A DNA stretch of 64,000 nt from Candidatus Sulfopaludibacter sp. SbA3 (GCA_945893365.1 CAMDED010000015.1:1-64000), one strand, 5' to 3'. Counted from the first letter of the stretch, positions 1 to 64,000 are shown. Numbers and translations: made by a program. Notes: a model not told the origin generated them from the letters alone.

Positions 1-100
1 ACCACTCGGCCCAGAAATCCACCAGCACCGGCTCGGTGGATTGAAGAACTTCCGCGTCGAACGCGGCATCTGTAAAAGTCTGTGTATTGTCGCCTGCCAT
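1..100 (-). CDS. trxA: Thioredoxin, N-terminal fragment cut by the window edge
   Basis: The reverse strand opens with ATG at 98-100 and reads MAGDNTQTFTDAAFDAEV, then VLVDFWAEW at the window edge. That is the beta strand just before the thioredoxin active site; the CGPC motif itself lies outside the window. A purine-rich GAGAGGA ribosome binding site sits just upstream of the ATG. The gene follows glgA on the same strand with a 47-base gap, so they may be co-transcribed. Expected role is cytoplasmic dithiol-disulfide exchange. Only 33 codons are visible, so a thioredoxin-like paralogue cannot be excluded. Confidence 0.85.
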   Translation of the reverse strand, partial: MAGDNTQTFTDAAFDAEVLQSTEPVLVDFWAEW

Positions 101-147
101 TGATCGTCCTCTCAGGTTATTCGGATGCGCCGGCTAAGAAAAAGGAT

Positions 148-1566
148 TCACGCCCCTGGCCCTCGCGTCAGTTGGCCGTAGAGAGCGGAATAGCGGCTCG
201 CGGACGCCTGCCAGGAAAAATCCTCGCGCATACCCGCCAACATCATTTCCGTCCACGCCGCCTTGTTCTGAAAGGCGCCCATCGCCGCGTGAATCGCGCC
301 CAGCAAGGCCGGCCCCGAATATTCCTCGAACTTAAAACCGGTCCCTTCTCCGATGGTATCATCAAGACCTCCCGTGGCGCGAACAACGGGCACGGTTCCA
401 TACCGCAGGCTGTACATCTGGTTCAAGCCGCACGGCTCGTAGAGGCTCGGCATCAGGAACATGTCGGCTCCGGCTTCGATCTTGTGCGCCAGTTTGTTGT
501 CGTAGGCAATTCGAACGGCGATGCGCCCCGGATGCGCCAAGGCGAGCGCGCGGAACATCTCCTCGTACTGATCCTCGCCCGTCCCGAGCACGACCAGTGA
601 AGCGTCTCCCGCCGCGAGCGCCGGCGCGGCTTCTCCGAGAAGGTCAAAGCCCTTCTGCGAGGCAAAGCGGGAAACCCCGCCCAGTAGAGGACGGCTTACG
701 GCATCCTCCGGGAGCCCAAATTCGGCGATGAGGTCGCGCTTGCAGGCGAGTTTCCCGGAGAGGTCGCGCGCGCCGTAGTTGGCCGCGATCAGCGTGTCGG
801 TTTCGGGGTTCCACTCGGCGTAGTCCACGCCATTCAGAATGCCGGTCAGCGCGCCCGCCCGGTCGCGCAGGATGCCTTCGAGACCGAATCCCTGCTCCTT
901 CGTCTGAATTTCCTCCGCATACCGCCGGCTGACGGTGCTTAGCGCATCGCTGTAAACCAAGCCGGCCTTCATGCAGTTGACCCGTCCCCAGAACTCGACG
1001 CCGCCGGGATGGAAGACCGAACCGTCGAGACCCATCTCGGGAAGCGTCTCCTTTGGGAACAAGCCCTGATAACCCAGGTTGTGGATGGTGTACAGCGTCT
1101 TGACGCCGAAAAACGTGGGGTCGAGAGCGAACGAGGACCGCAAATAGGCGGGCAACAGGCCCGTCTGCCAGTCGTGGCAGTGAATGACGTCCGGGCGGAA
1201 GATCCAGCGGGCGATCGCGATGGCCGCGCGGCAAAGTGTGGAGAATCGGATGTGATTGTCGGGAAAATCGCCCTCGCCGTCGCCGTAAAGGCCGCCGTCG
1301 CGGGTGTAGAGCGCGGGACAGTTGACGAAGTAGAACGGAACTTCGCCGTCGAGCAGGTCGATCGAGGCGTCTCCCCGGCCCGGCAGCCTTTCGAGAACCT
1401 GGCGCGCCGTGCCGAGACGCGCCTCGGCGGAGCGGTAACGCGGCATTACGACCGCGACGCGGTGTCCCAAAGCGTTCAAGGCCTTGGGAAGCGCGCCCAG
1501 CACATCGGCGAGTCCGCCCGTCTTTGCGAACGGCCCCGCTTCGGAGGCGACCATCAAAATATTCAT
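148..1566 (-). CDS. glgA: Glycogen synthase (ADP-glucose type, GT5)
   Basis: The 472-residue protein has the length of bacterial glycogen synthases. It starts MNILMVASEAGPFAKTGG, with the K-T-G-G-L-A-D-V ADP-glucose-binding motif at residues 15-22. The C-terminal Rossmann half carries the MPSLYEPCGLNQ block and an ATGGLDDT block typical of GT5. It transfers glucose from ADP-glucose to the non-reducing end of alpha-1,4-glucan in the cytoplasm. It is divergent from the DinB gene across an 89-base gap and lies upstream of trxA. No other glycogen gene is in the window. The family call is firm. Confidence 0.97.
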   Translation of the reverse strand: MNILMVASEAGPFAKTGGLADVLGALPKALNALGHRVAVVMPRYRSAEARLGTARQVLERLPGRGDASIDLLDGEVPFYFVNCPALYTRDGGLYGDGEGDFPDNHIRFSTLCRAAIAIARWIFRPDVIHCHDWQTGLLPAYLRSSFALDPTFFGVKTLYTIHNLGYQGLFPKETLPEMGLDGSVFHPGGVEFWGRVNCMKAGLVYSDALSTVSRRYAEEIQTKEQGFGLEGILRDRAGALTGILNGVDYAEWNPETDTLIAANYGARDLSGKLACKRDLIAEFGLPEDAVSRPLLGGVSRFASQKGFDLLGEAAPALAAGDASLVVLGTGEDQYEEMFRALALAHPGRIAVRIAYDNKLAHKIEAGADMFLMPSLYEPCGLNQMYSLRYGTVPVVRATGGLDDTIGEGTGFKFEEYSGPALLGAIHAAMGAFQNKAAWTEMMLAGMREDFSWQASASRYSALYGQLTRGPGA

Positions 1567-1655
1567 GGGGTGCCTCTAGTTTCACCCAACCAAGCCGGGA
1601 ACGCAAAGCCGCGAAGCGAGCGCGGCCCTGCCAAAGGTCGTAAAATCGGTAGGCC

Positions 1656-2225
1656 ATGACCTATTCCGATTCTGCAATTCCGGACGTGAAAATCCCCGCG
1701 GCTCACGCCTCCGGCTATCAGCACGCAATTGACATCTATGCGGGCGAAACCAACAAGACCGTTTCGGTTTGGCGGCAGTTGAAGGATGCGGATCTTACCT
1801 ACCGTCCGCACGCGAAGTCGAGCTCGGTTCAGGAAATTTTCAAGCATCAGCTTCTCTCGGAGCGGCGCTTCTTCGGAGAGTTCCTGGGTACGCCCGAACC
1901 TCCGCCTGGCGCTGTGTTGCCGGCCGAAATCTCCGTGGACTCCGCCTGCCTGCGCCTTGTCGAGCTCGCGTTGCCCCGTCTCGAGTTCCTGGCCGCGCGG
2001 ACATCGGAGTGGTGGCTCGAACCAGTGCCGTTTTTTGGCGTGCAACGTACGAGGATCTGGGTTTTCTGGCGGCGCGTCCTGCACAGCGCGCATCACAGGA
2101 CGCAGCTTTCGGTCTATCTGCGGCTACTGGACAAGCCGGTACCGTCCATCTACGGTCCCACGGCGGACGTCACCTGGACGGGCGCGACGCCCACGAATTC
2201 GGTCGAAGCCGCCGGGAGACGGTAG
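1656..2225 (+). CDS. DinB/YfiT-family metal-binding helical-bundle protein
   Basis: This is a 189-residue protein of the DinB four-helix-bundle type. The putative metal ligands are visible: His64 in IFKHQLLSE and an H-x-x-x-H pair at His143 and His147 in HSAHHRTQL. Aromatic and arginine-rich helices surround them (SEWW, IWVFWRR). The family includes mycothiol- or bacillithiol-dependent transferases and uncharacterised stress proteins, so no substrate can be assigned. It is divergent from glgA. The ATG follows a GGTAGG that could act as ribosome binding site. There is no signal peptide, so it is probably cytoplasmic. Confidence 0.85.
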   Translation: MTYSDSAIPDVKIPAAHASGYQHAIDIYAGETNKTVSVWRQLKDADLTYRPHAKSSSVQEIFKHQLLSERRFFGEFLGTPEPPPGAVLPAEISVDSACLRLVELALPRLEFLAARTSEWWLEPVPFFGVQRTRIWVFWRRVLHSAHHRTQLSVYLRLLDKPVPSIYGPTADVTWTGATPTNSVEAAGRR

Positions 2226-2474
2226 CGTGTCAGAACGCATACCGTACTCCAAACTGGATGACCCGATACCTATTACAATAGGCTTGTTTCAAAGCCGAGC
2301 GCGGCTGGGTATTCCCCTAAGGTCGCGCTCGGTTGCGAGTTGGCCTTTAGGGCCTAGAAGACGGATAATCCAGGGTCAATCGCAGCTTTCCGATTACAAA
2401 GCCGATCTTGAATCTTCCTGGCATCCGTTGGTATATGAATTTCATGGGAAGCACTCCTTCTCTGTGAGGGTTGA

Positions 2475-2524
2475 CCCCGCGACTCGCTCGCCGTCTACAC
2501 AACTGGAGCGAGCTGCGGGGTTTT
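2475..2524 (+). terminator. Terminator-like hairpin with trailing T run
   Basis: CCCCGC (2475-2480) pairs with GCGGGG (2515-2520). After a 2x2 internal mismatch, CTCGCTC (2483-2489) pairs with GAGCGAG (2506-2512) around a 16-base loop. On the plus strand the stem is followed directly by TTTT, as in an intrinsic terminator. It lies about 250 bases after the DinB stop, so it could end that transcript or an unannotated small RNA. On the minus strand no T run follows. Confidence 0.5.
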
Positions 2525-2545
2525 CTGCCACCGTTGGCAGAAAAC
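2520..2545. repeat. Perfect 10-bp inverted repeat (stem-loop)
   Basis: GTTTTCTGCC (2520-2529) and GGCAGAAAAC (2536-2545) are perfect reverse complements around a 6-base loop. The repeat abuts the larger hairpin at 2475-2520 and lies 22 bases past the stop of the minus-strand gene ending at 2568. It may help form the 3' end of that mRNA. The runs of T and A are at the base of the stem rather than after it, so it is not a textbook terminator. Confidence 0.55.
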
Positions 2546-2567
2546 TTGATAATTTCCTGAAGCCGCT

Positions 2568-2978
2568 CTATTCGAGAAGCGCCCAACCATTTGGCGTTTT
2601 TAAGAAAACCTCATTTGCTCTGTGCATGGCGGAATACAAACGACCCTTATCTTTCTTGTCATCGCCGGAAGCCTTCCAGCTCTTGACCGCACGGGCATGA
2701 GGCAGCATTGCCTCAAGCATCATCGGGCCGCCATTGCGCAGTAATATCTGTCTGGCTACATCTGCGGTGGCATTTGCCGAGGGGTTCGAAGGCCGCATGA
2801 TCGCTTCCACGCCAGAGATGGAAACAGCCACAGATACGGACTTCTCGGCGGCAATCGGTTCTGCCAGCCCGTCGAGGGCTTTGAGGTAAGCGTCTAGACG
2901 CTTGCGTTCAACATCCAACTCCGATATACGCTCGGCAACTTGCGACCTTGTTGGAGGAGCATCGCCTGACCATTTCAT
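2568..2978 (-). CDS. Small protein with coiled-coil start and winged-helix-like (HARE-HTH-like) end
   Basis: I chose the ATG at 2976-2978 (136 residues) over the upstream GTG at 3026, because a strong promoter and a palindrome occupy the DNA between them. Residues about 10-40 form a charged helix (RISELDVERKRLDAYLKAL), probably a short coiled coil. The C-terminal 70 residues (ARQILLRNGGPMMLEAMLPHA to LKTPNGWALLE) have the look of a small winged helix of the HARE-HTH kind, ending in a sheet like KTPNGWALLE. It may be a DNA-binding autoregulator. The promoter predicts a transcript starting at or within a base or so of the ATG. Function is not known. Confidence 0.75.
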   Translation of the reverse strand: MKWSGDAPPTRSQVAERISELDVERKRLDAYLKALDGLAEPIAAEKSVSVAVSISGVEAIMRPSNPSANATADVARQILLRNGGPMMLEAMLPHARAVKSWKASGDDKKDKGRLYSAMHRANEVFLKTPNGWALLE

Positions 2979-2984
2979 GCTAGA

Positions 2985-3013
2985 AGTATAGCCGGTGTCT
3001 CGATTGGTGTCAA
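2985..3013 (-). promoter_or_regulatory. Near-consensus sigma-70 promoter, leaderless geometry
   Basis: On the minus strand TTGACA (3008-3013) is followed by a 17-base spacer (2991-3007) and TATACT (2985-2990). Only six bases separate the -10 box from the ATG at 2978, so the start of transcription should fall on or beside the first base of the start codon. The -35 box lies inside the palindrome at 3006-3027. Confidence 0.8.
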
Positions 3014-3027
3014 GATATCTTGACACC
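3006..3027. promoter_or_regulatory. 22-bp perfect palindrome over the -35 box, likely operator
   Basis: The half-site GGTGTCAAGAT is followed at once by its exact reverse complement ATCTTGACACC, giving a 22-base perfect palindrome. It covers the -35 hexamer of the promoter at 2985-3013, where a dimeric repressor would block RNA polymerase. The adjacent winged-helix-like protein is the obvious candidate repressor; that link is inference. Confidence 0.7.
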
Positions 3028-3062
3028 CCCTAGTAGACTTCTACGGGGCCCTGTGATGTTTC

Positions 3063-3308
3063 TTGGAACGCCTCGATCGCTCGGCGGCATCCTGTGGGAT
3101 CATAAAGCCTGTGAAGCGCAAGCCCGAATATCTCGCTGATCGAGGGAGTCGAAATGGGGTCGGCATGGAGCGTGTTTGCTGCCCGATCCTGACATTCGAA
3201 CGTGAAGCAGCCGACGGCGAGACGGACTTGTGGCTCACGCTCAGGGGCGCAATCGGCGCAAAAGCATTCCTTGAGGCCGAGTTTACGATTCGCCAGTCAA
3301 ACAAATGA
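3063..3308 (+). CDS. Doubtful 81-codon ORF
   Basis: An open frame with a TTG start and no good ribosome binding site encodes 81 residues. The last 45 residues (from MERVCCPILTFER to AEFTIRQSNK) have protein-like composition, but no family is recognised. A competing reverse ORF spans 3041-3304. It may be a fragment of an older gene in this small accessory stretch, or not a gene at all. Confidence 0.25.
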   Translation: MERLDRSAASCGIIKPVKRKPEYLADRGSRNGVGMERVCCPILTFEREAADGETDLWLTLRGAIGAKAFLEAEFTIRQSNK

Positions 3309-3314
3309 CGCTGG

Positions 3315-3743
3315 TCACACAGCTTCCCACGGGTTAAAGATCGTAACCGCCAAGCTTTCGTAGTCCCTTATATTGCGCGTCACCAAGGTAAGCCCATGCT
3401 CCAATGCTGTGGCCGCGATCAAGCCATCGGCCATGCTGAGTGGATGGCCCACGACCTGCCGCTGTCCGCTCAGTACGCCCCACCGCTCGGCGATGGCCTG
3501 GGTCACTTGTAGTATGCGGCCCGCGAATAACGGCATGAGTTCACTCCCCAGCCAATCCTGAAGCTGGGAGCGGCGCTTGCTTTCGGGCAGAATCGTCAAC
3601 CCCTTGCGTAGTTCGCCTATCGTGACAACGCTCAGATGAAGTGCAACGTCGTCCTGTACACGAACCCAGGCATCGACCCGAGGGTCTGGGCGGGCGCGAA
3701 TGATCTCTGAGGGAATATTCGTGTCGAGCAGAAAAACGCTCAT
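3315..3743 (-). CDS. vapC: PIN-domain toxin VapC (FitB-like)
   Basis: This 142-residue PIN-domain protein shows the acidic RNase active site: Asp7 in LLDTN, Glu44 in TIGE, Asp106 in SMADGLIAATA and Asp127 after VTRN. Length and motif spacing match VapC/FitB toxins, which cleave RNA (often tRNA) when their antitoxin is lost. It starts within the last four bases of vapB (ATGA overlap), the usual antitoxin-first order. All catalytic acids are present, so it is probably active. Confidence 0.93.
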   Translation of the reverse strand: MSVFLLDTNIPSEIIRARPDPRVDAWVRVQDDVALHLSVVTIGELRKGLTILPESKRRSQLQDWLGSELMPLFAGRILQVTQAIAERWGVLSGQRQVVGHPLSMADGLIAATALEHGLTLVTRNIRDYESLAVTIFNPWEAV

Positions 3744-3979
3744 AGATCGACGTCACGGCCAGGGGAAGGATCGCGGCTGAAATCCACGTCATCCGCCAAA
3801 CCTCTCACTTTGGCGCATACGTCGGCCAACGTACGTCTGGGAATGGCCTCACCAGGCAGCGCGGGCGCGTTCTGCTCGGCAAGTTCGAGTAACCACCGGT
3901 CAACCGTTAGTCCGCGGGCCTGCGCCTGCTTCTGAAAGCGGGCGGCACGGTCTTCAGAGATTTCGATAGTTACGTTCAT
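3740..3979 (-). CDS. vapB: VapB-type antitoxin
   Basis: This 79-residue protein begins with a short strand and helices (MNVTIEISEDRAARFQKQA, then GLTVDRWLLELAEQ) that fit a ribbon-helix-helix DNA-binding domain. A flexible acidic tail (LADDVDFSRDPSPG) could wrap the toxin. It overlaps vapC by ATGA. It should neutralise VapC and repress the pair through the palindromic promoter upstream. The exact VapB subfamily cannot be told by eye. Confidence 0.85.
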   Translation of the reverse strand: MNVTIEISEDRAARFQKQAQARGLTVDRWLLELAEQNAPALPGEAIPRRTLADVCAKVRGLADDVDFSRDPSPGRDVDL

Positions 3980-4004
3980 CGCTCTGCAACGCCTCTCCTT
4001 CTAC

Positions 4005-4033
4005 AATATCGGATATACGCATCGCTGTCACAA
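4005..4033 (-). promoter_or_regulatory. Putative vapBC promoter with operator palindrome
   Basis: On the minus strand TTGTGA (4028-4033), 17 bases and GATATT (4005-4010) make a modest sigma-70 promoter. The -10 end coincides with the palindrome ATATC-G-GATAT (4006-4016), a plausible RHS-antitoxin operator. A GGAGAGG lies about 12 bases before the vapB ATG. Confidence 0.4.
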
Positions 4034-4152
4034 AAAGTCAGGTTCATCCTCTGCCGCTCCCTCAAGGAGTAGGCGTTCCGGTATCGGCGGAACCAGAAAG
4101 TCCAGAAGCGTGAGCGGTCGAAGAACGGAGGATTTCTCGGGCTTGGCTCAGA

Positions 4153-5439
4153 TCATGCGGGGCTGGGAGTGCTGCCCCTCGCATCCTTAAAATACCGGTC
4201 CGGCAACAACCAGTAAATAATCCCCGCCGAAAGCGGATGCACCAGCCCCGCCAACAGGAAAATGGGCGCGTAGGAGAAATTCTGCACGACCCAGCCCGTG
4301 CCGAGGTTCGCAAGCATGCCTCCCACCGCGCCGCCCATACCCGAAAATCCTGTCGCCGTGCCCATTTCCTGGCCCCGGAAAAGGTCGGTCGGGAGCGTTT
4401 GCAGATTCGAAACCCAGACAGCGTGCCCAAACGTCGCGAAGCACGTCGCTGCAATCGCCAGCGCCGCGGTCGGGACGAGCGGCGCCAGAATAGCAACCGG
4501 CATGCAGCAGGCGCCCATCAACATTAAGAACTTTCGCGCGCGCGGAATACTCCAGCCTTTCTCGATCAGACGGCCGGAGAGATAACCCCCGAGCACGTAG
4601 CCGACGTCTCCGAAAATGAACGGCACCCAGGCATACTTGCCAACCATCGCCAAATCGAACCCTCGCTCCTTGCGAAGGTATTCGGGCAGCCAGAAAATGA
4701 TGAAGTAAATGACCGGATCGGTGAAGAACCGCGCGACGATCAGACTGTAACAGCCTCGGTGCGTGATCACTTCGGTCCATTTGACCGCACCACGGCGCGC
4801 AGGCACAGTCTCTTCGGGCGGACGCACGTGATCCTTGATCTCCGCGTATTCCTTGGCGCTCAGCCAGCGGTTCCGGTGCGGCGGCTGATAGAGAACCAGC
4901 CACGCGGCTAACCAGACGAAGCCAATCGCGCCCGTGAACAGGAACGAAAACCGCCAACCGTAGTACAGCGTGAGAAACGCGACGACCGGGGGCGCAATCG
5001 ACGAGCCGACCGACGACCCTGCGTTGAAGATGCCGACTCCAAGCGCCCGGCGGTTGGCGGGGAACCATTCCGCTACGGCCTTGGCGGCGGCCGGCCAATT
5101 GCCAGGCTCGCCGAGACCGAGCAGAAAACGGCAACCCATGAGCGACCACTTTCCAACGGCCGCCGCGTGCAGCATCGCCGCGGCCGACCACGTGAAGATG
5201 AATAGGGCGAATCCGCGCCGGGTGCCGAGCCGGTCCACAAGGTAACCGGAACCCGCGTACATGATGGCATAGGCAAACAGGAAGGCCGTCACCACATGCG
5301 AGTAGTCCTGCTCGGTCATGTTGAATTCGACCCTCAGATCGCGGGAGACGATCGAAAGGGCAAGCCTGTCGGCATAATTGATCGCCGTGGCGGCAAACAG
5401 CATGCCGGCGACGATCCACTGCAGTTTCGGGATCTTCAT
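4153..5439 (-). CDS. MFS transporter, ACS family (hexuronate/glucarate-type)
   Basis: The 428-residue protein has the hydrophobic pattern of a 12-helix major facilitator. The N half carries GSGYLVDRLGTRRGF, the loop 2-3 signature, and GLGEPGNWPAAAKAVAEWFP, which is typical of the anion:cation symporter family (ExuT, GudP). Such proteins import sugar acids with protons across the inner membrane. Starting at residue 1 places the first helix at about residues 8-30. It follows the YhhQ gene on the same strand with a 21-base gap. The substrate is not visible from sequence; hexuronate or aldarate is a family-based guess. Confidence 0.9.
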   Translation of the reverse strand: MKIPKLQWIVAGMLFAATAINYADRLALSIVSRDLRVEFNMTEQDYSHVVTAFLFAYAIMYAGSGYLVDRLGTRRGFALFIFTWSAAAMLHAAAVGKWSLMGCRFLLGLGEPGNWPAAAKAVAEWFPANRRALGVGIFNAGSSVGSSIAPPVVAFLTLYYGWRFSFLFTGAIGFVWLAAWLVLYQPPHRNRWLSAKEYAEIKDHVRPPEETVPARRGAVKWTEVITHRGCYSLIVARFFTDPVIYFIIFWLPEYLRKERGFDLAMVGKYAWVPFIFGDVGYVLGGYLSGRLIEKGWSIPRARKFLMLMGACCMPVAILAPLVPTAALAIAATCFATFGHAVWVSNLQTLPTDLFRGQEMGTATGFSGMGGAVGGMLANLGTGWVVQNFSYAPIFLLAGLVHPLSAGIIYWLLPDRYFKDARGSTPSPA

Positions 5440-5460
5440 AGTGGGGCTAATCCGTCGAAG

Positions 5461-6186
5461 TTAGAGTTCGCTGCCGCCGCCCTTGAAGGGATTGAATTCG
5501 GTCGCGTAATCGTACACGTCCACGCCTTCCTTGCGTTTGAGGAAATTGACGATGAGGTATGTGACCGGCGTGGCGGCGGCTTCGTAGGCAACCTTGGCGA
5601 GATAGCCGGAGAGAATCAGATTGCCGATCAGCGCGGCGCTAAGCGTGCCTCCGAAGGCGAGGACCATCACAATGGTTGTGTCCACGAACTGGCCCACGGC
5701 GGTCGAGCCGATCGTACGCATCCATAGACGCTTGCCGTTCGTGAGGACTTTCATCTTGGCGAGGACGAACGAATTCGCGAACTCACCAGCCCAGTACGCA
5801 ATGAGGCTCGCGCCCACCAGGCGCGGCACGAAGTTGAATACCGTGGCGAAAGCTCTCTGGTCTTCCCAGCCCGGGGCCGCCGGCAGCGCCACCGATACAA
5901 GGCCCATGAGGGCGAGCAGGCCGGAGGCGAAGAAGCCGATCCAGATGGCGCGGCGCGATGCTCCGTAGCCATAAACTTCCGTAAACACGTCGCCGAAGAT
6001 GTACGCAATGGGGAACAGAAGCTGCGCTCCGCTAACCCGAAACGGGCCGATGGCGACAATCTTCGGGGCGATCAGATTCGAGACGAGCAGAACGACGACA
6101 AAGGCGTGGACCAGGAGGTCGTAGTAGTGGAAGCGCCGCCAATCCGGCGCGGCGACGTGGGGAGCTATCTCGGAGGTGAGTGACAT
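5461..6186 (-). CDS. yhhQ: Queuosine precursor transporter, YhhQ/DUF165 family
   Basis: This 241-residue membrane protein has about six hydrophobic helices and the family-typical blocks LVSNLIAPK, PIAYIFGDVFTEVYGY and VGQFVDTTIVMV. Members import queuosine precursors such as preQ0 or preQ1 through the inner membrane. It begins three bases after the stop of the glycosyltransferase gene upstream on the minus strand. That may place it in the same transcript, although the functions are unrelated. Length matches the family. Confidence 0.93.
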   Translation of the reverse strand: MSLTSEIAPHVAAPDWRRFHYYDLLVHAFVVVLLVSNLIAPKIVAIGPFRVSGAQLLFPIAYIFGDVFTEVYGYGASRRAIWIGFFASGLLALMGLVSVALPAAPGWEDQRAFATVFNFVPRLVGASLIAYWAGEFANSFVLAKMKVLTNGKRLWMRTIGSTAVGQFVDTTIVMVLAFGGTLSAALIGNLILSGYLAKVAYEAAATPVTYLIVNFLKRKEGVDVYDYATEFNPFKGGGSEL

Positions 6187-6189
6187 GTA

Positions 6190-7836
6190 TCACTCGATTG
6201 TAGTTCCAGATTCGAGTTCGCGATAGAGCGCCCGCTGCTTTTCACCCAGGCGCGTCCAGCCGAACCGGTCCCGGGCGTATTGCCGGGCGGCATGGGCCAT
6301 TTTGAGACGGGCTCCGCGGTCTTCCGCCAGACGGACGACGGCGTCGCAAAAAGCCTCCGACGCATCGGCAATCATGACCGTAATCCCCGCTTCGAGGCCC
6401 AGTCCGGCGCATCCGCAAGAAGTCGAAACTACGGCGCGCTGCATCGCGATCGCTTCGAGGACCTTCAGATTCGTGCCGGCCGAAACGGTGGTTGGAACCA
6501 CGACGAGGTTCGCCTCTTCATAGAACGGCAGCATGTCGCCGACGAATCCGTGGATGCGGATTCGGGAGTCTTGAGACACATCGAGCGCGGCTTCCCGCAA
6601 GTACCGCTCATGTTCGGGACCCCCGACCGCCGTGAACGTCATTTCCGGGAAACGCGCCCGCAACTCGGGCCACACTTCGCTCACGAAAAAGCGGAACGCG
6701 GAGAGATTCGGGAAATGGCGGAACGAACCTACGAAGAGGAGATTCATTCCAGGCGGCTCGGCCTCAGGAGTGGGGCGATCGAAATCCGCGCCGTTCTCAA
6801 TGACGCGGATCGCCGCCTCACCCACGGCGCCTCCAAGCAGCTCCGCGTCCTTCGAAGACATGACGACCACGCGGCGGAATCGCTTCACCACCCGTTGCTC
6901 AAACCGGCGCCAGCGGAAATAATCCCACCACGAAGAAAGCCTCCGCTCGCGGGCGTGCATTTGTGCATACAGATCGAAGGTGATGTCGTGCTCCACAAGA
7001 ATGCCGCCGCCGTAGCCGGCGAGCTGTGTGTATTCCACCTGAAGCAAGTCGACCGGATGCTCACGGAGCGCCCTGCGCATCGCCGGACAGGTGAACTCGG
7101 CAACTTCAGGCGGACGGAGTGTGCTCCAGCGCGGCTTGCGGTACAGAGGCTTCTCCACCAGCACAACTTTCGAACAGAAGGGGAGCAGGCGCTTGTAATC
7201 GTCCTCGGACTGATTCTCCGTGAACGAGAAAAGCAGGATGTCGAAGTTCCGCGCCGTTTCGCGGATCAGGTGGAACATTCGCACCGCGCCCCCGTGCGAC
7301 AAAGGAAACGGAAAGTAGGGCGTAAGAATACCGACGGTGCGCCGTAGCGGCGATGGCGCACGGCCCTCGATCACGCGCGTTTCGCCGCCGTTCAGGGATC
7401 GCGACCAGGGGCGGAGAAAGATGCGGTCGAAAGGCACTCCCCGCAAGAACAGCCATGAAGCCATCCAGCATTCCAGGCGCAGATGATAGCGCTCCAGGCG
7501 AGTGTTAAACGCGAGGATCCTGAACGGCGCGAGCAGGAAGGCGGCGCGCCGCAGCGGATGGGGATCGGCGGTGAAGAGCACGGGCGCGAGTCCAATACGC
7601 AGCGAACGGAATGCGCGGCGCAACTCGCGGAGATTGGCGGCTTGAATGACAACCGCGCCCGAAACTTCCCGAGCCTCCGTTGAAACCACGAAGTGACGCC
7701 GGCCGGGCTCGAGCCGTCGTATCTCCTCCACCATGCGGGCTGCCAGGGTGTCGGGGCCGCTCCAAAAGCTGACGACGACCGCCTCAGGGTCCTTTCCGAG
7801 CAAGCGGAACCAGGCTGCCTTGAGGCGGCTTTTCAA
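6190..7836 (-). CDS. GT4 glycosyltransferase with extra N-terminal domain
   Basis: The 548-residue protein has about 165 residues of unfamiliar N-terminal sequence (PVLFTADPHPLRRAAF and following). A GT-B fold then begins at GILTPYFPFPLSHGGAVRM. The C-terminal GT4 half shows NLLFVGSFRHFPN, AVGGPEH, a flexible PTTVSAGTNLKVLEA block and STSCGCAGLG, the nucleotide-sugar-binding region. It is likely cytoplasmic and acts on a membrane-linked or surface glycan. It overlaps the 912-residue glycosyltransferase upstream by ATGA, and their GT4 halves are clearly related, so they probably work in one pathway. Donor and acceptor are unknown. Confidence 0.88.
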   Translation of the reverse strand: MKSRLKAAWFRLLGKDPEAVVVSFWSGPDTLAARMVEEIRRLEPGRRHFVVSTEAREVSGAVVIQAANLRELRRAFRSLRIGLAPVLFTADPHPLRRAAFLLAPFRILAFNTRLERYHLRLECWMASWLFLRGVPFDRIFLRPWSRSLNGGETRVIEGRAPSPLRRTVGILTPYFPFPLSHGGAVRMFHLIRETARNFDILLFSFTENQSEDDYKRLLPFCSKVVLVEKPLYRKPRWSTLRPPEVAEFTCPAMRRALREHPVDLLQVEYTQLAGYGGGILVEHDITFDLYAQMHARERRLSSWWDYFRWRRFEQRVVKRFRRVVVMSSKDAELLGGAVGEAAIRVIENGADFDRPTPEAEPPGMNLLFVGSFRHFPNLSAFRFFVSEVWPELRARFPEMTFTAVGGPEHERYLREAALDVSQDSRIRIHGFVGDMLPFYEEANLVVVPTTVSAGTNLKVLEAIAMQRAVVSTSCGCAGLGLEAGITVMIADASEAFCDAVVRLAEDRGARLKMAHAARQYARDRFGWTRLGEKQRALYRELESGTTIE

Positions 7837-10571
7837 CGCGCGGGCGCTCCAATCAGTTGCTCGTAGCTTTGGTGCGCGCTTCGTGAAATGGATTCCCAGC
7901 TAAATCGCTCTTCGACGGTGCGGCGCGCGTTCACGGCGATCGCCGCCCGAGCAAGCGGGTCTTCCAGCAGGCGGCAGACAGCGTCCGCGAAACCGGCGAA
8001 ATCGCCCCGAATCAAAATATTCCGGCCGTCCTTTAGACCCAACCCAGCGCAACCTACCGGTGTTGAAACCACGGCTTTGCCCGCGGCCATGGCTTCCATC
8101 ACCTTAATGTTCGTGCCGGCGGAAACGAGCAGCGGGACCACAACCACCGCGGCCCTCGCGTAGAGTGGACGAAGGTCCTCGACGAATCCGTAAACTTCGA
8201 TCGACGGATGCGAGATCTCCCGCCAGTACTTCGTGTGTTCGGGGCCGCCCACGACGCGCAGCCGCGCCTGCGGAAATCGCGCCCAGACGCGGGGCATCAC
8301 TTCCTGGAACAGCTTCTCGAGACCGATCACGTTCGGCTTGTGGCGGAAGGACCCGACATAGAGTATTTCGGGCGCGGGCGTGGGCTCATCGCCCGGAACG
8401 AATCTGGCGATGTCGGTTCCGTTAGGGACGGTGATCGTCGTTTCCGCGGGACTGCCTTCCTCGATCGCACGCAAGCGATCGTCGTCCGACATGGTCCAGA
8501 TGTTTCCGCAATCTCGAAAACAGCGGCGCTCGAAAGCCAGCCACCGTTCGTATTCGGCGGTGCGCGCCGGGTCCGGATCGTTCCGTGCATACTGCCGATA
8601 GAGGCTGAAGGTGAGATCGTGCTCCACCAGTATGGAGGGCACATGCGGCGCGGCCTCACGGAAACGGGCCATGTGAGTGTATTCGACTTGCAAGATATCG
8701 ACGCGGCGTTCGCGGCAAAGTACGGCGATCAGAGCGTTCATGCTGCGCGACTCATGTTCGCGCACCTGCGCCGGGAGCGTCTCATCCCGGCTGGCGCGCT
8801 CGTCGCGGTCGACGACGTAGACTTCTCTGAAAACTTCGTGCAGTTTGCCGTAGTGCACCCGGTCGCCCTTCTCATGGAAGCTGGCAAGCAGGAAGTCCAC
8901 TGTTCCGGAAAGCGCGCGGCAAAGATTGTAGATGCGAACGGCGCCGCCGTGCGAGAGCGGATAGGGGAGGTAAGGCGAAACTACGAGAATCCTGGTTCGG
9001 CCTGCACGGACGGGAGCGGGCATGCGGTCCTGTGCGATGCTGCCGCAGGCAAGACTGGGCTGGCGCGGGCCGATCGCGCGCAGTTGCGGGTCGCGCAAGG
9101 TGCGGGTAATAAACTCAGCGTCCTCCAAAGGCCAGTGCGGCGAGGGTTTCAGCTCGCGGGCGCCGCCCATGCCATAGGATCGCCAGCCGGCGGCGGCCGC
9201 TTTCCAGAACAGTATCATGCAGGCGGTCCCCGCGGCGAAGGTGCGAGGCAGCCCGAGGGCCGCAAGCTTCGACCGGTCGATTAGCATCGCGTCGGAAACC
9301 GGCGCCAGTGTCTGGCTGAATTCGCCGGGCTGCAGCGCCCGGAAAGGCGAGGTCGGGAAAATCTCCGAGCGCCAGTCCCGGTAGGCGGGTTGCCGGGACA
9401 CGGCGAATGTCCGCGGGTCTTCGAAGGGCGCCAGAAGGCCGATCGCCACGTCCTCGGGAGCGCCTTCTGCGTCCCCTTCGAGCAGCAGTATCCAGCGGCG
9501 TGTCGAACTGTTCACCGCGCGTTCGAGTTTGTCGCGGTTCCACTGCCTTTGACGATAGCGGAAGACGGTAACGCCTTCCCCCTCCGGCGCGGGAGCGGTA
9601 AGCTCGAGCGGCTCCGAGCCATGAAATCTCGCAAATGCGTAGTGCAAGGCGAATCCGGCCCCTTTGGAGGCGATCAACAGCAAGAGCAGCCAATCGCGCA
9701 CCGACTGCGCGGCGTCATGGGCGCGATGCGCGATATGGCGCAATACGGATGCGGGTGTGACCGCGAAATAGTCGCCGCTTTCGTTGTGGATAAGCGTCCG
9801 CAAAGGCCGCATCAGGAGGGGCGCAAGCTTGAGCGTCCAAGGTCCGCCTCTTCCGTGCCAGGCAGCCACGGACAGCGCAACCCACATCGGCCCTAGTTCC
9901 TTTCCCGCGCGCGCGATCAGCGCCGCCGCGTCCGGCTCCACGCAGACGTATTCGCAGAGCGCGGCGGTCTCGGGCCCGGGAGGCGCGATTCCAAAATACC
10001 AGACGGGAATGCCGGGCGCTCCGTTCCCGACAAACGTCACCGCTTCCTCGCAGGCGAATACCGCGATCACTTTCCGGCTGCCGCCGCGCCATCCGGTTTT
10101 CAGGCGTTCCCGCCAATGCGCCGCCAGGCGGCTGAGCGTGCCGGGAAAGTAGTCTCCGTATTCGTTTCGAAACAGAGTCCGGAAGGGTGGGATCAGGAAT
10201 GGCGCCAACTTAACCGGCCATCCACCTCGCGTTCCGCTCCAGTTCGCGACCGACAACGCGACGGTCACGCTCCACAGCTCCCTCTGCGCCCGTAACAGAA
10301 GTTGGCCTGCTTCGGGTTCGACGAAGACTCGCTCGCAGAGCGCCGCGGCGCCGGCGCGGGGCCGTGTGAGGCCGAAATACCAGATGGCCGCTTCGGGCGC
10401 GCCGCACCGTACGTACTCTACCGCATCCTCGCAGGCGAATACTGCGACTATTTTGCGATCGCTCTTCCCGCTTATTTGAAAGAAGTCCCTAAGTATCCCG
10501 CGCATCCCCCAAACCCCGTTACGCCGCCAGAGAAAAAAGCTCCACCCACCCCCCGAACGCGCTTTAGACAT
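7833..10571 (-). CDS. Multidomain glycosyltransferase with duplicated N-terminal module
   Basis: In this 912-residue protein four parts are visible. Two tandem copies of a roughly 105-residue module lie at residues 39-143 and 166-270; each has VFACE-AV, a WYFG motif, AALCE-V-VEP, VALSVA-W, KLAP and GDYF. Residues about 300-500 look like a degenerate GT2 region (RRWILLLEGDAEGAPEDV). Residues about 524-912 are a GT4 glycosyltransferase, beginning RILVVSPYLPYPLSHGGA and carrying ILYVGSFRHKPN, VVGGPEH and PLLVSAGTNIKVMEA. It overlaps the next glycosyltransferase by ATGA. The repeated module is not recognised and could bind the acceptor or a partner. Confidence 0.88.
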   Translation of the reverse strand: MSKARSGGGWSFFLWRRNGVWGMRGILRDFFQISGKSDRKIVAVFACEDAVEYVRCGAPEAAIWYFGLTRPRAGAAALCERVFVEPEAGQLLLRAQRELWSVTVALSVANWSGTRGGWPVKLAPFLIPPFRTLFRNEYGDYFPGTLSRLAAHWRERLKTGWRGGSRKVIAVFACEEAVTFVGNGAPGIPVWYFGIAPPGPETAALCEYVCVEPDAAALIARAGKELGPMWVALSVAAWHGRGGPWTLKLAPLLMRPLRTLIHNESGDYFAVTPASVLRHIAHRAHDAAQSVRDWLLLLLIASKGAGFALHYAFARFHGSEPLELTAPAPEGEGVTVFRYRQRQWNRDKLERAVNSSTRRWILLLEGDAEGAPEDVAIGLLAPFEDPRTFAVSRQPAYRDWRSEIFPTSPFRALQPGEFSQTLAPVSDAMLIDRSKLAALGLPRTFAAGTACMILFWKAAAAGWRSYGMGGARELKPSPHWPLEDAEFITRTLRDPQLRAIGPRQPSLACGSIAQDRMPAPVRAGRTRILVVSPYLPYPLSHGGAVRIYNLCRALSGTVDFLLASFHEKGDRVHYGKLHEVFREVYVVDRDERASRDETLPAQVREHESRSMNALIAVLCRERRVDILQVEYTHMARFREAAPHVPSILVEHDLTFSLYRQYARNDPDPARTAEYERWLAFERRCFRDCGNIWTMSDDDRLRAIEEGSPAETTITVPNGTDIARFVPGDEPTPAPEILYVGSFRHKPNVIGLEKLFQEVMPRVWARFPQARLRVVGGPEHTKYWREISHPSIEVYGFVEDLRPLYARAAVVVVPLLVSAGTNIKVMEAMAAGKAVVSTPVGCAGLGLKDGRNILIRGDFAGFADAVCRLLEDPLARAAIAVNARRTVEERFSWESISRSAHQSYEQLIGAPAR
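9762..10457 (-). repeat. Tandem intragenic duplication inside the glycosyltransferase gene
   Basis: The stretch coding residues 39-143 (about 10143-10457) is repeated with a 381-base offset as residues 166-270 (about 9762-10076). Shared blocks include VFACE, WYFG, AALCE, VALSVA and GDYF in the same order and spacing. The copies have diverged, so the duplication is not recent. Confidence 0.85.
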
Positions 10572-10777
10572 TAGCTCTATCTTGACACCGTACGCGGTCC
10601 GAAGAAAGGGATTCCTTGTACTTCGGTACTAGAACCGGGCAGAAGTGTCTAACGCGGATTCTCATCAATTTGGCCAACCGGACTGGGATGCCGAGGACAA
10701 GGGGCAGTGCAGTAAAGGATTGCCTCCCAAGCCGCCTCAAACGGCTGGCGAGCCGGTTTTGCGGGTTCAGCGGCTCT

Positions 10778-10805
10778 TTGATGAGGTTTGCCGATCGGTT
10801 AGACT
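10778..10805 (+). promoter_or_regulatory. Putative promoter close against the TIGR03437 gene
   Basis: TTGATG (10778-10783), a 16-base spacer and TAGACT (10800-10805) lie directly ahead of the ATG at 10812, with six bases between the -10 box and the start codon. No ribosome binding site fits in that gap, so the message may be leaderless. Box matches are partial. Confidence 0.4.
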
Positions 10806-10811
10806 TACGGC

Positions 10812-12644
10812 ATGAAGTGCGCGCGGAATATCGGAATAGTGTTTCTGCTGATCGCGGCGGCGGCGCGAACGCAGACGCTCGATAACCGGTCGTTGAACGG
10901 AAGATACTTCTTCCGGCACATACAACTATCACCGGATGCGAACGGGGCCTGGGGCGGCGCTCGCAGCATGCTCGGAACCATGACGTTCGATGGCGCGGGC
11001 AGCCTCTCTTTCACGGGCCGGCAGAATATCAATACAGCGGCCGCCGTTCCGGTGAGCGGCTCGGGCACGTACGCCGTGACTCCCGCCGGCCTGCTGACCA
11101 TGACGAATCCGCAGCAGCTCGGCGGGACGATCAACGCCCGCCTGGGAGAGGGCGCAGTCATAGGTTCCAGCACCGAGATTACGGACAACGCCTACGACCT
11201 TCTGATTGCGATTGCCGCGCCCACGGCCGCCGTTGGAAGCGCGGCGCTCAATACAAGTTATTGGGCGGGCACGCTCGAGTTCCCGCTAGGCGCAACCTCC
11301 GCGGTAAGGAGCGCGTTCTTCAAACTCTCCGCCGATGGCGCGGGAAAGTTCGCGACGTTCACGCTCTCCGGGCATGCTTCGAATCAGGGCCACGTTCCCA
11401 TCAGTCAGACGGTGAACGGCGCGACCTATATTCTTTCGGCCGATGGCAGCGGCTCGGCTGCGCTTCCCGGCGCGAGTCTGCTTGCGGCGGACAGGAACCT
11501 CTACATCTCCCGCGACGGCGCCTTCATTCTGGGCGGATCGACTGCCGCCGGCGCACACGACATCTTGATCGGCATTCGCGCTCCCACGAATGCACAAACG
11601 GCCGCCGATTGGAGAGATCGCTATTGGACCGCAGGCATGCGAGCGGGCGGCAGGATCGAAATCTCGGTTGGCGCGGTAAGCTCGAACGGCGCGGGAAAGC
11701 TGCTCTCGGCGCGCCGCATCCGCGGCTTCGGCGTGGGACTTGTGGACTACACGGGCGTCACCGGATACACCTTGAACGCGGATGGCTCCGGAACCTCGCA
11801 GTTGTCGAAAGCCGCCATCGGCGCGGGCGGAAACGCATTTCTGAGCGCGGCCGTCAGCGCGGCCGATCCCGGAGCTTATGAATTATCCTTCGGCGTGCGC
11901 ATGCCGCCGCTTTCAGGAACCGGAGTGTACATCAACCCTCAGGGGATAGTGAACGCGGCGGGGTTCGCCCCTGCCGGAAATCCGGTGGCGCCCGGAGAAT
12001 TCGTCACCATTTACGGTTCAGGCCTTGCTTCCGCGACGCAGGTGGCGTCGGCCCCGCCCTTCCCCGTCTCCGGACTCGCCGGCGTCACGGTGCTCGTCAA
12101 CGGCCTGCCGGCCCCGGTTTACGCCGTGAGCCCGGGAAGTATCAGCGCGCTGATTCCATTTGCGGCAACCGGAACCAAGGCGACGGTCGTCGTGAACAAC
12201 AATGGAACCAACTCCAACGCGGTGGACGTGCCACTGACCAAGACCGCGCCCGGGATCTTCGCGCTCGATTCGTCGGGGTCGGGCGCCGCGGCGGTGCTGC
12301 ATGCCGATTTTTCCGTTGTGAAACCGGAGAGCAAGGCAAAGCGCGGCGAAACCGTTCTGGTGTTTCTCACCGGCCTGGGCGCGGTGTCGCCGCCGATCGC
12401 CGATGGCGCGGCCGCGCCGGCGTCTCCGTTGAGCCGCACTTCCGCGCCCGTGACGGTCTACGTGGGCGGCGTGCAGCTCGTCGCTTCCGATATCGCCTAC
12501 TCGGGCCTCGCGCCCGGATTGCCCGGCCTCTATCAGCTGAACATCCGTATTCCGGCGGCGGTAATACCGGGCGATGCGGTGCCCCTGGCAATCGAGACCG
12601 CTGAGGCGTTTCACGATCAGGTGGATATCGCCGTCGCCCCCTGA
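10812..12644 (+). CDS. Secreted protein with Solibacter-type TIGR03437 C-terminal domain
   Basis: The 610-residue protein has a signal peptide (MKCARNIGIVFLLIAAAA). Residues about 20-370 are glycine- and alanine-rich with repeated SLSFTGRQN- or KFATFTLSG-like strands, probably beta structure. Residues about 372-610 match the Acidobacteria-specific C-terminal domain: GIVNAAGF, APGEFVTIYGSGLA, VLVNGLPAPVYAVSPGSI, LTGLGAVSPP and GLYQLNIRIP. The domain is found on exported proteins and its role is not established. The protein should be extracytoplasmic, perhaps at the surface. The gene stands alone between two non-coding stretches. Confidence 0.88.
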   Translation: MKCARNIGIVFLLIAAAARTQTLDNRSLNGRYFFRHIQLSPDANGAWGGARSMLGTMTFDGAGSLSFTGRQNINTAAAVPVSGSGTYAVTPAGLLTMTNPQQLGGTINARLGEGAVIGSSTEITDNAYDLLIAIAAPTAAVGSAALNTSYWAGTLEFPLGATSAVRSAFFKLSADGAGKFATFTLSGHASNQGHVPISQTVNGATYILSADGSGSAALPGASLLAADRNLYISRDGAFILGGSTAAGAHDILIGIRAPTNAQTAADWRDRYWTAGMRAGGRIEISVGAVSSNGAGKLLSARRIRGFGVGLVDYTGVTGYTLNADGSGTSQLSKAAIGAGGNAFLSAAVSAADPGAYELSFGVRMPPLSGTGVYINPQGIVNAAGFAPAGNPVAPGEFVTIYGSGLASATQVASAPPFPVSGLAGVTVLVNGLPAPVYAVSPGSISALIPFAATGTKATVVVNNNGTNSNAVDVPLTKTAPGIFALDSSGSGAAAVLHADFSVVKPESKAKRGETVLVFLTGLGAVSPPIADGAAAPASPLSRTSAPVTVYVGGVQLVASDIAYSGLAPGLPGLYQLNIRIPAAVIPGDAVPLAIETAEAFHDQVDIAVAP

Positions 12645-12989
12645 TTTCGGCCGCCGACGGCTACCGCGAATCGCCGCCACCCGTTCGGCGCCGCCGCTTC
12701 GACGCAGGCGCGAAGCTCTTCAGGAACACGGGCCGCGGCTGCATGTTCTCCGGAACGCCGCGCCTAGGCAAGTACCTCGAGAATTATCGCCCAGGGTCTC
12801 CGCCCATATCGATACGAGCGTTCGAATGGCGCGAAACTGCTCGCGTCCGGTATCGGCTGCTCCCGTCTTGCGACCCGATCGCCCAGCCACACGCACGGAG
12901 CAAGTCCAACTTTTTGAAAAGACGAGCCGATTACACAAAAGCTGTTAACGGCGCCGTGGTATGATTTTGATAACGACGGAGGGTGATAG
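12645..12989 (+). other. Non-coding leader region, no gene seen
   Basis: No supported gene lies in these 345 bases; short open frames on both strands show no family features. The last 40 bases hold TATGAT and a GGAGGG ribosome binding site six bases before the GTG start at 12990, so the promoter of the large TPR gene is probably here. Confidence 0.5.
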
Positions 12990-15900
12990 GTGCTGGTAGT
13001 TGTTCTCTTAGTTACCTTATTTCTTGCCGTATCGTTTGGTCAGCCTGCGCTGATTCGCGAGCCCGTCGGCGGTGCGGTCCGCACCTATCTCGGATCCTCG
13101 CAAGCTACAGTGCAACCCGTAACACCCAACCAAGATCTGCTGGTTGCGGTTCTCGCGGACCAGCTTAGTGAAGAGGACTTGAAGCGTCTGCGCGCCGGAC
13201 TCCTAGCTTTCCATCAAGCTAACCGCTCGGCGCCGTTGCGAATTGCCGTGGTCACCGGCCAAAATATTCAATTTGCCGGTCCATTCCGCACTCGCCAACA
13301 ATTACAGGCGGCCCTGCGAGAGATGCAGTCAGCAGCCAGCCCGGCCGCGGAGCCTGTGAACGCCGCCCGTTTCTATACGTTCCTGGCCTCGCTCGCTCCG
13401 CGGATGGGAGCGGACTGGTCCGCGGTGGTCCTGGCGGCGCGCTGGCCGGCCATCGACCCCGCCTTACGCGAGTACGCCCAAACTTTCCTTTCGCTGCCCT
13501 TTCGAGCTCAGCGGGTGAGAGTGGCTATCTGGTCCCCGGGGGAGAGCCCTCACGAAGCGATGGCGGCCGTATCCTCTTCGACCGGAGTTCCCGCGAGCCC
13601 CACCCAGCTTGAAGATCTGCTGGAATCCTTCCTGGCGCCTGCGGAAGGACTCGCCGAAGTCTCCTGGCCCTCGCCAGCCATTGGCGGAGGTTTCCGCATC
13701 TATGCCGCGGATCTCGGCGGCGCCTCCGTTCCGGCCGCGGCCCTGTCAACCGGCGCACAGTTGCCCGATATCGAAACTTACGGGTTGCTGCGCCAGCGGG
13801 TGCGGGAGGCCGGGGAAATCCTGTCCGCGCCGGATCCGGGTCCCGAGAAGACACGCGCCGCGATCGGCTTCCTCGCCGAGGCCTTACGGATCAATTCCCG
13901 CGACGGCGAAGCGCTCGATCTGAGCGTCGGCTTGTACCGCCGCCACAAGGACTACAAGACTGTCGCGGCCCTGCTGACGGTGCGGACCGAGTTAATCCCG
14001 CCCGATGGAGAGCTATTCGCCGATCTGGGCCGCAACCGGTTTCTGGCGGGCGATGGCGCGGGCGCGGAGACGGCGTTGATGCGCGCGAGAGAGTTGAACG
14101 CCGGCGGCGCGCAGGTAGCCGAGGATCTCGCGCACATCCTCCTGGGGCGTAAGGACGACCGTGGCGCGCTCCCGTTTCTCGAAGAGAGTCTGGCGGCGGG
14201 CCCCGCCAATCGACCGCTCTGGTTCCTGCGGGCGGAGGTCTCCGAACGGCTGGGCGACTGGAAGCGGCAAGCCGATTCGGTCGAACGCGCGCTCGCGCTT
14301 GGGGATGATCGCCTCGATGCCAGAACCAAGCTGGTACGCCTTTACCTGGATCGAGGCGCGCCCGCGCAAGCCCTGCCTCACGTGCGCCTGGTGGCGGCCA
14401 AACTTCCCGACGCGGCAGCGGTGCGCGCCACGTATGCGGGCTTCCTGGACGAACTTCGCCTGCCCGAGGAAGCTTTGGCGGCATGGCGCCAAACGATTCA
14501 GTCCGATCCGGCCTCTGAGACCGCGCACTACCGCGTAACCCGCCTGTTGATCGGCAAGGACGCCCTTCCCGACGCCCTGAAGGCAGCGGAAAACGGCATC
14601 GAGGCGGCGCCGCAATCGGCGCGCCTGCACCTGGCCAAGTCCGAAATCGAGGAAAAGGGGGACTTCTACCTGGCGCGGCGCACGTTGCGCAGGTTCGCGC
14701 CTTCCACGAAGGACATCCCGCTGCTGACCCGGATCGCGGAGATGGAAGACGAATCGGGCCCCGAGGCCGCGCGCTGGTACCGCGCGCTCGCGGAGGCTCT
14801 GCCGGCGGATCGGGTGGAGCAAAAGAAACAGACGCTCGATCGTGGGCTGGCCGTCTCGCTCCGCGATGGCGACGCCGGGCAGACAGCTTGGTTCGCGGCG
14901 CAACTCCAACCGGGCCCCGCCGCCGGAAGTTCGGAAACGGCAACGGCATCGGCAGGCGTTTGGGTCCCTGGCGGCACGGCCGCTCTGGCGTTTATCGCCC
15001 GAAGCAGGGAGACTTCGTCCGGCCGGTTCCTCGTGGATTACGCAGACGCGCTCGCCAGCCGCACGGATCTCGCGGTCGTAAAGCGGACCATGTTGTCCGT
15101 GCAGGAGCATTTCAAGCGCGTCGCCGCTCTACAGGCCGCGGGGCCCCGCAAGGGGAATCGGACGCTGCTCGCGCTATCCGTCAAGGATAAGAAAGCGGCA
15201 AAGGACGCCGAGCGAATACTGGACCTCCTCGGCTGGAGGATGCGCTCCTCGAAGGGTGGCGTCACGCTGGAAGCCGCTGAAAAGGGCGACAAGGCCAAGC
15301 GCCAGGAGACCGCTTCGGCGCTGGCCATCGACGAAGTCGGCATGCAGGCGGCGCTCGAGGAGGGGAAACCGTTCCAAATCGAGATCCAGGACGACTGGGT
15401 GCCCGTGCTCTTCGGTGAGCAGGCATGGCGATCCCAATTCTATTCCAAGGCGGCGACGCCCGGCGGTCTGCCGGAGGCTATGGCGATCGATCAGCGCCTG
15501 GCTGCCGTCTACGCCGGCCTCAGCGCCATGGACCTCAAAACGGCTTCGATGATAGCGGCTCCGGGACTGAAGACGCTTGTCGAGAAATATTCGGGATTGC
15601 TGCACCGCTACGCTTCTGCGATCGTACTCGAAAGCGGCCGCGCCGCGGTTCCCGGCGGTCCGCCCGCCGACCCGTCCTGGATCAAGTTGGCCGGCGCCGA
15701 TCCGCGCCAGCCCTCGGCATTCTTCGCCGCCTTGCTCGCCAAGGACGACGGCCGCCTGCTCCAGTTTTACGCCACTCTGGCGCAGCTCGACGCCGGACAT
15801 CAGCGTTTCTTCACCCGCACGCCGCAGCGCACCGCAAAATTCTACGAGTTGTTCCGCGACGCCCCGGAAATGGAAACCAAGGCGGGCGGGTTCTTGCGGA

Positions 15901-17933
15901 ACAGCGCGTTCATCGAATTCCTGGGCGAAGTGCCTCTCGACGGCCAGGGCAACGTGGACTTTCCCGGCAGCCCGGAAGTTTGGATGGTCGTGAAGGGACA
16001 CTCGGGTTCGGTAAACCGAGCCGCCAAGATGCTGAAAAAGGTGAAAAAGTCGGTGGCGCCGGATGTGGAAGACGAGATTCTGCTCCGGCTCGCGCGCATC
16101 CGCTATTCGATCGGCGCCGGGAAACGCACCGAGCTCGACAACTTCGTTGCGTTGACGCGCCTGGACGCCCATCGTTCCGAACCTCTCGACGAAGCCGCCG
16201 CCGTGATCCTCGCGCAGAACTTCGCGATCCACGAAGCGGCGTTTCCCTATTTCGACGTCATCACCGGATTGCAGTCTCAAGACTACCAGTCGTTCTTTTC
16301 TCTGGCGGACAAACTGCAGCCCTTGCCTACGTTGGACCAGAATCCTATCGTGGGCCTGCTGCATGCGCTGATCGAAATCGTGTCGATCGGACAGCAGACG
16401 GAGTCGCTCACCGAAGATCAAGCGGCGGGCTTGTTCCGAAAACTGTGCGAGCGTTTTCTGGCCGCCGGATCGCCGGCCGAATACGGGCGGGCGGCGCTTG
16501 ACCTTACGCGCGAAATCCTGAGCCATGCGCCGAGCGGCGAAAACGGTCCCGACGCCGCCATGCGGGTCTTTCTGTTGAAGCGGCGGCCGCCCAGTTGGAT
16601 CGAGGTAAACGGAGCGGCTCGGGAGGTGGATTTTTCGAAGACGCGCCACGCCGATTTTATCCACGTACTCGAGATCCAGAAGGCGCCTCCGCTCGCCGCG
16701 CTGCTGGCGATGGACGACGCCGCGAAAAAGCTGGCGTCGCTCGCGGGACCGCCCGCCTTGCAGATCAAGGCGCTCGAGTCCGCGGCCTCCGGATTGGCCG
16801 AACTGGAAATCCCCAAGACCTCGCGGGGGCGGGAAAAGCATCTGTTAGAGAGCTTCCAGACCAGGCAGCTCATCCAGACGTTGTCGCGAATCCGCCAGCG
16901 TACCGCAAAGAAGAAGCTCAACCCCAAGGATCTTGAAGGCCCAATTCAGGAGTTGATGACCGAACTCGCGCCGCAGATCGAGTTGGCGCTCGCGGGAATT
17001 GTGTACGCCTTCTACCTGCGGCCCGGCGACCTGGTGGTCTCCGAAGATCCGCTCCTGTTGAGAAAGCACCAGTTTGTGGAAGTCTCCGCCGCGGTCAAGA
17101 GCCGCTCTGTCTTCCTGGCGCCATACATGTCGTCGGGAAATGAGCAGTGGGCGAGTCGTCTAAGTGGCGGTTTCGCCTCGTTCGCCGAGTTGGCCGGACA
17201 ACTTACGGCGTCAACCGCGCGGCTCATGGAGGAGTCCTTGGAGCCGACCGCGAGGAGCCAGATCGGCTCCTTGCGAACCACGGACTGGAGCAAGCTGCAA
17301 GACGGCGACCTGCGTCTGGCATCTCTCAAGATCCTTGTCGCCCGCGAGTGGGTCGTCCGCTCCGCCGCCGCGAATGCGCTTCGTGAGGGGCTGGCTGTGG
17401 ACACTCTCGGTCTACTCTCGCTGACGCGCCGCGCGGACCTGCTTCACGGCATCGGCGCGGAGGGGTGGAAGACGGTGTGGAAGGCGCTCACGCTGAGCGA
17501 TCTGTATTTCCTCGGCGACCGGTATCTCCAGCGGTTCGCGGCCGATCCCTGGCAATCGCCGGTCACGCGGGCCCTGCGGCGGCATGTTGCCGTAAACGAT
17601 GGGGCGCGGCTGCACTGGCTGGGCGCGAACCTGGGATCCCTCTTCGATTGCAGCCATCCCCATCTGCGCTCCATGGCGCCCTACGAGGAGTACGAACGGT
17701 ACATGTTCCCCGGAAAGCTCGCCGCGCGCTCTTCCGAATTCAAGCTGTACCTGGCGCTCTACTTTCACCGCGAGGGAATTCCCGCGGCATCCATGGGCGC
17801 CGTCGCCGAGCCGCTGGCCATCGCGCTGCTTCGAGATTTGAAAATGGCCGGTCTCCGCGACTGGCGCGCCACGCTCGCCGCGTTCGACGCCCTGGACGGC
17901 AAACTATTGGAAGGAGTCCTCACAAAACCATGA
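12990..17933 (+). CDS. Giant secreted TPR-repeat protein (1647 aa)
   Basis: The GTG start at 12990 follows GGAGGG by six bases and gives a signal peptide (MLVVVLLVTLFLAVSFG). Residues about 45-240 form an unrecognised domain. Residues about 270-620 contain TPR-like helical repeats (RNRFLAGDGAGAETALMRAR, EESLAAGPANRPLWFLRAEV, and others). The remaining 1000 residues are mostly helical and match nothing I know. The gene ends in an ATGA overlap with the VWFA gene, so the two products are probably made together and may interact outside the inner membrane. It may be a scaffold for an extracytoplasmic complex; that is inference. Confidence 0.85.
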   Translation: MLVVVLLVTLFLAVSFGQPALIREPVGGAVRTYLGSSQATVQPVTPNQDLLVAVLADQLSEEDLKRLRAGLLAFHQANRSAPLRIAVVTGQNIQFAGPFRTRQQLQAALREMQSAASPAAEPVNAARFYTFLASLAPRMGADWSAVVLAARWPAIDPALREYAQTFLSLPFRAQRVRVAIWSPGESPHEAMAAVSSSTGVPASPTQLEDLLESFLAPAEGLAEVSWPSPAIGGGFRIYAADLGGASVPAAALSTGAQLPDIETYGLLRQRVREAGEILSAPDPGPEKTRAAIGFLAEALRINSRDGEALDLSVGLYRRHKDYKTVAALLTVRTELIPPDGELFADLGRNRFLAGDGAGAETALMRARELNAGGAQVAEDLAHILLGRKDDRGALPFLEESLAAGPANRPLWFLRAEVSERLGDWKRQADSVERALALGDDRLDARTKLVRLYLDRGAPAQALPHVRLVAAKLPDAAAVRATYAGFLDELRLPEEALAAWRQTIQSDPASETAHYRVTRLLIGKDALPDALKAAENGIEAAPQSARLHLAKSEIEEKGDFYLARRTLRRFAPSTKDIPLLTRIAEMEDESGPEAARWYRALAEALPADRVEQKKQTLDRGLAVSLRDGDAGQTAWFAAQLQPGPAAGSSETATASAGVWVPGGTAALAFIARSRETSSGRFLVDYADALASRTDLAVVKRTMLSVQEHFKRVAALQAAGPRKGNRTLLALSVKDKKAAKDAERILDLLGWRMRSSKGGVTLEAAEKGDKAKRQETASALAIDEVGMQAALEEGKPFQIEIQDDWVPVLFGEQAWRSQFYSKAATPGGLPEAMAIDQRLAAVYAGLSAMDLKTASMIAAPGLKTLVEKYSGLLHRYASAIVLESGRAAVPGGPPADPSWIKLAGADPRQPSAFFAALLAKDDGRLLQFYATLAQLDAGHQRFFTRTPQRTAKFYELFRDAPEMETKAGGFLRNSAFIEFLGEVPLDGQGNVDFPGSPEVWMVVKGHSGSVNRAAKMLKKVKKSVAPDVEDEILLRLARIRYSIGAGKRTELDNFVALTRLDAHRSEPLDEAAAVILAQNFAIHEAAFPYFDVITGLQSQDYQSFFSLADKLQPLPTLDQNPIVGLLHALIEIVSIGQQTESLTEDQAAGLFRKLCERFLAAGSPAEYGRAALDLTREILSHAPSGENGPDAAMRVFLLKRRPPSWIEVNGAAREVDFSKTRHADFIHVLEIQKAPPLAALLAMDDAAKKLASLAGPPALQIKALESAASGLAELEIPKTSRGREKHLLESFQTRQLIQTLSRIRQRTAKKKLNPKDLEGPIQELMTELAPQIELALAGIVYAFYLRPGDLVVSEDPLLLRKHQFVEVSAAVKSRSVFLAPYMSSGNEQWASRLSGGFASFAELAGQLTASTARLMEESLEPTARSQIGSLRTTDWSKLQDGDLRLASLKILVAREWVVRSAAANALREGLAVDTLGLLSLTRRADLLHGIGAEGWKTVWKALTLSDLYFLGDRYLQRFAADPWQSPVTRALRRHVAVNDGARLHWLGANLGSLFDCSHPHLRSMAPYEEYERYMFPGKLAARSSEFKLYLALYFHREGIPAASMGAVAEPLAIALLRDLKMAGLRDWRATLAAFDALDGKLLEGVLTKP

Positions 17934-18805
17934 CGGCATGCACAAGAATTCCGCCGACCTTCGCTTTCCTGGCCTGCGCCCAGTGCCTGGCTCAGAATCC
18001 GGAGGTGGTGTTCCAGTCCAAGACCCGTCTAGTTGAAGTCTATGCTACGATCTCCGACCGCAACGGACGGTTCCTGGATGGGCTGCGCCGGGACCAGTTC
18101 GAGCTGCGCGATAACGGCTCGATAGTGCCGTTGTCCGCCTTCGAGGAGCATGCCTCAGGAGTGTCGTGCGCCATCCTGCTGGACACCACGGGAAGCATGG
18201 CCGAGGCGTTACCAGTCGTAAAGAACGCGATCGTCCGGCTAATCGACGCCCTGCGTGACAACGACAATGTCGCGGTCTACAGCTTCAGCAACACGCTGGT
18301 GAAGCTTCAGGACTTCACCTCCGACAAGGCGGCCGCCAAGCGCGCCGTCTTACGCACGCGCGCCGCGGGAGGCACCGCGCTGTTCGACGCGATCTCCGCC
18401 TTGGCCCGCGAGATCGCTCCCCAGAACGGCAAGAAGGCCTTGGTCGTGTTTACCGATGGGTCCGACAATCTCAGCTTCCTGCGGGCCGATGCCGCCATCC
18501 GCCGCGCGAAGAAGTCCGGAATACCGGTTTATACCGTGGCTCAAGGCGATGCGCTGAAGAACGCGAAGCTGAGGAAGGAGCTCAAGGAAGTCTCCAAGCT
18601 GACCGGAGCGGAATCCTATTCGGTGCACAGGCCCAAGGAAATCGCGGCGGTATTTCAGGACATCGTCCAGGACCTGCACCACACTTACCTCTTGGCCTAC
18701 AACGGGCCTCCTAATGAAGATCAGCGCTGGCGCACCATTCAACTTGTTGTACGGGGGGTGAAGGATTACCGCGTTCGGGCGAGGGAAGGATACTTCTCCG
18801 AGTGA
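17930..18805 (+). CDS. VWFA-domain protein of the Acidobacteria TIGR03436 type
   Basis: I chose the ATG at 17930, which overlaps the upstream stop and gives 291 residues with a short signal peptide ending at CLAQN. An N-terminal strand-rich part (RLVEVYATISDRNGRFLDGL, then FELRDNG) precedes the VWFA fold. The MIDAS residues are Asp85-Thr-Thr-Gly-Ser89 in ILLDTTGSM, a Thr in GGTALFDAI and an Asp in VVFTDGSDN. This layout matches the TIGR03436 VWFA-related proteins that are abundant in Solibacter. It probably binds a protein partner through a metal ion outside the inner membrane; the coupled TPR protein is the natural candidate. Confidence 0.9.
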   Translation: MTACTRIPPTFAFLACAQCLAQNPEVVFQSKTRLVEVYATISDRNGRFLDGLRRDQFELRDNGSIVPLSAFEEHASGVSCAILLDTTGSMAEALPVVKNAIVRLIDALRDNDNVAVYSFSNTLVKLQDFTSDKAAAKRAVLRTRAAGGTALFDAISALAREIAPQNGKKALVVFTDGSDNLSFLRADAAIRRAKKSGIPVYTVAQGDALKNAKLRKELKEVSKLTGAESYSVHRPKEIAAVFQDIVQDLHHTYLLAYNGPPNEDQRWRTIQLVVRGVKDYRVRAREGYFSE

Positions 18806-18999
18806 GATCTTCAGTCGTTCCGGCCGGCTAAACATCCGAATTCCACCAGCGGCAACCCGGGGCTGCGAGGCCAGTTCGGGAGGCCGGGGCCCACGAAACT
18901 TCTTGAAATACGCGGAATGCAGGCGGGTTCGAGACTGTCCGCTTCCCTCGATTTCGGGTTTTGGGGCGGAGCGGTCCTGATTGGTCCGGACGATGACGG

Positions 19000-19225
19000 G
19001 GTGCGGCCCATACCCGGGTCCGGCGCAGGCGCAGGAATTCGATGCCGTTCACGCCTGTCATCGGCAGGTCGCGAATAATCGCCGCGGGTTTCGAAGCGGC
19101 CGCGGCCGCCAGCCCTTCATCCGCGCTCGGCAAACTCAGCGCGGGGTCTTCCAGGCGGCCGAGCGCCGCTTCCGTCACTCGTACTCCAGTAGAGCAGCGA
19201 GCCGATCGCTATGGAGCCACTGCCG
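19000..19225 (-). pseudogene. Decayed response-regulator receiver (REC) domain
   Basis: Reading down the minus strand, three frames in turn give REC-like pieces. LAALLEYE is cut by a TGA. Then comes VTEAALG, followed by GLAAAAASKPAAIIRDLPMTG and VNGIEFLRLRR, which is the phosphoacceptor strand and following helix. A third frame gives HPVIVRTNQDRS, the fourth beta strand. The order is right for one receiver domain, so at least two frameshifts have broken it. No output domain or kinase remains nearby. Confidence 0.6.
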
Positions 19226-19435
19226 GCGTCAGGGCAAAACCCGCTTCGAGCTCAACTCCACAGGCCATCTTAATCTTCACTGTGCTGAAACCATTTTGCA
19301 TCCGCGCCGCCGAAAGCCCGACGTGATAAGGTTCCGCCATCGAGCGCCGATGGGGAATATGTTCACAGCCGTCAAGGCTTCCCTTCGGCGCAGCCTTTGG
19401 CTGCTTCGACGCCCCAAGACCGTGGAAAAACGAAC

Positions 19436-19464
19436 TTGACGCGAGGGGAAAGGTTTGATAGTGT
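19436..19464 (+). promoter_or_regulatory. Putative promoter of the first TonB receptor
   Basis: TTGACG (19436-19441), a 17-base spacer and TAGTGT (19459-19464) lie about 90 bases before the chosen GTG. The -35 box matches five of six consensus bases; the -10 box is weak. Confidence 0.4.
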
Positions 19465-19555
19465 TTTCCCATTAGAAGCATCGGGGTCAGTCCACGTTCC
19501 GCTGGCGCCGCTCCAACTCGGTGTGAACGCAAACTCTTAGGTGGGAGGAAATCTC

Positions 19556-22500
19556 GTGAACTTTCGTCTCGTGCGCGGACCTATTGCTCTCTCGGCTCTA
19601 TTTCTGGCTTTTGTCGTACCCGCGCTTCCGCAGCGCGCCGACCGGGCCACTGTAACAGGAATCGTCAGCGATCCGACCGGGCATAGCATTCCCGGCGCGA
19701 TCGTAAAAATAAAGAGCGACGACACCGGAGTCGTCACCGACCTCACTACGAACGACTCCGGCGTCTACTCGTCACCCTCGCTGGTTCTCGGCGCCTACAC
19801 CATTACCGTCGAGTCGGCGGGCTTCAAGACTACCGTTCGCGCCGGCATTCGTCTGGTCGGCGGCCAGATCTTCCGGCAGGATATCGGACTCGAGCTCGGG
19901 GCGGTTTCGGACCAGGTTACGGTCATCGCTTCGGCCGAAATCCTAAACACGACAAACGCCGACGTCACGCATATTGTGGACGAAAATTACTACCGGAATC
20001 TGCCGGTCGTCATGGGCGGCGACATCCGCCTCGCCGAGGCGCTGTTGCAAATCCAGCCCGGCTTCACTCCCATGAAGCCGAACGGCGATCCGATGTTCCG
20101 CGGCAGCGCCTTCAGCTCACGCTTGAACGGCGGTCAGGTTCAGGCCGCGGAGAACTTCTTCGACGGCGTGGCTTTCGGTTACGCTTCGGGCCACAACGGG
20201 AGCCAGGAGTCCGGCCCTCCCATCGAGAGCGTCAGCGAGATGAAGGTCACCACTTCAACGTTCTCGGCGCAGTACGGCCATTCGAACGGAGGCACCATCG
20301 AGTACACCTCGAAGTCGGGCACCAAGGACCTGCACGGAAGCTTTTACGAGTACCTCGCCAATGACGCCCTGAATGCCCGCGGGTTCTTTCCCGACAAGGC
20401 GTCCAAGGTTCGAAGCAACGCCTTCGGCTTCACGGTCGCCGGCCCTGTATTTATCCCCAAAGTGTACGACGGGCGCAACAAGACGTTCTTCTTCACCAAC
20501 TTCGATTGGTTGAAGTATCGCTCAGGCGTCCTCCCCGGTTTCGGCAATACGACTCCGATCGACGCCTTTAAGCAGGGCGACTTCAGCGCGCTGCTCGGTT
20601 CGCAGGTCGGCGCCGACGCTCTCGGCCGTCCGATCCTCAGCGGGCAAATCTACGATCCGACGACCACGCGCCTGGTGAACAACATTCCGGTGCGCGATCC
20701 GTTCCCCGGCAATCGCATCCCGGCGAGCTTGCGCAGCAACGTAGCCAATCAGCTGGTGCCGTTGATGGTGCGTCCGGACCGCGCCGGAACCGCTCTGAAC
20801 GTGGCGGGCAACCCGGCGGGCGATCAAACCTGGATCGGCGACTTCCGCACGCTCGTCTTCCGCGTGGACCATCAATGGTCCGATAAGTTCAAAACCAACA
20901 CCAGCTTTTTCTGGCCGAAGCGTCCCGCGATCCGCAATTGCGGCGAGGTTGGCGGCTGCGTCACTCAGTTCGACGCGCGCGTATCGCCGGAAAAGAACGA
21001 TCAGTACATCGGTAACGGTTTCTACCAGCGGATTGCGACGCAGCACGCCACCCAGCAGTTCGATTACGTGATCAAGAACAATCTTCTGTATCACGCGACC
21101 GTATCCTGGGACCGCTGGTTCATGGGCGGCACGCCGCTCTCGGCTGGCGTGGGCTGGCCCGACAAGTTGTGGGGCGCCGACAAGAGTGGGATTCTCGACA
21201 AGACGGCAGGCCCTCCGAACATGACGTTCACGGGGAATATTCCGTACACGCAGCTCGGCATGCAGTGGATCGGTTTCGGTTTTGAAGCCATTAACCGCTG
21301 GCAGTTCGCCAATGACCTGACTTGGGTAAAGGGCAGGCATTCGATCAAAGTAGGACTCGAATCCAGGCTCCACCAGTTTAATTTCCATGGATGGGCCACT
21401 TCCACCGGAGGCTCGTTCAATTTCAGCCGTCTCGGCACGGGCGGTTATGACGCCGCGGGCAATAGCCTTGCCTCGACCGGGGATCCGTTCGCCTCGTTCC
21501 TGCTCGGCCAGGTTCAGACCGCCAACTACACGATTCCGTCCTTCACCACCTTCAACGGCAGATTCCTGTCGACGTACATCAACGACGACTATAAAGTGAC
21601 CAGCAAGCTGAATTTGACCCTTGGCATGCGCTTCGACTACCAGGGACCGTGGACGGAGCGCTTCGACCGGTTCTCCACGTTCAGTCCGTCGACTCCCAAC
21701 CCGGGAGCGGGCGGGCGGTTGGGCGCACTGATATTCGCCGGCAAAGGAACGGGGCGGACGGGATCCCGCACTTTCGACGAGATTCCAGCCGATGCCTGGG
21801 GTCCGCGCCTTGGATTTGCCTACAAGGTTACCGACAAGACTGTGTTCCGGGGGGGATACGGAATCTACTATGCCGGCGTCACCTTCGGACAGGGTGGCAG
21901 ACCCACCATCGGATTCGAGGGGAATCCCACCGCGCCGAACCTGACGAACGGCCTCTATCCGGCGTTCAGCCTGGATAACGGTTTTCCGACTAATTTGATA
22001 AGACTGCCGCCATTCATCGACCCGACGTTCTCGAACGGGACGGCGCCCGTAGGATATCCGGCGGACGGCCTGATTCAGCCGCGATACCAGAACTGGTCGT
22101 TCACCTTCCAGCGTCAGATCGGCAAGGACATGGTAATCGACGTTTCCTACATCGGCAACAAGGGAACCCGGCTGCCGCACAACCCGCAGTTCCTTGGACC
22201 CGGCTATAACATGAACGACCCGAAGGTCTTGGCCCTCGGGACCGCCGTGCTCCAGTCCGACATCAATTCGACCGCGGCCCGCAACGCCGGAATCACCTCT
22301 CCTTATCCGGGGTTCACCGGAATCGTGGCGCAGGCTCTCCGGCCGTACCCGCAGTATCAGGCGATCGAGTATCGCGACGTGCCGGTCGGGACGAGCCGGT
22401 ACAGCTCCATCCAAACGAAACTGGACAAACGGTTCTCGAATGGGCTGCTGTTCCGGACCTTTTACACGTGGTCGGAGCTGCACAATAACCGCGCCGAGAG

Positions 22501-23125
22501 CGGTCAACGCGGCGGCGCCGGCGTGCAGAACCCGACCAATACCCAAGCCGGGGAGTGGGGTCTGAGCGCCGACGACGTTCCGCACGCGTTCGTGTTTTCC
22601 GGGAGCTATGAATTGCCGATCGGCAAGCGCATGACGGGGTTCCTGGGCAAGTTCCTCCAGGGCTGGACGATCAATGGCATCATGCGCTACGACAGCGGAC
22701 GCCCGCAGATCATTACCATGAACAACGACTTGGCAGGTTTCCTGTTCAACACCACCAAGCGTCCTAACCTGAACACTTCAGCCGCGGGAGTGGCCAGCTT
22801 CCAGGATGGATTCGATCCCAACCGGGACCGCTACTTCAACCGCGCCGCCTGGACCGATCCGGGCCCGCTCCAGTTCGGCAATGCGCCGTCTCGCGACGGA
22901 AGTGCGCGCGGCTTCAGCAACCGGGTTGAGGACGTCAGCATCTTCAAGGTGACGACCTTTGCGGAGCGGTACAGGATACGCTTCGAAGCGCAGGCGGGCA
23001 ACGTCACGAATCGCGTGATCTTCTGCGATCCGAACACCAACTTCAGCTCGGCCCAGTTCGGGCAGACCGGTTTGCAATGCAACCAGGCCCGCTCGGTTCA
23101 GTTCGGCATGAAGTTCGAATACTGA
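19556..23125 (+). CDS. TonB-dependent receptor with carboxypeptidase-regulatory-like N-terminus (copy 1)
   Basis: I chose the GTG at 19556 because GGAGG lies about seven bases upstream; an in-frame GTG at 19541 overlaps that site. The 1189-residue product has a signal peptide (LALSALFLAF-like core, cut near PALPQ) and a CarboxypepD_reg-like beta domain (TVTGIVSDPTGHSIPGAIV, then YTITVESAGFK). A plug region follows (SEMKVTTSTFSAQYGHSNGG), then a long beta barrel ending in an aromatic residue (QFGMKFEY). These are the big Oar-like outer-membrane receptors of Acidobacteria. Ligand unknown; carbohydrate or protein-derived substrates are likely. It is followed by a CRTAC1/TPR pair. Confidence 0.93.
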   Translation: MNFRLVRGPIALSALFLAFVVPALPQRADRATVTGIVSDPTGHSIPGAIVKIKSDDTGVVTDLTTNDSGVYSSPSLVLGAYTITVESAGFKTTVRAGIRLVGGQIFRQDIGLELGAVSDQVTVIASAEILNTTNADVTHIVDENYYRNLPVVMGGDIRLAEALLQIQPGFTPMKPNGDPMFRGSAFSSRLNGGQVQAAENFFDGVAFGYASGHNGSQESGPPIESVSEMKVTTSTFSAQYGHSNGGTIEYTSKSGTKDLHGSFYEYLANDALNARGFFPDKASKVRSNAFGFTVAGPVFIPKVYDGRNKTFFFTNFDWLKYRSGVLPGFGNTTPIDAFKQGDFSALLGSQVGADALGRPILSGQIYDPTTTRLVNNIPVRDPFPGNRIPASLRSNVANQLVPLMVRPDRAGTALNVAGNPAGDQTWIGDFRTLVFRVDHQWSDKFKTNTSFFWPKRPAIRNCGEVGGCVTQFDARVSPEKNDQYIGNGFYQRIATQHATQQFDYVIKNNLLYHATVSWDRWFMGGTPLSAGVGWPDKLWGADKSGILDKTAGPPNMTFTGNIPYTQLGMQWIGFGFEAINRWQFANDLTWVKGRHSIKVGLESRLHQFNFHGWATSTGGSFNFSRLGTGGYDAAGNSLASTGDPFASFLLGQVQTANYTIPSFTTFNGRFLSTYINDDYKVTSKLNLTLGMRFDYQGPWTERFDRFSTFSPSTPNPGAGGRLGALIFAGKGTGRTGSRTFDEIPADAWGPRLGFAYKVTDKTVFRGGYGIYYAGVTFGQGGRPTIGFEGNPTAPNLTNGLYPAFSLDNGFPTNLIRLPPFIDPTFSNGTAPVGYPADGLIQPRYQNWSFTFQRQIGKDMVIDVSYIGNKGTRLPHNPQFLGPGYNMNDPKVLALGTAVLQSDINSTAARNAGITSPYPGFTGIVAQALRPYPQYQAIEYRDVPVGTSRYSSIQTKLDKRFSNGLLFRTFYTWSELHNNRAESGQRGGAGVQNPTNTQAGEWGLSADDVPHAFVFSGSYELPIGKRMTGFLGKFLQGWTINGIMRYDSGRPQIITMNNDLAGFLFNTTKRPNLNTSAAGVASFQDGFDPNRDRYFNRAAWTDPGPLQFGNAPSRDGSARGFSNRVEDVSIFKVTTFAERYRIRFEAQAGNVTNRVIFCDPNTNFSSAQFGQTGLQCNQARSVQFGMKFEY

Positions 23126-23136
23126 TGAGCCTGGTG

Positions 23137-23184
23137 GGGCGCCCCCCTGGTCGAGCGCTGGATCGACGGCAGGGGGGCTCGCCC
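23137..23184 (+). terminator. Strong hairpin after the TonB receptor gene
   Basis: GGGCG then CCCCCCTG (23137-23149) pairs with CAGGGGGG and CGCCC (23170-23184) with a two-base bulge. An inner GTCGA/TCGAC helix extends the stem. It lies 12 bases past the receptor stop and directly before the next promoter, so it probably ends or weakens the upstream transcript. No clear T run follows. Confidence 0.5.
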
Positions 23185-23212
23185 TTCAGATCGCACGACC
23201 GGCTGGTATCCT
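23185..23212 (+). promoter_or_regulatory. Putative promoter close against the CRTAC1 gene
   Basis: TTCAGA (23185-23190), a 16-base spacer and TATCCT (23207-23212) end seven bases before the ATG at 23220. There is no ribosome binding site in the gap, so the transcript may be leaderless. The match to consensus is only fair. Confidence 0.35.
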
Positions 23213-23219
23213 TGACACA

Positions 23220-24995
23220 ATGAAGCGCCGCCGGTCTTCACGCCGGGATCTTCTACGTACGCTGAGCTTGGTTCCAATGGCCCGCGCCGTCGGGGCGCCC
23301 GAATCCGCGACCTTCACCGACATCGCCGCCCGGGCCGGAATCGCCCGCGCACGCAACGTCTCCGGCAGCCCTTCGGACAAGCAGTTTCTGATCGAGGAAA
23401 TGGGCGGCGGCGTCGCGCTGTTCGACTACGACAACGACGGCTGGCTCGACATCTTCCTGGTCAACGGGTCGAATTTTCAGACAGCGCCAGGCGCGGCAAA
23501 GCCCACCAGCTATCTGTTCCGCAACAATCGGGACGGAACCTTCACCGATATCACCCGGAAATCCGGGCTGACTTTCTCCGGATGGGGCCAGGGCTGTTGC
23601 GCCGGCGACTACGACAACGATGGCTTCGACGACCTGTTCGTAAGTTACTGGGGCCGCAACGTGCTCTATCACAACAATGGGGACGGCACTTTCACCGACG
23701 TATCCCACAAAGCCGGTGTTGCGGGCACGGCGGATCGCTGGGGCGCCGGCTGCTGCTTCCTCGACTACGATCGCGACGGCCACCTGGACCTGTTTGTCGC
23801 GAACTACGTAAACTTCGATCCAAAGCGAGTGCCGCGGGCGGGCGGCGCGGCATACTGCCGCTTCAACGATATCCCGGTGCCCTGCGGCCCTCAAGGGCTT
23901 GCGGGCGGAACGAACCTGCTGTACCGGAATCGCGGCGACGGATCGTTCGAAGATGTATCGGAAAAGTCGGGCATTGCTAATCCGCGCGGGCCGGCGTCCG
24001 CGGAATTCGTAACGGTGAACTGGCGTCCGGCTGGATCGTATGGCATGGGCGCGACGGCGGCCGACTTCGACAACGACGGCTGGCCGGACATCTACGTCGC
24101 CTGCGATACGGCGCCGAGCCTGCTCTATCGCAACAATCGCGACGGCACTTTCCGTGAAATCGGAGTTCCCGCCGGGTGCGCCTTCGACGAGAACGGCGTG
24201 GCGATGTCGGGCATGGGCGTGGGAGCCGGCGATTATGACGGCGACGGCTGGCTGGACATCGTCCGCACGAATTTCTCCGACCAGCTCACGACCTTATACC
24301 GCAACAACGGCGACGGCACTTTCCATGACGCGAGCCTGGCCGCCGGCCTGGGCGTCAACCGGAAGTACCTTGGGTTCGGCGCCGGGTTCTTCGATTTCGA
24401 CAATGACGGCTGGCAGGATATCTTTCTGGCGAACGGCCACGTGTACGCGCAACTCGCCGGCCGCAAATTGCATCTTTCTTATCGCCAGCCGAGCCTGCTG
24501 TACCGGAACCGCCGCGATGGACGCTTTGAAGATGTCTCGTCGATCTCGGGACCGGGAATTACGGCCGAACGCGTCTCGCGCGGGTGCGCCTTCGGAGATC
24601 TGGACAACGACGGAAGTGTCGAGATCGTTGTGAACAATCTCGACGGTCCGCCCTCGCTGCTGCGCAACGGCGGCGGCAATGGTAACCACTCCTTGATCGT
24701 CAAGTGCATCGGAACGCGCTCGAATCGAAGCGCCATCGGCGCTCGCGTCAAGGTGACCGCCGGCGGGCGCGGCCAGACCGGCGAAGTGATGAGCGGATCG
24801 AGCTATTATTCGCACAACGACCTTCGGCTCCATTTCGGACTCGGCTCGGCGGACAAAGCGGACCGGGTGGAGGTCTCGTGGCCCTCCGGGCTCAAGGACT
24901 CCATTGATAACGTGGATGCGAATCGGATAGTGTGGATCGAGGAGAACAGGGGCATCGTGAAGAGCGATCCGTTCCGTTCGCGAGGTGGCCGATGA
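23220..24995 (+). CDS. CRTAC1-family protein: FG-GAP/VCBS repeats with ASPIC/UnbV C-terminus
   Basis: The 591-residue protein starts with an arginine-rich, Tat-like export signal (MKRRRSSRRDLLRTL). About six or seven FG-GAP repeats follow. Each has a calcium-loop-like D-x-D-x-D (FDYDNDGWLDIFL, DYDNDGFDDLFV, DYDRDGHLDLFV, DFDNDGWPDIYV, DYDGDGWLDIV, DFDNDGWQDIFL), as in integrin-type beta propellers. The C-terminal 100 residues match ASPIC/UnbV (GARVKVTAGG, SGSSYYSHNDLRLHFGLG, VEVSWPSG). It is expected outside the cytoplasm. It overlaps the giant TPR gene by ATGA; this pairing recurs in Acidobacteria and Planctomycetes by recollection. Molecular function is unknown. Confidence 0.93.
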   Translation: MKRRRSSRRDLLRTLSLVPMARAVGAPESATFTDIAARAGIARARNVSGSPSDKQFLIEEMGGGVALFDYDNDGWLDIFLVNGSNFQTAPGAAKPTSYLFRNNRDGTFTDITRKSGLTFSGWGQGCCAGDYDNDGFDDLFVSYWGRNVLYHNNGDGTFTDVSHKAGVAGTADRWGAGCCFLDYDRDGHLDLFVANYVNFDPKRVPRAGGAAYCRFNDIPVPCGPQGLAGGTNLLYRNRGDGSFEDVSEKSGIANPRGPASAEFVTVNWRPAGSYGMGATAADFDNDGWPDIYVACDTAPSLLYRNNRDGTFREIGVPAGCAFDENGVAMSGMGVGAGDYDGDGWLDIVRTNFSDQLTTLYRNNGDGTFHDASLAAGLGVNRKYLGFGAGFFDFDNDGWQDIFLANGHVYAQLAGRKLHLSYRQPSLLYRNRRDGRFEDVSSISGPGITAERVSRGCAFGDLDNDGSVEIVVNNLDGPPSLLRNGGGNGNHSLIVKCIGTRSNRSAIGARVKVTAGGRGQTGEVMSGSSYYSHNDLRLHFGLGSADKADRVEVSWPSGLKDSIDNVDANRIVWIEENRGIVKSDPFRSRGGR

Positions 24996-27900
24996 AACGG
25001 CGTGGCGGTCCCTTGACCGTCGGCCTTCTATTCATAGCTGCCTGTTTCGCGCAAACGGCGGCGCCCTACCAGGAAGGTATCCGCCTTCTTCGGAATCGCG
25101 AATGGAAAGCGGCGGCCGCGGAATTAGAGCGCGCGGTAAGGCTCGATCCGAATCACGCCGAGGCGCGCCTCGCTCTCGGCTTTGCCCTCCGCGAGGCGGG
25201 CCGGCCGGAACGTGCGATGGCGGAGTTTGCCGCCGCCGTGAAACTCAACCCCGCGCTTGAGGATGCCCGGATCGCTCTGGCGCTCGCCTATCGGCAAGCG
25301 GGAAAGTTGGAAGAAGCGATCGCGCAATGCGAAGCGGCGCTGAAGAGGAATCCGAAGTCGGCTGAGGCGAACAACTGGCTCGGCGTTTTCCGCCTGCAGA
25401 AAAGCCGGTTCAACGAAGCGGCGGCCGATTTTCGAAAGGCAATCGAGCTGAAGCCGGATTTCGTCCGTGCCTGGAACAACCTGGGATCGGCCCTCGCACA
25501 GGCCGGCGATGTGGAGGCGTCCGTCGGCGCTTTCAGAAAAGCGGTTGCACTGGATGGCGCGGATCCCCAGCTTCGCATGAATCTGGGAATTGCGCTGCGG
25601 GGCAAAGGCGATGCGGACGCCGCTCTCGAAGAATTCCAGGCGGTGCTTCGAAGCGATCCGGATAACGCGGACGTACACCAGCAGTTGGCTCTCACGCTGA
25701 AGCAGCAGGGCAATCTCGGGGCCGCGGCTCAGGCCTTCGAGAAGGTTCTCACGCTGGACCCGGAGCGCCGGGAAGCCTATTACAATCTTGGAACGGTTCT
25801 GCGCCAACAGGCGGCCGCGGTTCGCCGGGGCAATCCGCCAGCGCCGATCGCACCGTCGATTGAAGCGGTTCTCCGCGAAGCCGCCGGGTCGCTCTCCCGC
25901 GGAGATCGAAAGGCCGCGCGGACCGTCCTCGAAAAGGCGGCTCTCGATGCGCCGTCCTCAGCCGCCGTATGGAATCTGCTCGGCTTTGCGCAAGGCCAGG
26001 AGCGGGATCTTACCGCGGCCGTCGCGAGTCTCAGACGCGCCGTCGAGTTGAATCCGGACATGCCGGAGGCGCACTACAACCTGGGTGTGGCGCTCTGGTA
26101 TGGCGGCGATCGCGCACGCGCGCTCGAATCGCTTGAGCGGTCGATCCTGCTGAATCCGGCGGCGGCCGAAGTTCATGCGTTTCTCGGCATGGCCCGGAGG
26201 GAGGCAGGGGAACCGGATCGCGCCCGTCAAGCCCTTCAGCGAGCGATTGCGCTCGCCCCGAACCTCCCGGCTCCATACGTCGATCTCGGATTGCTTTTCC
26301 TGAACTCCGGTCGGATCGCGAAGGGCCTCGGCCAAATCGAGGCGGCGCTGAATTTGCCCGCGCCCGAGGGGCCGATCCCCGATCCGGATACGGTGATCGG
26401 GGAGCTTCGCCGCGTTCTGTCCACTGCGCCCGATGCCGCCGAAGGCCGCAACGTGCTAGGCCTGCTTCTCGGGAAGCAAGGAGCGGATCCGAAGCAAGTG
26501 ATGGCAGAATTCCGCGAAGCGATTCGCCTCCGCCCCGATTACGCCGAAGCGCACAATAATCTGGGCCTCGTGCTGACGCAGGCCGGGGACAACGAAGGAG
26601 GAATCGCCGAGTTCCGGCAAGCCCTGCTCCATGCGCCCGGCTCCGCGAACGCCCTCGCGAATCTGGGTGCGGCGCTTGTAGCCTCGCAGCCGTCGGAAGC
26701 TGTTCGCCTGCTCGAAAAGGCCGTCGCGATCCAGCCCGCGTATGTGAGGGCGCAGTACAACCTGGCGCTCGCTTACGCACAAAGTCCCGCGCACGGCCCG
26801 GATAAAGCGACGGAGCAGTTTCGCAAAGTCATCGGCCTCGAACCCGGGTTCGCCGCCGCGCATTTCGAGTTCGGCAAGATCCTGTTCCGGAAGAATTCGC
26901 TGGCGGATGCCATTATGCATTTTCGCGAGGCCGTGAAGCTCGATCCGAAGCTCGGCGCCGCGCGTTACCAGCTAGGTCTCGCGCTTACGCGCGCGGGGCA
27001 GCGCACCGAAGGGGCGGCGGAGCTCGAGAAGGCTCGGGCGGCGATCGAGGAAGAACGCAAATTGGAAACGGCTAGCCAACTGATGGGCGAAGCGCGCGCG
27101 TCGCTCGATGGCGGCCGGAACGACGCGGCGGTAGCCACGCTTCAAAAGCTGGTCAACCTGCTACCGTCTTCGCCCGAGGCGCAGCGTCAACTCGAGACCG
27201 CCCGGGCGAAGCTCGATCCTGCTCAAGCGAAGCCCGAAGCCGCGCCGTCCCAAAATTCGCCGCGCGCCGGTATTCCGCCGGACGATCCGGACAAGGTCAG
27301 GCTATTCGAAGATTACATCCGCAACCAACAGTTCAAGGAAGTTGAGCCTCTGGTTCGCGATTACATAAGGGTCAACCCGAAATCCTGGTGGGGGCGCTAC
27401 GTTCTCGGGTATTCGCTATTTGGACAGCGCCGGATCGGCGACTCGATCGCGGAACTGGCCCAGTCCCTGCAACTCAACCTCAACAATGCCGACGCGCATC
27501 GTCTGCTTGGCCGCAACCTGATGACGATCGGCCGCTTCGATGCCGCGCTGACCGAGTTGGAGCAGGCCGTGAAGCTCATGCCCAAGTCGGCTGAGGTTCG
27601 ATACGACCTCGCGAAGATCCATTCCGCCAACGACAACTACCCTCCCGCGAAGCGCGAGCTGGAGGAAGCGATCCGCCTCGACCCTTCGTATATGGAAGCC
27701 TATGAGGCTCTCGGATTCGTGATGGAAGCTTCGGGCGACGATGCCGCCGCAGTCTCGTTCTACGAGAAATCGGCTGCGCTCAACGAAGTGCGCGGCGGAA
27801 AATTCGCTTCGCCCTACGTCGACCTCGCGGCTTACTACAACCGCATTGGGAACCCGAATCTGGCTCTCGAGTATGCACGAAAGGCGCTTCAACTGAATCC

Positions 27901-28162
27901 GAAAACGGACGCCGGCAATTTCCAGTTGGCGAAAGCGCTGGACCGTCTTGAGCAATGGCCCGAAGCGGTGGACGCCCTCAACCATGCGATCGAGTCGAAT
28001 CCGAGCGCGTCGTCGTACCACTATGTCCTGGCAGCAGTCTACCGCAGTCTTGGGAAGCTGAAGGAGAGCAGGGAGCAGACCGAAATCTTCCGCAAGCTGG
28101 AGAAGGAGGCCGCGGAGTTCGAGCAGAAGCGGCGGGACGCGCGCCGCGAGGAATCGCGGTAG
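24992..28162 (+). CDS. Giant secreted TPR protein paired with CRTAC1
   Basis: The ATG at 24992 overlaps the CRTAC1 stop and is followed by a signal peptide (RGGPLTVGLLFIAACFAQ), so I chose it over the in-frame start at 24932. The 1056-residue product is almost wholly TPR repeats, roughly twenty, with typical A-x-x-x-L-G-x-x-L and L-x-P signatures (EARLALGFALREAG, AHNNLGLVLTQAGD, VRYDLAKIHSAND). A break near residues 700-770 is Lys- and Pro-rich (DPAQAKPEAAPSQNSP) and splits the solenoid in two. It is likely a periplasmic or surface scaffold that binds the co-translated FG-GAP propeller. Confidence 0.92.
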   Translation: MKRRGGPLTVGLLFIAACFAQTAAPYQEGIRLLRNREWKAAAAELERAVRLDPNHAEARLALGFALREAGRPERAMAEFAAAVKLNPALEDARIALALAYRQAGKLEEAIAQCEAALKRNPKSAEANNWLGVFRLQKSRFNEAAADFRKAIELKPDFVRAWNNLGSALAQAGDVEASVGAFRKAVALDGADPQLRMNLGIALRGKGDADAALEEFQAVLRSDPDNADVHQQLALTLKQQGNLGAAAQAFEKVLTLDPERREAYYNLGTVLRQQAAAVRRGNPPAPIAPSIEAVLREAAGSLSRGDRKAARTVLEKAALDAPSSAAVWNLLGFAQGQERDLTAAVASLRRAVELNPDMPEAHYNLGVALWYGGDRARALESLERSILLNPAAAEVHAFLGMARREAGEPDRARQALQRAIALAPNLPAPYVDLGLLFLNSGRIAKGLGQIEAALNLPAPEGPIPDPDTVIGELRRVLSTAPDAAEGRNVLGLLLGKQGADPKQVMAEFREAIRLRPDYAEAHNNLGLVLTQAGDNEGGIAEFRQALLHAPGSANALANLGAALVASQPSEAVRLLEKAVAIQPAYVRAQYNLALAYAQSPAHGPDKATEQFRKVIGLEPGFAAAHFEFGKILFRKNSLADAIMHFREAVKLDPKLGAARYQLGLALTRAGQRTEGAAELEKARAAIEEERKLETASQLMGEARASLDGGRNDAAVATLQKLVNLLPSSPEAQRQLETARAKLDPAQAKPEAAPSQNSPRAGIPPDDPDKVRLFEDYIRNQQFKEVEPLVRDYIRVNPKSWWGRYVLGYSLFGQRRIGDSIAELAQSLQLNLNNADAHRLLGRNLMTIGRFDAALTELEQAVKLMPKSAEVRYDLAKIHSANDNYPPAKRELEEAIRLDPSYMEAYEALGFVMEASGDDAAAVSFYEKSAALNEVRGGKFASPYVDLAAYYNRIGNPNLALEYARKALQLNPKTDAGNFQLAKALDRLEQWPEAVDALNHAIESNPSASSYHYVLAAVYRSLGKLKESREQTEIFRKLEKEAAEFEQKRRDARREESR

Positions 28163-28465
28163 GAATGACCAGCGGCGCTTCGCTTACATAGAAAACCGGC
28201 GGAATACCACTCTCGGGCACTGAGGATCGCGGCGCCCTGGATCTGCCTCCAGCCTCCCTCACGCTCCGCCTGGAAAATCCCTCCGCGAATCTGCACTTGG
28301 CACTCCCGTGCCCCGATTTCCTGCGATTTTCCGCACACGAACCGCTCTACGCCACAACGCGTGCGAAGTTCCCGCCGGGCCATTCGCGAGCCTGTCGAGC
28401 CTGTCGCGAGCCTTGACTTCCAGCCGATCTCATGGTAGCTTGCTCGTGGCACATTTGGAGGCCGG
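28163..28465 (+). other. Non-coding gap with likely promoter of the second TonB receptor
   Basis: No gene is seen in these 303 bases. Near the right end TTGACT (28413-28418), 17 bases and TAGCTT (28436-28441) may form the receptor promoter; the -35 box is good and the -10 box poor. GGAGG lies seven bases before the ATG at 28466. Confidence 0.45.
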
Positions 28466-31400
28466 ATGCGAACCATCTCTACCCTACTTTCCGCGGTGCT
28501 GCTACCGCTTTTCCTTCTCACCGGTTCCGCCGCAGCTCAGACGGTTTCGGGCGTAATCAGCGGACGGGTAATCGATTCCGGCGGCTTGGCAATCGTCGGC
28601 GCGACCGTTGTGCTCGTCAATGAGGCGAATGGCGCGCGGCGCGAAATGCCCTCATCCGAAACGGGCGATTTCGTCTTTGCGAGCGTTTTGCCCGGCGCCT
28701 ACACGGTCATCGTTCAGTCCCCCGGAATGAAGCGCCTGGAGAGGAGAAATCACAACATCACCGCCTCGGAAAGACTGGCAATCGGCGATCTTCAAATGGA
28801 GATCGGCGCCGTCACGGAGTCGGTCGTGGTTACAGCCAAAGGCGCCATGGTGCAAACCCAAAGTCAGGAGCGCTCCGCCGTTCTTACTCCCGATCAGATG
28901 CAGACCGTGCAAAGCCGGGCGCGTGACTTTCTGAGCCTCCTGCGCATTCTTCCGGGCGTGGTTCACGACCCGGCCCCTGGGACCGGCTCGACCGACATGC
29001 TCGGAATTACCATAGGGCCGAAGGTGGCGGGCCTGCGCGGCGAATTCAGCACCTTCAGCGTAGACGGTTTGCCCATGAACGACCTTGGCAACACCGACAC
29101 GCTCTACAATCCGATCAACATGGACGCCCTCTCGGAAGTGAAGGTATTGCTGACCAACTATCAGGCTGAATACGGCCGTGGCGGCGGCGCGATCGTCAAC
29201 GCTGTGACGAAATCCGGCACGCAGCAGTTCCACGGCGGGGGCTACATTTACAAGCGGCACGAGCAGTTCAACGCCAACAGCTTCTTCAATAACTTGAATA
29301 ACGTGGCCAAACCCCGCTACCGGTACACCACCGGCGGTTTTAACATCGGCGGACCGATATACTTGCCGGGCAAGTTCAACTCGAATCGAGACCGGCTGTT
29401 TTTCTTCTTTTCGAACGAGACGCTGCGCGGTGATTCGCCGCAAAGCCTGGTGCAGGTCACGATGCCGACTCCACTCGAGAGGGCGGGCGACTTCTCGCAA
29501 TCGCTCGACGTGAACGGCCGTCTGATTGCAGTTCGCGATCCTCTCTCAGGCGGCTCTTTTCCGAATAATGTCGTGCCCGCGTCCCGCGTGAATTCGAATG
29601 GGCAGAAGCTTCTCCAGATCTTTCCACAGCCGAACCAGCTCGACCGGTCGATCACTCGAGGCAACTACAATTACAACTTTCAGGAAATCGTCGCCAGCCG
29701 GAAACATAACGAGGTGTTTCGGATCGACTTGAACGCCAGTGCGAAGATCCGCATGTATTTCCGCGGGTCCATCTGGCGGGAGATCAACGAGGGGTTCCGG
29801 CTTGGAGGCGGACAGCCTGGGCCGTCCTGGGGCTACCTGGCGGTTCGGGCGAAGTATTTCGACGACGCCGGATCCTACAACCTTTCACAGGTGATAAGCC
29901 CTACTCTCGTGCATGAATTTTCCGTTTCGGCTCACAACAGCGGCGAACTCTCCCCGAATCTGGTCCCGGAGGATCTGGAGCGTCTAAACAGGTCGAAGAT
30001 CGGCTTGACTCTCCCCCAGTTCAATCCGCAGATCAACCCGTTCAACCTGGTTCCGTGGGTGGTCTTTGGCGGAATACCGAACGCCGCGTCGTTGCGCACG
30101 GATGGCCGCTTCCCCAAGGTGGGCGCGGATACTTTGTTCGCATTCAGCGACAGCCTCAGTTGGATCCGCGGCCCGCATACGCTTAAGTTCGGCTTCTACG
30201 CCGAACGCATACGTCAAGCTGAAGGGAAGGACAGCACTTATGCGGGACAGTTCGACTTCTCGCGCGACGTAAACAATTCGAGCGACTCGAACCATACTTA
30301 TGCTAACGCTATCCTCGGCAACTTCACTTCGTACTCGGAATCCACGGCTCGCAACGGCGTGGAGGCCCGCGGAGGGTCGTTCGAATGGTATGCGCAGGAC
30401 AACTGGAAAGTAAACAGGAAATTGACTCTGGACTACGGCATCCGTCTGAGTTACTTCATTCCCGATTTTTCAGGGGATGGGAAAGGGGCCTTCTTCGACC
30501 CGGCCCGTTTCGATCCATCGAAGCGTGTCGTCCTGTTCGAGCCGGCGCTGAACCCGCAGAACCAGCGCGTGGCCCGCAACCCTCTCACCGGCCAGTTGCT
30601 ACCGGTGCCGTTTATCGGCGCGATCGTTCCCAATCGCGGCGACATCGTGAATGGAACCGTACTGCAGGGAGCCGCGGGGTATAACAGCGCCTTCGTGAAA
30701 AATCGAGGCGTCCATTATGGGCCGCGACTCGGGTTCGCCTACGATCCCTTCGGCGACGGCAAAACGGCGATCCGCGCCGGCGCGGGAATGTTCTACAGCA
30801 ACCGCGGCGGGGGCGGGGGCTCGAATCGAAATCCTCCCTCTCAATTCACTCCCTTCTCGTACTACGGAAGCCTCACCGACTACATCAGCACGGGTAGCGT
30901 GCTTTCGCCTTTTTCCACCACGTCCGCCGCCATCAGTAACGAAACCCCGACTATCTATAACATGAGCGCCGGCGTACAGCGCGATTTGGGTCATCAGACC
31001 GTCGTGGATATCGCGTATGTCAGCACGCTGGGCCGCCATCTGCGGCAACTGACGGACATCAACCAGATTCCCTACGGCGCGCGCTTCCAGCCAGCCAATC
31101 TGGACGCGACCACCGGCCGTCCGCTGGTCGACAACTTCTTCCGGCCCTACGCCGGTTACACGTCGATCAACTTCAAGGACAATTCCGGAACCTCCAACTA
31201 TCATTCCTTGCAGGTCCAGGCGAACCGGCGATTCGCAGGCGGTCTGCAGTTCGGCGGCGCGTGGACATGGTCGAAAACGATGGACTTTACCAGCACCAAC
31301 GACGGCCTCTGGGCGACCTATGCGCCGCGGCGGATCTGGAATTACGGCAAATCCTCATTCGACCGCACTCATATTGTGGCAATCAATTGGCAGTGGGACG

Positions 31401-31924
31401 TTCCGGGAGCGAGCAAGGTCTGGAACAACCTCTTGGTACGGAAGGCGCTTGACAACTGGCAGATCTCCGGAGTGGTTAGCTTTACGAGCGGCGCGCCCTA
31501 CGGAGTTTCCCTGACAACCGTGGATGCCGCCGATATCACGGGAGGCGGCGACGGCGCACGGCCGAACGTGCGCGCCAACGCAAACCTGCCGAAGAGCGAG
31601 CGTACGGTCGCCCGCTTTTTCAATCCCGATGTATTCTCGCGGCCGGCGGTCGGGGACCGTGGAAACGCCCCGAAAGACGTGGTCCGCGGACCGGGAATCA
31701 ACAATTGGGATTTCTCCATCTTCAAAGAATTTCCTGTGAAAGAGCGGGCCAAGTTCATCTTCCGCTGGGAGATGTACAACGCCTTCAACCACACGCAATT
31801 CTTCTCCCTCGATACGACCACGCGTTTCGATGCGGCCGGCCAGCAGACGAACACCCGTCTGGGCGCCGTGATCGCGGACCGGGACGCGCGCCGGATGCAA
31901 GGCTCACTCCGGTTCAGATTTTGA
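28466..31924 (+). CDS. TonB-dependent receptor with carboxypeptidase-regulatory-like N-terminus (copy 2)
   Basis: The 1152-residue protein begins with a signal peptide (LLSAVLLPLFLLTGSAAAQ). A regulatory beta domain follows (VSGVISGRVIDSGGLAIVGA, then PGAYTVIVQSPGMK), then a plug (LTNYQAEYGRGGGAIVNAVTKSGT) and a beta barrel ending in GSLRFRF, the terminal Phe expected for BAM-assembled proteins. The ATG has a good GGAGG seven bases upstream. It is followed by the DUF1549-DUF1553 and DUF1501 genes after 60-80 bases, the common neighbourhood for these receptors in Acidobacteria. Ligand unknown. Confidence 0.93.
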   Translation: MRTISTLLSAVLLPLFLLTGSAAAQTVSGVISGRVIDSGGLAIVGATVVLVNEANGARREMPSSETGDFVFASVLPGAYTVIVQSPGMKRLERRNHNITASERLAIGDLQMEIGAVTESVVVTAKGAMVQTQSQERSAVLTPDQMQTVQSRARDFLSLLRILPGVVHDPAPGTGSTDMLGITIGPKVAGLRGEFSTFSVDGLPMNDLGNTDTLYNPINMDALSEVKVLLTNYQAEYGRGGGAIVNAVTKSGTQQFHGGGYIYKRHEQFNANSFFNNLNNVAKPRYRYTTGGFNIGGPIYLPGKFNSNRDRLFFFFSNETLRGDSPQSLVQVTMPTPLERAGDFSQSLDVNGRLIAVRDPLSGGSFPNNVVPASRVNSNGQKLLQIFPQPNQLDRSITRGNYNYNFQEIVASRKHNEVFRIDLNASAKIRMYFRGSIWREINEGFRLGGGQPGPSWGYLAVRAKYFDDAGSYNLSQVISPTLVHEFSVSAHNSGELSPNLVPEDLERLNRSKIGLTLPQFNPQINPFNLVPWVVFGGIPNAASLRTDGRFPKVGADTLFAFSDSLSWIRGPHTLKFGFYAERIRQAEGKDSTYAGQFDFSRDVNNSSDSNHTYANAILGNFTSYSESTARNGVEARGGSFEWYAQDNWKVNRKLTLDYGIRLSYFIPDFSGDGKGAFFDPARFDPSKRVVLFEPALNPQNQRVARNPLTGQLLPVPFIGAIVPNRGDIVNGTVLQGAAGYNSAFVKNRGVHYGPRLGFAYDPFGDGKTAIRAGAGMFYSNRGGGGGSNRNPPSQFTPFSYYGSLTDYISTGSVLSPFSTTSAAISNETPTIYNMSAGVQRDLGHQTVVDIAYVSTLGRHLRQLTDINQIPYGARFQPANLDATTGRPLVDNFFRPYAGYTSINFKDNSGTSNYHSLQVQANRRFAGGLQFGGAWTWSKTMDFTSTNDGLWATYAPRRIWNYGKSSFDRTHIVAINWQWDVPGASKVWNNLLVRKALDNWQISGVVSFTSGAPYGVSLTTVDAADITGGGDGARPNVRANANLPKSERTVARFFNPDVFSRPAVGDRGNAPKDVVRGPGINNWDFSIFKEFPVKERAKFIFRWEMYNAFNHTQFFSLDTTTRFDAAGQQTNTRLGAVIADRDARRMQGSLRFRF

Positions 31925-32003
31925 GTACCCTTTGGGATGAATTTTTGGCGCGGCCTGATATGATAGTCGGTAGACCGTTTGCCTCGTGAAAGGAGTGTGT
32001 TTC

Positions 32004-34262
32004 GTGGGCTTTCGATTTTCAATCGCCGGAAAGCTGTTCTTGTGCCTTCTTCCGCTCGCGGCGGCTCAGTCCGCGGATCGCGCGTTCAAACCCGCGGAGC
32101 TTCGATATTGGGCCTACCAAAAGGTCGCCAAACCGGCCGTACCCGCCGTTCAGAACCGGGCCTGGGTGCGGAACGAAGTGGACGCCTTCATCCTCGCCAA
32201 GTTAGAGGAAAAGAAGATTCAGCCCAACTCTCCGGCGGATAGGGTTACTTTGATCCGGCGGGCTACCCTCGATCTGACGGGACTGCCTCCTTCTTCCGAG
32301 GACGTCCAGGCTTATCTGAGCGACAACTCGCCTGAAGCCTTCGAGAAAGTAGTGGATCGGCTCTTGGCGTCTCCCCGGTATGGGGAGCGATGGGGACGGC
32401 ACTGGCTTGACTTGGCTCGTTATGCCGACACAGCCGGTTTCAAGGGCGATGAAACGCGTCCCAACATGTGGCGGTATCGCGACTACGTCATCAAGTCGAT
32501 CAATGACGACAAGCCCTACGACCGGTTTGTCAAAGAGCAAATCGCCGGCGACGAGCTCTATCCCTCCGATGCGGAAGCGCGGATCGCGACCGGTTTCAAC
32601 CGGCATTGGCCCGACGAGAGCAATCTTGCCAACCCGATTCAGCGACGGCAGGAGATTTTGAACGATATTACCGACACTGTGGGCTCCGTGTTTCTGGGAC
32701 TGACGTATGGCTGCGCCCGCTGTCACGACCACAAGTTCGACGCCATCCTGCACAAGGACTACTACCGCCTGCAGGCCTTTTTTGCAAACCTGCGCAATGA
32801 GGACCGCCTGAACCTGTTGACGGGTGAGGAAGCCACGGCTTATCAGCAGCGGCACGCCGATTGGGACGCAAAGACTCGGGCGACTCGCGCCGCCATGGAA
32901 GAGATCCTGACGCCCGTGCGGATCGAGAAAATCAAGGGGAGTGTCGGGCTGTTCCCGAAGGAAGCTCAGGAAGTCTTCTTTGTTTCGCCCGAAAACCGGA
33001 CTCCGATGCAGTGGCAGATGTACTACCGGGGCAAGGACCGCGTGACGCCCACGGATGCGGCGTTAGCCAAGGGCCTTTCCGGAGAAGCAAAGCAGCGCTA
33101 TCAGGAGTTGGCGAAGGAATTGGCGGCGTTCGACCACCTGAAACCGGCCGAACCGCCCGTAGCCCAGGCGATGATCGACGCCAGCCGCGAAGCGCCTCCG
33201 ACGCATGTCCTTTCAGGAGGCGTCTATGACGCACCTCTGCAGGCAGTGGAACCTGGTTTTCTCACGATTCTCGATCCCACGGTCGCTCAGGCTACCCAAC
33301 TGCCGGAAGGCGTAAACTCGACCGGCCGCCGCGCGACGCTTGCAAATTGGATCGCCGACCCGAAGAACCCGCTGACCGCGCGCGTCATGGTGAACCGAAT
33401 CTGGCATTATCATTTCGGACGCGGCATCGTCGGTACTCCGAGCGATTTTGGCGTGATGGGTGAGCGTCCCAGTCATCGAGAGCTGCTCGACTACCTGGCC
33501 GCGATCTTCGTCGAGAACGGCTGGAGCACGAAGAAGATGCACCGGCTGATCATGCTGTCGAATGCTTATCGGCAATCCTCCACGAATCAGCCCGAAGCCG
33601 CCAAAATAGACCCGGAGAACAAACTGCATTGGCAGTTCGACCGCCGCCGTCTTGAAGGCGAAGTGATCAGGGACTCCATGCTGTTCGCGAGCGGCCTGCT
33701 GAACACGAAAATGGGAGGCCCCGGCGTGTTCCCGCCGCTGCCGCCCGGTGTATCCAAACCCAACTCGAGGTATCTCAATTGGGACACCGAGAAGGACCCC
33801 GCGGAGGCGAATCGTCGAAGCGCGTATGTTTTCGTGAAGCGGAACCTGCGCTATCCGATGTTTGAGACTTTCGACTTTCCCGACACCCACGAAAGCTGCG
33901 CGCGCCGCTATACGACGGTTACTCCGACTCAGTCCCTCGCGCTTCTCAACGACGATATGGTGCTCGGATGGTCCGTGTCGCTGGCCGGCCGGATTCTGAA
34001 CGATGCTGGTCTACCCGTTGAAACTCAGGTTGAGCGCGCCTACCGCCTGGTGCACAATCGCGCTCCAAACGCACGCGAGCGCGAAGCGATCGGGGAATTT
34101 TTGCGGACCCAGACGTCCGTGCTTCGGGAACAACTGGCGCGGAACGAGAAAGTTCGTCAGCCGGAGTCGCTTCCGGCGGGCGTCGAACCGGCGCATGCGG
34201 CGGCGTTCGTGGACTTCTGCCATGCTTTGCTGAACTCGAACGAGTTCGTTTACATGAATTGA
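32004..34262 (+). CDS. DUF1549-DUF1553 secreted protein without the usual cytochrome domain
   Basis: I chose the GTG at 32004, eight bases after AGGAG, over the GTG at 31986. The 752-residue product has a signal peptide (FSIAGKLFLCLLPLAAAQS). DUF1549 follows (EVDAFILAKLEEKKI, DLTGLPPS, LASPRYGERWGRHWLDLARYAD) with a C-x-x-C-H in GCARCHDHKFD. DUF1553 lies at about residues 430-740 (ARVMVNRIWHYHFGRGIVGTPSDFG). The PSCyt1 haem domain that often precedes these is absent, and the protein starts right at a FKPAELRYWAYQK segment. It is extracytoplasmic and function is unknown. It lies ten bases before a DUF1501 gene. Confidence 0.92.
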   Translation: MGFRFSIAGKLFLCLLPLAAAQSADRAFKPAELRYWAYQKVAKPAVPAVQNRAWVRNEVDAFILAKLEEKKIQPNSPADRVTLIRRATLDLTGLPPSSEDVQAYLSDNSPEAFEKVVDRLLASPRYGERWGRHWLDLARYADTAGFKGDETRPNMWRYRDYVIKSINDDKPYDRFVKEQIAGDELYPSDAEARIATGFNRHWPDESNLANPIQRRQEILNDITDTVGSVFLGLTYGCARCHDHKFDAILHKDYYRLQAFFANLRNEDRLNLLTGEEATAYQQRHADWDAKTRATRAAMEEILTPVRIEKIKGSVGLFPKEAQEVFFVSPENRTPMQWQMYYRGKDRVTPTDAALAKGLSGEAKQRYQELAKELAAFDHLKPAEPPVAQAMIDASREAPPTHVLSGGVYDAPLQAVEPGFLTILDPTVAQATQLPEGVNSTGRRATLANWIADPKNPLTARVMVNRIWHYHFGRGIVGTPSDFGVMGERPSHRELLDYLAAIFVENGWSTKKMHRLIMLSNAYRQSSTNQPEAAKIDPENKLHWQFDRRRLEGEVIRDSMLFASGLLNTKMGGPGVFPPLPPGVSKPNSRYLNWDTEKDPAEANRRSAYVFVKRNLRYPMFETFDFPDTHESCARRYTTVTPTQSLALLNDDMVLGWSVSLAGRILNDAGLPVETQVERAYRLVHNRAPNAREREAIGEFLRTQTSVLREQLARNEKVRQPESLPAGVEPAHAAAFVDFCHALLNSNEFVYMN

Positions 34263-34272
34263 GGAGGCGGCA

Positions 34273-35706
34273 ATGAACGGCTACCAGGATCATCACAGGC
34301 GAGTTTCCACACGGCGCGAGCTTTTCACGCAAGCCGGTAGCGGCTTGGCTGGTATCGCACTGGCGCAGATGCTGCACCAGGATGGGCTGCTGGCTGCGTC
34401 CGCTCCACTCGATCCTCTCGCGCCCAAAAAGCCGCATCACACACCTACCGCGAAGAGTGTCATCTGGCTATTCATGGAAGGCGGACCGAGCCACGTGGAT
34501 CTCTTCGATCCCAAGCCGAAGCTGCTCGAGATGGAAGGGAAGCCGATTCCCGATTCGATGCGGCCCAAGTTCACCGCCATGCCGGGCACGGCGCAGAACG
34601 GACTGATGCCGTCCAAGCGTATCTTCAAGCAGCACGGTCAAAGCGGCCTTTGGGTATCGGACTGGTATCCGCACATTGCGCAGCATGTGGACGATCTTGC
34701 GGTGGTCCGGTCTTGCTGGGCGGACGGAATTAACCATCTCGGCTCGGTAACCCAGATGAATACAGGCTCGATTCTGAGCGGCCGGCCTTCCCTGGGAGCG
34801 TGGGTCAACTACGGGCTGGGCAGTGGAAACCGGAACCTGCCGTCGTTCGTGACGCTCCTCGACGACCGGGACACGATTGGCGGCGCCAAGCAATGGAGCG
34901 CCGGGTTCCTGCCGGCCACCTACCAAGGCATGCAGTTCCGCCAGGGAGACACGCCGCTGCTGCACCTGAAACCTGCCGTCGGGACGAGCGACGGGCAGCA
35001 ACGCGGCAAACTGGGCTTGTTGAAGCGCCTGAACGAGATCTGGTCCGAGGACAAGAGCGAGGACACGGAATTGGAAGCCAGAATCCGGTCCTATGAGCTT
35101 GCTTATCAGATGCAGAGCTCCGCGCCCGAGGCCGTGGATCTTTCGAAGGAAACGGAGGAGACCCGTAAGCTGTACGGCATGGATCAGGAAGCCACGTCCG
35201 CCTTTGGGACCAACTGTTTGCTCGCGCGCAGGCTGGTCGAGCGGGGCGTGCGTTTCGTCGAGTTGTATTGCGGGTCCGGCAGCGGCTGGGACGCTCACGT
35301 GGATCTGGAAGAGAACCACAACAAATGGTGCCGCGTGTCGGACAAACCTGTGGCCGGCCTGCTGACCGACTTGAAAGCCCGCGGGATGCTGAAGGACACG
35401 TTAGTGGTCTGGGGCGGTGAGTTCGGGCGCACTCCTTTCAATGAAAAGGGTAAGGGCCGCGATCACAATCCGTGGGGCTTTACGATTTGGATGGCCGGAG
35501 CCGGTGTGAAAGGCGGCCAGACGATAGGCTCGACCGACGAAATCGGCATGCACGCGCAGGAGCAGCGCGCTCACGTACACGACATCCACGCGTCCATGCT
35601 CCACGCGCTTGGCTTGAATCACATTCACACTACCTACATGCACAACGGCCGCGCAGAGCGTCCGACGATTGTAGGCGGTGAAGTGATTCGCGGGCTGTTC
35701 GGCTGA
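34273..35706 (+). CDS. DUF1501 (sulfatase-like) exported protein
   Basis: The 477-residue protein has a Tat-type signal (VSTRRELFTQAGSGLAGIAL). The DUF1501 fold, related to alkaline phosphatase/sulfatase proteins, is shown by WLFMEGGPSHVDLFDPKP near residue 60, VVWGGEFGRTPF and GRDHNPWGFT near residues 380-400, and a HVHDIHASMLHALG helix near residue 440. Metal-ligand-like Asp and His residues are kept. GGAGG lies six bases before the ATG. It is co-transcribed with the DUF1549-DUF1553 gene just upstream; the two families nearly always occur together. Substrate unknown. Confidence 0.92.
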   Translation: MNGYQDHHRRVSTRRELFTQAGSGLAGIALAQMLHQDGLLAASAPLDPLAPKKPHHTPTAKSVIWLFMEGGPSHVDLFDPKPKLLEMEGKPIPDSMRPKFTAMPGTAQNGLMPSKRIFKQHGQSGLWVSDWYPHIAQHVDDLAVVRSCWADGINHLGSVTQMNTGSILSGRPSLGAWVNYGLGSGNRNLPSFVTLLDDRDTIGGAKQWSAGFLPATYQGMQFRQGDTPLLHLKPAVGTSDGQQRGKLGLLKRLNEIWSEDKSEDTELEARIRSYELAYQMQSSAPEAVDLSKETEETRKLYGMDQEATSAFGTNCLLARRLVERGVRFVELYCGSGSGWDAHVDLEENHNKWCRVSDKPVAGLLTDLKARGMLKDTLVVWGGEFGRTPFNEKGKGRDHNPWGFTIWMAGAGVKGGQTIGSTDEIGMHAQEQRAHVHDIHASMLHALGLNHIHTTYMHNGRAERPTIVGGEVIRGLFG

Positions 35707-36195
35707 GAGGAAGCGCGTACTCCCGCGGCGCCGGGACTCCCTGAATCCAGCCGTACACCTCGCCCCGGCTCCCGCTCCTGAATTCGTTTCCCTCGCTGGC
35801 CGCGAGAAATCCGCTGATCCGCTTTTCGCTCAGTCCTTCGGCGTTCCGCATTCGTATATCCACCGGGCCGCGGATTGGCCGCGGATCGCCGTGCACCCCA
35901 TTTTCAGGATCATGTTGTGTTGGAATCAAGTCTCCCGCCGGAATCCGCCCTTTGATTCGGTGATATAATCCGACACCGGGGAGGTGACCGAGTCGTGCTC
36001 CTGTTCTCGCCGAAGAATGATGCAAGGCCTAGGCCACGCCCTCGGCGATCCTTGCGTCCGCGTTCGCCTACCCGGAGCATTCCCGCCGGCTCGATGCGGA
36101 CCGCGAACGGCTCTTACTCGGCTGGGTATCTAACGTAGCGTACACGCCAAGGCCGTGCCGCAAAGCTGCCTTCGCGCGGAAACGGATTGAAATAG
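35707..36195. other. Gap with transposase debris and an orphan TATAAT
   Basis: No intact gene is seen in 489 bases. The left part holds a reverse-strand fragment like a transposase N-terminus, annotated separately. A perfect TATAAT at 35964-35969 on the plus strand has no clear -35 box. The promoter of the third TonB receptor should lie in the right half but is not obvious. Confidence 0.5.
35710..35851 (-). pseudogene. Fragment of an integrase/transposase N-terminus
   Basis: The minus strand reads MRNAEGLSEKRISGFLAASE, then EFRSGSRGEVYGWIQ and REYA. From memory this resembles the start of a group of DDE integrases that open with a helix like L-x-x-x-Q-I-x-x-F-L-x-A-S followed by E-V-Y-x-W-I. 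About 45 residues remain and nothing of the catalytic core follows, because the DUF1501 gene end lies there. Identification is tentative. Confidence 0.35.
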
Positions 36196-39100
36196 ATGCG
36201 AGAGGCTCTGATATCGATGCGAATGAGAACTTTACGGTATGGTGCGTTTTTGGCGTTCTTTCTTCTATCCTGCAGTTTGCCGGTCTTTTCCCAGACTACG
36301 GCTGGCGTGACGGGTGCCGTTACGGATGACACTGGAGCCAGAGTCGCCAGCGTTACGGTGGTCATCACGAACGTCGAGACGGCGCTTCAGCGCGAGACCG
36401 TCAGCGACGACTCGGGCTTCTATCAGTTTCCCATCGTGCAGCCCGGTTCCTACACGATGACCGCGAAGAAAACCGGATTCCGGCAGGTTTCCCGCGAGGG
36501 CCTGCGCCTGGAGGTGAACCAGCGCGCCGCGGTCGATTTCACCATGCAGGTCGGTACCGTGACGGAAACCGTCGAAGTCAAGGCCGCGGCGCCGCTGCTC
36601 GAGGCCGGCACCTCGTCGGTCGGCCAGGTCATCGAATCGAAAGCCGTCAGCGACCTCCCGTTGAATGGCCGGAATTTCGTGCAGCTCGCCATTCTCACCA
36701 ACGGCGCGGTCGGCGCCGGCTACGGGCCGCAGGGCACCATCGGCAGCGGCACGCGCGCCGATGACACGCGGGGCGGCGCGGAACTAATGGTCAACGGTAA
36801 CCGCGAAATGTCGAACAACTACTTGCTCGACGGCGTCGACAACAATTTTCGCCGCAATGCCCTCATCTCGATTCGTCCTACGGTCGAGTCGATCCAGGAG
36901 TTCAAGATGCAGGCGAATCTTTTCGGCGCCGAACAGGGCCGCAATTCGGGAGCGACCGTGAACGTGATCACCAAGAGCGGCACCAACGGTTTTCACGGCA
37001 GCTTGTTCGAGTTCCTCCGCAACGACGTCCTCGATGCCCGCAATTTCTTCAACGCCAAGAGCACCTCCGCCAAGCCTCCCTTCCGCCAGAATCAGTTCGG
37101 CGGAAGCCTGGGAGGGCCGATCATCCGCAACAAACTGTTCTTTTTCGGAGACTACGAAGGTCTCCGCAAGACCCAGGGAACCAACACGACCGTCAATACC
37201 GTTCCCACGGCGGCCATGCGGCAGGGCGATTTCCGCGAGTCGCGGACGATCTTCGATCCGGCGACCGTCGTGTCCGCGCCCGAGACCGCCAGCCGCTACA
37301 CGCGCCAGCCTTTTCCCAACAACACGATCCCGGCGAACCGTATGGACCCGGTCATGGCTCGCCTGATCCAGGCCTATCCTCTGCCCGTGCTGCCGGGCCT
37401 CGCCAATAATCAGTTCACCAATCCCGTGCTGGTTCAGAACTACGATCACGGCAACATTCGCGCCGACGCAAGCCTGTCCGCCAAAGATACGATTTTCGCC
37501 CGTTACTCGCTGCAGAAGGCGACGGTTCAGACTCCCACCGCGTTCGGCTTCCGCAGCGTTCCCGGCTTGTCCGTTCCGCTCAACCTCCACAACGGCAACA
37601 CCAGCATCACCCCCGGGGACGCGAAGTTCAACAACACGAACGATGTGCTCGGATGGACGCATGTGTTCAGCCCGGGGTTCCTCGGCGATATTCGCATGGG
37701 CTTCACACGGTTCGACATGGGCAACCTCTACCCGCAGGCCGAGGCGCTGACCGACGGTCCGGGCTTGGGCACGCAACTGGGTGTTCCCAATTCAAATCAG
37801 GTTCCTCAGAGCCATGGCGTGCCGATTTTCCTGGTCAACGGATACAACGGCATCGGCGGCCCCTCGTCCATCCCGACCATCCGGCTGGAGAACACCTTCA
37901 ACCCGCTGGCGAACTTCACCAACATCCGCGGCCGCCACACCATTAAGTTCGGGGTCAGCGCGGTGCGGCGTCAGATTATCGACTTCCAGGCGAATCAGGG
38001 CAACGGGTTGTTCTCCTTCACCAGAACCATGACGGGCAATCCCAACAGCGCCGGAAACTCCGGCGATGGCATGGCCACTTTCCTGCTTGGCGCGTACTCA
38101 TCGCTAAGCCAGGATCATCAACTGGTCTGGGCGGGATATCGCGTGCTGGAACTCGGCTTCTATGCCGCCGACGATCTCCGTGTGAGCGGCAAGCTCACGT
38201 TGAATCTGGGCCTCCGCTACGAACACATCCCGCCGCCGGTCGAGGTCGCCGACCGACAAGCGAACTTCGACATCTACACGGGCAAAGTGAAGATCGCCGG
38301 TTTCAACACCGACCGGAATGTCGGCATCAAGGCGAATCACAAGCTGATTGCCCCGCGCTTCGGCTTTTCCTACCAGGCTACGCGGGACACGGTGGTGCGC
38401 GGCGGCTTCGGCCTCTTCTACAACGCCTCCGGCAGCGGCGGCGGCCTGTACCGTATGCACCGCTACCTGCCGTTTGCCGCGTCGAATGCCGTGGCTGTGG
38501 ACGAGTTCTCCGCAGCCTACCCGCGGGTTCAGACCGGCCTTCCGCCGATTCCGTCCACCGACTTTGCCGCGGTCTCGAACAACCCGGTCGGCAACTTTCT
38601 GTCGGTACCCTCCAATTACAGGCCGGCCCACGCGCTGCAGTTCAACTTCGGCGTGCAGCGGCAACTTCCGTGGAGCACCGTTCTGAAGACCGCCTACGTC
38701 GGCAACCTGGGGCGGCACCTCGATATCAACTTCAACTACAATCAGCCGATCCCCGGACCCGGTGCGATTCCGCCTCGCCGTCCCCTCTTCGCGATCGCCC
38801 CGGGAGTGGTGGGAGCCACCTTGACCGCCACCGACGGCATCTCCGGATATCATGCTCTCCAGGTCTCCGCCGAGAGGCGGTTCGCCGGCGGCCTCGGCTT
38901 CCTCACCGCCTACACCTGGTCGCATTCGCTCGATAACGTTCCGCTGCAACAGGGCGGCAACGGTGAGGGACCCGTGCCTCAGGATCCCCGCTTTCGCTCC
39001 CTCGACCGCGGCAACAGCTCCTTCGATATCCGGCATCGCTGGACGCAAACCGCGCTGTACGACTTGCCGTTCGGAAACGGAAAGCGATTCCAGTCCTCGC

Positions 39101-39576
39101 AGCGCTGGGTCAACGCCGCTTTCGGCAACTGGCAGGCCAACCTGATTCTGATCCTCCAAACCGGAATTCCATTCACGCCGTCACTGGCGAGCTCGGTCGC
39201 GAATACCGGAACGGGTAGCCGGCCCAATCGGGTGGGGAATGCAAGCCTGCCGAATCCGACTCTTTCCCAATGGTTCAACACCGCCCTCGATACCGCTGGA
39301 GCGCCCTGGACCACGCCCGCCCTGTATACATTCGGCAACGCGGGCCGGGGCATCCTTCGCTCGCCCGGCCGTACCAACGTCGATTTCTCGATTTTCAAGG
39401 AATTCCCGATTACGGAGCGAATCAAGCTGCAATGGCGCTCCGAGTTCTTCAACCTGTTCAACCATCCGCAGTTCGATTTGCCGAATACGAGCATCGGGAC
39501 CGCGGTTGCGGGGACGATATCGGGGACGGTGGGAACGCCCCGCGATATTCAGTTCGGCCTTCGTCTGGTCTTCTGA
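36196..39576 (+). CDS. TonB-dependent receptor with carboxypeptidase-regulatory-like N-terminus (copy 3)
   Basis: The 1126-residue protein has a signal peptide (YGAFLAFFLLSCSLPVFSQ), a regulatory domain (AGVTGAVTDDTGARVASVTV, then PGSYTMTAKKTGFR), a plug region (QEFKMQANLFGAEQGRNSGA) and a barrel ending in IQFGLRLVF. ATG codons at 36196, 36217 and 36223 are in frame ahead of the signal peptide. None has a perfect ribosome binding site, so the start is uncertain by up to nine codons. It is followed at once by a broken UxuA-like gene, which suggests a role in sugar-acid or polysaccharide use. Ligand unknown. Confidence 0.92.
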   Translation: MREALISMRMRTLRYGAFLAFFLLSCSLPVFSQTTAGVTGAVTDDTGARVASVTVVITNVETALQRETVSDDSGFYQFPIVQPGSYTMTAKKTGFRQVSREGLRLEVNQRAAVDFTMQVGTVTETVEVKAAAPLLEAGTSSVGQVIESKAVSDLPLNGRNFVQLAILTNGAVGAGYGPQGTIGSGTRADDTRGGAELMVNGNREMSNNYLLDGVDNNFRRNALISIRPTVESIQEFKMQANLFGAEQGRNSGATVNVITKSGTNGFHGSLFEFLRNDVLDARNFFNAKSTSAKPPFRQNQFGGSLGGPIIRNKLFFFGDYEGLRKTQGTNTTVNTVPTAAMRQGDFRESRTIFDPATVVSAPETASRYTRQPFPNNTIPANRMDPVMARLIQAYPLPVLPGLANNQFTNPVLVQNYDHGNIRADASLSAKDTIFARYSLQKATVQTPTAFGFRSVPGLSVPLNLHNGNTSITPGDAKFNNTNDVLGWTHVFSPGFLGDIRMGFTRFDMGNLYPQAEALTDGPGLGTQLGVPNSNQVPQSHGVPIFLVNGYNGIGGPSSIPTIRLENTFNPLANFTNIRGRHTIKFGVSAVRRQIIDFQANQGNGLFSFTRTMTGNPNSAGNSGDGMATFLLGAYSSLSQDHQLVWAGYRVLELGFYAADDLRVSGKLTLNLGLRYEHIPPPVEVADRQANFDIYTGKVKIAGFNTDRNVGIKANHKLIAPRFGFSYQATRDTVVRGGFGLFYNASGSGGGLYRMHRYLPFAASNAVAVDEFSAAYPRVQTGLPPIPSTDFAAVSNNPVGNFLSVPSNYRPAHALQFNFGVQRQLPWSTVLKTAYVGNLGRHLDINFNYNQPIPGPGAIPPRRPLFAIAPGVVGATLTATDGISGYHALQVSAERRFAGGLGFLTAYTWSHSLDNVPLQQGGNGEGPVPQDPRFRSLDRGNSSFDIRHRWTQTALYDLPFGNGKRFQSSQRWVNAAFGNWQANLILILQTGIPFTPSLASSVANTGTGSRPNRVGNASLPNPTLSQWFNTALDTAGAPWTTPALYTFGNAGRGILRSPGRTNVDFSIFKEFPITERIKLQWRSEFFNLFNHPQFDLPNTSIGTAVAGTISGTVGTPRDIQFGLRLVF

Positions 39577-39589
39577 AGCGGAGAATCGT

Positions 39590-40150
39590 ATGAGCGAAAG
39601 CAGGGGCCAACTGCCCAAAATGGCGCTTGCCGCGGGTGCGGCCGCGCTCACGCCTCGGACTCCTAGCGCGGCTGCCTCCAAGCCGCCGCGCAAGGCGATC
39701 GACGAGTTCGATCCGGCGAACATCAAGATATCCCACCGGGCCGGCCTTCGCGTTTCCGACGACGATCTGCTGTTTCTCAAGCAGATCGGACTGCGCTTCG
39801 TCCGCGCCGGGATTCCACTCGATGCGTTCCCGGAGGGCAGCGGGGCAGATTCGCCCGCTTCGGCATCGCGATGTATCGCCGCGCGCACTACCAGTCGCCG
39901 GTCATCCCGCTGCCTGTTTCGCCGTGCCGCGGCATCTCGCCGGCTCGCCGTTTTCGTGACGGTGCTGGACTGGCTGCCCGGCCAACACCTTCACGCCCGC
40001 CACCGTGGAGAAGCGCGGCTAGCTGACGCGGGAATTCAATCTCGCCGACCTCCGCGCCAAGGTTGAGAAGCAAAAGTTCGAGCGCGAATCTTCCGAAGAA
40101 GAGAAATACGCGCGGGCGTGCCGGCGCCTCAAGTCAGACGGTTTTCAAGC
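39590..40150 (+). pseudogene. Mannonate dehydratase (UxuA)-like remnant
   Basis: Frame 1 from the ATG at 39590 gives an export-like start (KMALAAGAAALTP), then FDPANIKISHRAGLRVSDDD and LLFLKQIGLRFVR, as in acidobacterial UxuA-like TIM-barrel proteins. A second frame supplies RFARFGIAMYRRAHYQSPVI. A later frame reads NTFTPATVEKRG, a TAG at 40020-40022, then LTREFNLADLRAKVEKQKFE. At least two frameshifts and one stop break it, and the C-terminal half is missing where the opposing gene ends. It lies 13 bases after the third TonB receptor. An intact version would be an exported or cytoplasmic sugar-acid dehydratase. Confidence 0.7.
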
Positions 40151-41064
40151 TGGAATGGCAGAATATAGCCGCGCTTGAGAGTCTTCGCCGATTCCTCAAC
40201 GGCCCGCGCCAGGAGCCTTTCTTCCAGTTTTCCCGAAGGCTTCCATGTCGCGAGAAAACCGGGCGCGAACCATTCGCAGAAAACGACGCCGTAGACAAGC
40301 CCGTTCTGAAACGGCGCCCGCGCCGCGCCGTCAAGCGCACTATTCTCCAGCAGCCTGGGCATCTCCACCGCATTCATCATGGCGAAGGCGAACGCGATCC
40401 CCTGCACCGCGGGCTCTCGAAACGCCGGAGGCAACTGCATCGCTTCCTCGATGGCCGCATAGACGCTCAGTTTGCTGAACGCCACTAAGCGGCCGTAGCC
40501 GTGGGTGATCAGGCGCTGCACTTCGGCGGGATATGCCGAAAAAAACTTCGCGAAAAAGCCCGTCTTGTCCGGTCCCGGCGGCGCGTTGCGCGGAATCAGA
40601 CCCATCACCCCGCACATGAACTTGAAAATGCCCGGTTCGTAAATGCGCAGGATCGAGCCGATGCCCTCGTAGGCGCAGCCCCTATAGTTCGGCTCCGACT
40701 TGGTCTCGACAATCTCGATGAGCTTCGCCGTGTCGAACAGCGTGTGCTCCGTGCTTGCCGCGCCGTAGCCCACATGGGTAATGCCATAGGCTCCTCGCGG
40801 AATACGGGCGTCGTTGAGCGTGTTCTCCGGCAGGCGGTATTTTCCGAACGTGGTCGAGAAGCCCTCGCATCTCCACAGTCCATCGACTATCGCCGGCATG
40901 CTCTCCTTCCGTGCCGCCGCGTCCTTCTGATACTTCGTGCATCCCGCCACGAACTCGTCCTGCGGGATGGTTCGATTCACTGCGCCCGACGACACCGTTT
41001 TGACGCCGTTCATGCGGCGCAGCGCCAAGGGGATAAGCGAAATAGACAGATCGTTTTTACTCAA
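40129..41064 (-). CDS. Unrecognised protein coupled to the SSF symporter
   Basis: The frame opens with TTG at 41064 inside the end of the symporter gene (8-base overlap) and gives 311 residues; ATG at 41013 would give 294. I do not recognise it with confidence. There is no signal peptide. The middle has a GCAYEGIGSILRIYEPGIF block and a THGYGRLVAFSKLSVYAAIE block with helical glycine-rich character, faintly like DUF1702 proteins from memory. The C-terminus has FQNGLVYGVVFCEWFAPGF. Translational coupling to a sodium:solute symporter suggests it acts on the imported compound. Confidence 0.75.
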   Translation of the reverse strand: MSKNDLSISLIPLALRRMNGVKTVSSGAVNRTIPQDEFVAGCTKYQKDAAARKESMPAIVDGLWRCEGFSTTFGKYRLPENTLNDARIPRGAYGITHVGYGAASTEHTLFDTAKLIEIVETKSEPNYRGCAYEGIGSILRIYEPGIFKFMCGVMGLIPRNAPPGPDKTGFFAKFFSAYPAEVQRLITHGYGRLVAFSKLSVYAAIEEAMQLPPAFREPAVQGIAFAFAMMNAVEMPRLLENSALDGAARAPFQNGLVYGVVFCEWFAPGFLATWKPSGKLEERLLARAVEESAKTLKRGYILPFQLENRLT

Positions 41065-42829
41065 TGACTGTACTCCATCCTCGACGTGAGAGGTCTTTGT
41101 AGATTACGAACCCCGCGACCGCGGCAACGCTTAGAAAAAGCAGGCCGGCTGGAATCTCTTTCAACACAATCTTGCCCACTCCAAAAAGCGCTCCGTATAT
41201 GAGGATACACCCGCATAGCCAGTCGAGCAGATTGTAGATTCCGTCGCGCGCGGGCGGAACATCAGGCGCCAGGTTCGCCACCGGTTTCCAGAACGCCGCG
41301 GCCGGACGCACGCGGCGGTAGAAAGAGACGAGGGTTGCATCCGGCTCGGGCTTCGTCAGGAAGGTGACCGCGAGCCACACGACGGTCGTGATCCCGACCG
41401 TGACCAGCATGATCTTCGCGAAGCCCACCGGATCGTCGCTCGAAAGTCCGAACGCCGTCTGTAGCGTCACCGACACAACGAACGCCGCGGCCATCGCCGA
41501 GACTTCGCTCCATGCGTTGATGCGCCACCAGAACCAGCGGAGAATCAGAACGGTGCCCGTGCCGGCGCCCGTCACAATCAGCAATTTCCACGCGCCCGTG
41601 ATCGAATCCATGTAAAAGGTAATCACGGCCGAGACGACCGTGAGGGCGACTGTCGCCCACTGCGACGCCGCTACATAATGCTTCTCGCTCTCCGCGGGCC
41701 GGAGGAAGCGCCGGTAGAAATCGTTCACCAGATAGCTTGCGCCCCAGTTTAGCTGGGTGCCGATCGTTGACATGAAGGCCGCCGCGAAAGCCGCTACCAT
41801 TAAGCCGCGCAGCGACGGAGGCAGGTGGTCGATCATCACCTTGATATAGCCGGTTTCCGGGTCGGGCAAGCCGGGATAAAGAATGGCCGAGACGAGGCCC
41901 ACCAGAATCCAAGGCCACGGGCGAATGGCGTAATGCGCGATGTTGAACCAAAGCGTGGCGAGTAGCGAGTGGCGCTCATCTTTCGCACAGAACATTCGCT
42001 GCGCGACGAAGCCTCCGCCCCCAGGCTCCGACCCCGGATACCAGGTGGCCCACCAGTTCATTGAAATATAGACGAGAAACGTGATCATCGGCATCCAAGC
42101 GGAGTTCAGGTCGGGCACGAAGCTCAGCATGGAGCCGGGCGGGGCGCCGCGCGCCGCGTCAAGCAGGCTCAGCTTGGCTTTCATGGCGTCGATCCCGCCC
42201 ACCGCTCCGACTGCGGCCACGGCGAGCACGATCACCATCGACATCTTGATGACGAACTGGAACAGGTCCGTGACCAGCACCCCCCAAAGTCCCGCGAGCG
42301 TGGAAATGAAGGACGTCAGTGCGATCATGCCCAGCACGACTGCGAGCGCTTCCACCTTTCCGATGCCGAGGATGAGCATGAGAATCTTGACCATTGCCAG
42401 ATTGACCCATCCGAGGATAATGCAGTTGATGGGAACGCCGAGGTAGATTGCGCGGAAACCGCGCAGAAACGCGGCGGGTTTACCTGCATAACGAATCTCG
42501 GCGAACTCAACGTCGGTCATGACGCCGGATCGCCGCCACAGTCTCGCGTAGAGAAAGACGGTCAGCATCCCGCTCGCGACGAAATTCCACCACAGCCAGT
42601 TGCCCGCGACGCCGTTCCGCACCACCATGCCCGTGACCGCGAGCGGGGTGTCGGCGGCGAACGTAGTGGCGACCATCGAGGTGCCGGCAAGCCACCAGGG
42701 AATATTGCGGCCGCCCAGGAAAAACTCGCTCGTGCTCTCCCTGGCGCGATTCTTGTAATAGAAGCCAACGGCGAGGTTGAACAGAAAGTAAACCGCGACC
42801 ACGGCCCAATCGACGAACGTGAGCTTCAC
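41057..42829 (-). CDS. Sodium:solute symporter (SSF family)
   Basis: The 590-residue protein starts at GTG, ten bases after GGAGG. It has about 13-14 hydrophobic helices and SSF signatures: RNIPWWLAGTSMVATTFAAD in helix 2, GLWGVLVTDLFQFVIKM, and a later AAFAAAFMSTIGTQLNWGAS that holds sodium-site serine and threonine residues. The family imports sugars, amino acids, organic acids or vitamins with sodium. Long SSF members with a FFLGGRNIPWW start are common in Acidobacteria and Planctomycetes. It is followed by an unrecognised gene with an 8-base overlap. The nearby UxuA-like remnant hints at a sugar or sugar acid. Confidence 0.93.
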   Translation of the reverse strand: MKLTFVDWAVVAVYFLFNLAVGFYYKNRARESTSEFFLGGRNIPWWLAGTSMVATTFAADTPLAVTGMVVRNGVAGNWLWWNFVASGMLTVFLYARLWRRSGVMTDVEFAEIRYAGKPAAFLRGFRAIYLGVPINCIILGWVNLAMVKILMLILGIGKVEALAVVLGMIALTSFISTLAGLWGVLVTDLFQFVIKMSMVIVLAVAAVGAVGGIDAMKAKLSLLDAARGAPPGSMLSFVPDLNSAWMPMITFLVYISMNWWATWYPGSEPGGGGFVAQRMFCAKDERHSLLATLWFNIAHYAIRPWPWILVGLVSAILYPGLPDPETGYIKVMIDHLPPSLRGLMVAAFAAAFMSTIGTQLNWGASYLVNDFYRRFLRPAESEKHYVAASQWATVALTVVSAVITFYMDSITGAWKLLIVTGAGTGTVLILRWFWWRINAWSEVSAMAAAFVVSVTLQTAFGLSSDDPVGFAKIMLVTVGITTVVWLAVTFLTKPEPDATLVSFYRRVRPAAAFWKPVANLAPDVPPARDGIYNLLDWLCGCILIYGALFGVGKIVLKEIPAGLLFLSVAAVAGFVIYKDLSRRGWSTVIE

Positions 42830-42908
42830 TTTTCAGGCGCCTCCGGGATTGGCGTGAGTTTCGGCAAGGTTATCATTCTACATTACTTTCCGCGGGAGGA
42901 ATTATCCA

Positions 42909-43046
42909 ATGCAAGCTCGGGACCGGCTGAATCGGCCGCCCAGGGTACGAGTGCAAGTAGAGGCTGATCGGCTGGTCGGTGAGGATGCGAGCAGCCGCGT
43001 GCGGCGTCAGGTCATGCTCACGTACGGGCTCAGGGCGATCCATTGA
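42909..43046 (+). CDS. Possible 45-residue ORF, doubtful
   Basis: An ATG nine bases after GGAGG opens a 45-codon frame beginning MQARDRLNRPPRVRVQVEA and ending LTYGLRAIH. The ribosome binding site is good, but the sequence matches no family and the frame lies right before transposase-like debris, so it may be part of a dead element. Confidence 0.25.
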   Translation: MQARDRLNRPPRVRVQVEADRLVGEDASSRVRRQVMLTYGLRAIH

Positions 43047-43060
43047 TAAGGCGGACTTAA

Positions 43061-43480
43061 TTCACGGTCCTCACGATCCATGAAGTTCGCCGCCAGACGG
43101 CAGATGTGACGATCTTCAAAAGGCACGGCAAGATGACATTGAAGATCCACACCAAAGGCGAAGGCGCGCTCCGCATCGAAGTCATTGCGCATAAGACGAG
43201 GGCATATCGTTGGGAACGGCCGCTCGCCTGCTTTCCGGAGATCGCGACTCGCCTCAAAGCTATTCCGGAGAGATTTCCCAACGCGTTGGGCTGGATGGAT
43301 TCCCGTTTCGTCAGCGACGAGACGCAGGAACAGCTTCCACACCCTGCAACACTGGGCCAAACGAAAGTGAGCGGAATCGATCTCAACGGACCGGTATGCG
43401 GGGTCGCCGAAGCCGTTCCGGCGCTGTCCCCCTCCGGTCCGTCACACGGGTGGGCAACGGGAAGGCCTACGGGCCATGAC
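43061..43480 (+). pseudogene. Truncated transposase-like remnant
   Basis: The plus frame reads VTIFKRHGKMTLKIHTKGEG, LRIEVIAHKTRAYRWERPLA, FPEIATRLKAIPERF and QTKVSGIDLNG, then loses sense. From memory the blocks T-L-K-I-x-T-K-G-E-x-x-L-R-I-E and V-G-G-I-D-L-N occur in a multicopy mobile-element-type protein family. Only the C-terminal part remains, no start codon with a ribosome binding site is visible, and the tail is frame-shifted. The rest of the 42830-43536 gap holds no gene apart from the doubtful ORF at 42909. Confidence 0.45.
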
Positions 43481-43536
43481 TGCCTTGGGCGTCCGCGTGA
43501 GAAGGTAATCGCCTGCCGGCATGTATTGGGCGCCGC

Positions 43537-45879
43537 TCACTGCAGAAATATCGGTTCGTTTGAGCCCAACAGCGCCTGCGCATACTCATTCCACGGTTCG
43601 TGCCCGAATTGTTCCCGTCCCTTCGCGAGAAAGCTCAACCCGAGGTCCGCTTCCTTCGGGGTCGGATCGCGGCTGAACACGCGCCGGTAGAGCGTTCGGA
43701 CTCTCTCCGAATCCGTGCGCCCGGCGTCCACGCTCCCGATCAAGGCCGCGGCTTGGTTCTGAAAAAACTCGCTGTTCATGACGAACAACTGCTGCACCGG
43801 CGTCGTCGTGATTTCGCGCCCCGGACTGTGCTGCGTCGAGTCCGGAAAATCGTAAAGCCGGAGCAAGGGATGCACACGTGAGCGGCTGATCTTCCCGTAC
43901 ACGGACCGGCGCGTGTTGTCCCTGGCTTCCAAATCGGCGGACGGCCCACCCATTTTCACGTCAAGCGTCCCAGCCACTTTCAGGATTGCATCCCGCCACG
44001 CTTCGACATCCAGGCGGCGCGGATTCGTTCGCCACAGCCACTTGTTACTTGGATCGGCCCGATAGGCTGCGTCTACGCGGCGGCCCGACTGGCGGTAAGC
44101 AGCCGAAAGCATGATTTCGCGATGAAGCCATTTGAACGACCATCCGTTCGCGATGAAACGCGCGCTCAAGTCGTCGAGCAATTCCGGATGCGAGGGAAGT
44201 TCACCCTGCGCGCCGAAATCGCTCGGCGTGCCCACCAGAGGGCGTCCGAAATGCCATCCCCAAACCCGATTGACAATCACCCGCGAAGAGAGCGGCGCGC
44301 CCTCTCCCACAATTTTCTCCGCCAGCTCCAAGCGGCCTGAACCTTTCTTGAACGGCTCGGGCGTGCCCTTCGACAGCACCGTCAGAAAACGCCGCGGAAC
44401 GATTTCGCCTGCGGTGGCAACGTTGCCGCGGATGAACACGGGCAGATCCCGGGGTTGGCCCGGCTTCAATTCGATCCACGTTACGGTGGGGTCGAGCGCG
44501 CCGATCCAAACGCCGCAATCGATAATGGCGTGCGTCAGCGGAGTGTCGATCTTCTCAAGTTCTTTCTTCAGTTCCGCGACTTCCTCTTTCATCCGGATGA
44601 CTTGCTTCACCGCTTCCGCCGAGATCGTATCGAACTCGTTCAAGTTGCGCGAAGCGCCGCCGACGCGATACAGCTTTTCGTGATCCCAGACAAGCTTCCC
44701 TTCGGCGGCCTTGTCCATCGCCACGATGGGCCGCTTCACAAGCCAAGTACTCGCGAAGACGCCGGCGAGCGCATAGTAGTCCTTCGCGGAGATGGGGTCG
44801 AACTTGTGATCGTGACAGCGTGCGCAGGCGACGGTGAGGCCGAGCAGACCGCGGCTCACGGCGTCGACGCGCTCATCCCAATCGTCGGCGGCGAGCGTCC
44901 CGATCACCTCGGTCGAGAGGCGCAGATCCTTATGATACATCGGCGAATTGCCGATGTATCCAAGCGCCCGCATGTCCGCCGGTTCGAAGCCGGGCATGAG
45001 ATCGGCCGCAAACTGCTGTTTGATAAACCGGTCGTAGGGGACGTCCCGATTGAGGGCTTCGATAACCCAATCGCGATACCGCCACGCAAACGGGTGCGGC
45101 TGGTTTGTGGCTTCGCTCGTGGGATGATCCTCCGCCCAGCGGGCTACGTCCAGCCAATATCGGGCCCATCGTTCTCCGTACCGGGGAGAAGCGAGCAGCT
45201 TCTCGACAAGCCGCTCGTAGGCGTCCGGCGCGTTGTCCGCCACAAATGCTTCCGTCTCCTCATAAGAAGGAGGAAGGCCCGTGAGATCGAAGCTGGCGCG
45301 CCGGATCAGCATTCGTCCGTCCGCTTCAGGGGACGGCGCGAGCTTGTTCTCGTCCAGTTTCGCGAGCACGAAGGAGTCGATTTTTTTCCGCGGCCAATCG
45401 GACCGCGACACTTTCGGCGCGGTCGATTCCTGCACGGGCTGAAATGCCCACCACCGGCGGCCTTTCGCGAAGTCGATCCCCGCAACCGGCTTCGCGGCCG
45501 CGGCGGCGGCAAGGCGCGGATCGGGCGCTCCCATGGATATCCACTTCTCGAAATCCGCGATGGTTGAATCGGCGAGCTTCCCCGCCGGCGGCATTCGAAA
45601 TCGATTGTCCAGATAGCGCAACGCCAGCACAAGCCGGCTCTCATCGGGCTTTCCGGCGACGATTGCGGGTCCCGTGGCGCCGCCCTTTATCAGCCCTTCG
45701 CGCGTGTCAAGCACAAGGCCGCCCATCGGCGACTTGGCTTTCGACGAATGGCACGCGTAACACTTCTCGGTTAGCACGGGCCGGATCTTCTTCTCGAAGA
45801 ACTCGAATTCGGCGCTTTGGGCGAACAGGCTTTGCGTCACAAATGCGGCCCAGCCCGCGATCCGAACGGCCCGCGTCAC
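43537..45879 (-). CDS. PSCyt1-DUF1549-DUF1553 secreted cytochrome-like protein
   Basis: The 780-residue protein has a signal peptide (RIAGWAAFVTQSLFAQ). A planctomycete-type cytochrome C domain (FFEKKIRPVLTEKCYACHSS) carries a C-x-x-C-H haem site at about residues 39-43. DUF1549 follows (KIDSFVLAKLDENKL, LASPRYGERWARYWLDVARW) with CARCHDHKFD near residue 340. DUF1553 comes last (SSRVIVNRVWGWHFGRPLVG, TTPVQQLFVMNSEFFQNQA). It overlaps the DUF1501 gene by ATGA. It has the cytochrome domain missing from the paralogue at 32004-34262. Function is unknown; an extracytoplasmic redox role is suggested by the haem motif. Confidence 0.94.
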   Translation of the reverse strand: MTRAVRIAGWAAFVTQSLFAQSAEFEFFEKKIRPVLTEKCYACHSSKAKSPMGGLVLDTREGLIKGGATGPAIVAGKPDESRLVLALRYLDNRFRMPPAGKLADSTIADFEKWISMGAPDPRLAAAAAAKPVAGIDFAKGRRWWAFQPVQESTAPKVSRSDWPRKKIDSFVLAKLDENKLAPSPEADGRMLIRRASFDLTGLPPSYEETEAFVADNAPDAYERLVEKLLASPRYGERWARYWLDVARWAEDHPTSEATNQPHPFAWRYRDWVIEALNRDVPYDRFIKQQFAADLMPGFEPADMRALGYIGNSPMYHKDLRLSTEVIGTLAADDWDERVDAVSRGLLGLTVACARCHDHKFDPISAKDYYALAGVFASTWLVKRPIVAMDKAAEGKLVWDHEKLYRVGGASRNLNEFDTISAEAVKQVIRMKEEVAELKKELEKIDTPLTHAIIDCGVWIGALDPTVTWIELKPGQPRDLPVFIRGNVATAGEIVPRRFLTVLSKGTPEPFKKGSGRLELAEKIVGEGAPLSSRVIVNRVWGWHFGRPLVGTPSDFGAQGELPSHPELLDDLSARFIANGWSFKWLHREIMLSAAYRQSGRRVDAAYRADPSNKWLWRTNPRRLDVEAWRDAILKVAGTLDVKMGGPSADLEARDNTRRSVYGKISRSRVHPLLRLYDFPDSTQHSPGREITTTPVQQLFVMNSEFFQNQAAALIGSVDAGRTDSERVRTLYRRVFSRDPTPKEADLGLSFLAKGREQFGHEPWNEYAQALLGSNEPIFLQ

Positions 45880-47246
45880 GTGAGAATCTCCCGGACCACT
45901 CGCCCCTGCACATCCGTCAGGCGAAAATCGCGGCCCGCATAGCGATAGGTGAGACGCTCATGATCGATACCCATTTGATTCAAGACCGTCGCGTGGACAT
46001 CGTGGACGCTCATCCGGTTCTCGACCGCCTGAAACCCGAATTCATCGGTTGCGCCATAGGCAATTCCCCCCTTCACGCCGCCGCCGGCCATCCACATGGT
46101 AAAGCCGTAAGGGTTGTGGTCGCGCCCGTCGCCCGCCTCGGAAACCGGCGTACGGCCGAATTCCCCTCCCCACAGGACCAGCGTTTCTTCGAGCAAACCG
46201 CGGCGCTTCAGATCGCGAATCAGCGCCGCCGAAGCGCGGTCCATTTCAGGACAGCGCTCCCGCAGATTCTTGTTGATGGTCTTGTGATCGTCCCAAGGCT
46301 GCCCCGGCCCAAAGTGGACGTGCACGGAGCGCACACCTTTCTCGACCAGACGCCGGGCGAGAAGGCAGCCGTTCGCAAACGCGCTTGTGCCATACTCGGC
46401 GCGGACCGATTCCGGCTCCTTCCGGACGTCGAAGACATCGAGCGCTTCGAACTGCATCCGGTAGGCTGTTTCCATGGACTGAATACGGCCGTCGAGGAAC
46501 GCGTCGGGTCCCGCGGCATCGAGATGCTCCTTGTTTAACGCCTGCATCAGATCGAGTTGCGTACGCTGCGCGGCGGGTTTCAACTGTGTGTTGCGCAGGT
46601 AGCGGATCATCTTCTCGGGATCGGTCTCCGCATGGTTGAAATGAGTCCCCTGGTGTTCGGACGGCAGAAATCCCGCGCGCCATAGAGAGCCGAAAGGCGA
46701 GGGGCTGAGGGCGACGAACCCGGGCAGGTTCCGATTTTCGGCGCCGAGTCCGTAGGAGAGCCAGGCCCCGAGTGTCGGCCGCGTCGCCGCTATATTCCCC
46801 GAGTGCATCAGACTGCGCGCAGGCGTGTGCGTCGGATTGAACGTGTGGACGGATCGGATGACGCAAATCTCGTCGATACTTTCGGCGAGCTTCGGCAAGA
46901 GCTCGCTGATTTCGACGCCGTTCCTGCCGTGGCGGGAGAATTTCCAAGGGGAAGGTAGCAGCCCGCCGGTCATGCGCTCCGTGCGCAGATCGACGGTGGA
47001 CGGGCGTTGTCCGGCGTACTTTGCAAGCGCCGGCTTCGGGTCGAACAGGTCGATGTGCGACGGCCCGCCGGGCAGGAACAGGAAAATGGAGTGCTTCGCT
47101 TTGGCCGCGAAATGCGGGCCGCGAGTGGCCGCGGCGGAGGAAGTCTCGGACCCCAGCATTCCGGCCAGACCGAGCAGACCAAAGCCTCCGCTTAAGGATT
47201 CGAGAAAGGCCCGGCGCGATGGAGGTGTATGATTTTTCGACGGCAT
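45876..47246 (-). CDS. DUF1501 (sulfatase-like) exported protein, second copy
   Basis: The 456-residue protein has a Tat-like signal (PPSRRAFLESLSGGFGLLGLA). Core DUF1501 blocks are FLFLPGGPSHIDLFDPKPAL, LVLWGGEFGRTPV, GRDHNPYGFTMWMAGGGVKG and SVHDVHATVLNQMGID. It is the first gene of a two-gene operon and overlaps the PSCyt1-DUF1549-DUF1553 gene by ATGA. In the plus-strand paralogous pair at 32-35.7 kb the order is reversed, so the two operons are not a simple duplication. Confidence 0.93.
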   Translation of the reverse strand: MPSKNHTPPSRRAFLESLSGGFGLLGLAGMLGSETSSAAATRGPHFAAKAKHSIFLFLPGGPSHIDLFDPKPALAKYAGQRPSTVDLRTERMTGGLLPSPWKFSRHGRNGVEISELLPKLAESIDEICVIRSVHTFNPTHTPARSLMHSGNIAATRPTLGAWLSYGLGAENRNLPGFVALSPSPFGSLWRAGFLPSEHQGTHFNHAETDPEKMIRYLRNTQLKPAAQRTQLDLMQALNKEHLDAAGPDAFLDGRIQSMETAYRMQFEALDVFDVRKEPESVRAEYGTSAFANGCLLARRLVEKGVRSVHVHFGPGQPWDDHKTINKNLRERCPEMDRASAALIRDLKRRGLLEETLVLWGGEFGRTPVSEAGDGRDHNPYGFTMWMAGGGVKGGIAYGATDEFGFQAVENRMSVHDVHATVLNQMGIDHERLTYRYAGRDFRLTDVQGRVVREILT

Positions 47247-47540
47247 GGCGATATTGTGAGCCGTATCCGAATTCTATCCTATGCCGGCGCGTCCCCGCCC
47301 CGTGGGCGTCACATGCGCGCCGGGCTACTTGCCGTCGGATCCGTTGAGCGCGTCATGTGAAAAGCCCGGCGCAGCTCAACCACCGGCTCCTCGAAGTTGC
47401 TTATCACCATGCCGGACCTTCCGGCGGTGGGTTAGTCTGAATTCCAGGCCAGCCCGTTCGTAACCGCAAAGCGAGCTGTGGCGAACGATGCACTGGGCGC
47501 CTTCGTGGGAGCTGCCCGGCTCACCCCCCACTCTTCGCTT
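47247..47540. other. Non-coding gap, no gene seen
   Basis: These 294 bases lie between the divergent ends of the DUF1501 start (47246) and the BrnA-like stop (47541). No ORF with family features was found; the DUF1501 promoter should be at the left side but is not evident. Confidence 0.5.
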
Positions 47541-47849
47541 TTATCGCTCGGTGAGTGTTTCGTGCAATAGCGATTTAATGTAGGTCTGGTAAGGCAAACC
47601 CTCCCGTTCGGCCTGCTTTCGGGCCAAAGCCAAATCCGCTTCGGGAATCCGCAGAGCCACCACCGGCGCCGGTGTCTTTTTGGATGTAGCAATCCGCGCT
47701 CGCAGTTTCTCTTTCGTCAACACCCGACCTTCACCGTTTTTCACGGCGGCAAGTAGCTGTTTGCCATGTACCTCGCGGTTTTTATACCACCACTCCGCTT
47801 CTTCCGCCTCGGTGGCGAAAGCCGGTATGGCGCTTGGGTTGCTTCTCAA
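47541..47849 (-). CDS. BrnA/CopG-type antitoxin with displaced start
   Basis: The frame codes AIPAFATEAEEAEWWYKNRE, an alpha-helical part, and a C-terminal ribbon-helix-helix-like end (PVVALRIPEADLALARKQAE, then LPYQTYIKSLLHE). That is the architecture of CopG/BrnA-type antitoxins. The ancestral ATG (47860-47862), which overlaps the stop of the broken toxin gene, is out of frame: MKKR is followed by a one-base shift. Translation could still begin at TTG 47849, giving 102 residues. Whether the protein is still made is uncertain. Confidence 0.7.
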   Translation of the reverse strand: MRSNPSAIPAFATEAEEAEWWYKNREVHGKQLLAAVKNGEGRVLTKEKLRARIATSKKTPAPVVALRIPEADLALARKQAEREGLPYQTYIKSLLHETLTER

Positions 47850-47858
47850 TCCGCTTCT

Positions 47859-48135
47859 TCATTTGGGTCTCTCCAGAAAAGCCTTCCTGTCCGAAACGGT
47901 AGCCGGAAAGGCGGTTGTGGGACGTATCTTGCCGTTGCGAATCGTCCACACGGCCGACAACAAAAGCCCACCGTCCGTAAGGCTACAGAGCGGTACCGCT
48001 CTTCGTTATCGATTGGTCTCGCAATCCAGGTCCACAGGCTCGTTGTTCGGCAACTGCTTGAATTCCGCGGGCGCTACCTTGTGGGCGGCCAGATGCTTCC
48101 TGTTCTCGTCATCCCAAATCGAATTCGATTCCGCT
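47859..48135 (-). pseudogene. brnT: BrnT-like toxin gene broken by frameshifts
   Basis: On the minus strand GIEFD is followed, after one extra T, by WDDENRKHLAAHKVAPAEF, then PNNEPVDLDCET, a TAA at 48006-48008, an IDNEERYRSV piece in another frame, and finally LTDGGLLLSAVWTIRNGKIR to AFLERPK. Joined, these give a full BrnT toxin (RelE-fold RNase). Its TGA overlaps the old antitoxin ATG, the normal brnTA layout. At least three frameshifts make it non-functional. Confidence 0.8.
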
Positions 48136-48770
48136 GGCTACAATCCAGTATTGTCTCGCAGCGTAGTCCAGGCGCGATGATCGCAAGTAGGCAGGATGCA
48201 CGCTCAAGAGCAGGCCGGTGGACGGCAGTCCAGTCTCACGTTGCCGGAGCGGTTTGATCGAAGTAGATAAGCATATCGTCACCGCGATTTCGAGCGCCCT
48301 CTTCGAGGCCGTTATAAACCCAGCGCGCATGACGACTCCATCCGATTGCCGGTAGCAGATAAACGCAGGATTTTGGTGCTGCTGCTCGACTGGCGCAGTT
48401 GACATCGGCTTGTTACCCACAGGGAAATCCCACAAACTCCGACCATCAGTATGAACGGTTAGCTCTTCAAATCGCAAGCTAGACCCCCGGACGCCCGAAC
48501 AGTGAGCTGCCCGCGTTGCCGACAGGACCTCACACTCGGATTATTGTCGATGAATCCCCTCTCACCAACAAGTCTCGTGAAGTACAGTTCCAGGACATCA
48601 TTTAACCAGAGTGCTGCTCGAGAACACACCGCAGCTCATCGAGCTCCGGTCCGTGTATTGAGGCGCCATACTCAAGGAGCCACGCGTTTGGTACGCGTAT
48701 AAGTGTGCGACTTCTGAAACCGAGTACTTAGGAAACCGGTCGCGCCGCCGGCGAGACGGAAGCGGTGGAG
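48136..48770. other. Gap with no recognised gene
   Basis: These 635 bases contain only unconvincing ORFs, such as a 122-codon reverse ORF that runs into the broken toxin gene. A plus-strand stretch near 48605-48730 reads VLLENTPQLIELRSVY, stop, GAILKEPRVWYAYK. It looks protein-like and may be a remnant of an unknown gene. Together with the dead toxin this marks a region of gene decay. Confidence 0.4.
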
Positions 48771-50039
48771 CTACTGCCGGTGGACTTCCTTCATGAACCG
48801 CCCGCGTACCTCTCCAAGCCAAGGCTCTTCGTAGCGCCGGTTCAGATCTATCGTCGAGAGCGCCACCGAGCCTTGGGCCGTGGCGCTCGCAAGGATCTCG
48901 CCGCTCGGGTCCACGATCTGCGCCGGATAGTCGTAGCCGGAGGACACAATGAACACGCGGTTTTCAATCGCTCGCGCACGCCCTAAAACTTCGCTGCCGC
49001 CCCATATCGGCATCAGCAGCACTTCCGCTCCCTGCAGCGCCATCGCCTGAGCCGGGCCCGGAAACTGCAGGTCCCAGCAGATCATCATCCCGATGCGTCC
49101 GAAATCCGTTTCGAAAACCGGATGCCCTTCTCCCGGTGTCAGTCCGGCTTCCGTTTCTTCGCGAGGCAGATACACCTTCCGGTATTTACCCGTTACCCGC
49201 CCCGTGCGATCAATCAGCACTGCCGTGTTGTAAACAGCCTGCCCGTCACGCTCGTAAACGCCCGCGACGATCCACGCCTTCTTGCTCCGCGCCAATTCGC
49301 CCAGCCGCCCGGTCACCGGGCCGGGAACCGGTTCCGCCGTCTGCACGTAGCTGAGGCCTGTACTCACGACGGTCATCCCCTCCGGCAGCAGGATGACGTC
49401 GGTCCCGGCCGGAACGGCGCGTCCCACCAATTCCGCGAATTGCCGAAGGTTTTCCTCCACCGATTTCGAGCCCGACGGGCGGAGGTTTACCGCCGCCACG
49501 GATACGGGGCGCGAAGGCGGCGGATCGATGGAATCGAACGAGATCTCATCCCACCACACCGAGCCCTGCGGCGCGTTGAGCAGGTGAAGCTGCAATTTGA
49601 CGGACGACGCTCCTTTCGGCGTGGGGGCGTCGAGAGTCATTCGTTTCCACGGGCCTTCTCCGGATACTCGCCAGGCGAGGTCCGGCCAGCCAATACGCTT
49701 GCCATCCGGCCCGGACCAATCGAGGCGGGCAACAACCTGGCGCGATTCAAAAGGAACGCCCTCCGTTTTGTACCAGGCGGTAAACCGATACCATTTTCCC
49801 GCGGAAACGTCCTCGACCTTGTGCTCCCAGCCGCCGAACGCCGCCGAATTACTCGCGCCGGAGATTACCAAAGCGCCCGCCGGCCGCCGGCATTGAAACT
49901 TGTCTACGTATGTCCGCGGCGCAATCTCCGCGCGCGGCGCCCATGGATGCCATTCCGACGGCGGGATGGCAAGACCCGCCGCGCCGCTTATCGAACTCGC
50001 CGCCAGGAACGCTGTCAGCGCCAGATACACTCGCATCAC
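48771..50039 (-). CDS. Secreted nitrilase-superfamily hydrolase with CBM-like N-terminus
   Basis: The 422-residue protein has a signal peptide (LALTAFLAASSISGAAGLA). Residues about 45-172 look like a carbohydrate-binding jelly roll (GKWYRFTAWYKTEG, VKLQLHLLNAPQGSVWWDEI). Residues about 178-420 are a carbon-nitrogen hydrolase with the full triad: Glu220 in ILLPEG, Lys288 in GKYRKVYLP and Cys321 in MMICWDL. It should cleave an amide or nitrile outside the cytoplasm, possibly on a sugar- or wall-linked substrate, but the substrate is unknown. It is the last gene after a BON protein and a small membrane protein, overlapping the latter by ATGA. Confidence 0.9.
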   Translation of the reverse strand: MMRVYLALTAFLAASSISGAAGLAIPPSEWHPWAPRAEIAPRTYVDKFQCRRPAGALVISGASNSAAFGGWEHKVEDVSAGKWYRFTAWYKTEGVPFESRQVVARLDWSGPDGKRIGWPDLAWRVSGEGPWKRMTLDAPTPKGASSVKLQLHLLNAPQGSVWWDEISFDSIDPPPSRPVSVAAVNLRPSGSKSVEENLRQFAELVGRAVPAGTDVILLPEGMTVVSTGLSYVQTAEPVPGPVTGRLGELARSKKAWIVAGVYERDGQAVYNTAVLIDRTGRVTGKYRKVYLPREETEAGLTPGEGHPVFETDFGRIGMMICWDLQFPGPAQAMALQGAEVLLMPIWGGSEVLGRARAIENRVFIVSSGYDYPAQIVDPSGEILASATAQGSVALSTIDLNRRYEEPWLGEVRGRFMKEVHRQ

Positions 50040-50392
50040 TTGCGCTCCTTGCCTGCCCGAGTTTTGCTCTCCTCCAACTGCTGATCGATCGAGTCCGCAT
50101 AGGAGATGAGTAAATTGATGATGAAAAGGATAAATGTGGCGCTGAGAATGGCGATGAAAATCAGACTGGCTTCAGTCTCGCCGGCGCGGATTTTCGGCAG
50201 CCCGAAGGCGAGCGCCGCACCGCAGGTCAACACAATAAGGAGGATGCCGCCCACGCGTACGCGCGTGCGCTCAAGCATCTCCTCGTGGGCTCTCTCCCTG
50301 CCCACCAGCAACGAGAGAAACGTCGTACCGACCAAAGCGAGCAAACCGTGAATGCCGCTCGCTCGAGTGATTCGCCTGCGCTGTTTCGGCAT
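50036..50392 (-). CDS. Small two-helix membrane protein
   Basis: The 118-residue protein has hydrophobic stretches at about residues 16-30, 49-65 and 77-96 (GGILLIVLTCGAALAFGLPK and ASLIFIAILSATFILFIINL), with a basic N-terminus and a charged tail. The family is not recognised. It is joined to its neighbours on both sides: a TAATG junction with the BON gene and ATGA with the hydrolase gene. It may anchor or assist the exported partners. Confidence 0.8.
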   Translation of the reverse strand: MPKQRRRITRASGIHGLLALVGTTFLSLLVGRERAHEEMLERTRVRVGGILLIVLTCGAALAFGLPKIRAGETEASLIFIAILSATFILFIINLLISYADSIDQQLEESKTRAGKERK

Positions 50393-50919
50393 TATTGCTT
50401 GTCGACCCTCAAGTTGTTGGTTACGGAGAACACGCCGGAAACGCCGTTCGCCTGCAGACCGGCCACGTTCTTATCGCCCTCGCTCGCGACCGCGCCCTCG
50501 AGCGTAACGTTTCCGTTCTTCACGACGATATGTATGGGAGGTACCGCCCTGAGGCTATAGCGGTCAAGCGACGGACTCGAAAAGATAGCCCGGAACAGCG
50601 CGAGGCGAAGACGATCGTCATTCGGAGAAACGGGTAGGACTTCGATCTTGTTCTCGACCGCCTCCACTCCCTCGATCTTCTTTACGACCTGCTCCGCATC
50701 CCTCTTTAGCGTCGGCCTCGTTACCTGTCCAAGCAACTGGACTTTGTACCCCTCCACCCGGTATTCAAGATTGTCGAATACCCCGTAGTAGGGCAGCATC
50801 ACGAGTTCGTGGCGAACCTCTTTGATGAGCCGTTCGGTCCCCCGCCCGGTTTGCGCGGCTGCCCCGAATGCCATGCTACTCAGGAAAATCAAACACCCGA
50901 TCATTAGATGGCGAACCAT
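50392..50919 (-). CDS. Periplasmic protein with two BON domains
   Basis: The 175-residue protein has a signal peptide (MIGCLIFLSSMAFGAAAQ) and two BON-like modules: residues about 30-100 (YRVEGYKVQLLGQVTRPTLK, GVEAVENKIEVLP) and 105-172 (IHIVVKNGNVTLEGAVASEG, GVFSVTNNLRV). BON domains bind membranes or peptidoglycan-linked partners in OsmY-type envelope stress proteins. It follows thiC by 23 bases and has an AGAGGT ribosome binding site. Role is inferred from the fold only. Confidence 0.9.
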   Translation of the reverse strand: MVRHLMIGCLIFLSSMAFGAAAQTGRGTERLIKEVRHELVMLPYYGVFDNLEYRVEGYKVQLLGQVTRPTLKRDAEQVVKKIEGVEAVENKIEVLPVSPNDDRLRLALFRAIFSSPSLDRYSLRAVPPIHIVVKNGNVTLEGAVASEGDKNVAGLQANGVSGVFSVTNNLRVDKQ

Positions 50920-50942
50920 CGTGACCTCTTTCTTTGTAAAGG

Positions 50943-52436
<1,494 letters not shown>

Positions 52437-52440
<4 letters not shown>

Positions 52441-53441
52441 TCCATCCGCAACATGCCGCTTACGTTCCGCTTCGGCACCGACCCGACCGGAATGGTCTTG
52501 ACTACCTTCATCGTCTTATTGTCCACGACGACGGTTTCATCGCGCCCCGCGACCGCAACATACACGCTCTTCCCATCCGGCGGAATCGTGAGCCATTCCG
52601 GATGAAGCCCGACCGTTACGAATTTGTGCAGCTTGTAGCCGGGCAGCGAGTAAGCCGCGACGTAGTCGTAATACTTGCTCGCGACCCACAGCGTTTTGCC
52701 GTCGGGCGTGATGGCGAGCCCGTGCGACGGCGACCCTTGCAGACCCTGCGTCTCCTTCTCGTGGCCGGGCGGGTCCGGAAGCGTCACCCGGTGGATCTCC
52801 TTGCGCGCCGCGAAATCGACCACCGCGAATCCGTGAAAGTTGGACAACTGAACGATGATTTCTTTCGTCGACCCGTCCGGGTTCTTCGTGAAGGCCATCG
52901 GCCTTATGCCGGCGCTCAGTGTCAGCGTCCACGCGAGCGTATTGGTGGCAGTGTCGATGACGCTGATCGTGCTCGCCGCAATCGAACCGGCGACCGCGTG
53001 TTTGCCGTCCGGCGTCACGTAAACGTTATGGATCTCGCCCTTGACCGGAATGCTCTTCACGTTAGCCAGCGAGGCGGCGTCGATGACATCCACCGCGCCC
53101 GGGGCTTGCCGGATTCCGACGTAAACATGCGAGCCATCCTTGGCGACATCGACGTTGTTCGGGCGGCCGCTCAGCGGAATCCGCTTGAAAACCTTAAGCG
53201 TCTTCGAGTCCACCACGTCGAGCGTCCGAAGCGCTTCGTCGGTGACGTAGATGCGGCGTCCGTCGGGCGAGATCGCGACGCCGTGCGGCACTTCAATGTC
53301 CTCAATGAGCCCAACCACTCGATTGGTTGCGGGGTCGATCACGTGGATGTTGTCCCCGGCCGCGTTCGACTGGAGAACGCGAACGGCGTCCGCGTTCAGC
53401 GATGTTACGACGGCCAGTACCGCCAAAATCGATCGTGTCAT
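52437..53441 (-). CDS. Secreted YVTN-type beta-propeller protein
   Basis: The 334-residue protein has a short signal peptide (SILAVLAVVTSLNADA) and about seven YVTN/YncE-like blades, with repeats such as VAISPDGRRIYVTDE, VDVAKDGSHVYVGI, VYVTPDGKHAVAG, LAITPDGKTLWVASK and LTIPPDGKSVYVAVAG. It is expected in the periplasm. It overlaps a small cytochrome-like gene by ATGA, a frequent partner arrangement that suggests a propeller-haem redox or sensing pair. No ligand can be named. Confidence 0.92.
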
Positions 53442-53881
53442 TTTCGCTCACCCCCATCCTGTTTACCGCCGGCGCTCTGGCCGCGCACCCATGCCGCAAG
53501 GGTTTGCCACTCAGGATCGCTTTGAGACTTCCAGTGTTTCCCGCCTGCGTGAAAGCGGTCGCCGCCCGCAGATTCGGCGAGAGGGTGCCGCAGGAAAGAA
53601 CTCTTCACCGGATTGCCGGGCACGACGAAGAGCTTCCAGATTGCAAAGTTCTTGCGCGACTGGTCCTCGTTCCAGCCAGAGGCCCCGGGCGCGAGCGGTT
53701 CCAGTGGTGGACTTCCATGCTCATGACAGGTGACGCAGCGCGCATGCCCTGGGCGCTTCTTAAGCAGGATGGGTTGAACGCGCTCCTTGAAAAAGCCGTA
53801 GTCGAGCGAGGGCGCGGTCTGTGCCGGGGCCGGAGGGTAGGAAAGCAACGTTGCGATGATCAGGAGGCGAATTGCCGTCAT
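53438..53881 (-). CDS. Secreted single-haem cytochrome-like protein
   Basis: The 147-residue protein has a signal peptide (TAIRLLIIATLLSYPPAPAQ) and one haem motif C-x-x-C-H (RCVTCHEHG, residues about 49-54). A downstream HPLAESAGGDRFHAGGKHW block could supply the distal Met/His region, in the style of PSCyt1 domains. AGGAG lies six bases before the ATG. It is the first gene of a pair with the YVTN propeller. Electron partner unknown. Confidence 0.85.
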   Translation of the reverse strand: MTAIRLLIIATLLSYPPAPAQTAPSLDYGFFKERVQPILLKKRPGHARCVTCHEHGSPPLEPLAPGASGWNEDQSRKNFAIWKLFVVPGNPVKSSFLRHPLAESAGGDRFHAGGKHWKSQSDPEWQTLAAWVRGQSAGGKQDGGERK

Positions 53882-54175
53882 TCCAAACTCCTAGATACAG
53901 ACGTTACCACACCGGCGCGTTGCCGGGGCGAAAGGCGCGTCGAAGCCGGGGGCGTTCCAGATCGGCTGAAGCGGCTCGGTGCGCCACGACCCGATCTCTC
54001 CGGCCCGCGCGCCGTTTCGCAGCATTTGCTTCCGCCAGCGTTAACTTAACGTAGAACGGTGGCGTGAACGCCGGCCCGATTGCAGAAAACCCCTGGGCGC
54101 CCCGGCGGGAATCGCGCCGGGCAAGCAGTTCCCGCCGCCGTACGCTCTCACGGCGAACACCCCCGCTCTCGCCGC
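53882..54175. other. Gap of 294 bases, no firm gene
   Basis: A 44-codon minus frame ending near 53895 contains RAGEIGSWRTEPLQPIWNAP, which looks protein-like but matches nothing I know and has a weak ribosome binding site. The promoter of the cytochrome-propeller pair should lie near 53885-53930. Confidence 0.4.
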
Positions 54176-54712
54176 TTACCGCCGGTAAAGGTACAGCGTG
54201 TGGCTCCGGCCCTCTCCATCGTCGTCGACGTTTTCGATCTTCTCCGCCTTCCAATCCTTGAACTCAAAATCGTGGGACACGATGCGGGTCCCTTTTTTCA
54301 ACTGCTGCTCGAGCATGGGGCGGATCTTGTCGTTCGACATCGGCAACAGATATACCGTGACCAAGTTGGCGGAGCTGTAGTCCTGCTTAAAGATGTCCCC
54401 GTTGATGATATGGGCCGTCTTCTGGATGCCGGAGGATTGTATGCCCTCGTTGCTTTGCTTGACCAGATCCTTGTCCATCTCGACGCCGGTGGAGTCGGCC
54501 TTATATTTCTTGGCGGCCATGATCACGATTCGACCGTCGCCGCTGCCAAGATCGAACATCTTCTCGCCCGGCTTTAGCTCGCCGAGCTTCAGCATCTTGT
54601 CGACGATGGTCTCCGGCGTCGGGTAGTACGGCGCCAGCTTTTCAACCGTTTCTTTGTTCTGCGCCGCGAGCGCCGCGCAGAGGAAGAGAGAGAGGGCCAG
54701 CGTTCGTTTCAT
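54176..54712 (-). CDS. Exported protein with class I SAM methyltransferase fold
   Basis: I chose the ATG at 54712, which gives 178 residues with a clear signal peptide (MKRTLALSLFLCAALAAQN). The upstream in-frame start at 54790 would destroy it and overlap the Dabb gene. The Rossmann motif I is intact (KMFDLGSGDGRIVIMAAKKY), followed by an acidic strand end (GVEMDKDLV) and NGDIFKQDYSSANLVTVYLLP as motif IV. The fold is close to DOT1-like and other protein methyltransferases. SAM is not expected outside the cytoplasm, so the signal peptide is puzzling. It follows the Dabb gene by 17 bases. Confidence 0.85.
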   Translation of the reverse strand: MKRTLALSLFLCAALAAQNKETVEKLAPYYPTPETIVDKMLKLGELKPGEKMFDLGSGDGRIVIMAAKKYKADSTGVEMDKDLVKQSNEGIQSSGIQKTAHIINGDIFKQDYSSANLVTVYLLPMSNDKIRPMLEQQLKKGTRIVSHDFEFKDWKAEKIENVDDDGEGRSHTLYLYRR

Positions 54713-54729
54713 TTCGCTCTCGCTCTTAT

Positions 54730-55119
54730 TCAGTTGGTGATCTGATGCGACGTGCTCTCTTGCCTCACAGGCAGATAGAGCTTTTCCCACGCCCGATGCG
54801 CCGGATGGTCGACATAACGGTCCGCGGCGGCCTTGTCCTCGAATTCAATGACGAAAGCCGCATTGTAGCTGCTCGGCTGGACTTTGGTGGATTTCAGCCA
54901 GATGTTCTTGATACCCTGGATTTCCGCGGCCATCGTCTTGATGCCGTCAATCGCGGTCTGGCGCTGCGCCGGCGTCGATTCGGGCTTCCACTGGATAGTG
55001 ACGACGTGAATGATCGAGGCGGGCGCGCCGAATTTGTTCGCCGCGAAAACTCCCGCGCAAAATATCGCAATCCCGGCCGCGAGGGCGGCCGCGGTTTTCA
55101 AAATTACCGATTTTTTCAT
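54730..55119 (-). CDS. Exported Dabb (stress-responsive A/B barrel) protein
   Basis: The 129-residue protein starts with a hydrophobic anchor or signal (ILKTAAALAAGIAIFCAGVF). A Dabb alpha/beta-barrel domain follows: IIHVVTIQWKPESTPAQRQ, IKNIWLKSTKV, YNAAFVIEFEDKAAADRYVD and HPAHRAWEK, where the His residues are typical. Dabb proteins are dimeric and mostly uncharacterised. It overlaps the upstream gene by ATGA and precedes the methyltransferase-fold gene. Confidence 0.88.
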   Translation of the reverse strand: MKKSVILKTAAALAAGIAIFCAGVFAANKFGAPASIIHVVTIQWKPESTPAQRQTAIDGIKTMAAEIQGIKNIWLKSTKVQPSSYNAAFVIEFEDKAAADRYVDHPAHRAWEKLYLPVRQESTSHQITN

Positions 55120-55565
55120 TTGGTTTCCTCTCCTGACTGCTGCGTTAGCTCCGGATGCTCTAGCTCTTGATTCGTTAGCTCAATGCTAGTTTCGCTCCGC
55201 GAGGGGCGAACGCGCAAGCCCGACCATTCCTCCGAAAGCACCATCGAGTTGGCGGGATTTCGCGGATGGTACCTGATGGTCGCCGGGCCTATGAGAGTCC
55301 AGGGCTCGGGTGGAAGCTGTTCGCGTACGTTCGAAGTATCCTGCGAGGCTCTATACGTGACGCCGCGGACATCGTAGGCATACTCGAGCATGCCGTCCTC
55401 CCGGACGTCGGTCAGAATGCCGTCCCCGGACCGGCCGATATCCAACAACTCCGCCCGCCGCCGCCGCTCGCGCTCTTCAGGCGTGACACGCCGCTTCCGC
55501 AATACAAGCACAGCCGCCAAGATGGCCGCCAGGGCCGCGGCCACGCCTATGACAACGCCCGTCAC
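55116..55565 (-). CDS. Membrane-anchored DUF3592-like protein
   Basis: The 149-residue protein starts at GTG. It has one N-terminal membrane helix (GVVIGVAAALAAILAAVLVL) followed by a basic stretch (RKRRVTPEERERRRR) and a beta-rich domain (GDGILTDVREDGMLEYAYDV, YRASQDTSN, RYHPRNPANSMVL). The last blocks resemble DUF3592-type domains. No function is known. It lies six bases after the aldolase gene and overlaps the Dabb gene. Confidence 0.8.
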   Translation of the reverse strand: MTGVVIGVAAALAAILAAVLVLRKRRVTPEERERRRRAELLDIGRSGDGILTDVREDGMLEYAYDVRGVTYRASQDTSNVREQLPPEPWTLIGPATIRYHPRNPANSMVLSEEWSGLRVRPSRSETSIELTNQELEHPELTQQSGEETK

Positions 55566-55571
55566 GGGATA

Positions 55572-56234
55572 CTAGCCTGCGACCGGCGTTTCCTGAAATA
55601 CCTTCGCCCAATCCCGCAGGAATTGTTCGAGGCCCTTGTCGGTGAGCGGGTGGTTGAACAACATATCCATCACTTTGAACGGCATTGTGCCGATGTGGGC
55701 GCCCGCGAGCGCGGCATCGATGACGTGTACCGGTCCCCGCAGGGAGGCGGCCAGGATCTGAGTCCTGTACCCGTAATTCTTGTAGATCGCCGCAATGTTG
55801 CGGATCAGATCCATGCCGTTGTGTCCTATATCGTCCAGCCGGCCGACGAAGGGGCTGATGATGTAGGCGCCCGCTTTGGCGGCGAGCAGCGCCTGCGCCG
55901 GTGTGAAGCACAGCGTGACGTTGACCCGGTAGCCTTCTCCGCTGAGCGCCTTGGTGGCCTTGATGCCGTCGCGGGTGAGGGGCACTTTGATCACGACGTG
56001 CTTGTGAATCTTCGAGAGTTCGCGTCCTTCGCTAATCATCGACTCGGCTTCCGTGCCTACTACTTCCGCGCTGACGTCGCCCTCGACGATTTCGCAAATG
56101 TGGTGGACCTGCTCGGCGATCGGACGCCCTTCCCTCGCGATAAGCGTCGGATTCGTGGTTACTCCGTCCACGATCCCCCAACTTGCACCCTTCCTGACTT
56201 CGTCGAGATTCGCGGTATCCAGAAAAAATTTCAT
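55572..56234 (-). CDS. fsa: Fructose-6-phosphate aldolase/transaldolase (MipB/TalC type)
   Basis: The 220-residue protein is a short transaldolase of the FSA/TalC kind. It starts [13 protein letters not shown], has [13 protein letters not shown] at residues 24-36, the Schiff-base Lys83 in [25 protein letters not shown] and [12 protein letters not shown], and [15 protein letters not shown] at the end. It exchanges or splits three-carbon ketol units in sugar phosphate metabolism in the cytoplasm. FSA activity and true transaldolase activity cannot be separated here. It is seven bases downstream of the FAH gene. Confidence 0.95.
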
Positions 56235-56241
56235 TTCTTGT

Positions 56242-56997
56242 TTATCCTCGTACTACCCGATTTTCGAGAACGCCGATGCCGTCGATTTCCACACGAACCG
56301 TGGAGCCGGGTTCCATCGGGCCGACGCCCGGCGGGGTACCCGTTGCGATGAGGTCGCCAGCCTCGAGTGTCATGAATTCCGTGACGAACGCAATTATAGC
56401 ATTTACCGGGAAAATCATATCTAGAACGGAGCCGTCCTGTTTCACTTCGCCGTTGAGAATCGTGCGAATGCGGAGGCTCGAAAACTCCACGGAGCCGCGC
56501 GGAACAATGGCCGGACCCACCGGGCAAAATGTGTCGAAGCCCTTGCCTCTGGTCCACTGCCCGTCCTTTTTTTGCAGGTCGCGCGCCGTCACGTCGTTCA
56601 CGCAGGTGTAGCCGAAAATATATTCATGCGCGTCTTCAGCCTTCACGTGGCGGGCGCGCCGGCCGATGACGACCCCCAGTTCCCCTTCATAACTCACGGT
56701 GTTGGAAATGGGGGGATACACAATATTCTCGCCGGACGCGATGATCGCCGAGGGCGGCTTAAGGAAGATCAAGGGTTCGGCCGGTACAGGATTGCCTAGC
56801 TCCTTGGCGTGATCCGCGTAGTTCCGTCCCACGCAGACGATCTTCGACGGGGTCACAGGAGCGAGAAGCCGGACGGCGGAACGGGCGTGACCGCGGCCCT
56901 TTGCCGTCGAAGAGAAAGAGGGGGTTTCATGGACGGTATCGCCGTCGAGCAGGCCGAAGCCTTCGTAGCCCTCCGCGCGAAAGCGTAAGGTGAGCAT
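56242..56997 (-). CDS. Fumarylacetoacetate hydrolase (FAH) family protein
   Basis: I chose the ATG at 56997 (251-252 residues), since conserved sequence begins there ([20 protein letters not shown]). The longer frame to 57216 adds nothing recognisable. FAH blocks are [41 protein letters not shown] (metal-binding Glu residues), [28 protein letters not shown] and [13 protein letters not shown]. The family acts on 2-oxoacid C-C bonds (HHDD isomerase, acylpyruvase, or sugar-acid dehydratase-like activities). It heads a minus-strand run with the aldolase gene. Confidence 0.94.
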
Positions 56998-57504
56998 CAA
57001 TATAGATCTTAGCTGAAGAGCGGGCGCTTCGCGCCGGCCCTGTTCGAGCTTTAAGCAAGAAAGACGAAGCTCTCGTGGCGCGTTGAGGGCCGCCGGGCCG
57101 CGGGTAGCGGCGAGTAATGTTCCCGAACTCACGCCGCGCAAGGCTTGCCCCTGTATTCCTTGGGTCACCAGGTCCGCGCTCCCGACGGCGCGCATAACCG
57201 GCAGCGGCAAGGGCAACTTTTCGGCCGGCCACGGCGACGACCGCCGGCGACGGCGCGGTTGCGCGTTCCCGCGTCGGCGGGCCCGGGATCGCCTCGGTGC
57301 CCAAGTCCAGTACGCCCGGTGAGGTTACGGCTGTCATCGAAACGGAGCCGGCGCAAAACAGGGGGCTTGCTAACCGGCGCGGTAACGGCTGGGGATATAG
57401 CCCTGCCTAATGCTTTCCGGGGGGCTGGCCGATAAAACCTTCAGGAGCAGTCCCCCCGGCCGAACCGGGGCCGCAGTCCAAAGACGAAAGGTGATTGAAA
57501 CCGT
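56998..57504 (+). other. 507-base gap holding the tolC leader
   Basis: No gene is supported. The region separates the divergent FAH and TolC-type genes, so both promoters should lie here; none is clear. The last 90 bases hold competing GC-rich hairpins, annotated separately. An AAGGTGA about ten bases before the ATG at 57505 is the likely ribosome binding site. Confidence 0.5.
57417..57470 (+). promoter_or_regulatory. Two mutually exclusive hairpins in the tolC leader
   Basis: CCGGGGGGCTG (57417-57427) can pair with CAG and CCCCCCGG (57448-57459, one bulged T). CCCCGG (57454-57459) can instead pair with CCGGGG (57465-57470) across a five-base loop. The shared strand means only one helix can form at a time. 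The site ends about 35 bases before the start codon, where a switch could affect expression. This may be a terminator/attenuator or a regulatory leader of unknown type. Confidence 0.45.
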
Positions 57505-59049
57505 ATGACTTCCGCCTCAGCTCGCCATTTTCTTGCAGCCCTAAGCGCCGTCGTAGCGCTGTGTCCTTCCGTAGCAGCCCAGACGGCGCCGCCCCCCGCC
57601 GCCACCGCCCCCCAAGTCCTTTCCGTGAACGATTGCCTGCGCATCGCAATGGAGAAGAACCGCCGCCGGCCGGCGTCCCAGTTTGCCGTGGCGATGGCCG
57701 AAGCTCAACACCGTCAAGCCATGGCCGGCTACTGGCCGCAGGTAACCGGAAAGGCCGGATGGCTTCGCCTTGACGAGGCGCCCAACTTCATTTTCCCGTC
57801 GGGAACGCTGTATATACCGCCTCAGACGATCAATGTCCCCGGCGGCGCGGCTGCGGTTAACCTTCCCGCCAACGCTTTCGGACCGGGTTTCCCCCCGGTG
57901 CCCGTCCAGGTGCCGGTCAGCTTTCCGGGACAAAGCGTGACCACGGCGGCGCAGGTGTTCCCCATCCCGGAGCAGAACATCAAGCTTCTCAATCGACAGA
58001 CCTTCATGACAGCCGGGAATCTGACTTGGTTACTGTATGACGGCGGCATGCGGAAAGGCTACCGGGAGCAGGCTCTCGGCGCCGTCGCGGCCGCGCAGGC
58101 CGAGGTGCGGCGGACGGATCTTGAGCTTACCGATGGCGTCGTAAGGCTCTACTACGGGGCCGTTTTGGCGCGGCAGTTGCACGTCGTTGGCAAAGACACC
58201 CTGGCGCGCATGGAAGTGACGCTTGAACTGACGGAATCGCTCTACAAGAACGGGGCCGGCAAGGTAAACAAGACGGACTACCTGGATAATCTGGTGATGG
58301 TCGAGACGATTCGGTCTACCGTCGCGGAACTCGCCAAGAACGAGGCCATGACCGAAGCCGCCTTGGCCTACACTCTCGGCCTGCCGTGGAACGCCACGGT
58401 TCGCCCATCCGAGGAAGATGTGCCGCATCGGCCTTTCGCAGGCAATCTGGACGAACTGGTGAGCACGGCTTACGAATTCAACCCCGATTGGGCGAGACTC
58501 GAAGCCGGTCTCAAGGCGTATAACGGCGCCGTTTCAACGGCGCGCAGCGGCTACTACCCAAAGGTGGCCTTGACGGGCGAGCTGCACCGTTGGTGGAACG
58601 ACAATACGGCAGGGCTGTCCACGGCGGCCAACAAGGTGGGCTGGTCCTTCGGAGTGGGCGCGGAGATCCCGATCTTCGACGGATTCCTGACCCGGAATAG
58701 AGTAGCCGAAGCCCTCGCCCGCGTGGCCAAGCTCAAAGAGGAAAAGTTCCTTCTGCGCGAGGGTATCGGACTCCAACTCCGCGAATTGTTTCTGCGTCTC
58801 GACGCCGCATCGAAAACCTATCAGGCGGCAAACCGAGCGATGGTGGCCGCGCGCGAAAACCGCGACTTGACGTCGCGAGCCTATCAGAACGAGCTGGTTG
58901 AGACGGAAAAAGTAATCCGGGCTCAATTGTTTGAAGCCCTTATGACAGCCCAGTTCCTCAAGACGCGGTACGACCACGTGGCGATCGAGTCTCAGATCTC
59001 ATTGGTGGTTGGGAGGGAGATAGCCGGGAGGATGAACTCGAAACCGTAG
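57505..59049 (+). CDS. TolC-family outer-membrane protein
   Basis: The 514-residue protein has a signal peptide (FLAALSAVVALCPSVAAQT). Two outer-membrane-efflux repeats of long amphipathic helices follow: about residues 45-270 (SVNDCLRIAMEKNRRR, then QFAVAMAEAQHRQAMAGYWP) and about 310-500 (ARLEAGLKAYNGAVSTARSG, SFGVGAEIPIFDGF). TolC proteins form trimeric exit ducts for efflux or secretion. A 60-residue Pro- and Gly-rich insertion sits at about residues 100-160. No inner-membrane pump or adaptor gene is in the window. It is 21 bases ahead of four binding-protein genes on the same strand. Confidence 0.92.
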   Translation: MTSASARHFLAALSAVVALCPSVAAQTAPPPAATAPQVLSVNDCLRIAMEKNRRRPASQFAVAMAEAQHRQAMAGYWPQVTGKAGWLRLDEAPNFIFPSGTLYIPPQTINVPGGAAAVNLPANAFGPGFPPVPVQVPVSFPGQSVTTAAQVFPIPEQNIKLLNRQTFMTAGNLTWLLYDGGMRKGYREQALGAVAAAQAEVRRTDLELTDGVVRLYYGAVLARQLHVVGKDTLARMEVTLELTESLYKNGAGKVNKTDYLDNLVMVETIRSTVAELAKNEAMTEAALAYTLGLPWNATVRPSEEDVPHRPFAGNLDELVSTAYEFNPDWARLEAGLKAYNGAVSTARSGYYPKVALTGELHRWWNDNTAGLSTAANKVGWSFGVGAEIPIFDGFLTRNRVAEALARVAKLKEEKFLLREGIGLQLRELFLRLDAASKTYQAANRAMVAARENRDLTSRAYQNELVETEKVIRAQLFEALMTAQFLKTRYDHVAIESQISLVVGREIAGRMNSKP

Positions 59050-59070
59050 TTCGAAGTTGGCGAACACCCA

Positions 59071-60024
59071 ATGCAGAAGATCAGGCTGGAGGGCGAAACC
59101 CGCGGGGACACAAGTTCGCGGCGGCGCGCCCTTGCCCTGATGCTTGGGGCCGGGGGCTGGTTGCCCGGAGCGCTGGCCGCCGCCGACCGCGCCGCGCTGC
59201 TGCGCCTGGCCATTTCAGAGAGTCTGATTTCGGACGTGAATCTCAACGACGCGAGAGCGGCCATGACGATCTGGATCAAACGAATGATGGTGGACTTGAA
59301 CATGGTAATCGATGTCAGCCCAGCGGTATTCGATACGACCGAGGAGATTCTGCACCGGGCCCGTACCGGCCGGTTTGACGTGGTCGCGCTGAATGTCGTC
59401 GAGTACCGGCAGGTCGCCAGTCTGCTCGATCCCAGCGAGATTGTGTCCGAGGAGGGTGCGGCGGGAATGGATCGATATGTCCTGCTGGTGAAGCGAGGCG
59501 GCGGGATCGAGCGCGTCGGCGACCTGCGGGGACGAAAGCTGATCGTACTGAAGGGCCCGAAGATGTGCGTCGCGGATGCCTGGCTCTCCACTATCCTCGA
59601 CGAGGGGCATTTCGGCGGAAGCGAACAGTTCTTCGGTACGGTGACCACCCAAACCAAAGCCTCGCGAGTCGTGCTGCCGGTCTTTTTTGGTCAGGCCGAT
59701 GCGTGCCTTACCTCGAAACGGGGCTTCGACATGATGTCCGAGTTGAATCCGCAGGTTGCAAGAAATCTGACCGCGATCGCCAGTTCTTCCCCGATGGTGC
59801 TGTGCTTCTACGTATTCCGCAAGAACTATCGCGGTTTGAGCCGGGAGAGTTTCGCCAAGGTCACGTCGGATCTGCGCACCAGCGCGGCCGGCCGGCAGCT
59901 CGCGACGCTCTTTCAATTCGATGGGTTGACGGTCCGGGATGCCGGTTGTCTGGCGCCCGCTCTCGCCGTACTCGAGATGGCGGAGCGCGTCCGGGGCAAG
60001 AGTGCCGGGAGCCCAACCGGATGA
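59071..60024 (+). CDS. PhnD-like periplasmic binding protein, copy 1
   Basis: The 317-residue protein has an arginine-rich, Tat-like signal (TSSRRRALALMLGAGGWLPG). The binding-protein fold of the PhnD/phosphonate type follows, with blocks shared by all four copies: SDVNLNDARAAMTIW near residue 52, KLIVLKGPKMCVADAWLSTI, SEQFFGTV, VLPVFFGQADACLTSKRGF and ELNPQVAR. Such proteins bind small anionic or organic ligands in the periplasm. There is no permease or ATPase gene beside it. It overlaps copy 2 by ATGA and is the closest relative of copy 2. Confidence 0.88.
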   Translation: MQKIRLEGETRGDTSSRRRALALMLGAGGWLPGALAAADRAALLRLAISESLISDVNLNDARAAMTIWIKRMMVDLNMVIDVSPAVFDTTEEILHRARTGRFDVVALNVVEYRQVASLLDPSEIVSEEGAAGMDRYVLLVKRGGGIERVGDLRGRKLIVLKGPKMCVADAWLSTILDEGHFGGSEQFFGTVTTQTKASRVVLPVFFGQADACLTSKRGFDMMSELNPQVARNLTAIASSSPMVLCFYVFRKNYRGLSRESFAKVTSDLRTSAAGRQLATLFQFDGLTVRDAGCLAPALAVLEMAERVRGKSAGSPTG

Positions 60025-60980
60025 CGAAGCCCACCACAGCTACTGAAACCCGCGGCGCCGCCTCGCGGCGCCAAGCCTTCGGCTTGATGCTTGGGGCCGG
60101 GGGCTGGTTGCCCCAGGCGCTGGCTGCGGCGGACGGTGGCGCGCCGGTCCGCCTGGCTCTCTCGGAGAGCATGCTGGGGGGCGTGAATCCGAATGACGCC
60201 CGCGCGGCCATGACGGTCTGGACCAAGCGAATGTTCGAAGACATGAACATCGTGCTGGACCCGAAGCTATTCAGCACCAGACAGGAGATCCACGACCGCG
60301 CCCGCAGGGGCCAGTTGGATGCCATGGTGCTGAATGCCGTCGAGTACCGGCCGATCGCCGATCTGTTGGACGCGAGCCAACTCGTAGCCCCGGGTGGCGC
60401 GGCGGGCATGGAGCAGTATCTTATCCTGGCGAAGCGGAATGGCGGCATCCGGCAGTTGAGCGACCTGAAGGGACGCCGGCTGAACATGCTGAAGGCTCCT
60501 AAAATGTGCGTCGCGGACGCCTGGCTCTCCACCCTCCTCGAGGAAAGGCATTACGGCCCGGCCGAACAGTTTTTTGGTTCGGTGGTCACGGACGCCAAGT
60601 TCTCCCGAGTCGTATTACCGGTCTTTTTCGGCCAGGCGGATGCCTGCCTCACCACGAAGCGGGGCTTCGACACGATGTGCGAGCTGAATCCGCAAGTGGC
60701 GCGAGACTTGATAGCGATCGCAAGCAGTCCCGCCATGGTCCTGGTTTTTTGCATCTTCCGCAAGAACTACATAAGCGTGAATCGAGAGAAGCTGATCAAG
60801 GCGTTGATCAAGTCCGTCTCTACACTGCTGACGACCGAGGCCGGCCGTCAACTCGCGACGCTTTTTCAATTCGATGAGCTGGCGATACGGGATGCCGGCT
60901 GTCTGGCAAGCGTTCTCGGCGTGCTTGATGCGGCGGACCGCGCCAACGGCAAGCCGGTCGCAGGGAGCCAAAAAGGATAG
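60021..60980 (+). CDS. PhnD-like periplasmic binding protein, copy 2
   Basis: I chose the ATG at 60021 that overlaps the stop of copy 1, giving 319 residues; the frame is open upstream but without signals. It has a twin-arginine-type signal (GAASRRQAFGLMLGAGGWLP) nearly the same as copy 1. It shares GGVNPNDARAAMTVW, APKMCVADAWLSTLLE, AEQFFGSV, VLPVFFGQADACLTTKRGFD and ELNPQVAR. The ligand pocket differs from copy 1 in the DPKLFSTRQEIHDRARRG region, so the ligand may differ. It lies three bases before copy 3. Confidence 0.88.
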   Translation: MTKPTTATETRGAASRRQAFGLMLGAGGWLPQALAAADGGAPVRLALSESMLGGVNPNDARAAMTVWTKRMFEDMNIVLDPKLFSTRQEIHDRARRGQLDAMVLNAVEYRPIADLLDASQLVAPGGAAGMEQYLILAKRNGGIRQLSDLKGRRLNMLKAPKMCVADAWLSTLLEERHYGPAEQFFGSVVTDAKFSRVVLPVFFGQADACLTTKRGFDTMCELNPQVARDLIAIASSPAMVLVFCIFRKNYISVNREKLIKALIKSVSTLLTTEAGRQLATLFQFDELAIRDAGCLASVLGVLDAADRANGKPVAGSQKG

Positions 60981-60983
60981 AGA

Positions 60984-61958
60984 ATGAAGCTGCTCCGTCC
61001 ATTGCCGCTCTTGCTCTTCTGGCTCAGCCAAGCCGTTAACGGCGCACTGTTGGCGGTCGACCCGCCGTCTCCCGGATTGAAGAGAGCGCGCCTTCACGTA
61101 ATGGCGAGCGAATCCATGTTTGCGACGGTCAATCGAGCCGATGCGACTGCTTCAATGACTATTTGGACTCGGCAAATTGCGGGAATCTACGGCTTTGAGC
61201 TCGACACCAGGATGGAGATCGCACGGTCGATCGAAGAGATCCGGCAGCGCCTCAAAGCGCACACGGTGGACCTGCTAGTCCTGGATACGCCCGATTTCCT
61301 GGCGCTTGTCGACGGCAAGCTAATAGAGGCGTTGGTTGCGGGCACAAGCCGGGGCCGGTTAGGGACATTCCCGTATCTGCTGTTGACTAACGCCGCGCCG
61401 GAAGCCGGACAACTCGCGGGGTTACGCGGGAAGCGGATTGTCGTTAATTCCCGCACCAAATCGAATCTGGGCCTGGCCTGGCTGGAGACGCTTCTGGCGG
61501 AAAACCGTCTCGGCCGCGCATCCGGCTTCTTTGGCTCGCTGGAAATCGGCTATCGGGCCTCGGCGTGCGTTCTGCCTCTATTCTTCGGCAAGATCGACGC
61601 CTGTGTGGTCGATTCCGATAGCTGGGAATCGATCAAGGAGCTGAATCCCCAACTCGGCCGGCTACGGGTCGCGGCGCGCTCCGAAGCCCTGCTCGAAGGC
61701 GTGATGGCGGTGCCGGTTGCGCCGTTCCCGTACAAGAGCGTAATGATCGAATCGATCATAAACATGCACAAGACCGCAGCCGGCGAGCAGCTCGGCATCG
61801 TGTTCAGGACCGGTCCGCTGATCCGCGTCGTCAAGGAGCAGTTTGAGTCGGTGCGCGCCCTTCGCGGCAAGTACCGCCGCATCGTGGAGCCGTCCGGGGA
61901 CGGTCCGGCGCCCATCGCCGGGCGCCTCGAAGAAGTAGAAGTAAAGGAGCGCCGCTAG
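60984..61958 (+). CDS. PhnD-like periplasmic binding protein, copy 3
   Basis: The 324-residue protein has a Sec-type signal (PLPLLLFWLSQAVNGALLA), not the arginine-rich one of copies 1 and 2. It shares ATVNRADATASMTIW, KRIVVNSRTKSNLGLAWLET, ASGFFGSL, VLPLFFGKIDACVVDSDSW and ELNPQLGRL. It is clearly more diverged from copies 1 and 2 and closer to copy 4. The C-terminal 30 residues are charged (GRLEEVEVKERR) and may be a flexible tail. Copy 4 begins at the very next base after its stop. Confidence 0.87.
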   Translation: MKLLRPLPLLLFWLSQAVNGALLAVDPPSPGLKRARLHVMASESMFATVNRADATASMTIWTRQIAGIYGFELDTRMEIARSIEEIRQRLKAHTVDLLVLDTPDFLALVDGKLIEALVAGTSRGRLGTFPYLLLTNAAPEAGQLAGLRGKRIVVNSRTKSNLGLAWLETLLAENRLGRASGFFGSLEIGYRASACVLPLFFGKIDACVVDSDSWESIKELNPQLGRLRVAARSEALLEGVMAVPVAPFPYKSVMIESIINMHKTAAGEQLGIVFRTGPLIRVVKEQFESVRALRGKYRRIVEPSGDGPAPIAGRLEEVEVKERR

Positions 61959-63008
61959 ATGCTCCCACGCGGAATTTCGACAAGGTTATTGCGGCTCGTC
62001 ACGGTGGGGCGGATCGCGGCGCGCCGGTTCGCGCAATTCCTATGTCTTGCCGTTGGGATTGCCGTGGCGCAGCGAGGCGGTCCGGTTAGGACCGTTAGCG
62101 TCGAGGCCGGCGGATTGCGCAAAACACGGCTCAATGTGGTGGCAAGCAGCAAGATGATGGGCAAAGTAAATTACAACGACGCTCGCGCCGCGCTCAAGGT
62201 CTGGTTCGACAGTGTAGGGCGGCAAAGAGGCTTTCTCCTGGACTCCAGGATCGACATCCTCGAGAACGTGGCGGAGATCAGGGATCGCCTTCAGAGCCGT
62301 TCGGTGGACGTGGTCATACCGTCCATCTCCGAGTACCTGGAACTCGAAAGTAGCCGCCTGATCGTTCCCATTCTGGCGTTTGCCCTAAGCTCACACGGAG
62401 AAGCGCTGTACTCGTACGTGCTGTTGGTCAACCCTTCCTCCACCGCGAAGGAAATCGCCGGCCTGCGAGCGAAAAGCATCCTGGCTTCTTCGCGAGGTGG
62501 ATCGAACACGGGTATTGCCTGGATCGACGTCCTCCTCGGCAAAGAGAAGCTTGGGCGCGCCGAGTCCTTCTTCGCCACTATCAAGGTTCCTGAAAAGGCG
62601 CAGGCGTGCGTATTGCAAGTGTTTTTCGGCACGATCGACGCATGCGTGGTGGACGAAGTCAGTCTGAACCTGGCGAAGGAGATGAACCCTCAATTGGGAC
62701 GCCTGAAGGTTCTCGCCCGATCCCTTCCCTTGATCGAGAGCCTGATCGCCACGCCGGTGGAACCACATCCATACCAGGCGGAGCTGATTGACGGCATCCT
62801 CTCGCTCCACGAGGACCCGACTCGCCGTCAACTGCTCATGGTCGTCAAGACCGATCGAATCGTGCGAATCCAGCCGGGCGATCTCAACTCCGCGCGCGAG
62901 CTGTGGAGAGATTACTACCGTCTGCCTGGCTCGTCGCCGCACCGTCCACCAGGCTCCGGACTCACGGCGCAGGTCGGCAAGATCGACATCGGCAAGGAAA
63001 GGCCCTGA
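61959..63008 (+). CDS. PhnD-like periplasmic binding protein, copy 4
   Basis: The 349-residue protein starts directly after copy 3. Its signal is long and basic (LLRLVTVGRIAARRFAQFLC, then LAVGIAVAQ). The family blocks are present: GKVNYNDARAALKVWF, KSILASSRGGSNTGIAWID, AESFFATI, VLQVFFGTIDACVVDEVSLN and EMNPQLGRL. The tail is proline-rich (GSSPHRPPGSG) and ends GKIDIGKERP. The sensor gene begins two bases after its stop, so it is best placed to be the sensor partner. Confidence 0.87.
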   Translation: MLPRGISTRLLRLVTVGRIAARRFAQFLCLAVGIAVAQRGGPVRTVSVEAGGLRKTRLNVVASSKMMGKVNYNDARAALKVWFDSVGRQRGFLLDSRIDILENVAEIRDRLQSRSVDVVIPSISEYLELESSRLIVPILAFALSSHGEALYSYVLLVNPSSTAKEIAGLRAKSILASSRGGSNTGIAWIDVLLGKEKLGRAESFFATIKVPEKAQACVLQVFFGTIDACVVDEVSLNLAKEMNPQLGRLKVLARSLPLIESLIATPVEPHPYQAELIDGILSLHEDPTRRQLLMVVKTDRIVRIQPGDLNSARELWRDYYRLPGSSPHRPPGSGLTAQVGKIDIGKERP

Positions 63009-63010
63009 CA

Positions 63011-64000
63011 ATGCGCCTTGAACACCTCCGTCTCCCAAAAGGCATTTCCCGGCGCATCGCGCTACTCGGATGGATCGTCACCCTGGTCACCCTGGGCGTC
63101 TTTGTCACAGTCCTCGTTCCGGAACAGAAGCGCGAGTTCGAGTTGAGTCTCGAATCGAAGGCCCGCGGCGTCGCCGTTTCAATTCGCGGTGTTGCCGCGG
63201 GGGCCGCCGTCTCGGAGGACTATTCCGCGGTCGTGGATCAGGCGATGCAGGTTTTGGCCGGCGACCAGGCGATCGACTACGTGGTGATGACGAAGAACGA
63301 CGGCTTCTCGATCGTGATCGACCGCTCCGCCTGGAAGATCGAAACACTCGGTGAAACCTGGCACCCGGAATCGCGAAAACCAGCCAGTTCCATCGGCGCC
63401 TCGCCCCTGTTCGGACGACGCGTCTTCCAATACGCCTTTCCGTTCGATTACAGCGGCATCCAGTGGGGTTGGATCCACATCGGACTGTCGCTCGACGCCT
63501 ACGACGAGAGTGTGCGGCGCACTTACAAGCGCACGGGAGCGCTGACCATCCTCTGCGGCGCCCTGAGCCTGTTGATCTCGCTCGTGTATTCGGCGCGCCT
63601 GGTCCGGCCCATTCACATCCTGCATGCGGCGGTTGAGAAGGTGGCTCAGGGGGATCTCCACGCGCGCGCCGAAGTGCGCAGCCACGATGAGATCGAGCGG
63701 CTGGCGGAGGCGTTCAACGACATGGCGCGGACCATCCTCGGCCGCAACCAGATCCTCGACAGCGTCAGCTTCGCCGCGAAACAGTTCCTGAGCGACGGGG
63801 ACCGCGACACCATTACCGAAGAGGTGCTGCGAAAGGTCGGTCAGGCGGCCGGGGCCAGCCGCGCCTGTGTATTGGAAATGTGCATAAAGGAAGACTATCT
63901 TCGTCCCATCCTGCGAATGAAATGGATGCCGTCCGCCGAGCCGTCACACCGGAAAGGTTGGGAGGATTTCCCTTGGCAGGGGGGGTGCGCGGACCAGTGG
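63011..64000 (+). CDS. Two-TM sensor protein with HAMP and start of a GAF-like domain (partial)
   Basis: The frame from the ATG at 63011 is open to the window edge (330 codons). It has TM1 at about residues 15-35, a periplasmic sensor domain of about 140 residues (DYVVMTKNDGFSIVIDRSAW, VFQYAFPFDYSGIQWGWIHI), TM2 at about 176-196 and a HAMP domain at about 197-247 (LVRPIHILHAAVEKVAQGDL, HDEIERLAEAFNDMA). A GAF-like start follows (AAKQFLSDGDRDTITEEVLR). The output domain is outside the window: a histidine kinase, GGDEF or phosphatase would all fit. It is two bases after binding-protein copy 4, and so probably receives its signal from one or more of the four. Confidence 0.9.
   Translation, partial: MRLEHLRLPKGISRRIALLGWIVTLVTLGVFVTVLVPEQKREFELSLESKARGVAVSIRGVAAGAAVSEDYSAVVDQAMQVLAGDQAIDYVVMTKNDGFSIVIDRSAWKIETLGETWHPESRKPASSIGASPLFGRRVFQYAFPFDYSGIQWGWIHIGLSLDAYDESVRRTYKRTGALTILCGALSLLISLVYSARLVRPIHILHAAVEKVAQGDLHARAEVRSHDEIERLAEAFNDMARTILGRNQILDSVSFAAKQFLSDGDRDTITEEVLRKVGQAAGASRACVLEMCIKEDYLRPILRMKWMPSAEPSHRKGWEDFPWQGGCADQW

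Follow-up and report, generated by a model that had tools for sequence, protein, structure and literature searches.

Signalling from a periplasmic binding protein (PBP) to a sensor kinase has a precedent in LuxPQ, where LuxP docks on LuxQ, a separate kinase with a Cache-like periplasmic domain. In the AioXSR, ArxXSR and ArrXSR systems, a PF12974 PBP gene lies directly before the genes for a kinase and a regulator with no transporter, and AioX has been proposed to signal by acting on AioS (PMC5908839); some of these systems are described with an AtoC-type regulator. In TtrS and ThsS, a PhnD-like sensing domain is fused to the kinase (PMC5408782). A binding-protein (SBP) gene and a kinase gene that lie side by side need not work together, as the cases of AgtS and AruS illustrate (PMC11113362). 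Here we describe an operon from Candidatus Sulfopaludibacter sp. SbA3 in which PBP and kinase genes are headed by a gene for a TolC-type channel. The conserved, ordered unit consists of a TolC subfamily, one to six PhnD/ArrX/BstB-like PBPs and a Cache-HAMP kinase, with no transporter genes, and because it recurs across phyla with one to six PBPs, we read it as a dedicated sense organ and not as an importer or an efflux pump. With a probability of roughly 0.6, the operon is an envelope-spanning, PBP-dependent sensory module that is linked to motility and has a dedicated TolC as an integral part.

The stretch of DNA analysed (the window) comprises 64,000 nucleotides, bases 1-64000 of contig C15 (76,706 bp) from a genome of 7.9 Mb. 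ORF calling verified six plus-strand genes to the base: a TolC-type outer-membrane channel of 514 aa belonging to a system-specific subfamily (57505..59049), four PF12974 (PhnD-like) genes (PBP1, 59071..60024; PBP2, 60021..60980; PBP3, 60984..61958; PBP4, 61959..63008) and a sensor kinase that starts with the ATG at 63011, has its first 330 aa within the window (63011..64000) and ends at C15:65566. The intergenic gaps, in order from TolC, are 21, -4, 3, 0 and 2 bases, exactly as given by a first-pass annotation of the sequence. Pfam recognises OEP in the channel (E 1e-38), Phosphonate-bd in each of the four PBPs (E 1e-12 to 1e-15) and HAMP in the sensor, which that annotation had rightly described as a two-TM HAMP protein. 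ORFs and Pfam place no ABC permease or ATPase gene within the operon, in agreement with the same source, and neither an adaptor (HlyD) nor an inner-membrane pump linked to TolC was found there.

This layout shares with AioXSR, ArxXSR and ArrXSR the PF12974 gene directly before a kinase and a regulator and the lack of a transporter, but differs from them in having up to six PBPs, a TolC gene in first position and outputs that are hybrid or GGDEF-EAL proteins. The ORFs that flank the operon on contig C15 include no arsenic molybdoenzyme, which is an adjacent feature in the AioX, ArxX and ArrX systems. Like LuxPQ, the system pairs a separate PBP with a kinase whose periplasmic domain is Cache-like, but the PBPs are of another class, several serve one kinase and a TolC is present. 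As in TtrS and ThsS, PhnD-like sensing feeds a kinase, although here the PBPs are separate ORFs and have been multiplied.

The four PBPs are paralogues: relative to PBP1, identity is 64% for PBP2 and 30% for both PBP3 and PBP4. They are the only strong copies in the whole genome. In a tree of 119 PBP copies they form two pairs, and by inspection PBP1 and PBP2 carry arginine-rich, TAT-like SRR signals and PBP3 and PBP4 Sec-like signals; paralogy, pairing and signals had all been proposed beforehand. The same division runs through the Bryobacterales, which have a proximal clade with TAT-like signals and a distal clade with Sec-like signals, the latter including PBP3 and PBP4 and standing last in the arrays, adjoining the kinase. 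Copies 1-4 are orthologous position by position in this genome (G000), G218 and G221 and, to the extent covered by its two contigs, in G230 as well. Since the copies hold their positions between genomes, each of them is maintained.

The best solved relative of these PBPs is the sensor PBP ArrX (E 4e-15), followed by BstB (E 1e-13), a sterol-binding PBP of Methylococcus (PMC10942540). BstB and the PBPs have an N-terminal VNxxDAxxA motif and the C-terminal half in common, but no BstA or BstC was recognised here, and the score against the NCBIfam BstB equivalog is 24.7 bits versus a cut-off of 350. The AioX pocket consists of Tyr88, Cys106, Tyr131, Ser161, Ser163, His192 and Asp210 (PMC5908839). 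When six of these positions (Tyr88 excluded) were mapped through ArrX, only the Asp proved general; Cys, His and Ser-x-Ser are lost, setting the PBPs apart from the AioXSR group, and the Tyr cannot be judged securely, since the alignment slips at that point. Sensing of arsenic oxyanions in the manner of AioX was dropped as a reading because the pocket is not kept beyond the aspartate. With the oxyanion pocket lost and VNxxDAxxA common to BstB, a non-oxyanion, perhaps hydrophobic, ligand is plausible.

The sensor has the order TM, single Cache fold, TM, HAMP, GAF, PAS, HNVGN-type phosphoacceptor region (unnamed by Pfam) and HATPase. The model of its periplasmic domain is a single Cache (pLDDT 88) that matches WalK, Tlp3 and other Cache domains. 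Past position 64000, where the first-pass annotation had suggested looking for the output, the HAMP-GAF-PAS kinase is followed after one base by a gene for a hybrid REC-PAS-HisKA-HATPase-REC protein (C15:65568-67802; domain search). Across systems, mean column identity is 49% for the kinase input domain and 54% for the linked TolCs versus 31% for the PBPs, and the cytoplasmic parts vary (GAF or PAS, HNVGN or HisKA, REC, Hpt), with REC-hybrid, REC-GGDEF or REC-GGDEF-EAL proteins as partners. The envelope half is thus conserved and the output half exchanged between systems. The linked outputs comprise hybrid phosphorelays and GGDEF-EAL proteins, and no DNA-binding regulator was seen among them. 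In Geobacterales, TolC is directly preceded, in the same operon, by a gene for a small Hpt-domain protein (L164:5932-6324, L162:11108-11500, L161:5214-5645). A PADLOC search returned no meaningful match, only two weak ones to the receiver region of the regulator, and a defence role was dropped.

Relatives were sought with a PBP profile and their neighbourhoods then compared. Within the same order, 18 of 257 genomes hold PBP relatives, as do 11 of 141 Geobacterales genomes; a 396-genome sample from the phylum yielded at least two more, a lower bound since only the five best candidates per genome were scored. At low frequency they are also found in Nitrospirota and Desulfobacterota. Among the named carriers are Bryobacterales MAGs, one MAG each from Verrucomicrobia and Nitrospiraceae, and the isolate Desulfoluna limicola. 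Of the 49 loci with enough flanking sequence in either direction, 36 have the order TolC-(PBP)1-6-kinase intact. They come from Acidobacteriota, Geobacterales and other Desulfobacterota, Nitrospirota and the one Verrucomicrobia MAG, and every complete unit has a kinase adjoining the PBPs. The gene order is therefore kept in other Acidobacteria and beyond, and the linkage of PBPs and sensor is not a peculiarity of this genome. Among the 13 exceptions, L061 has a further PBP behind the kinase, L166 is cut by a contig end, and ten (L014, L059, L075, L116, L120, L158, L160, L168, L169, L171) have the full unit or its TolC elsewhere in the genome. All of these ten save L160 and L168 are extra single PBPs of the same family lying far from the operon. 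The one clear exception is L062 (L062:6929-12012), where PBP, kinase and regulator stand without an adjacent TolC and a methyltransferase gene lies upstream; TolC may therefore be dispensable there.

TolC-family channels are known as exit ducts for pumps and type I secretion; the periplasmic end of an ordinary outer-membrane factor (OMF) docks an adaptor, and OMFs are commonly shared among pumps. In the reverse direction, the same genomes were searched with a profile built from the linked TolCs, at a threshold of E 1e-50. The subfamily was found in 17 of the 257 order genomes, which are the PBP genomes minus one with a weak PBP match (G074), and in the same 11 of 141 Geobacterales genomes as the PBPs. 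There is one such TolC per genome, apparently split between contigs in two fragmented assemblies. Overlap by random draw has a probability of about 1e-26 in the order and 1e-16 in Geobacterales, both weakened by the relatedness of the genomes. Because it is confined to genomes that hold the PBPs, this subfamily is not a general efflux channel.

The AlphaFold model of the channel (pLDDT 83) has the full OMF fold, with OEP repeats and an alpha/beta-barrel. Alignment and model place its periplasmic tip turns at residues 250-255 (GAGKVN; 58252..58269, plus strand) and 462-466 (within the motif ELVETEKVIRAQL; 58888..58902, plus strand), and both helix turns coincide in the model with the motifs GxGxVxKTDYL and ELVETxxVIxAQL. 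Both tips rank with the best-conserved parts of the channel (0.76 and 0.74 vs 0.60 for TolC overall), although some tip conservation is expected of any OMF. Compared with TolC and OprM, then, the complete fold is the same, but the tips are unique: their motifs are unlike those of nine other OMFs in the same genome, and the tip of hairpin 1 has a two-residue insertion that these nine do not have. The first extracellular loop is also longer, with about 76 residues in the Bryobacterales TolC versus 12-35 in the genome's other OMFs. Since the operon encodes no adaptor, the tip probably meets a partner specific to this system.

These observations bear on a rival account, in which the operon is an AioXSR-like sensor of PBP and kinase and TolC is merely co-transcribed, serving an efflux pump encoded elsewhere, with the PBPs reporting that pump's substrate. 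The sharing of OMFs among pumps would allow this. So would L062, and a PBP with a kinase and response regulator alone is a known arrangement (PMC5908839). The account is nevertheless improbable in our judgement: the TolC is exclusive to PBP genomes, one in each, within orders belonging to two phyla, the neighbourhood shows no conserved adaptor or pump, and the tips are unlike those of ordinary OMFs. Conserved tips that need a partner also fit a second alternative, in which the PBPs are periplasmic carriers or adaptors that pass a hydrophobic lipid or terpenoid ligand to the TolC tip or take it from there, while the kinase reports the flux; the unit would then be a transport route and not primarily a sensor. 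The relationship to sterol-binding BstB speaks for such carriers, but the operon has no energised inner-membrane component and a kinase adjoins the PBPs in every complete unit, which leaves this route with a small chance of being correct.

The first-pass annotation had pictured the array as a multi-ligand front end for one sensor that perhaps controls an efflux process through TolC. Its first half is supported, given the linkage across phyla, the absence of an ABC partner, ArrX as best solved relative and the fixed copies, and neither of the two results that it had named as refuting turned up. Control of efflux is not, and we now consider it very unlikely. TolC is indeed the first gene of the operon, and directly downstream lies a convergent, minus-strand operon for an RND pump, its adaptor and a TolC (L005:12027-18039; C15:68026-74038). 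That pump, however, is on the opposite strand and has its own TolC, only 23% identical to the one studied here; no such pump was recognised in the annotated part of the relatives' flanks, and the operon has neither adaptor nor pump, nor a transcription factor among its outputs. A derivation from a PhnCDE-type uptake system, as its remnant or its regulatory part, is suggested by PF12974 membership but is scarcely credible and was dropped: in PhnCDE and PtxABC the PBP is accompanied by an adjacent ABC permease and ATPase, whereas motif searches found no ABC ATPase across 372 kb of flanks at 41 loci, and scores with the NCBIfam models TIGR01098 and TIGR03431 fall far under their cut-offs (PhnD/TIGR01098: 20.8 of 261 and 22.8 of 112 bits).

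The 5' leader offers a clue to the role of the sensory module. A predicted sigma28 (FliA-clade)-type promoter, TAAT-N16-GCCGATAA (57408..57435, plus strand), lies 69 bases before the TolC start codon and is the single match in the window in a motif search with 0.01 expected. The consensus has -35 TAAA and -10 GCCGATAA (PMC2859248, PMC8325347), so that the site here has one -35 mismatch (TAAT) and a spacer of 16 versus 15 in E. coli. Closer matches, with TAAA, N16 and a G or C opening the -10 octamer, precede TolC in G218, G221, G230 and G159, and a motif with N15 lies upstream of TolC in the Geobacterales genome G1105. A strict search of 1.52 Mb of strand-bases gave six sites, every one of them upstream of one of these operons, and a graded search gave six strong sites upstream of TolC versus one in 1.17 Mb of background, although in most members of the system the motif is missing or has diverged too far. 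Because the motif corresponds to the flagellar-clade sigma consensus, it suggests that the operon may belong to a motility-type regulon with a role in motility or lifestyle; flagellar-clade sigma factors can also drive pilus and c-di-GMP genes. A riboswitch reading of the leader was dropped in favour of the promoter motif, no known riboswitch being found there at E up to 1. Separately, a Group II intron domain (RF02001, 66.8 bits) was noted at L079:40-211, near the G218 locus.

Under the sensory-module reading, each PBP would bind its own ligand in the periplasm and, once closed, dock on the Cache domain of the kinase, as LuxP does on LuxQ and in the way proposed for AioX acting on AioS. The kinase would then signal via its hybrid or GGDEF-EAL partner, so that motility or behaviour of c-di-GMP type, and not transport, is the probable output. 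Multiplication of the PBPs would widen the range of ligands available to one kinase. We consider it likelier that TolC belongs to the sensor than that the sensor acts on it; the channel may admit or position ligand at its periplasmic tip for the PBPs, or be gated by them. This placement of TolC within the receptor is the novel step of the model and its least certain one. Its full form, in which the channel is an obligate receptor part whose tip is docked by exchangeable PBPs reporting to one kinase, making an envelope-spanning modular chemoreceptor, we hold tentatively, at somewhat short of an even chance.

PBP-kinase systems are already known, but the TolC component and the multi-PBP, fixed-order arrays appear to be new: among open-licence papers we found no description of TolC together with PhnD-like PBPs and a kinase, and no account of a PBP-kinase system whose PBPs, up to six of them, are arrayed in fixed order. 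If the model is correct, a TolC subfamily tied to sensor PBPs and a kinase, with tips of its own and no pump, would extend the TolC family to a sensory role, and one kinase served by one to six PBPs in fixed order would be a natural modular array. Desulfoluna limicola, an isolate with a complete genome, carries the one-PBP version (L063) and represents the minimal case. Should TolC prove to be part of the receptor, the architecture would possibly be a categorically new one.
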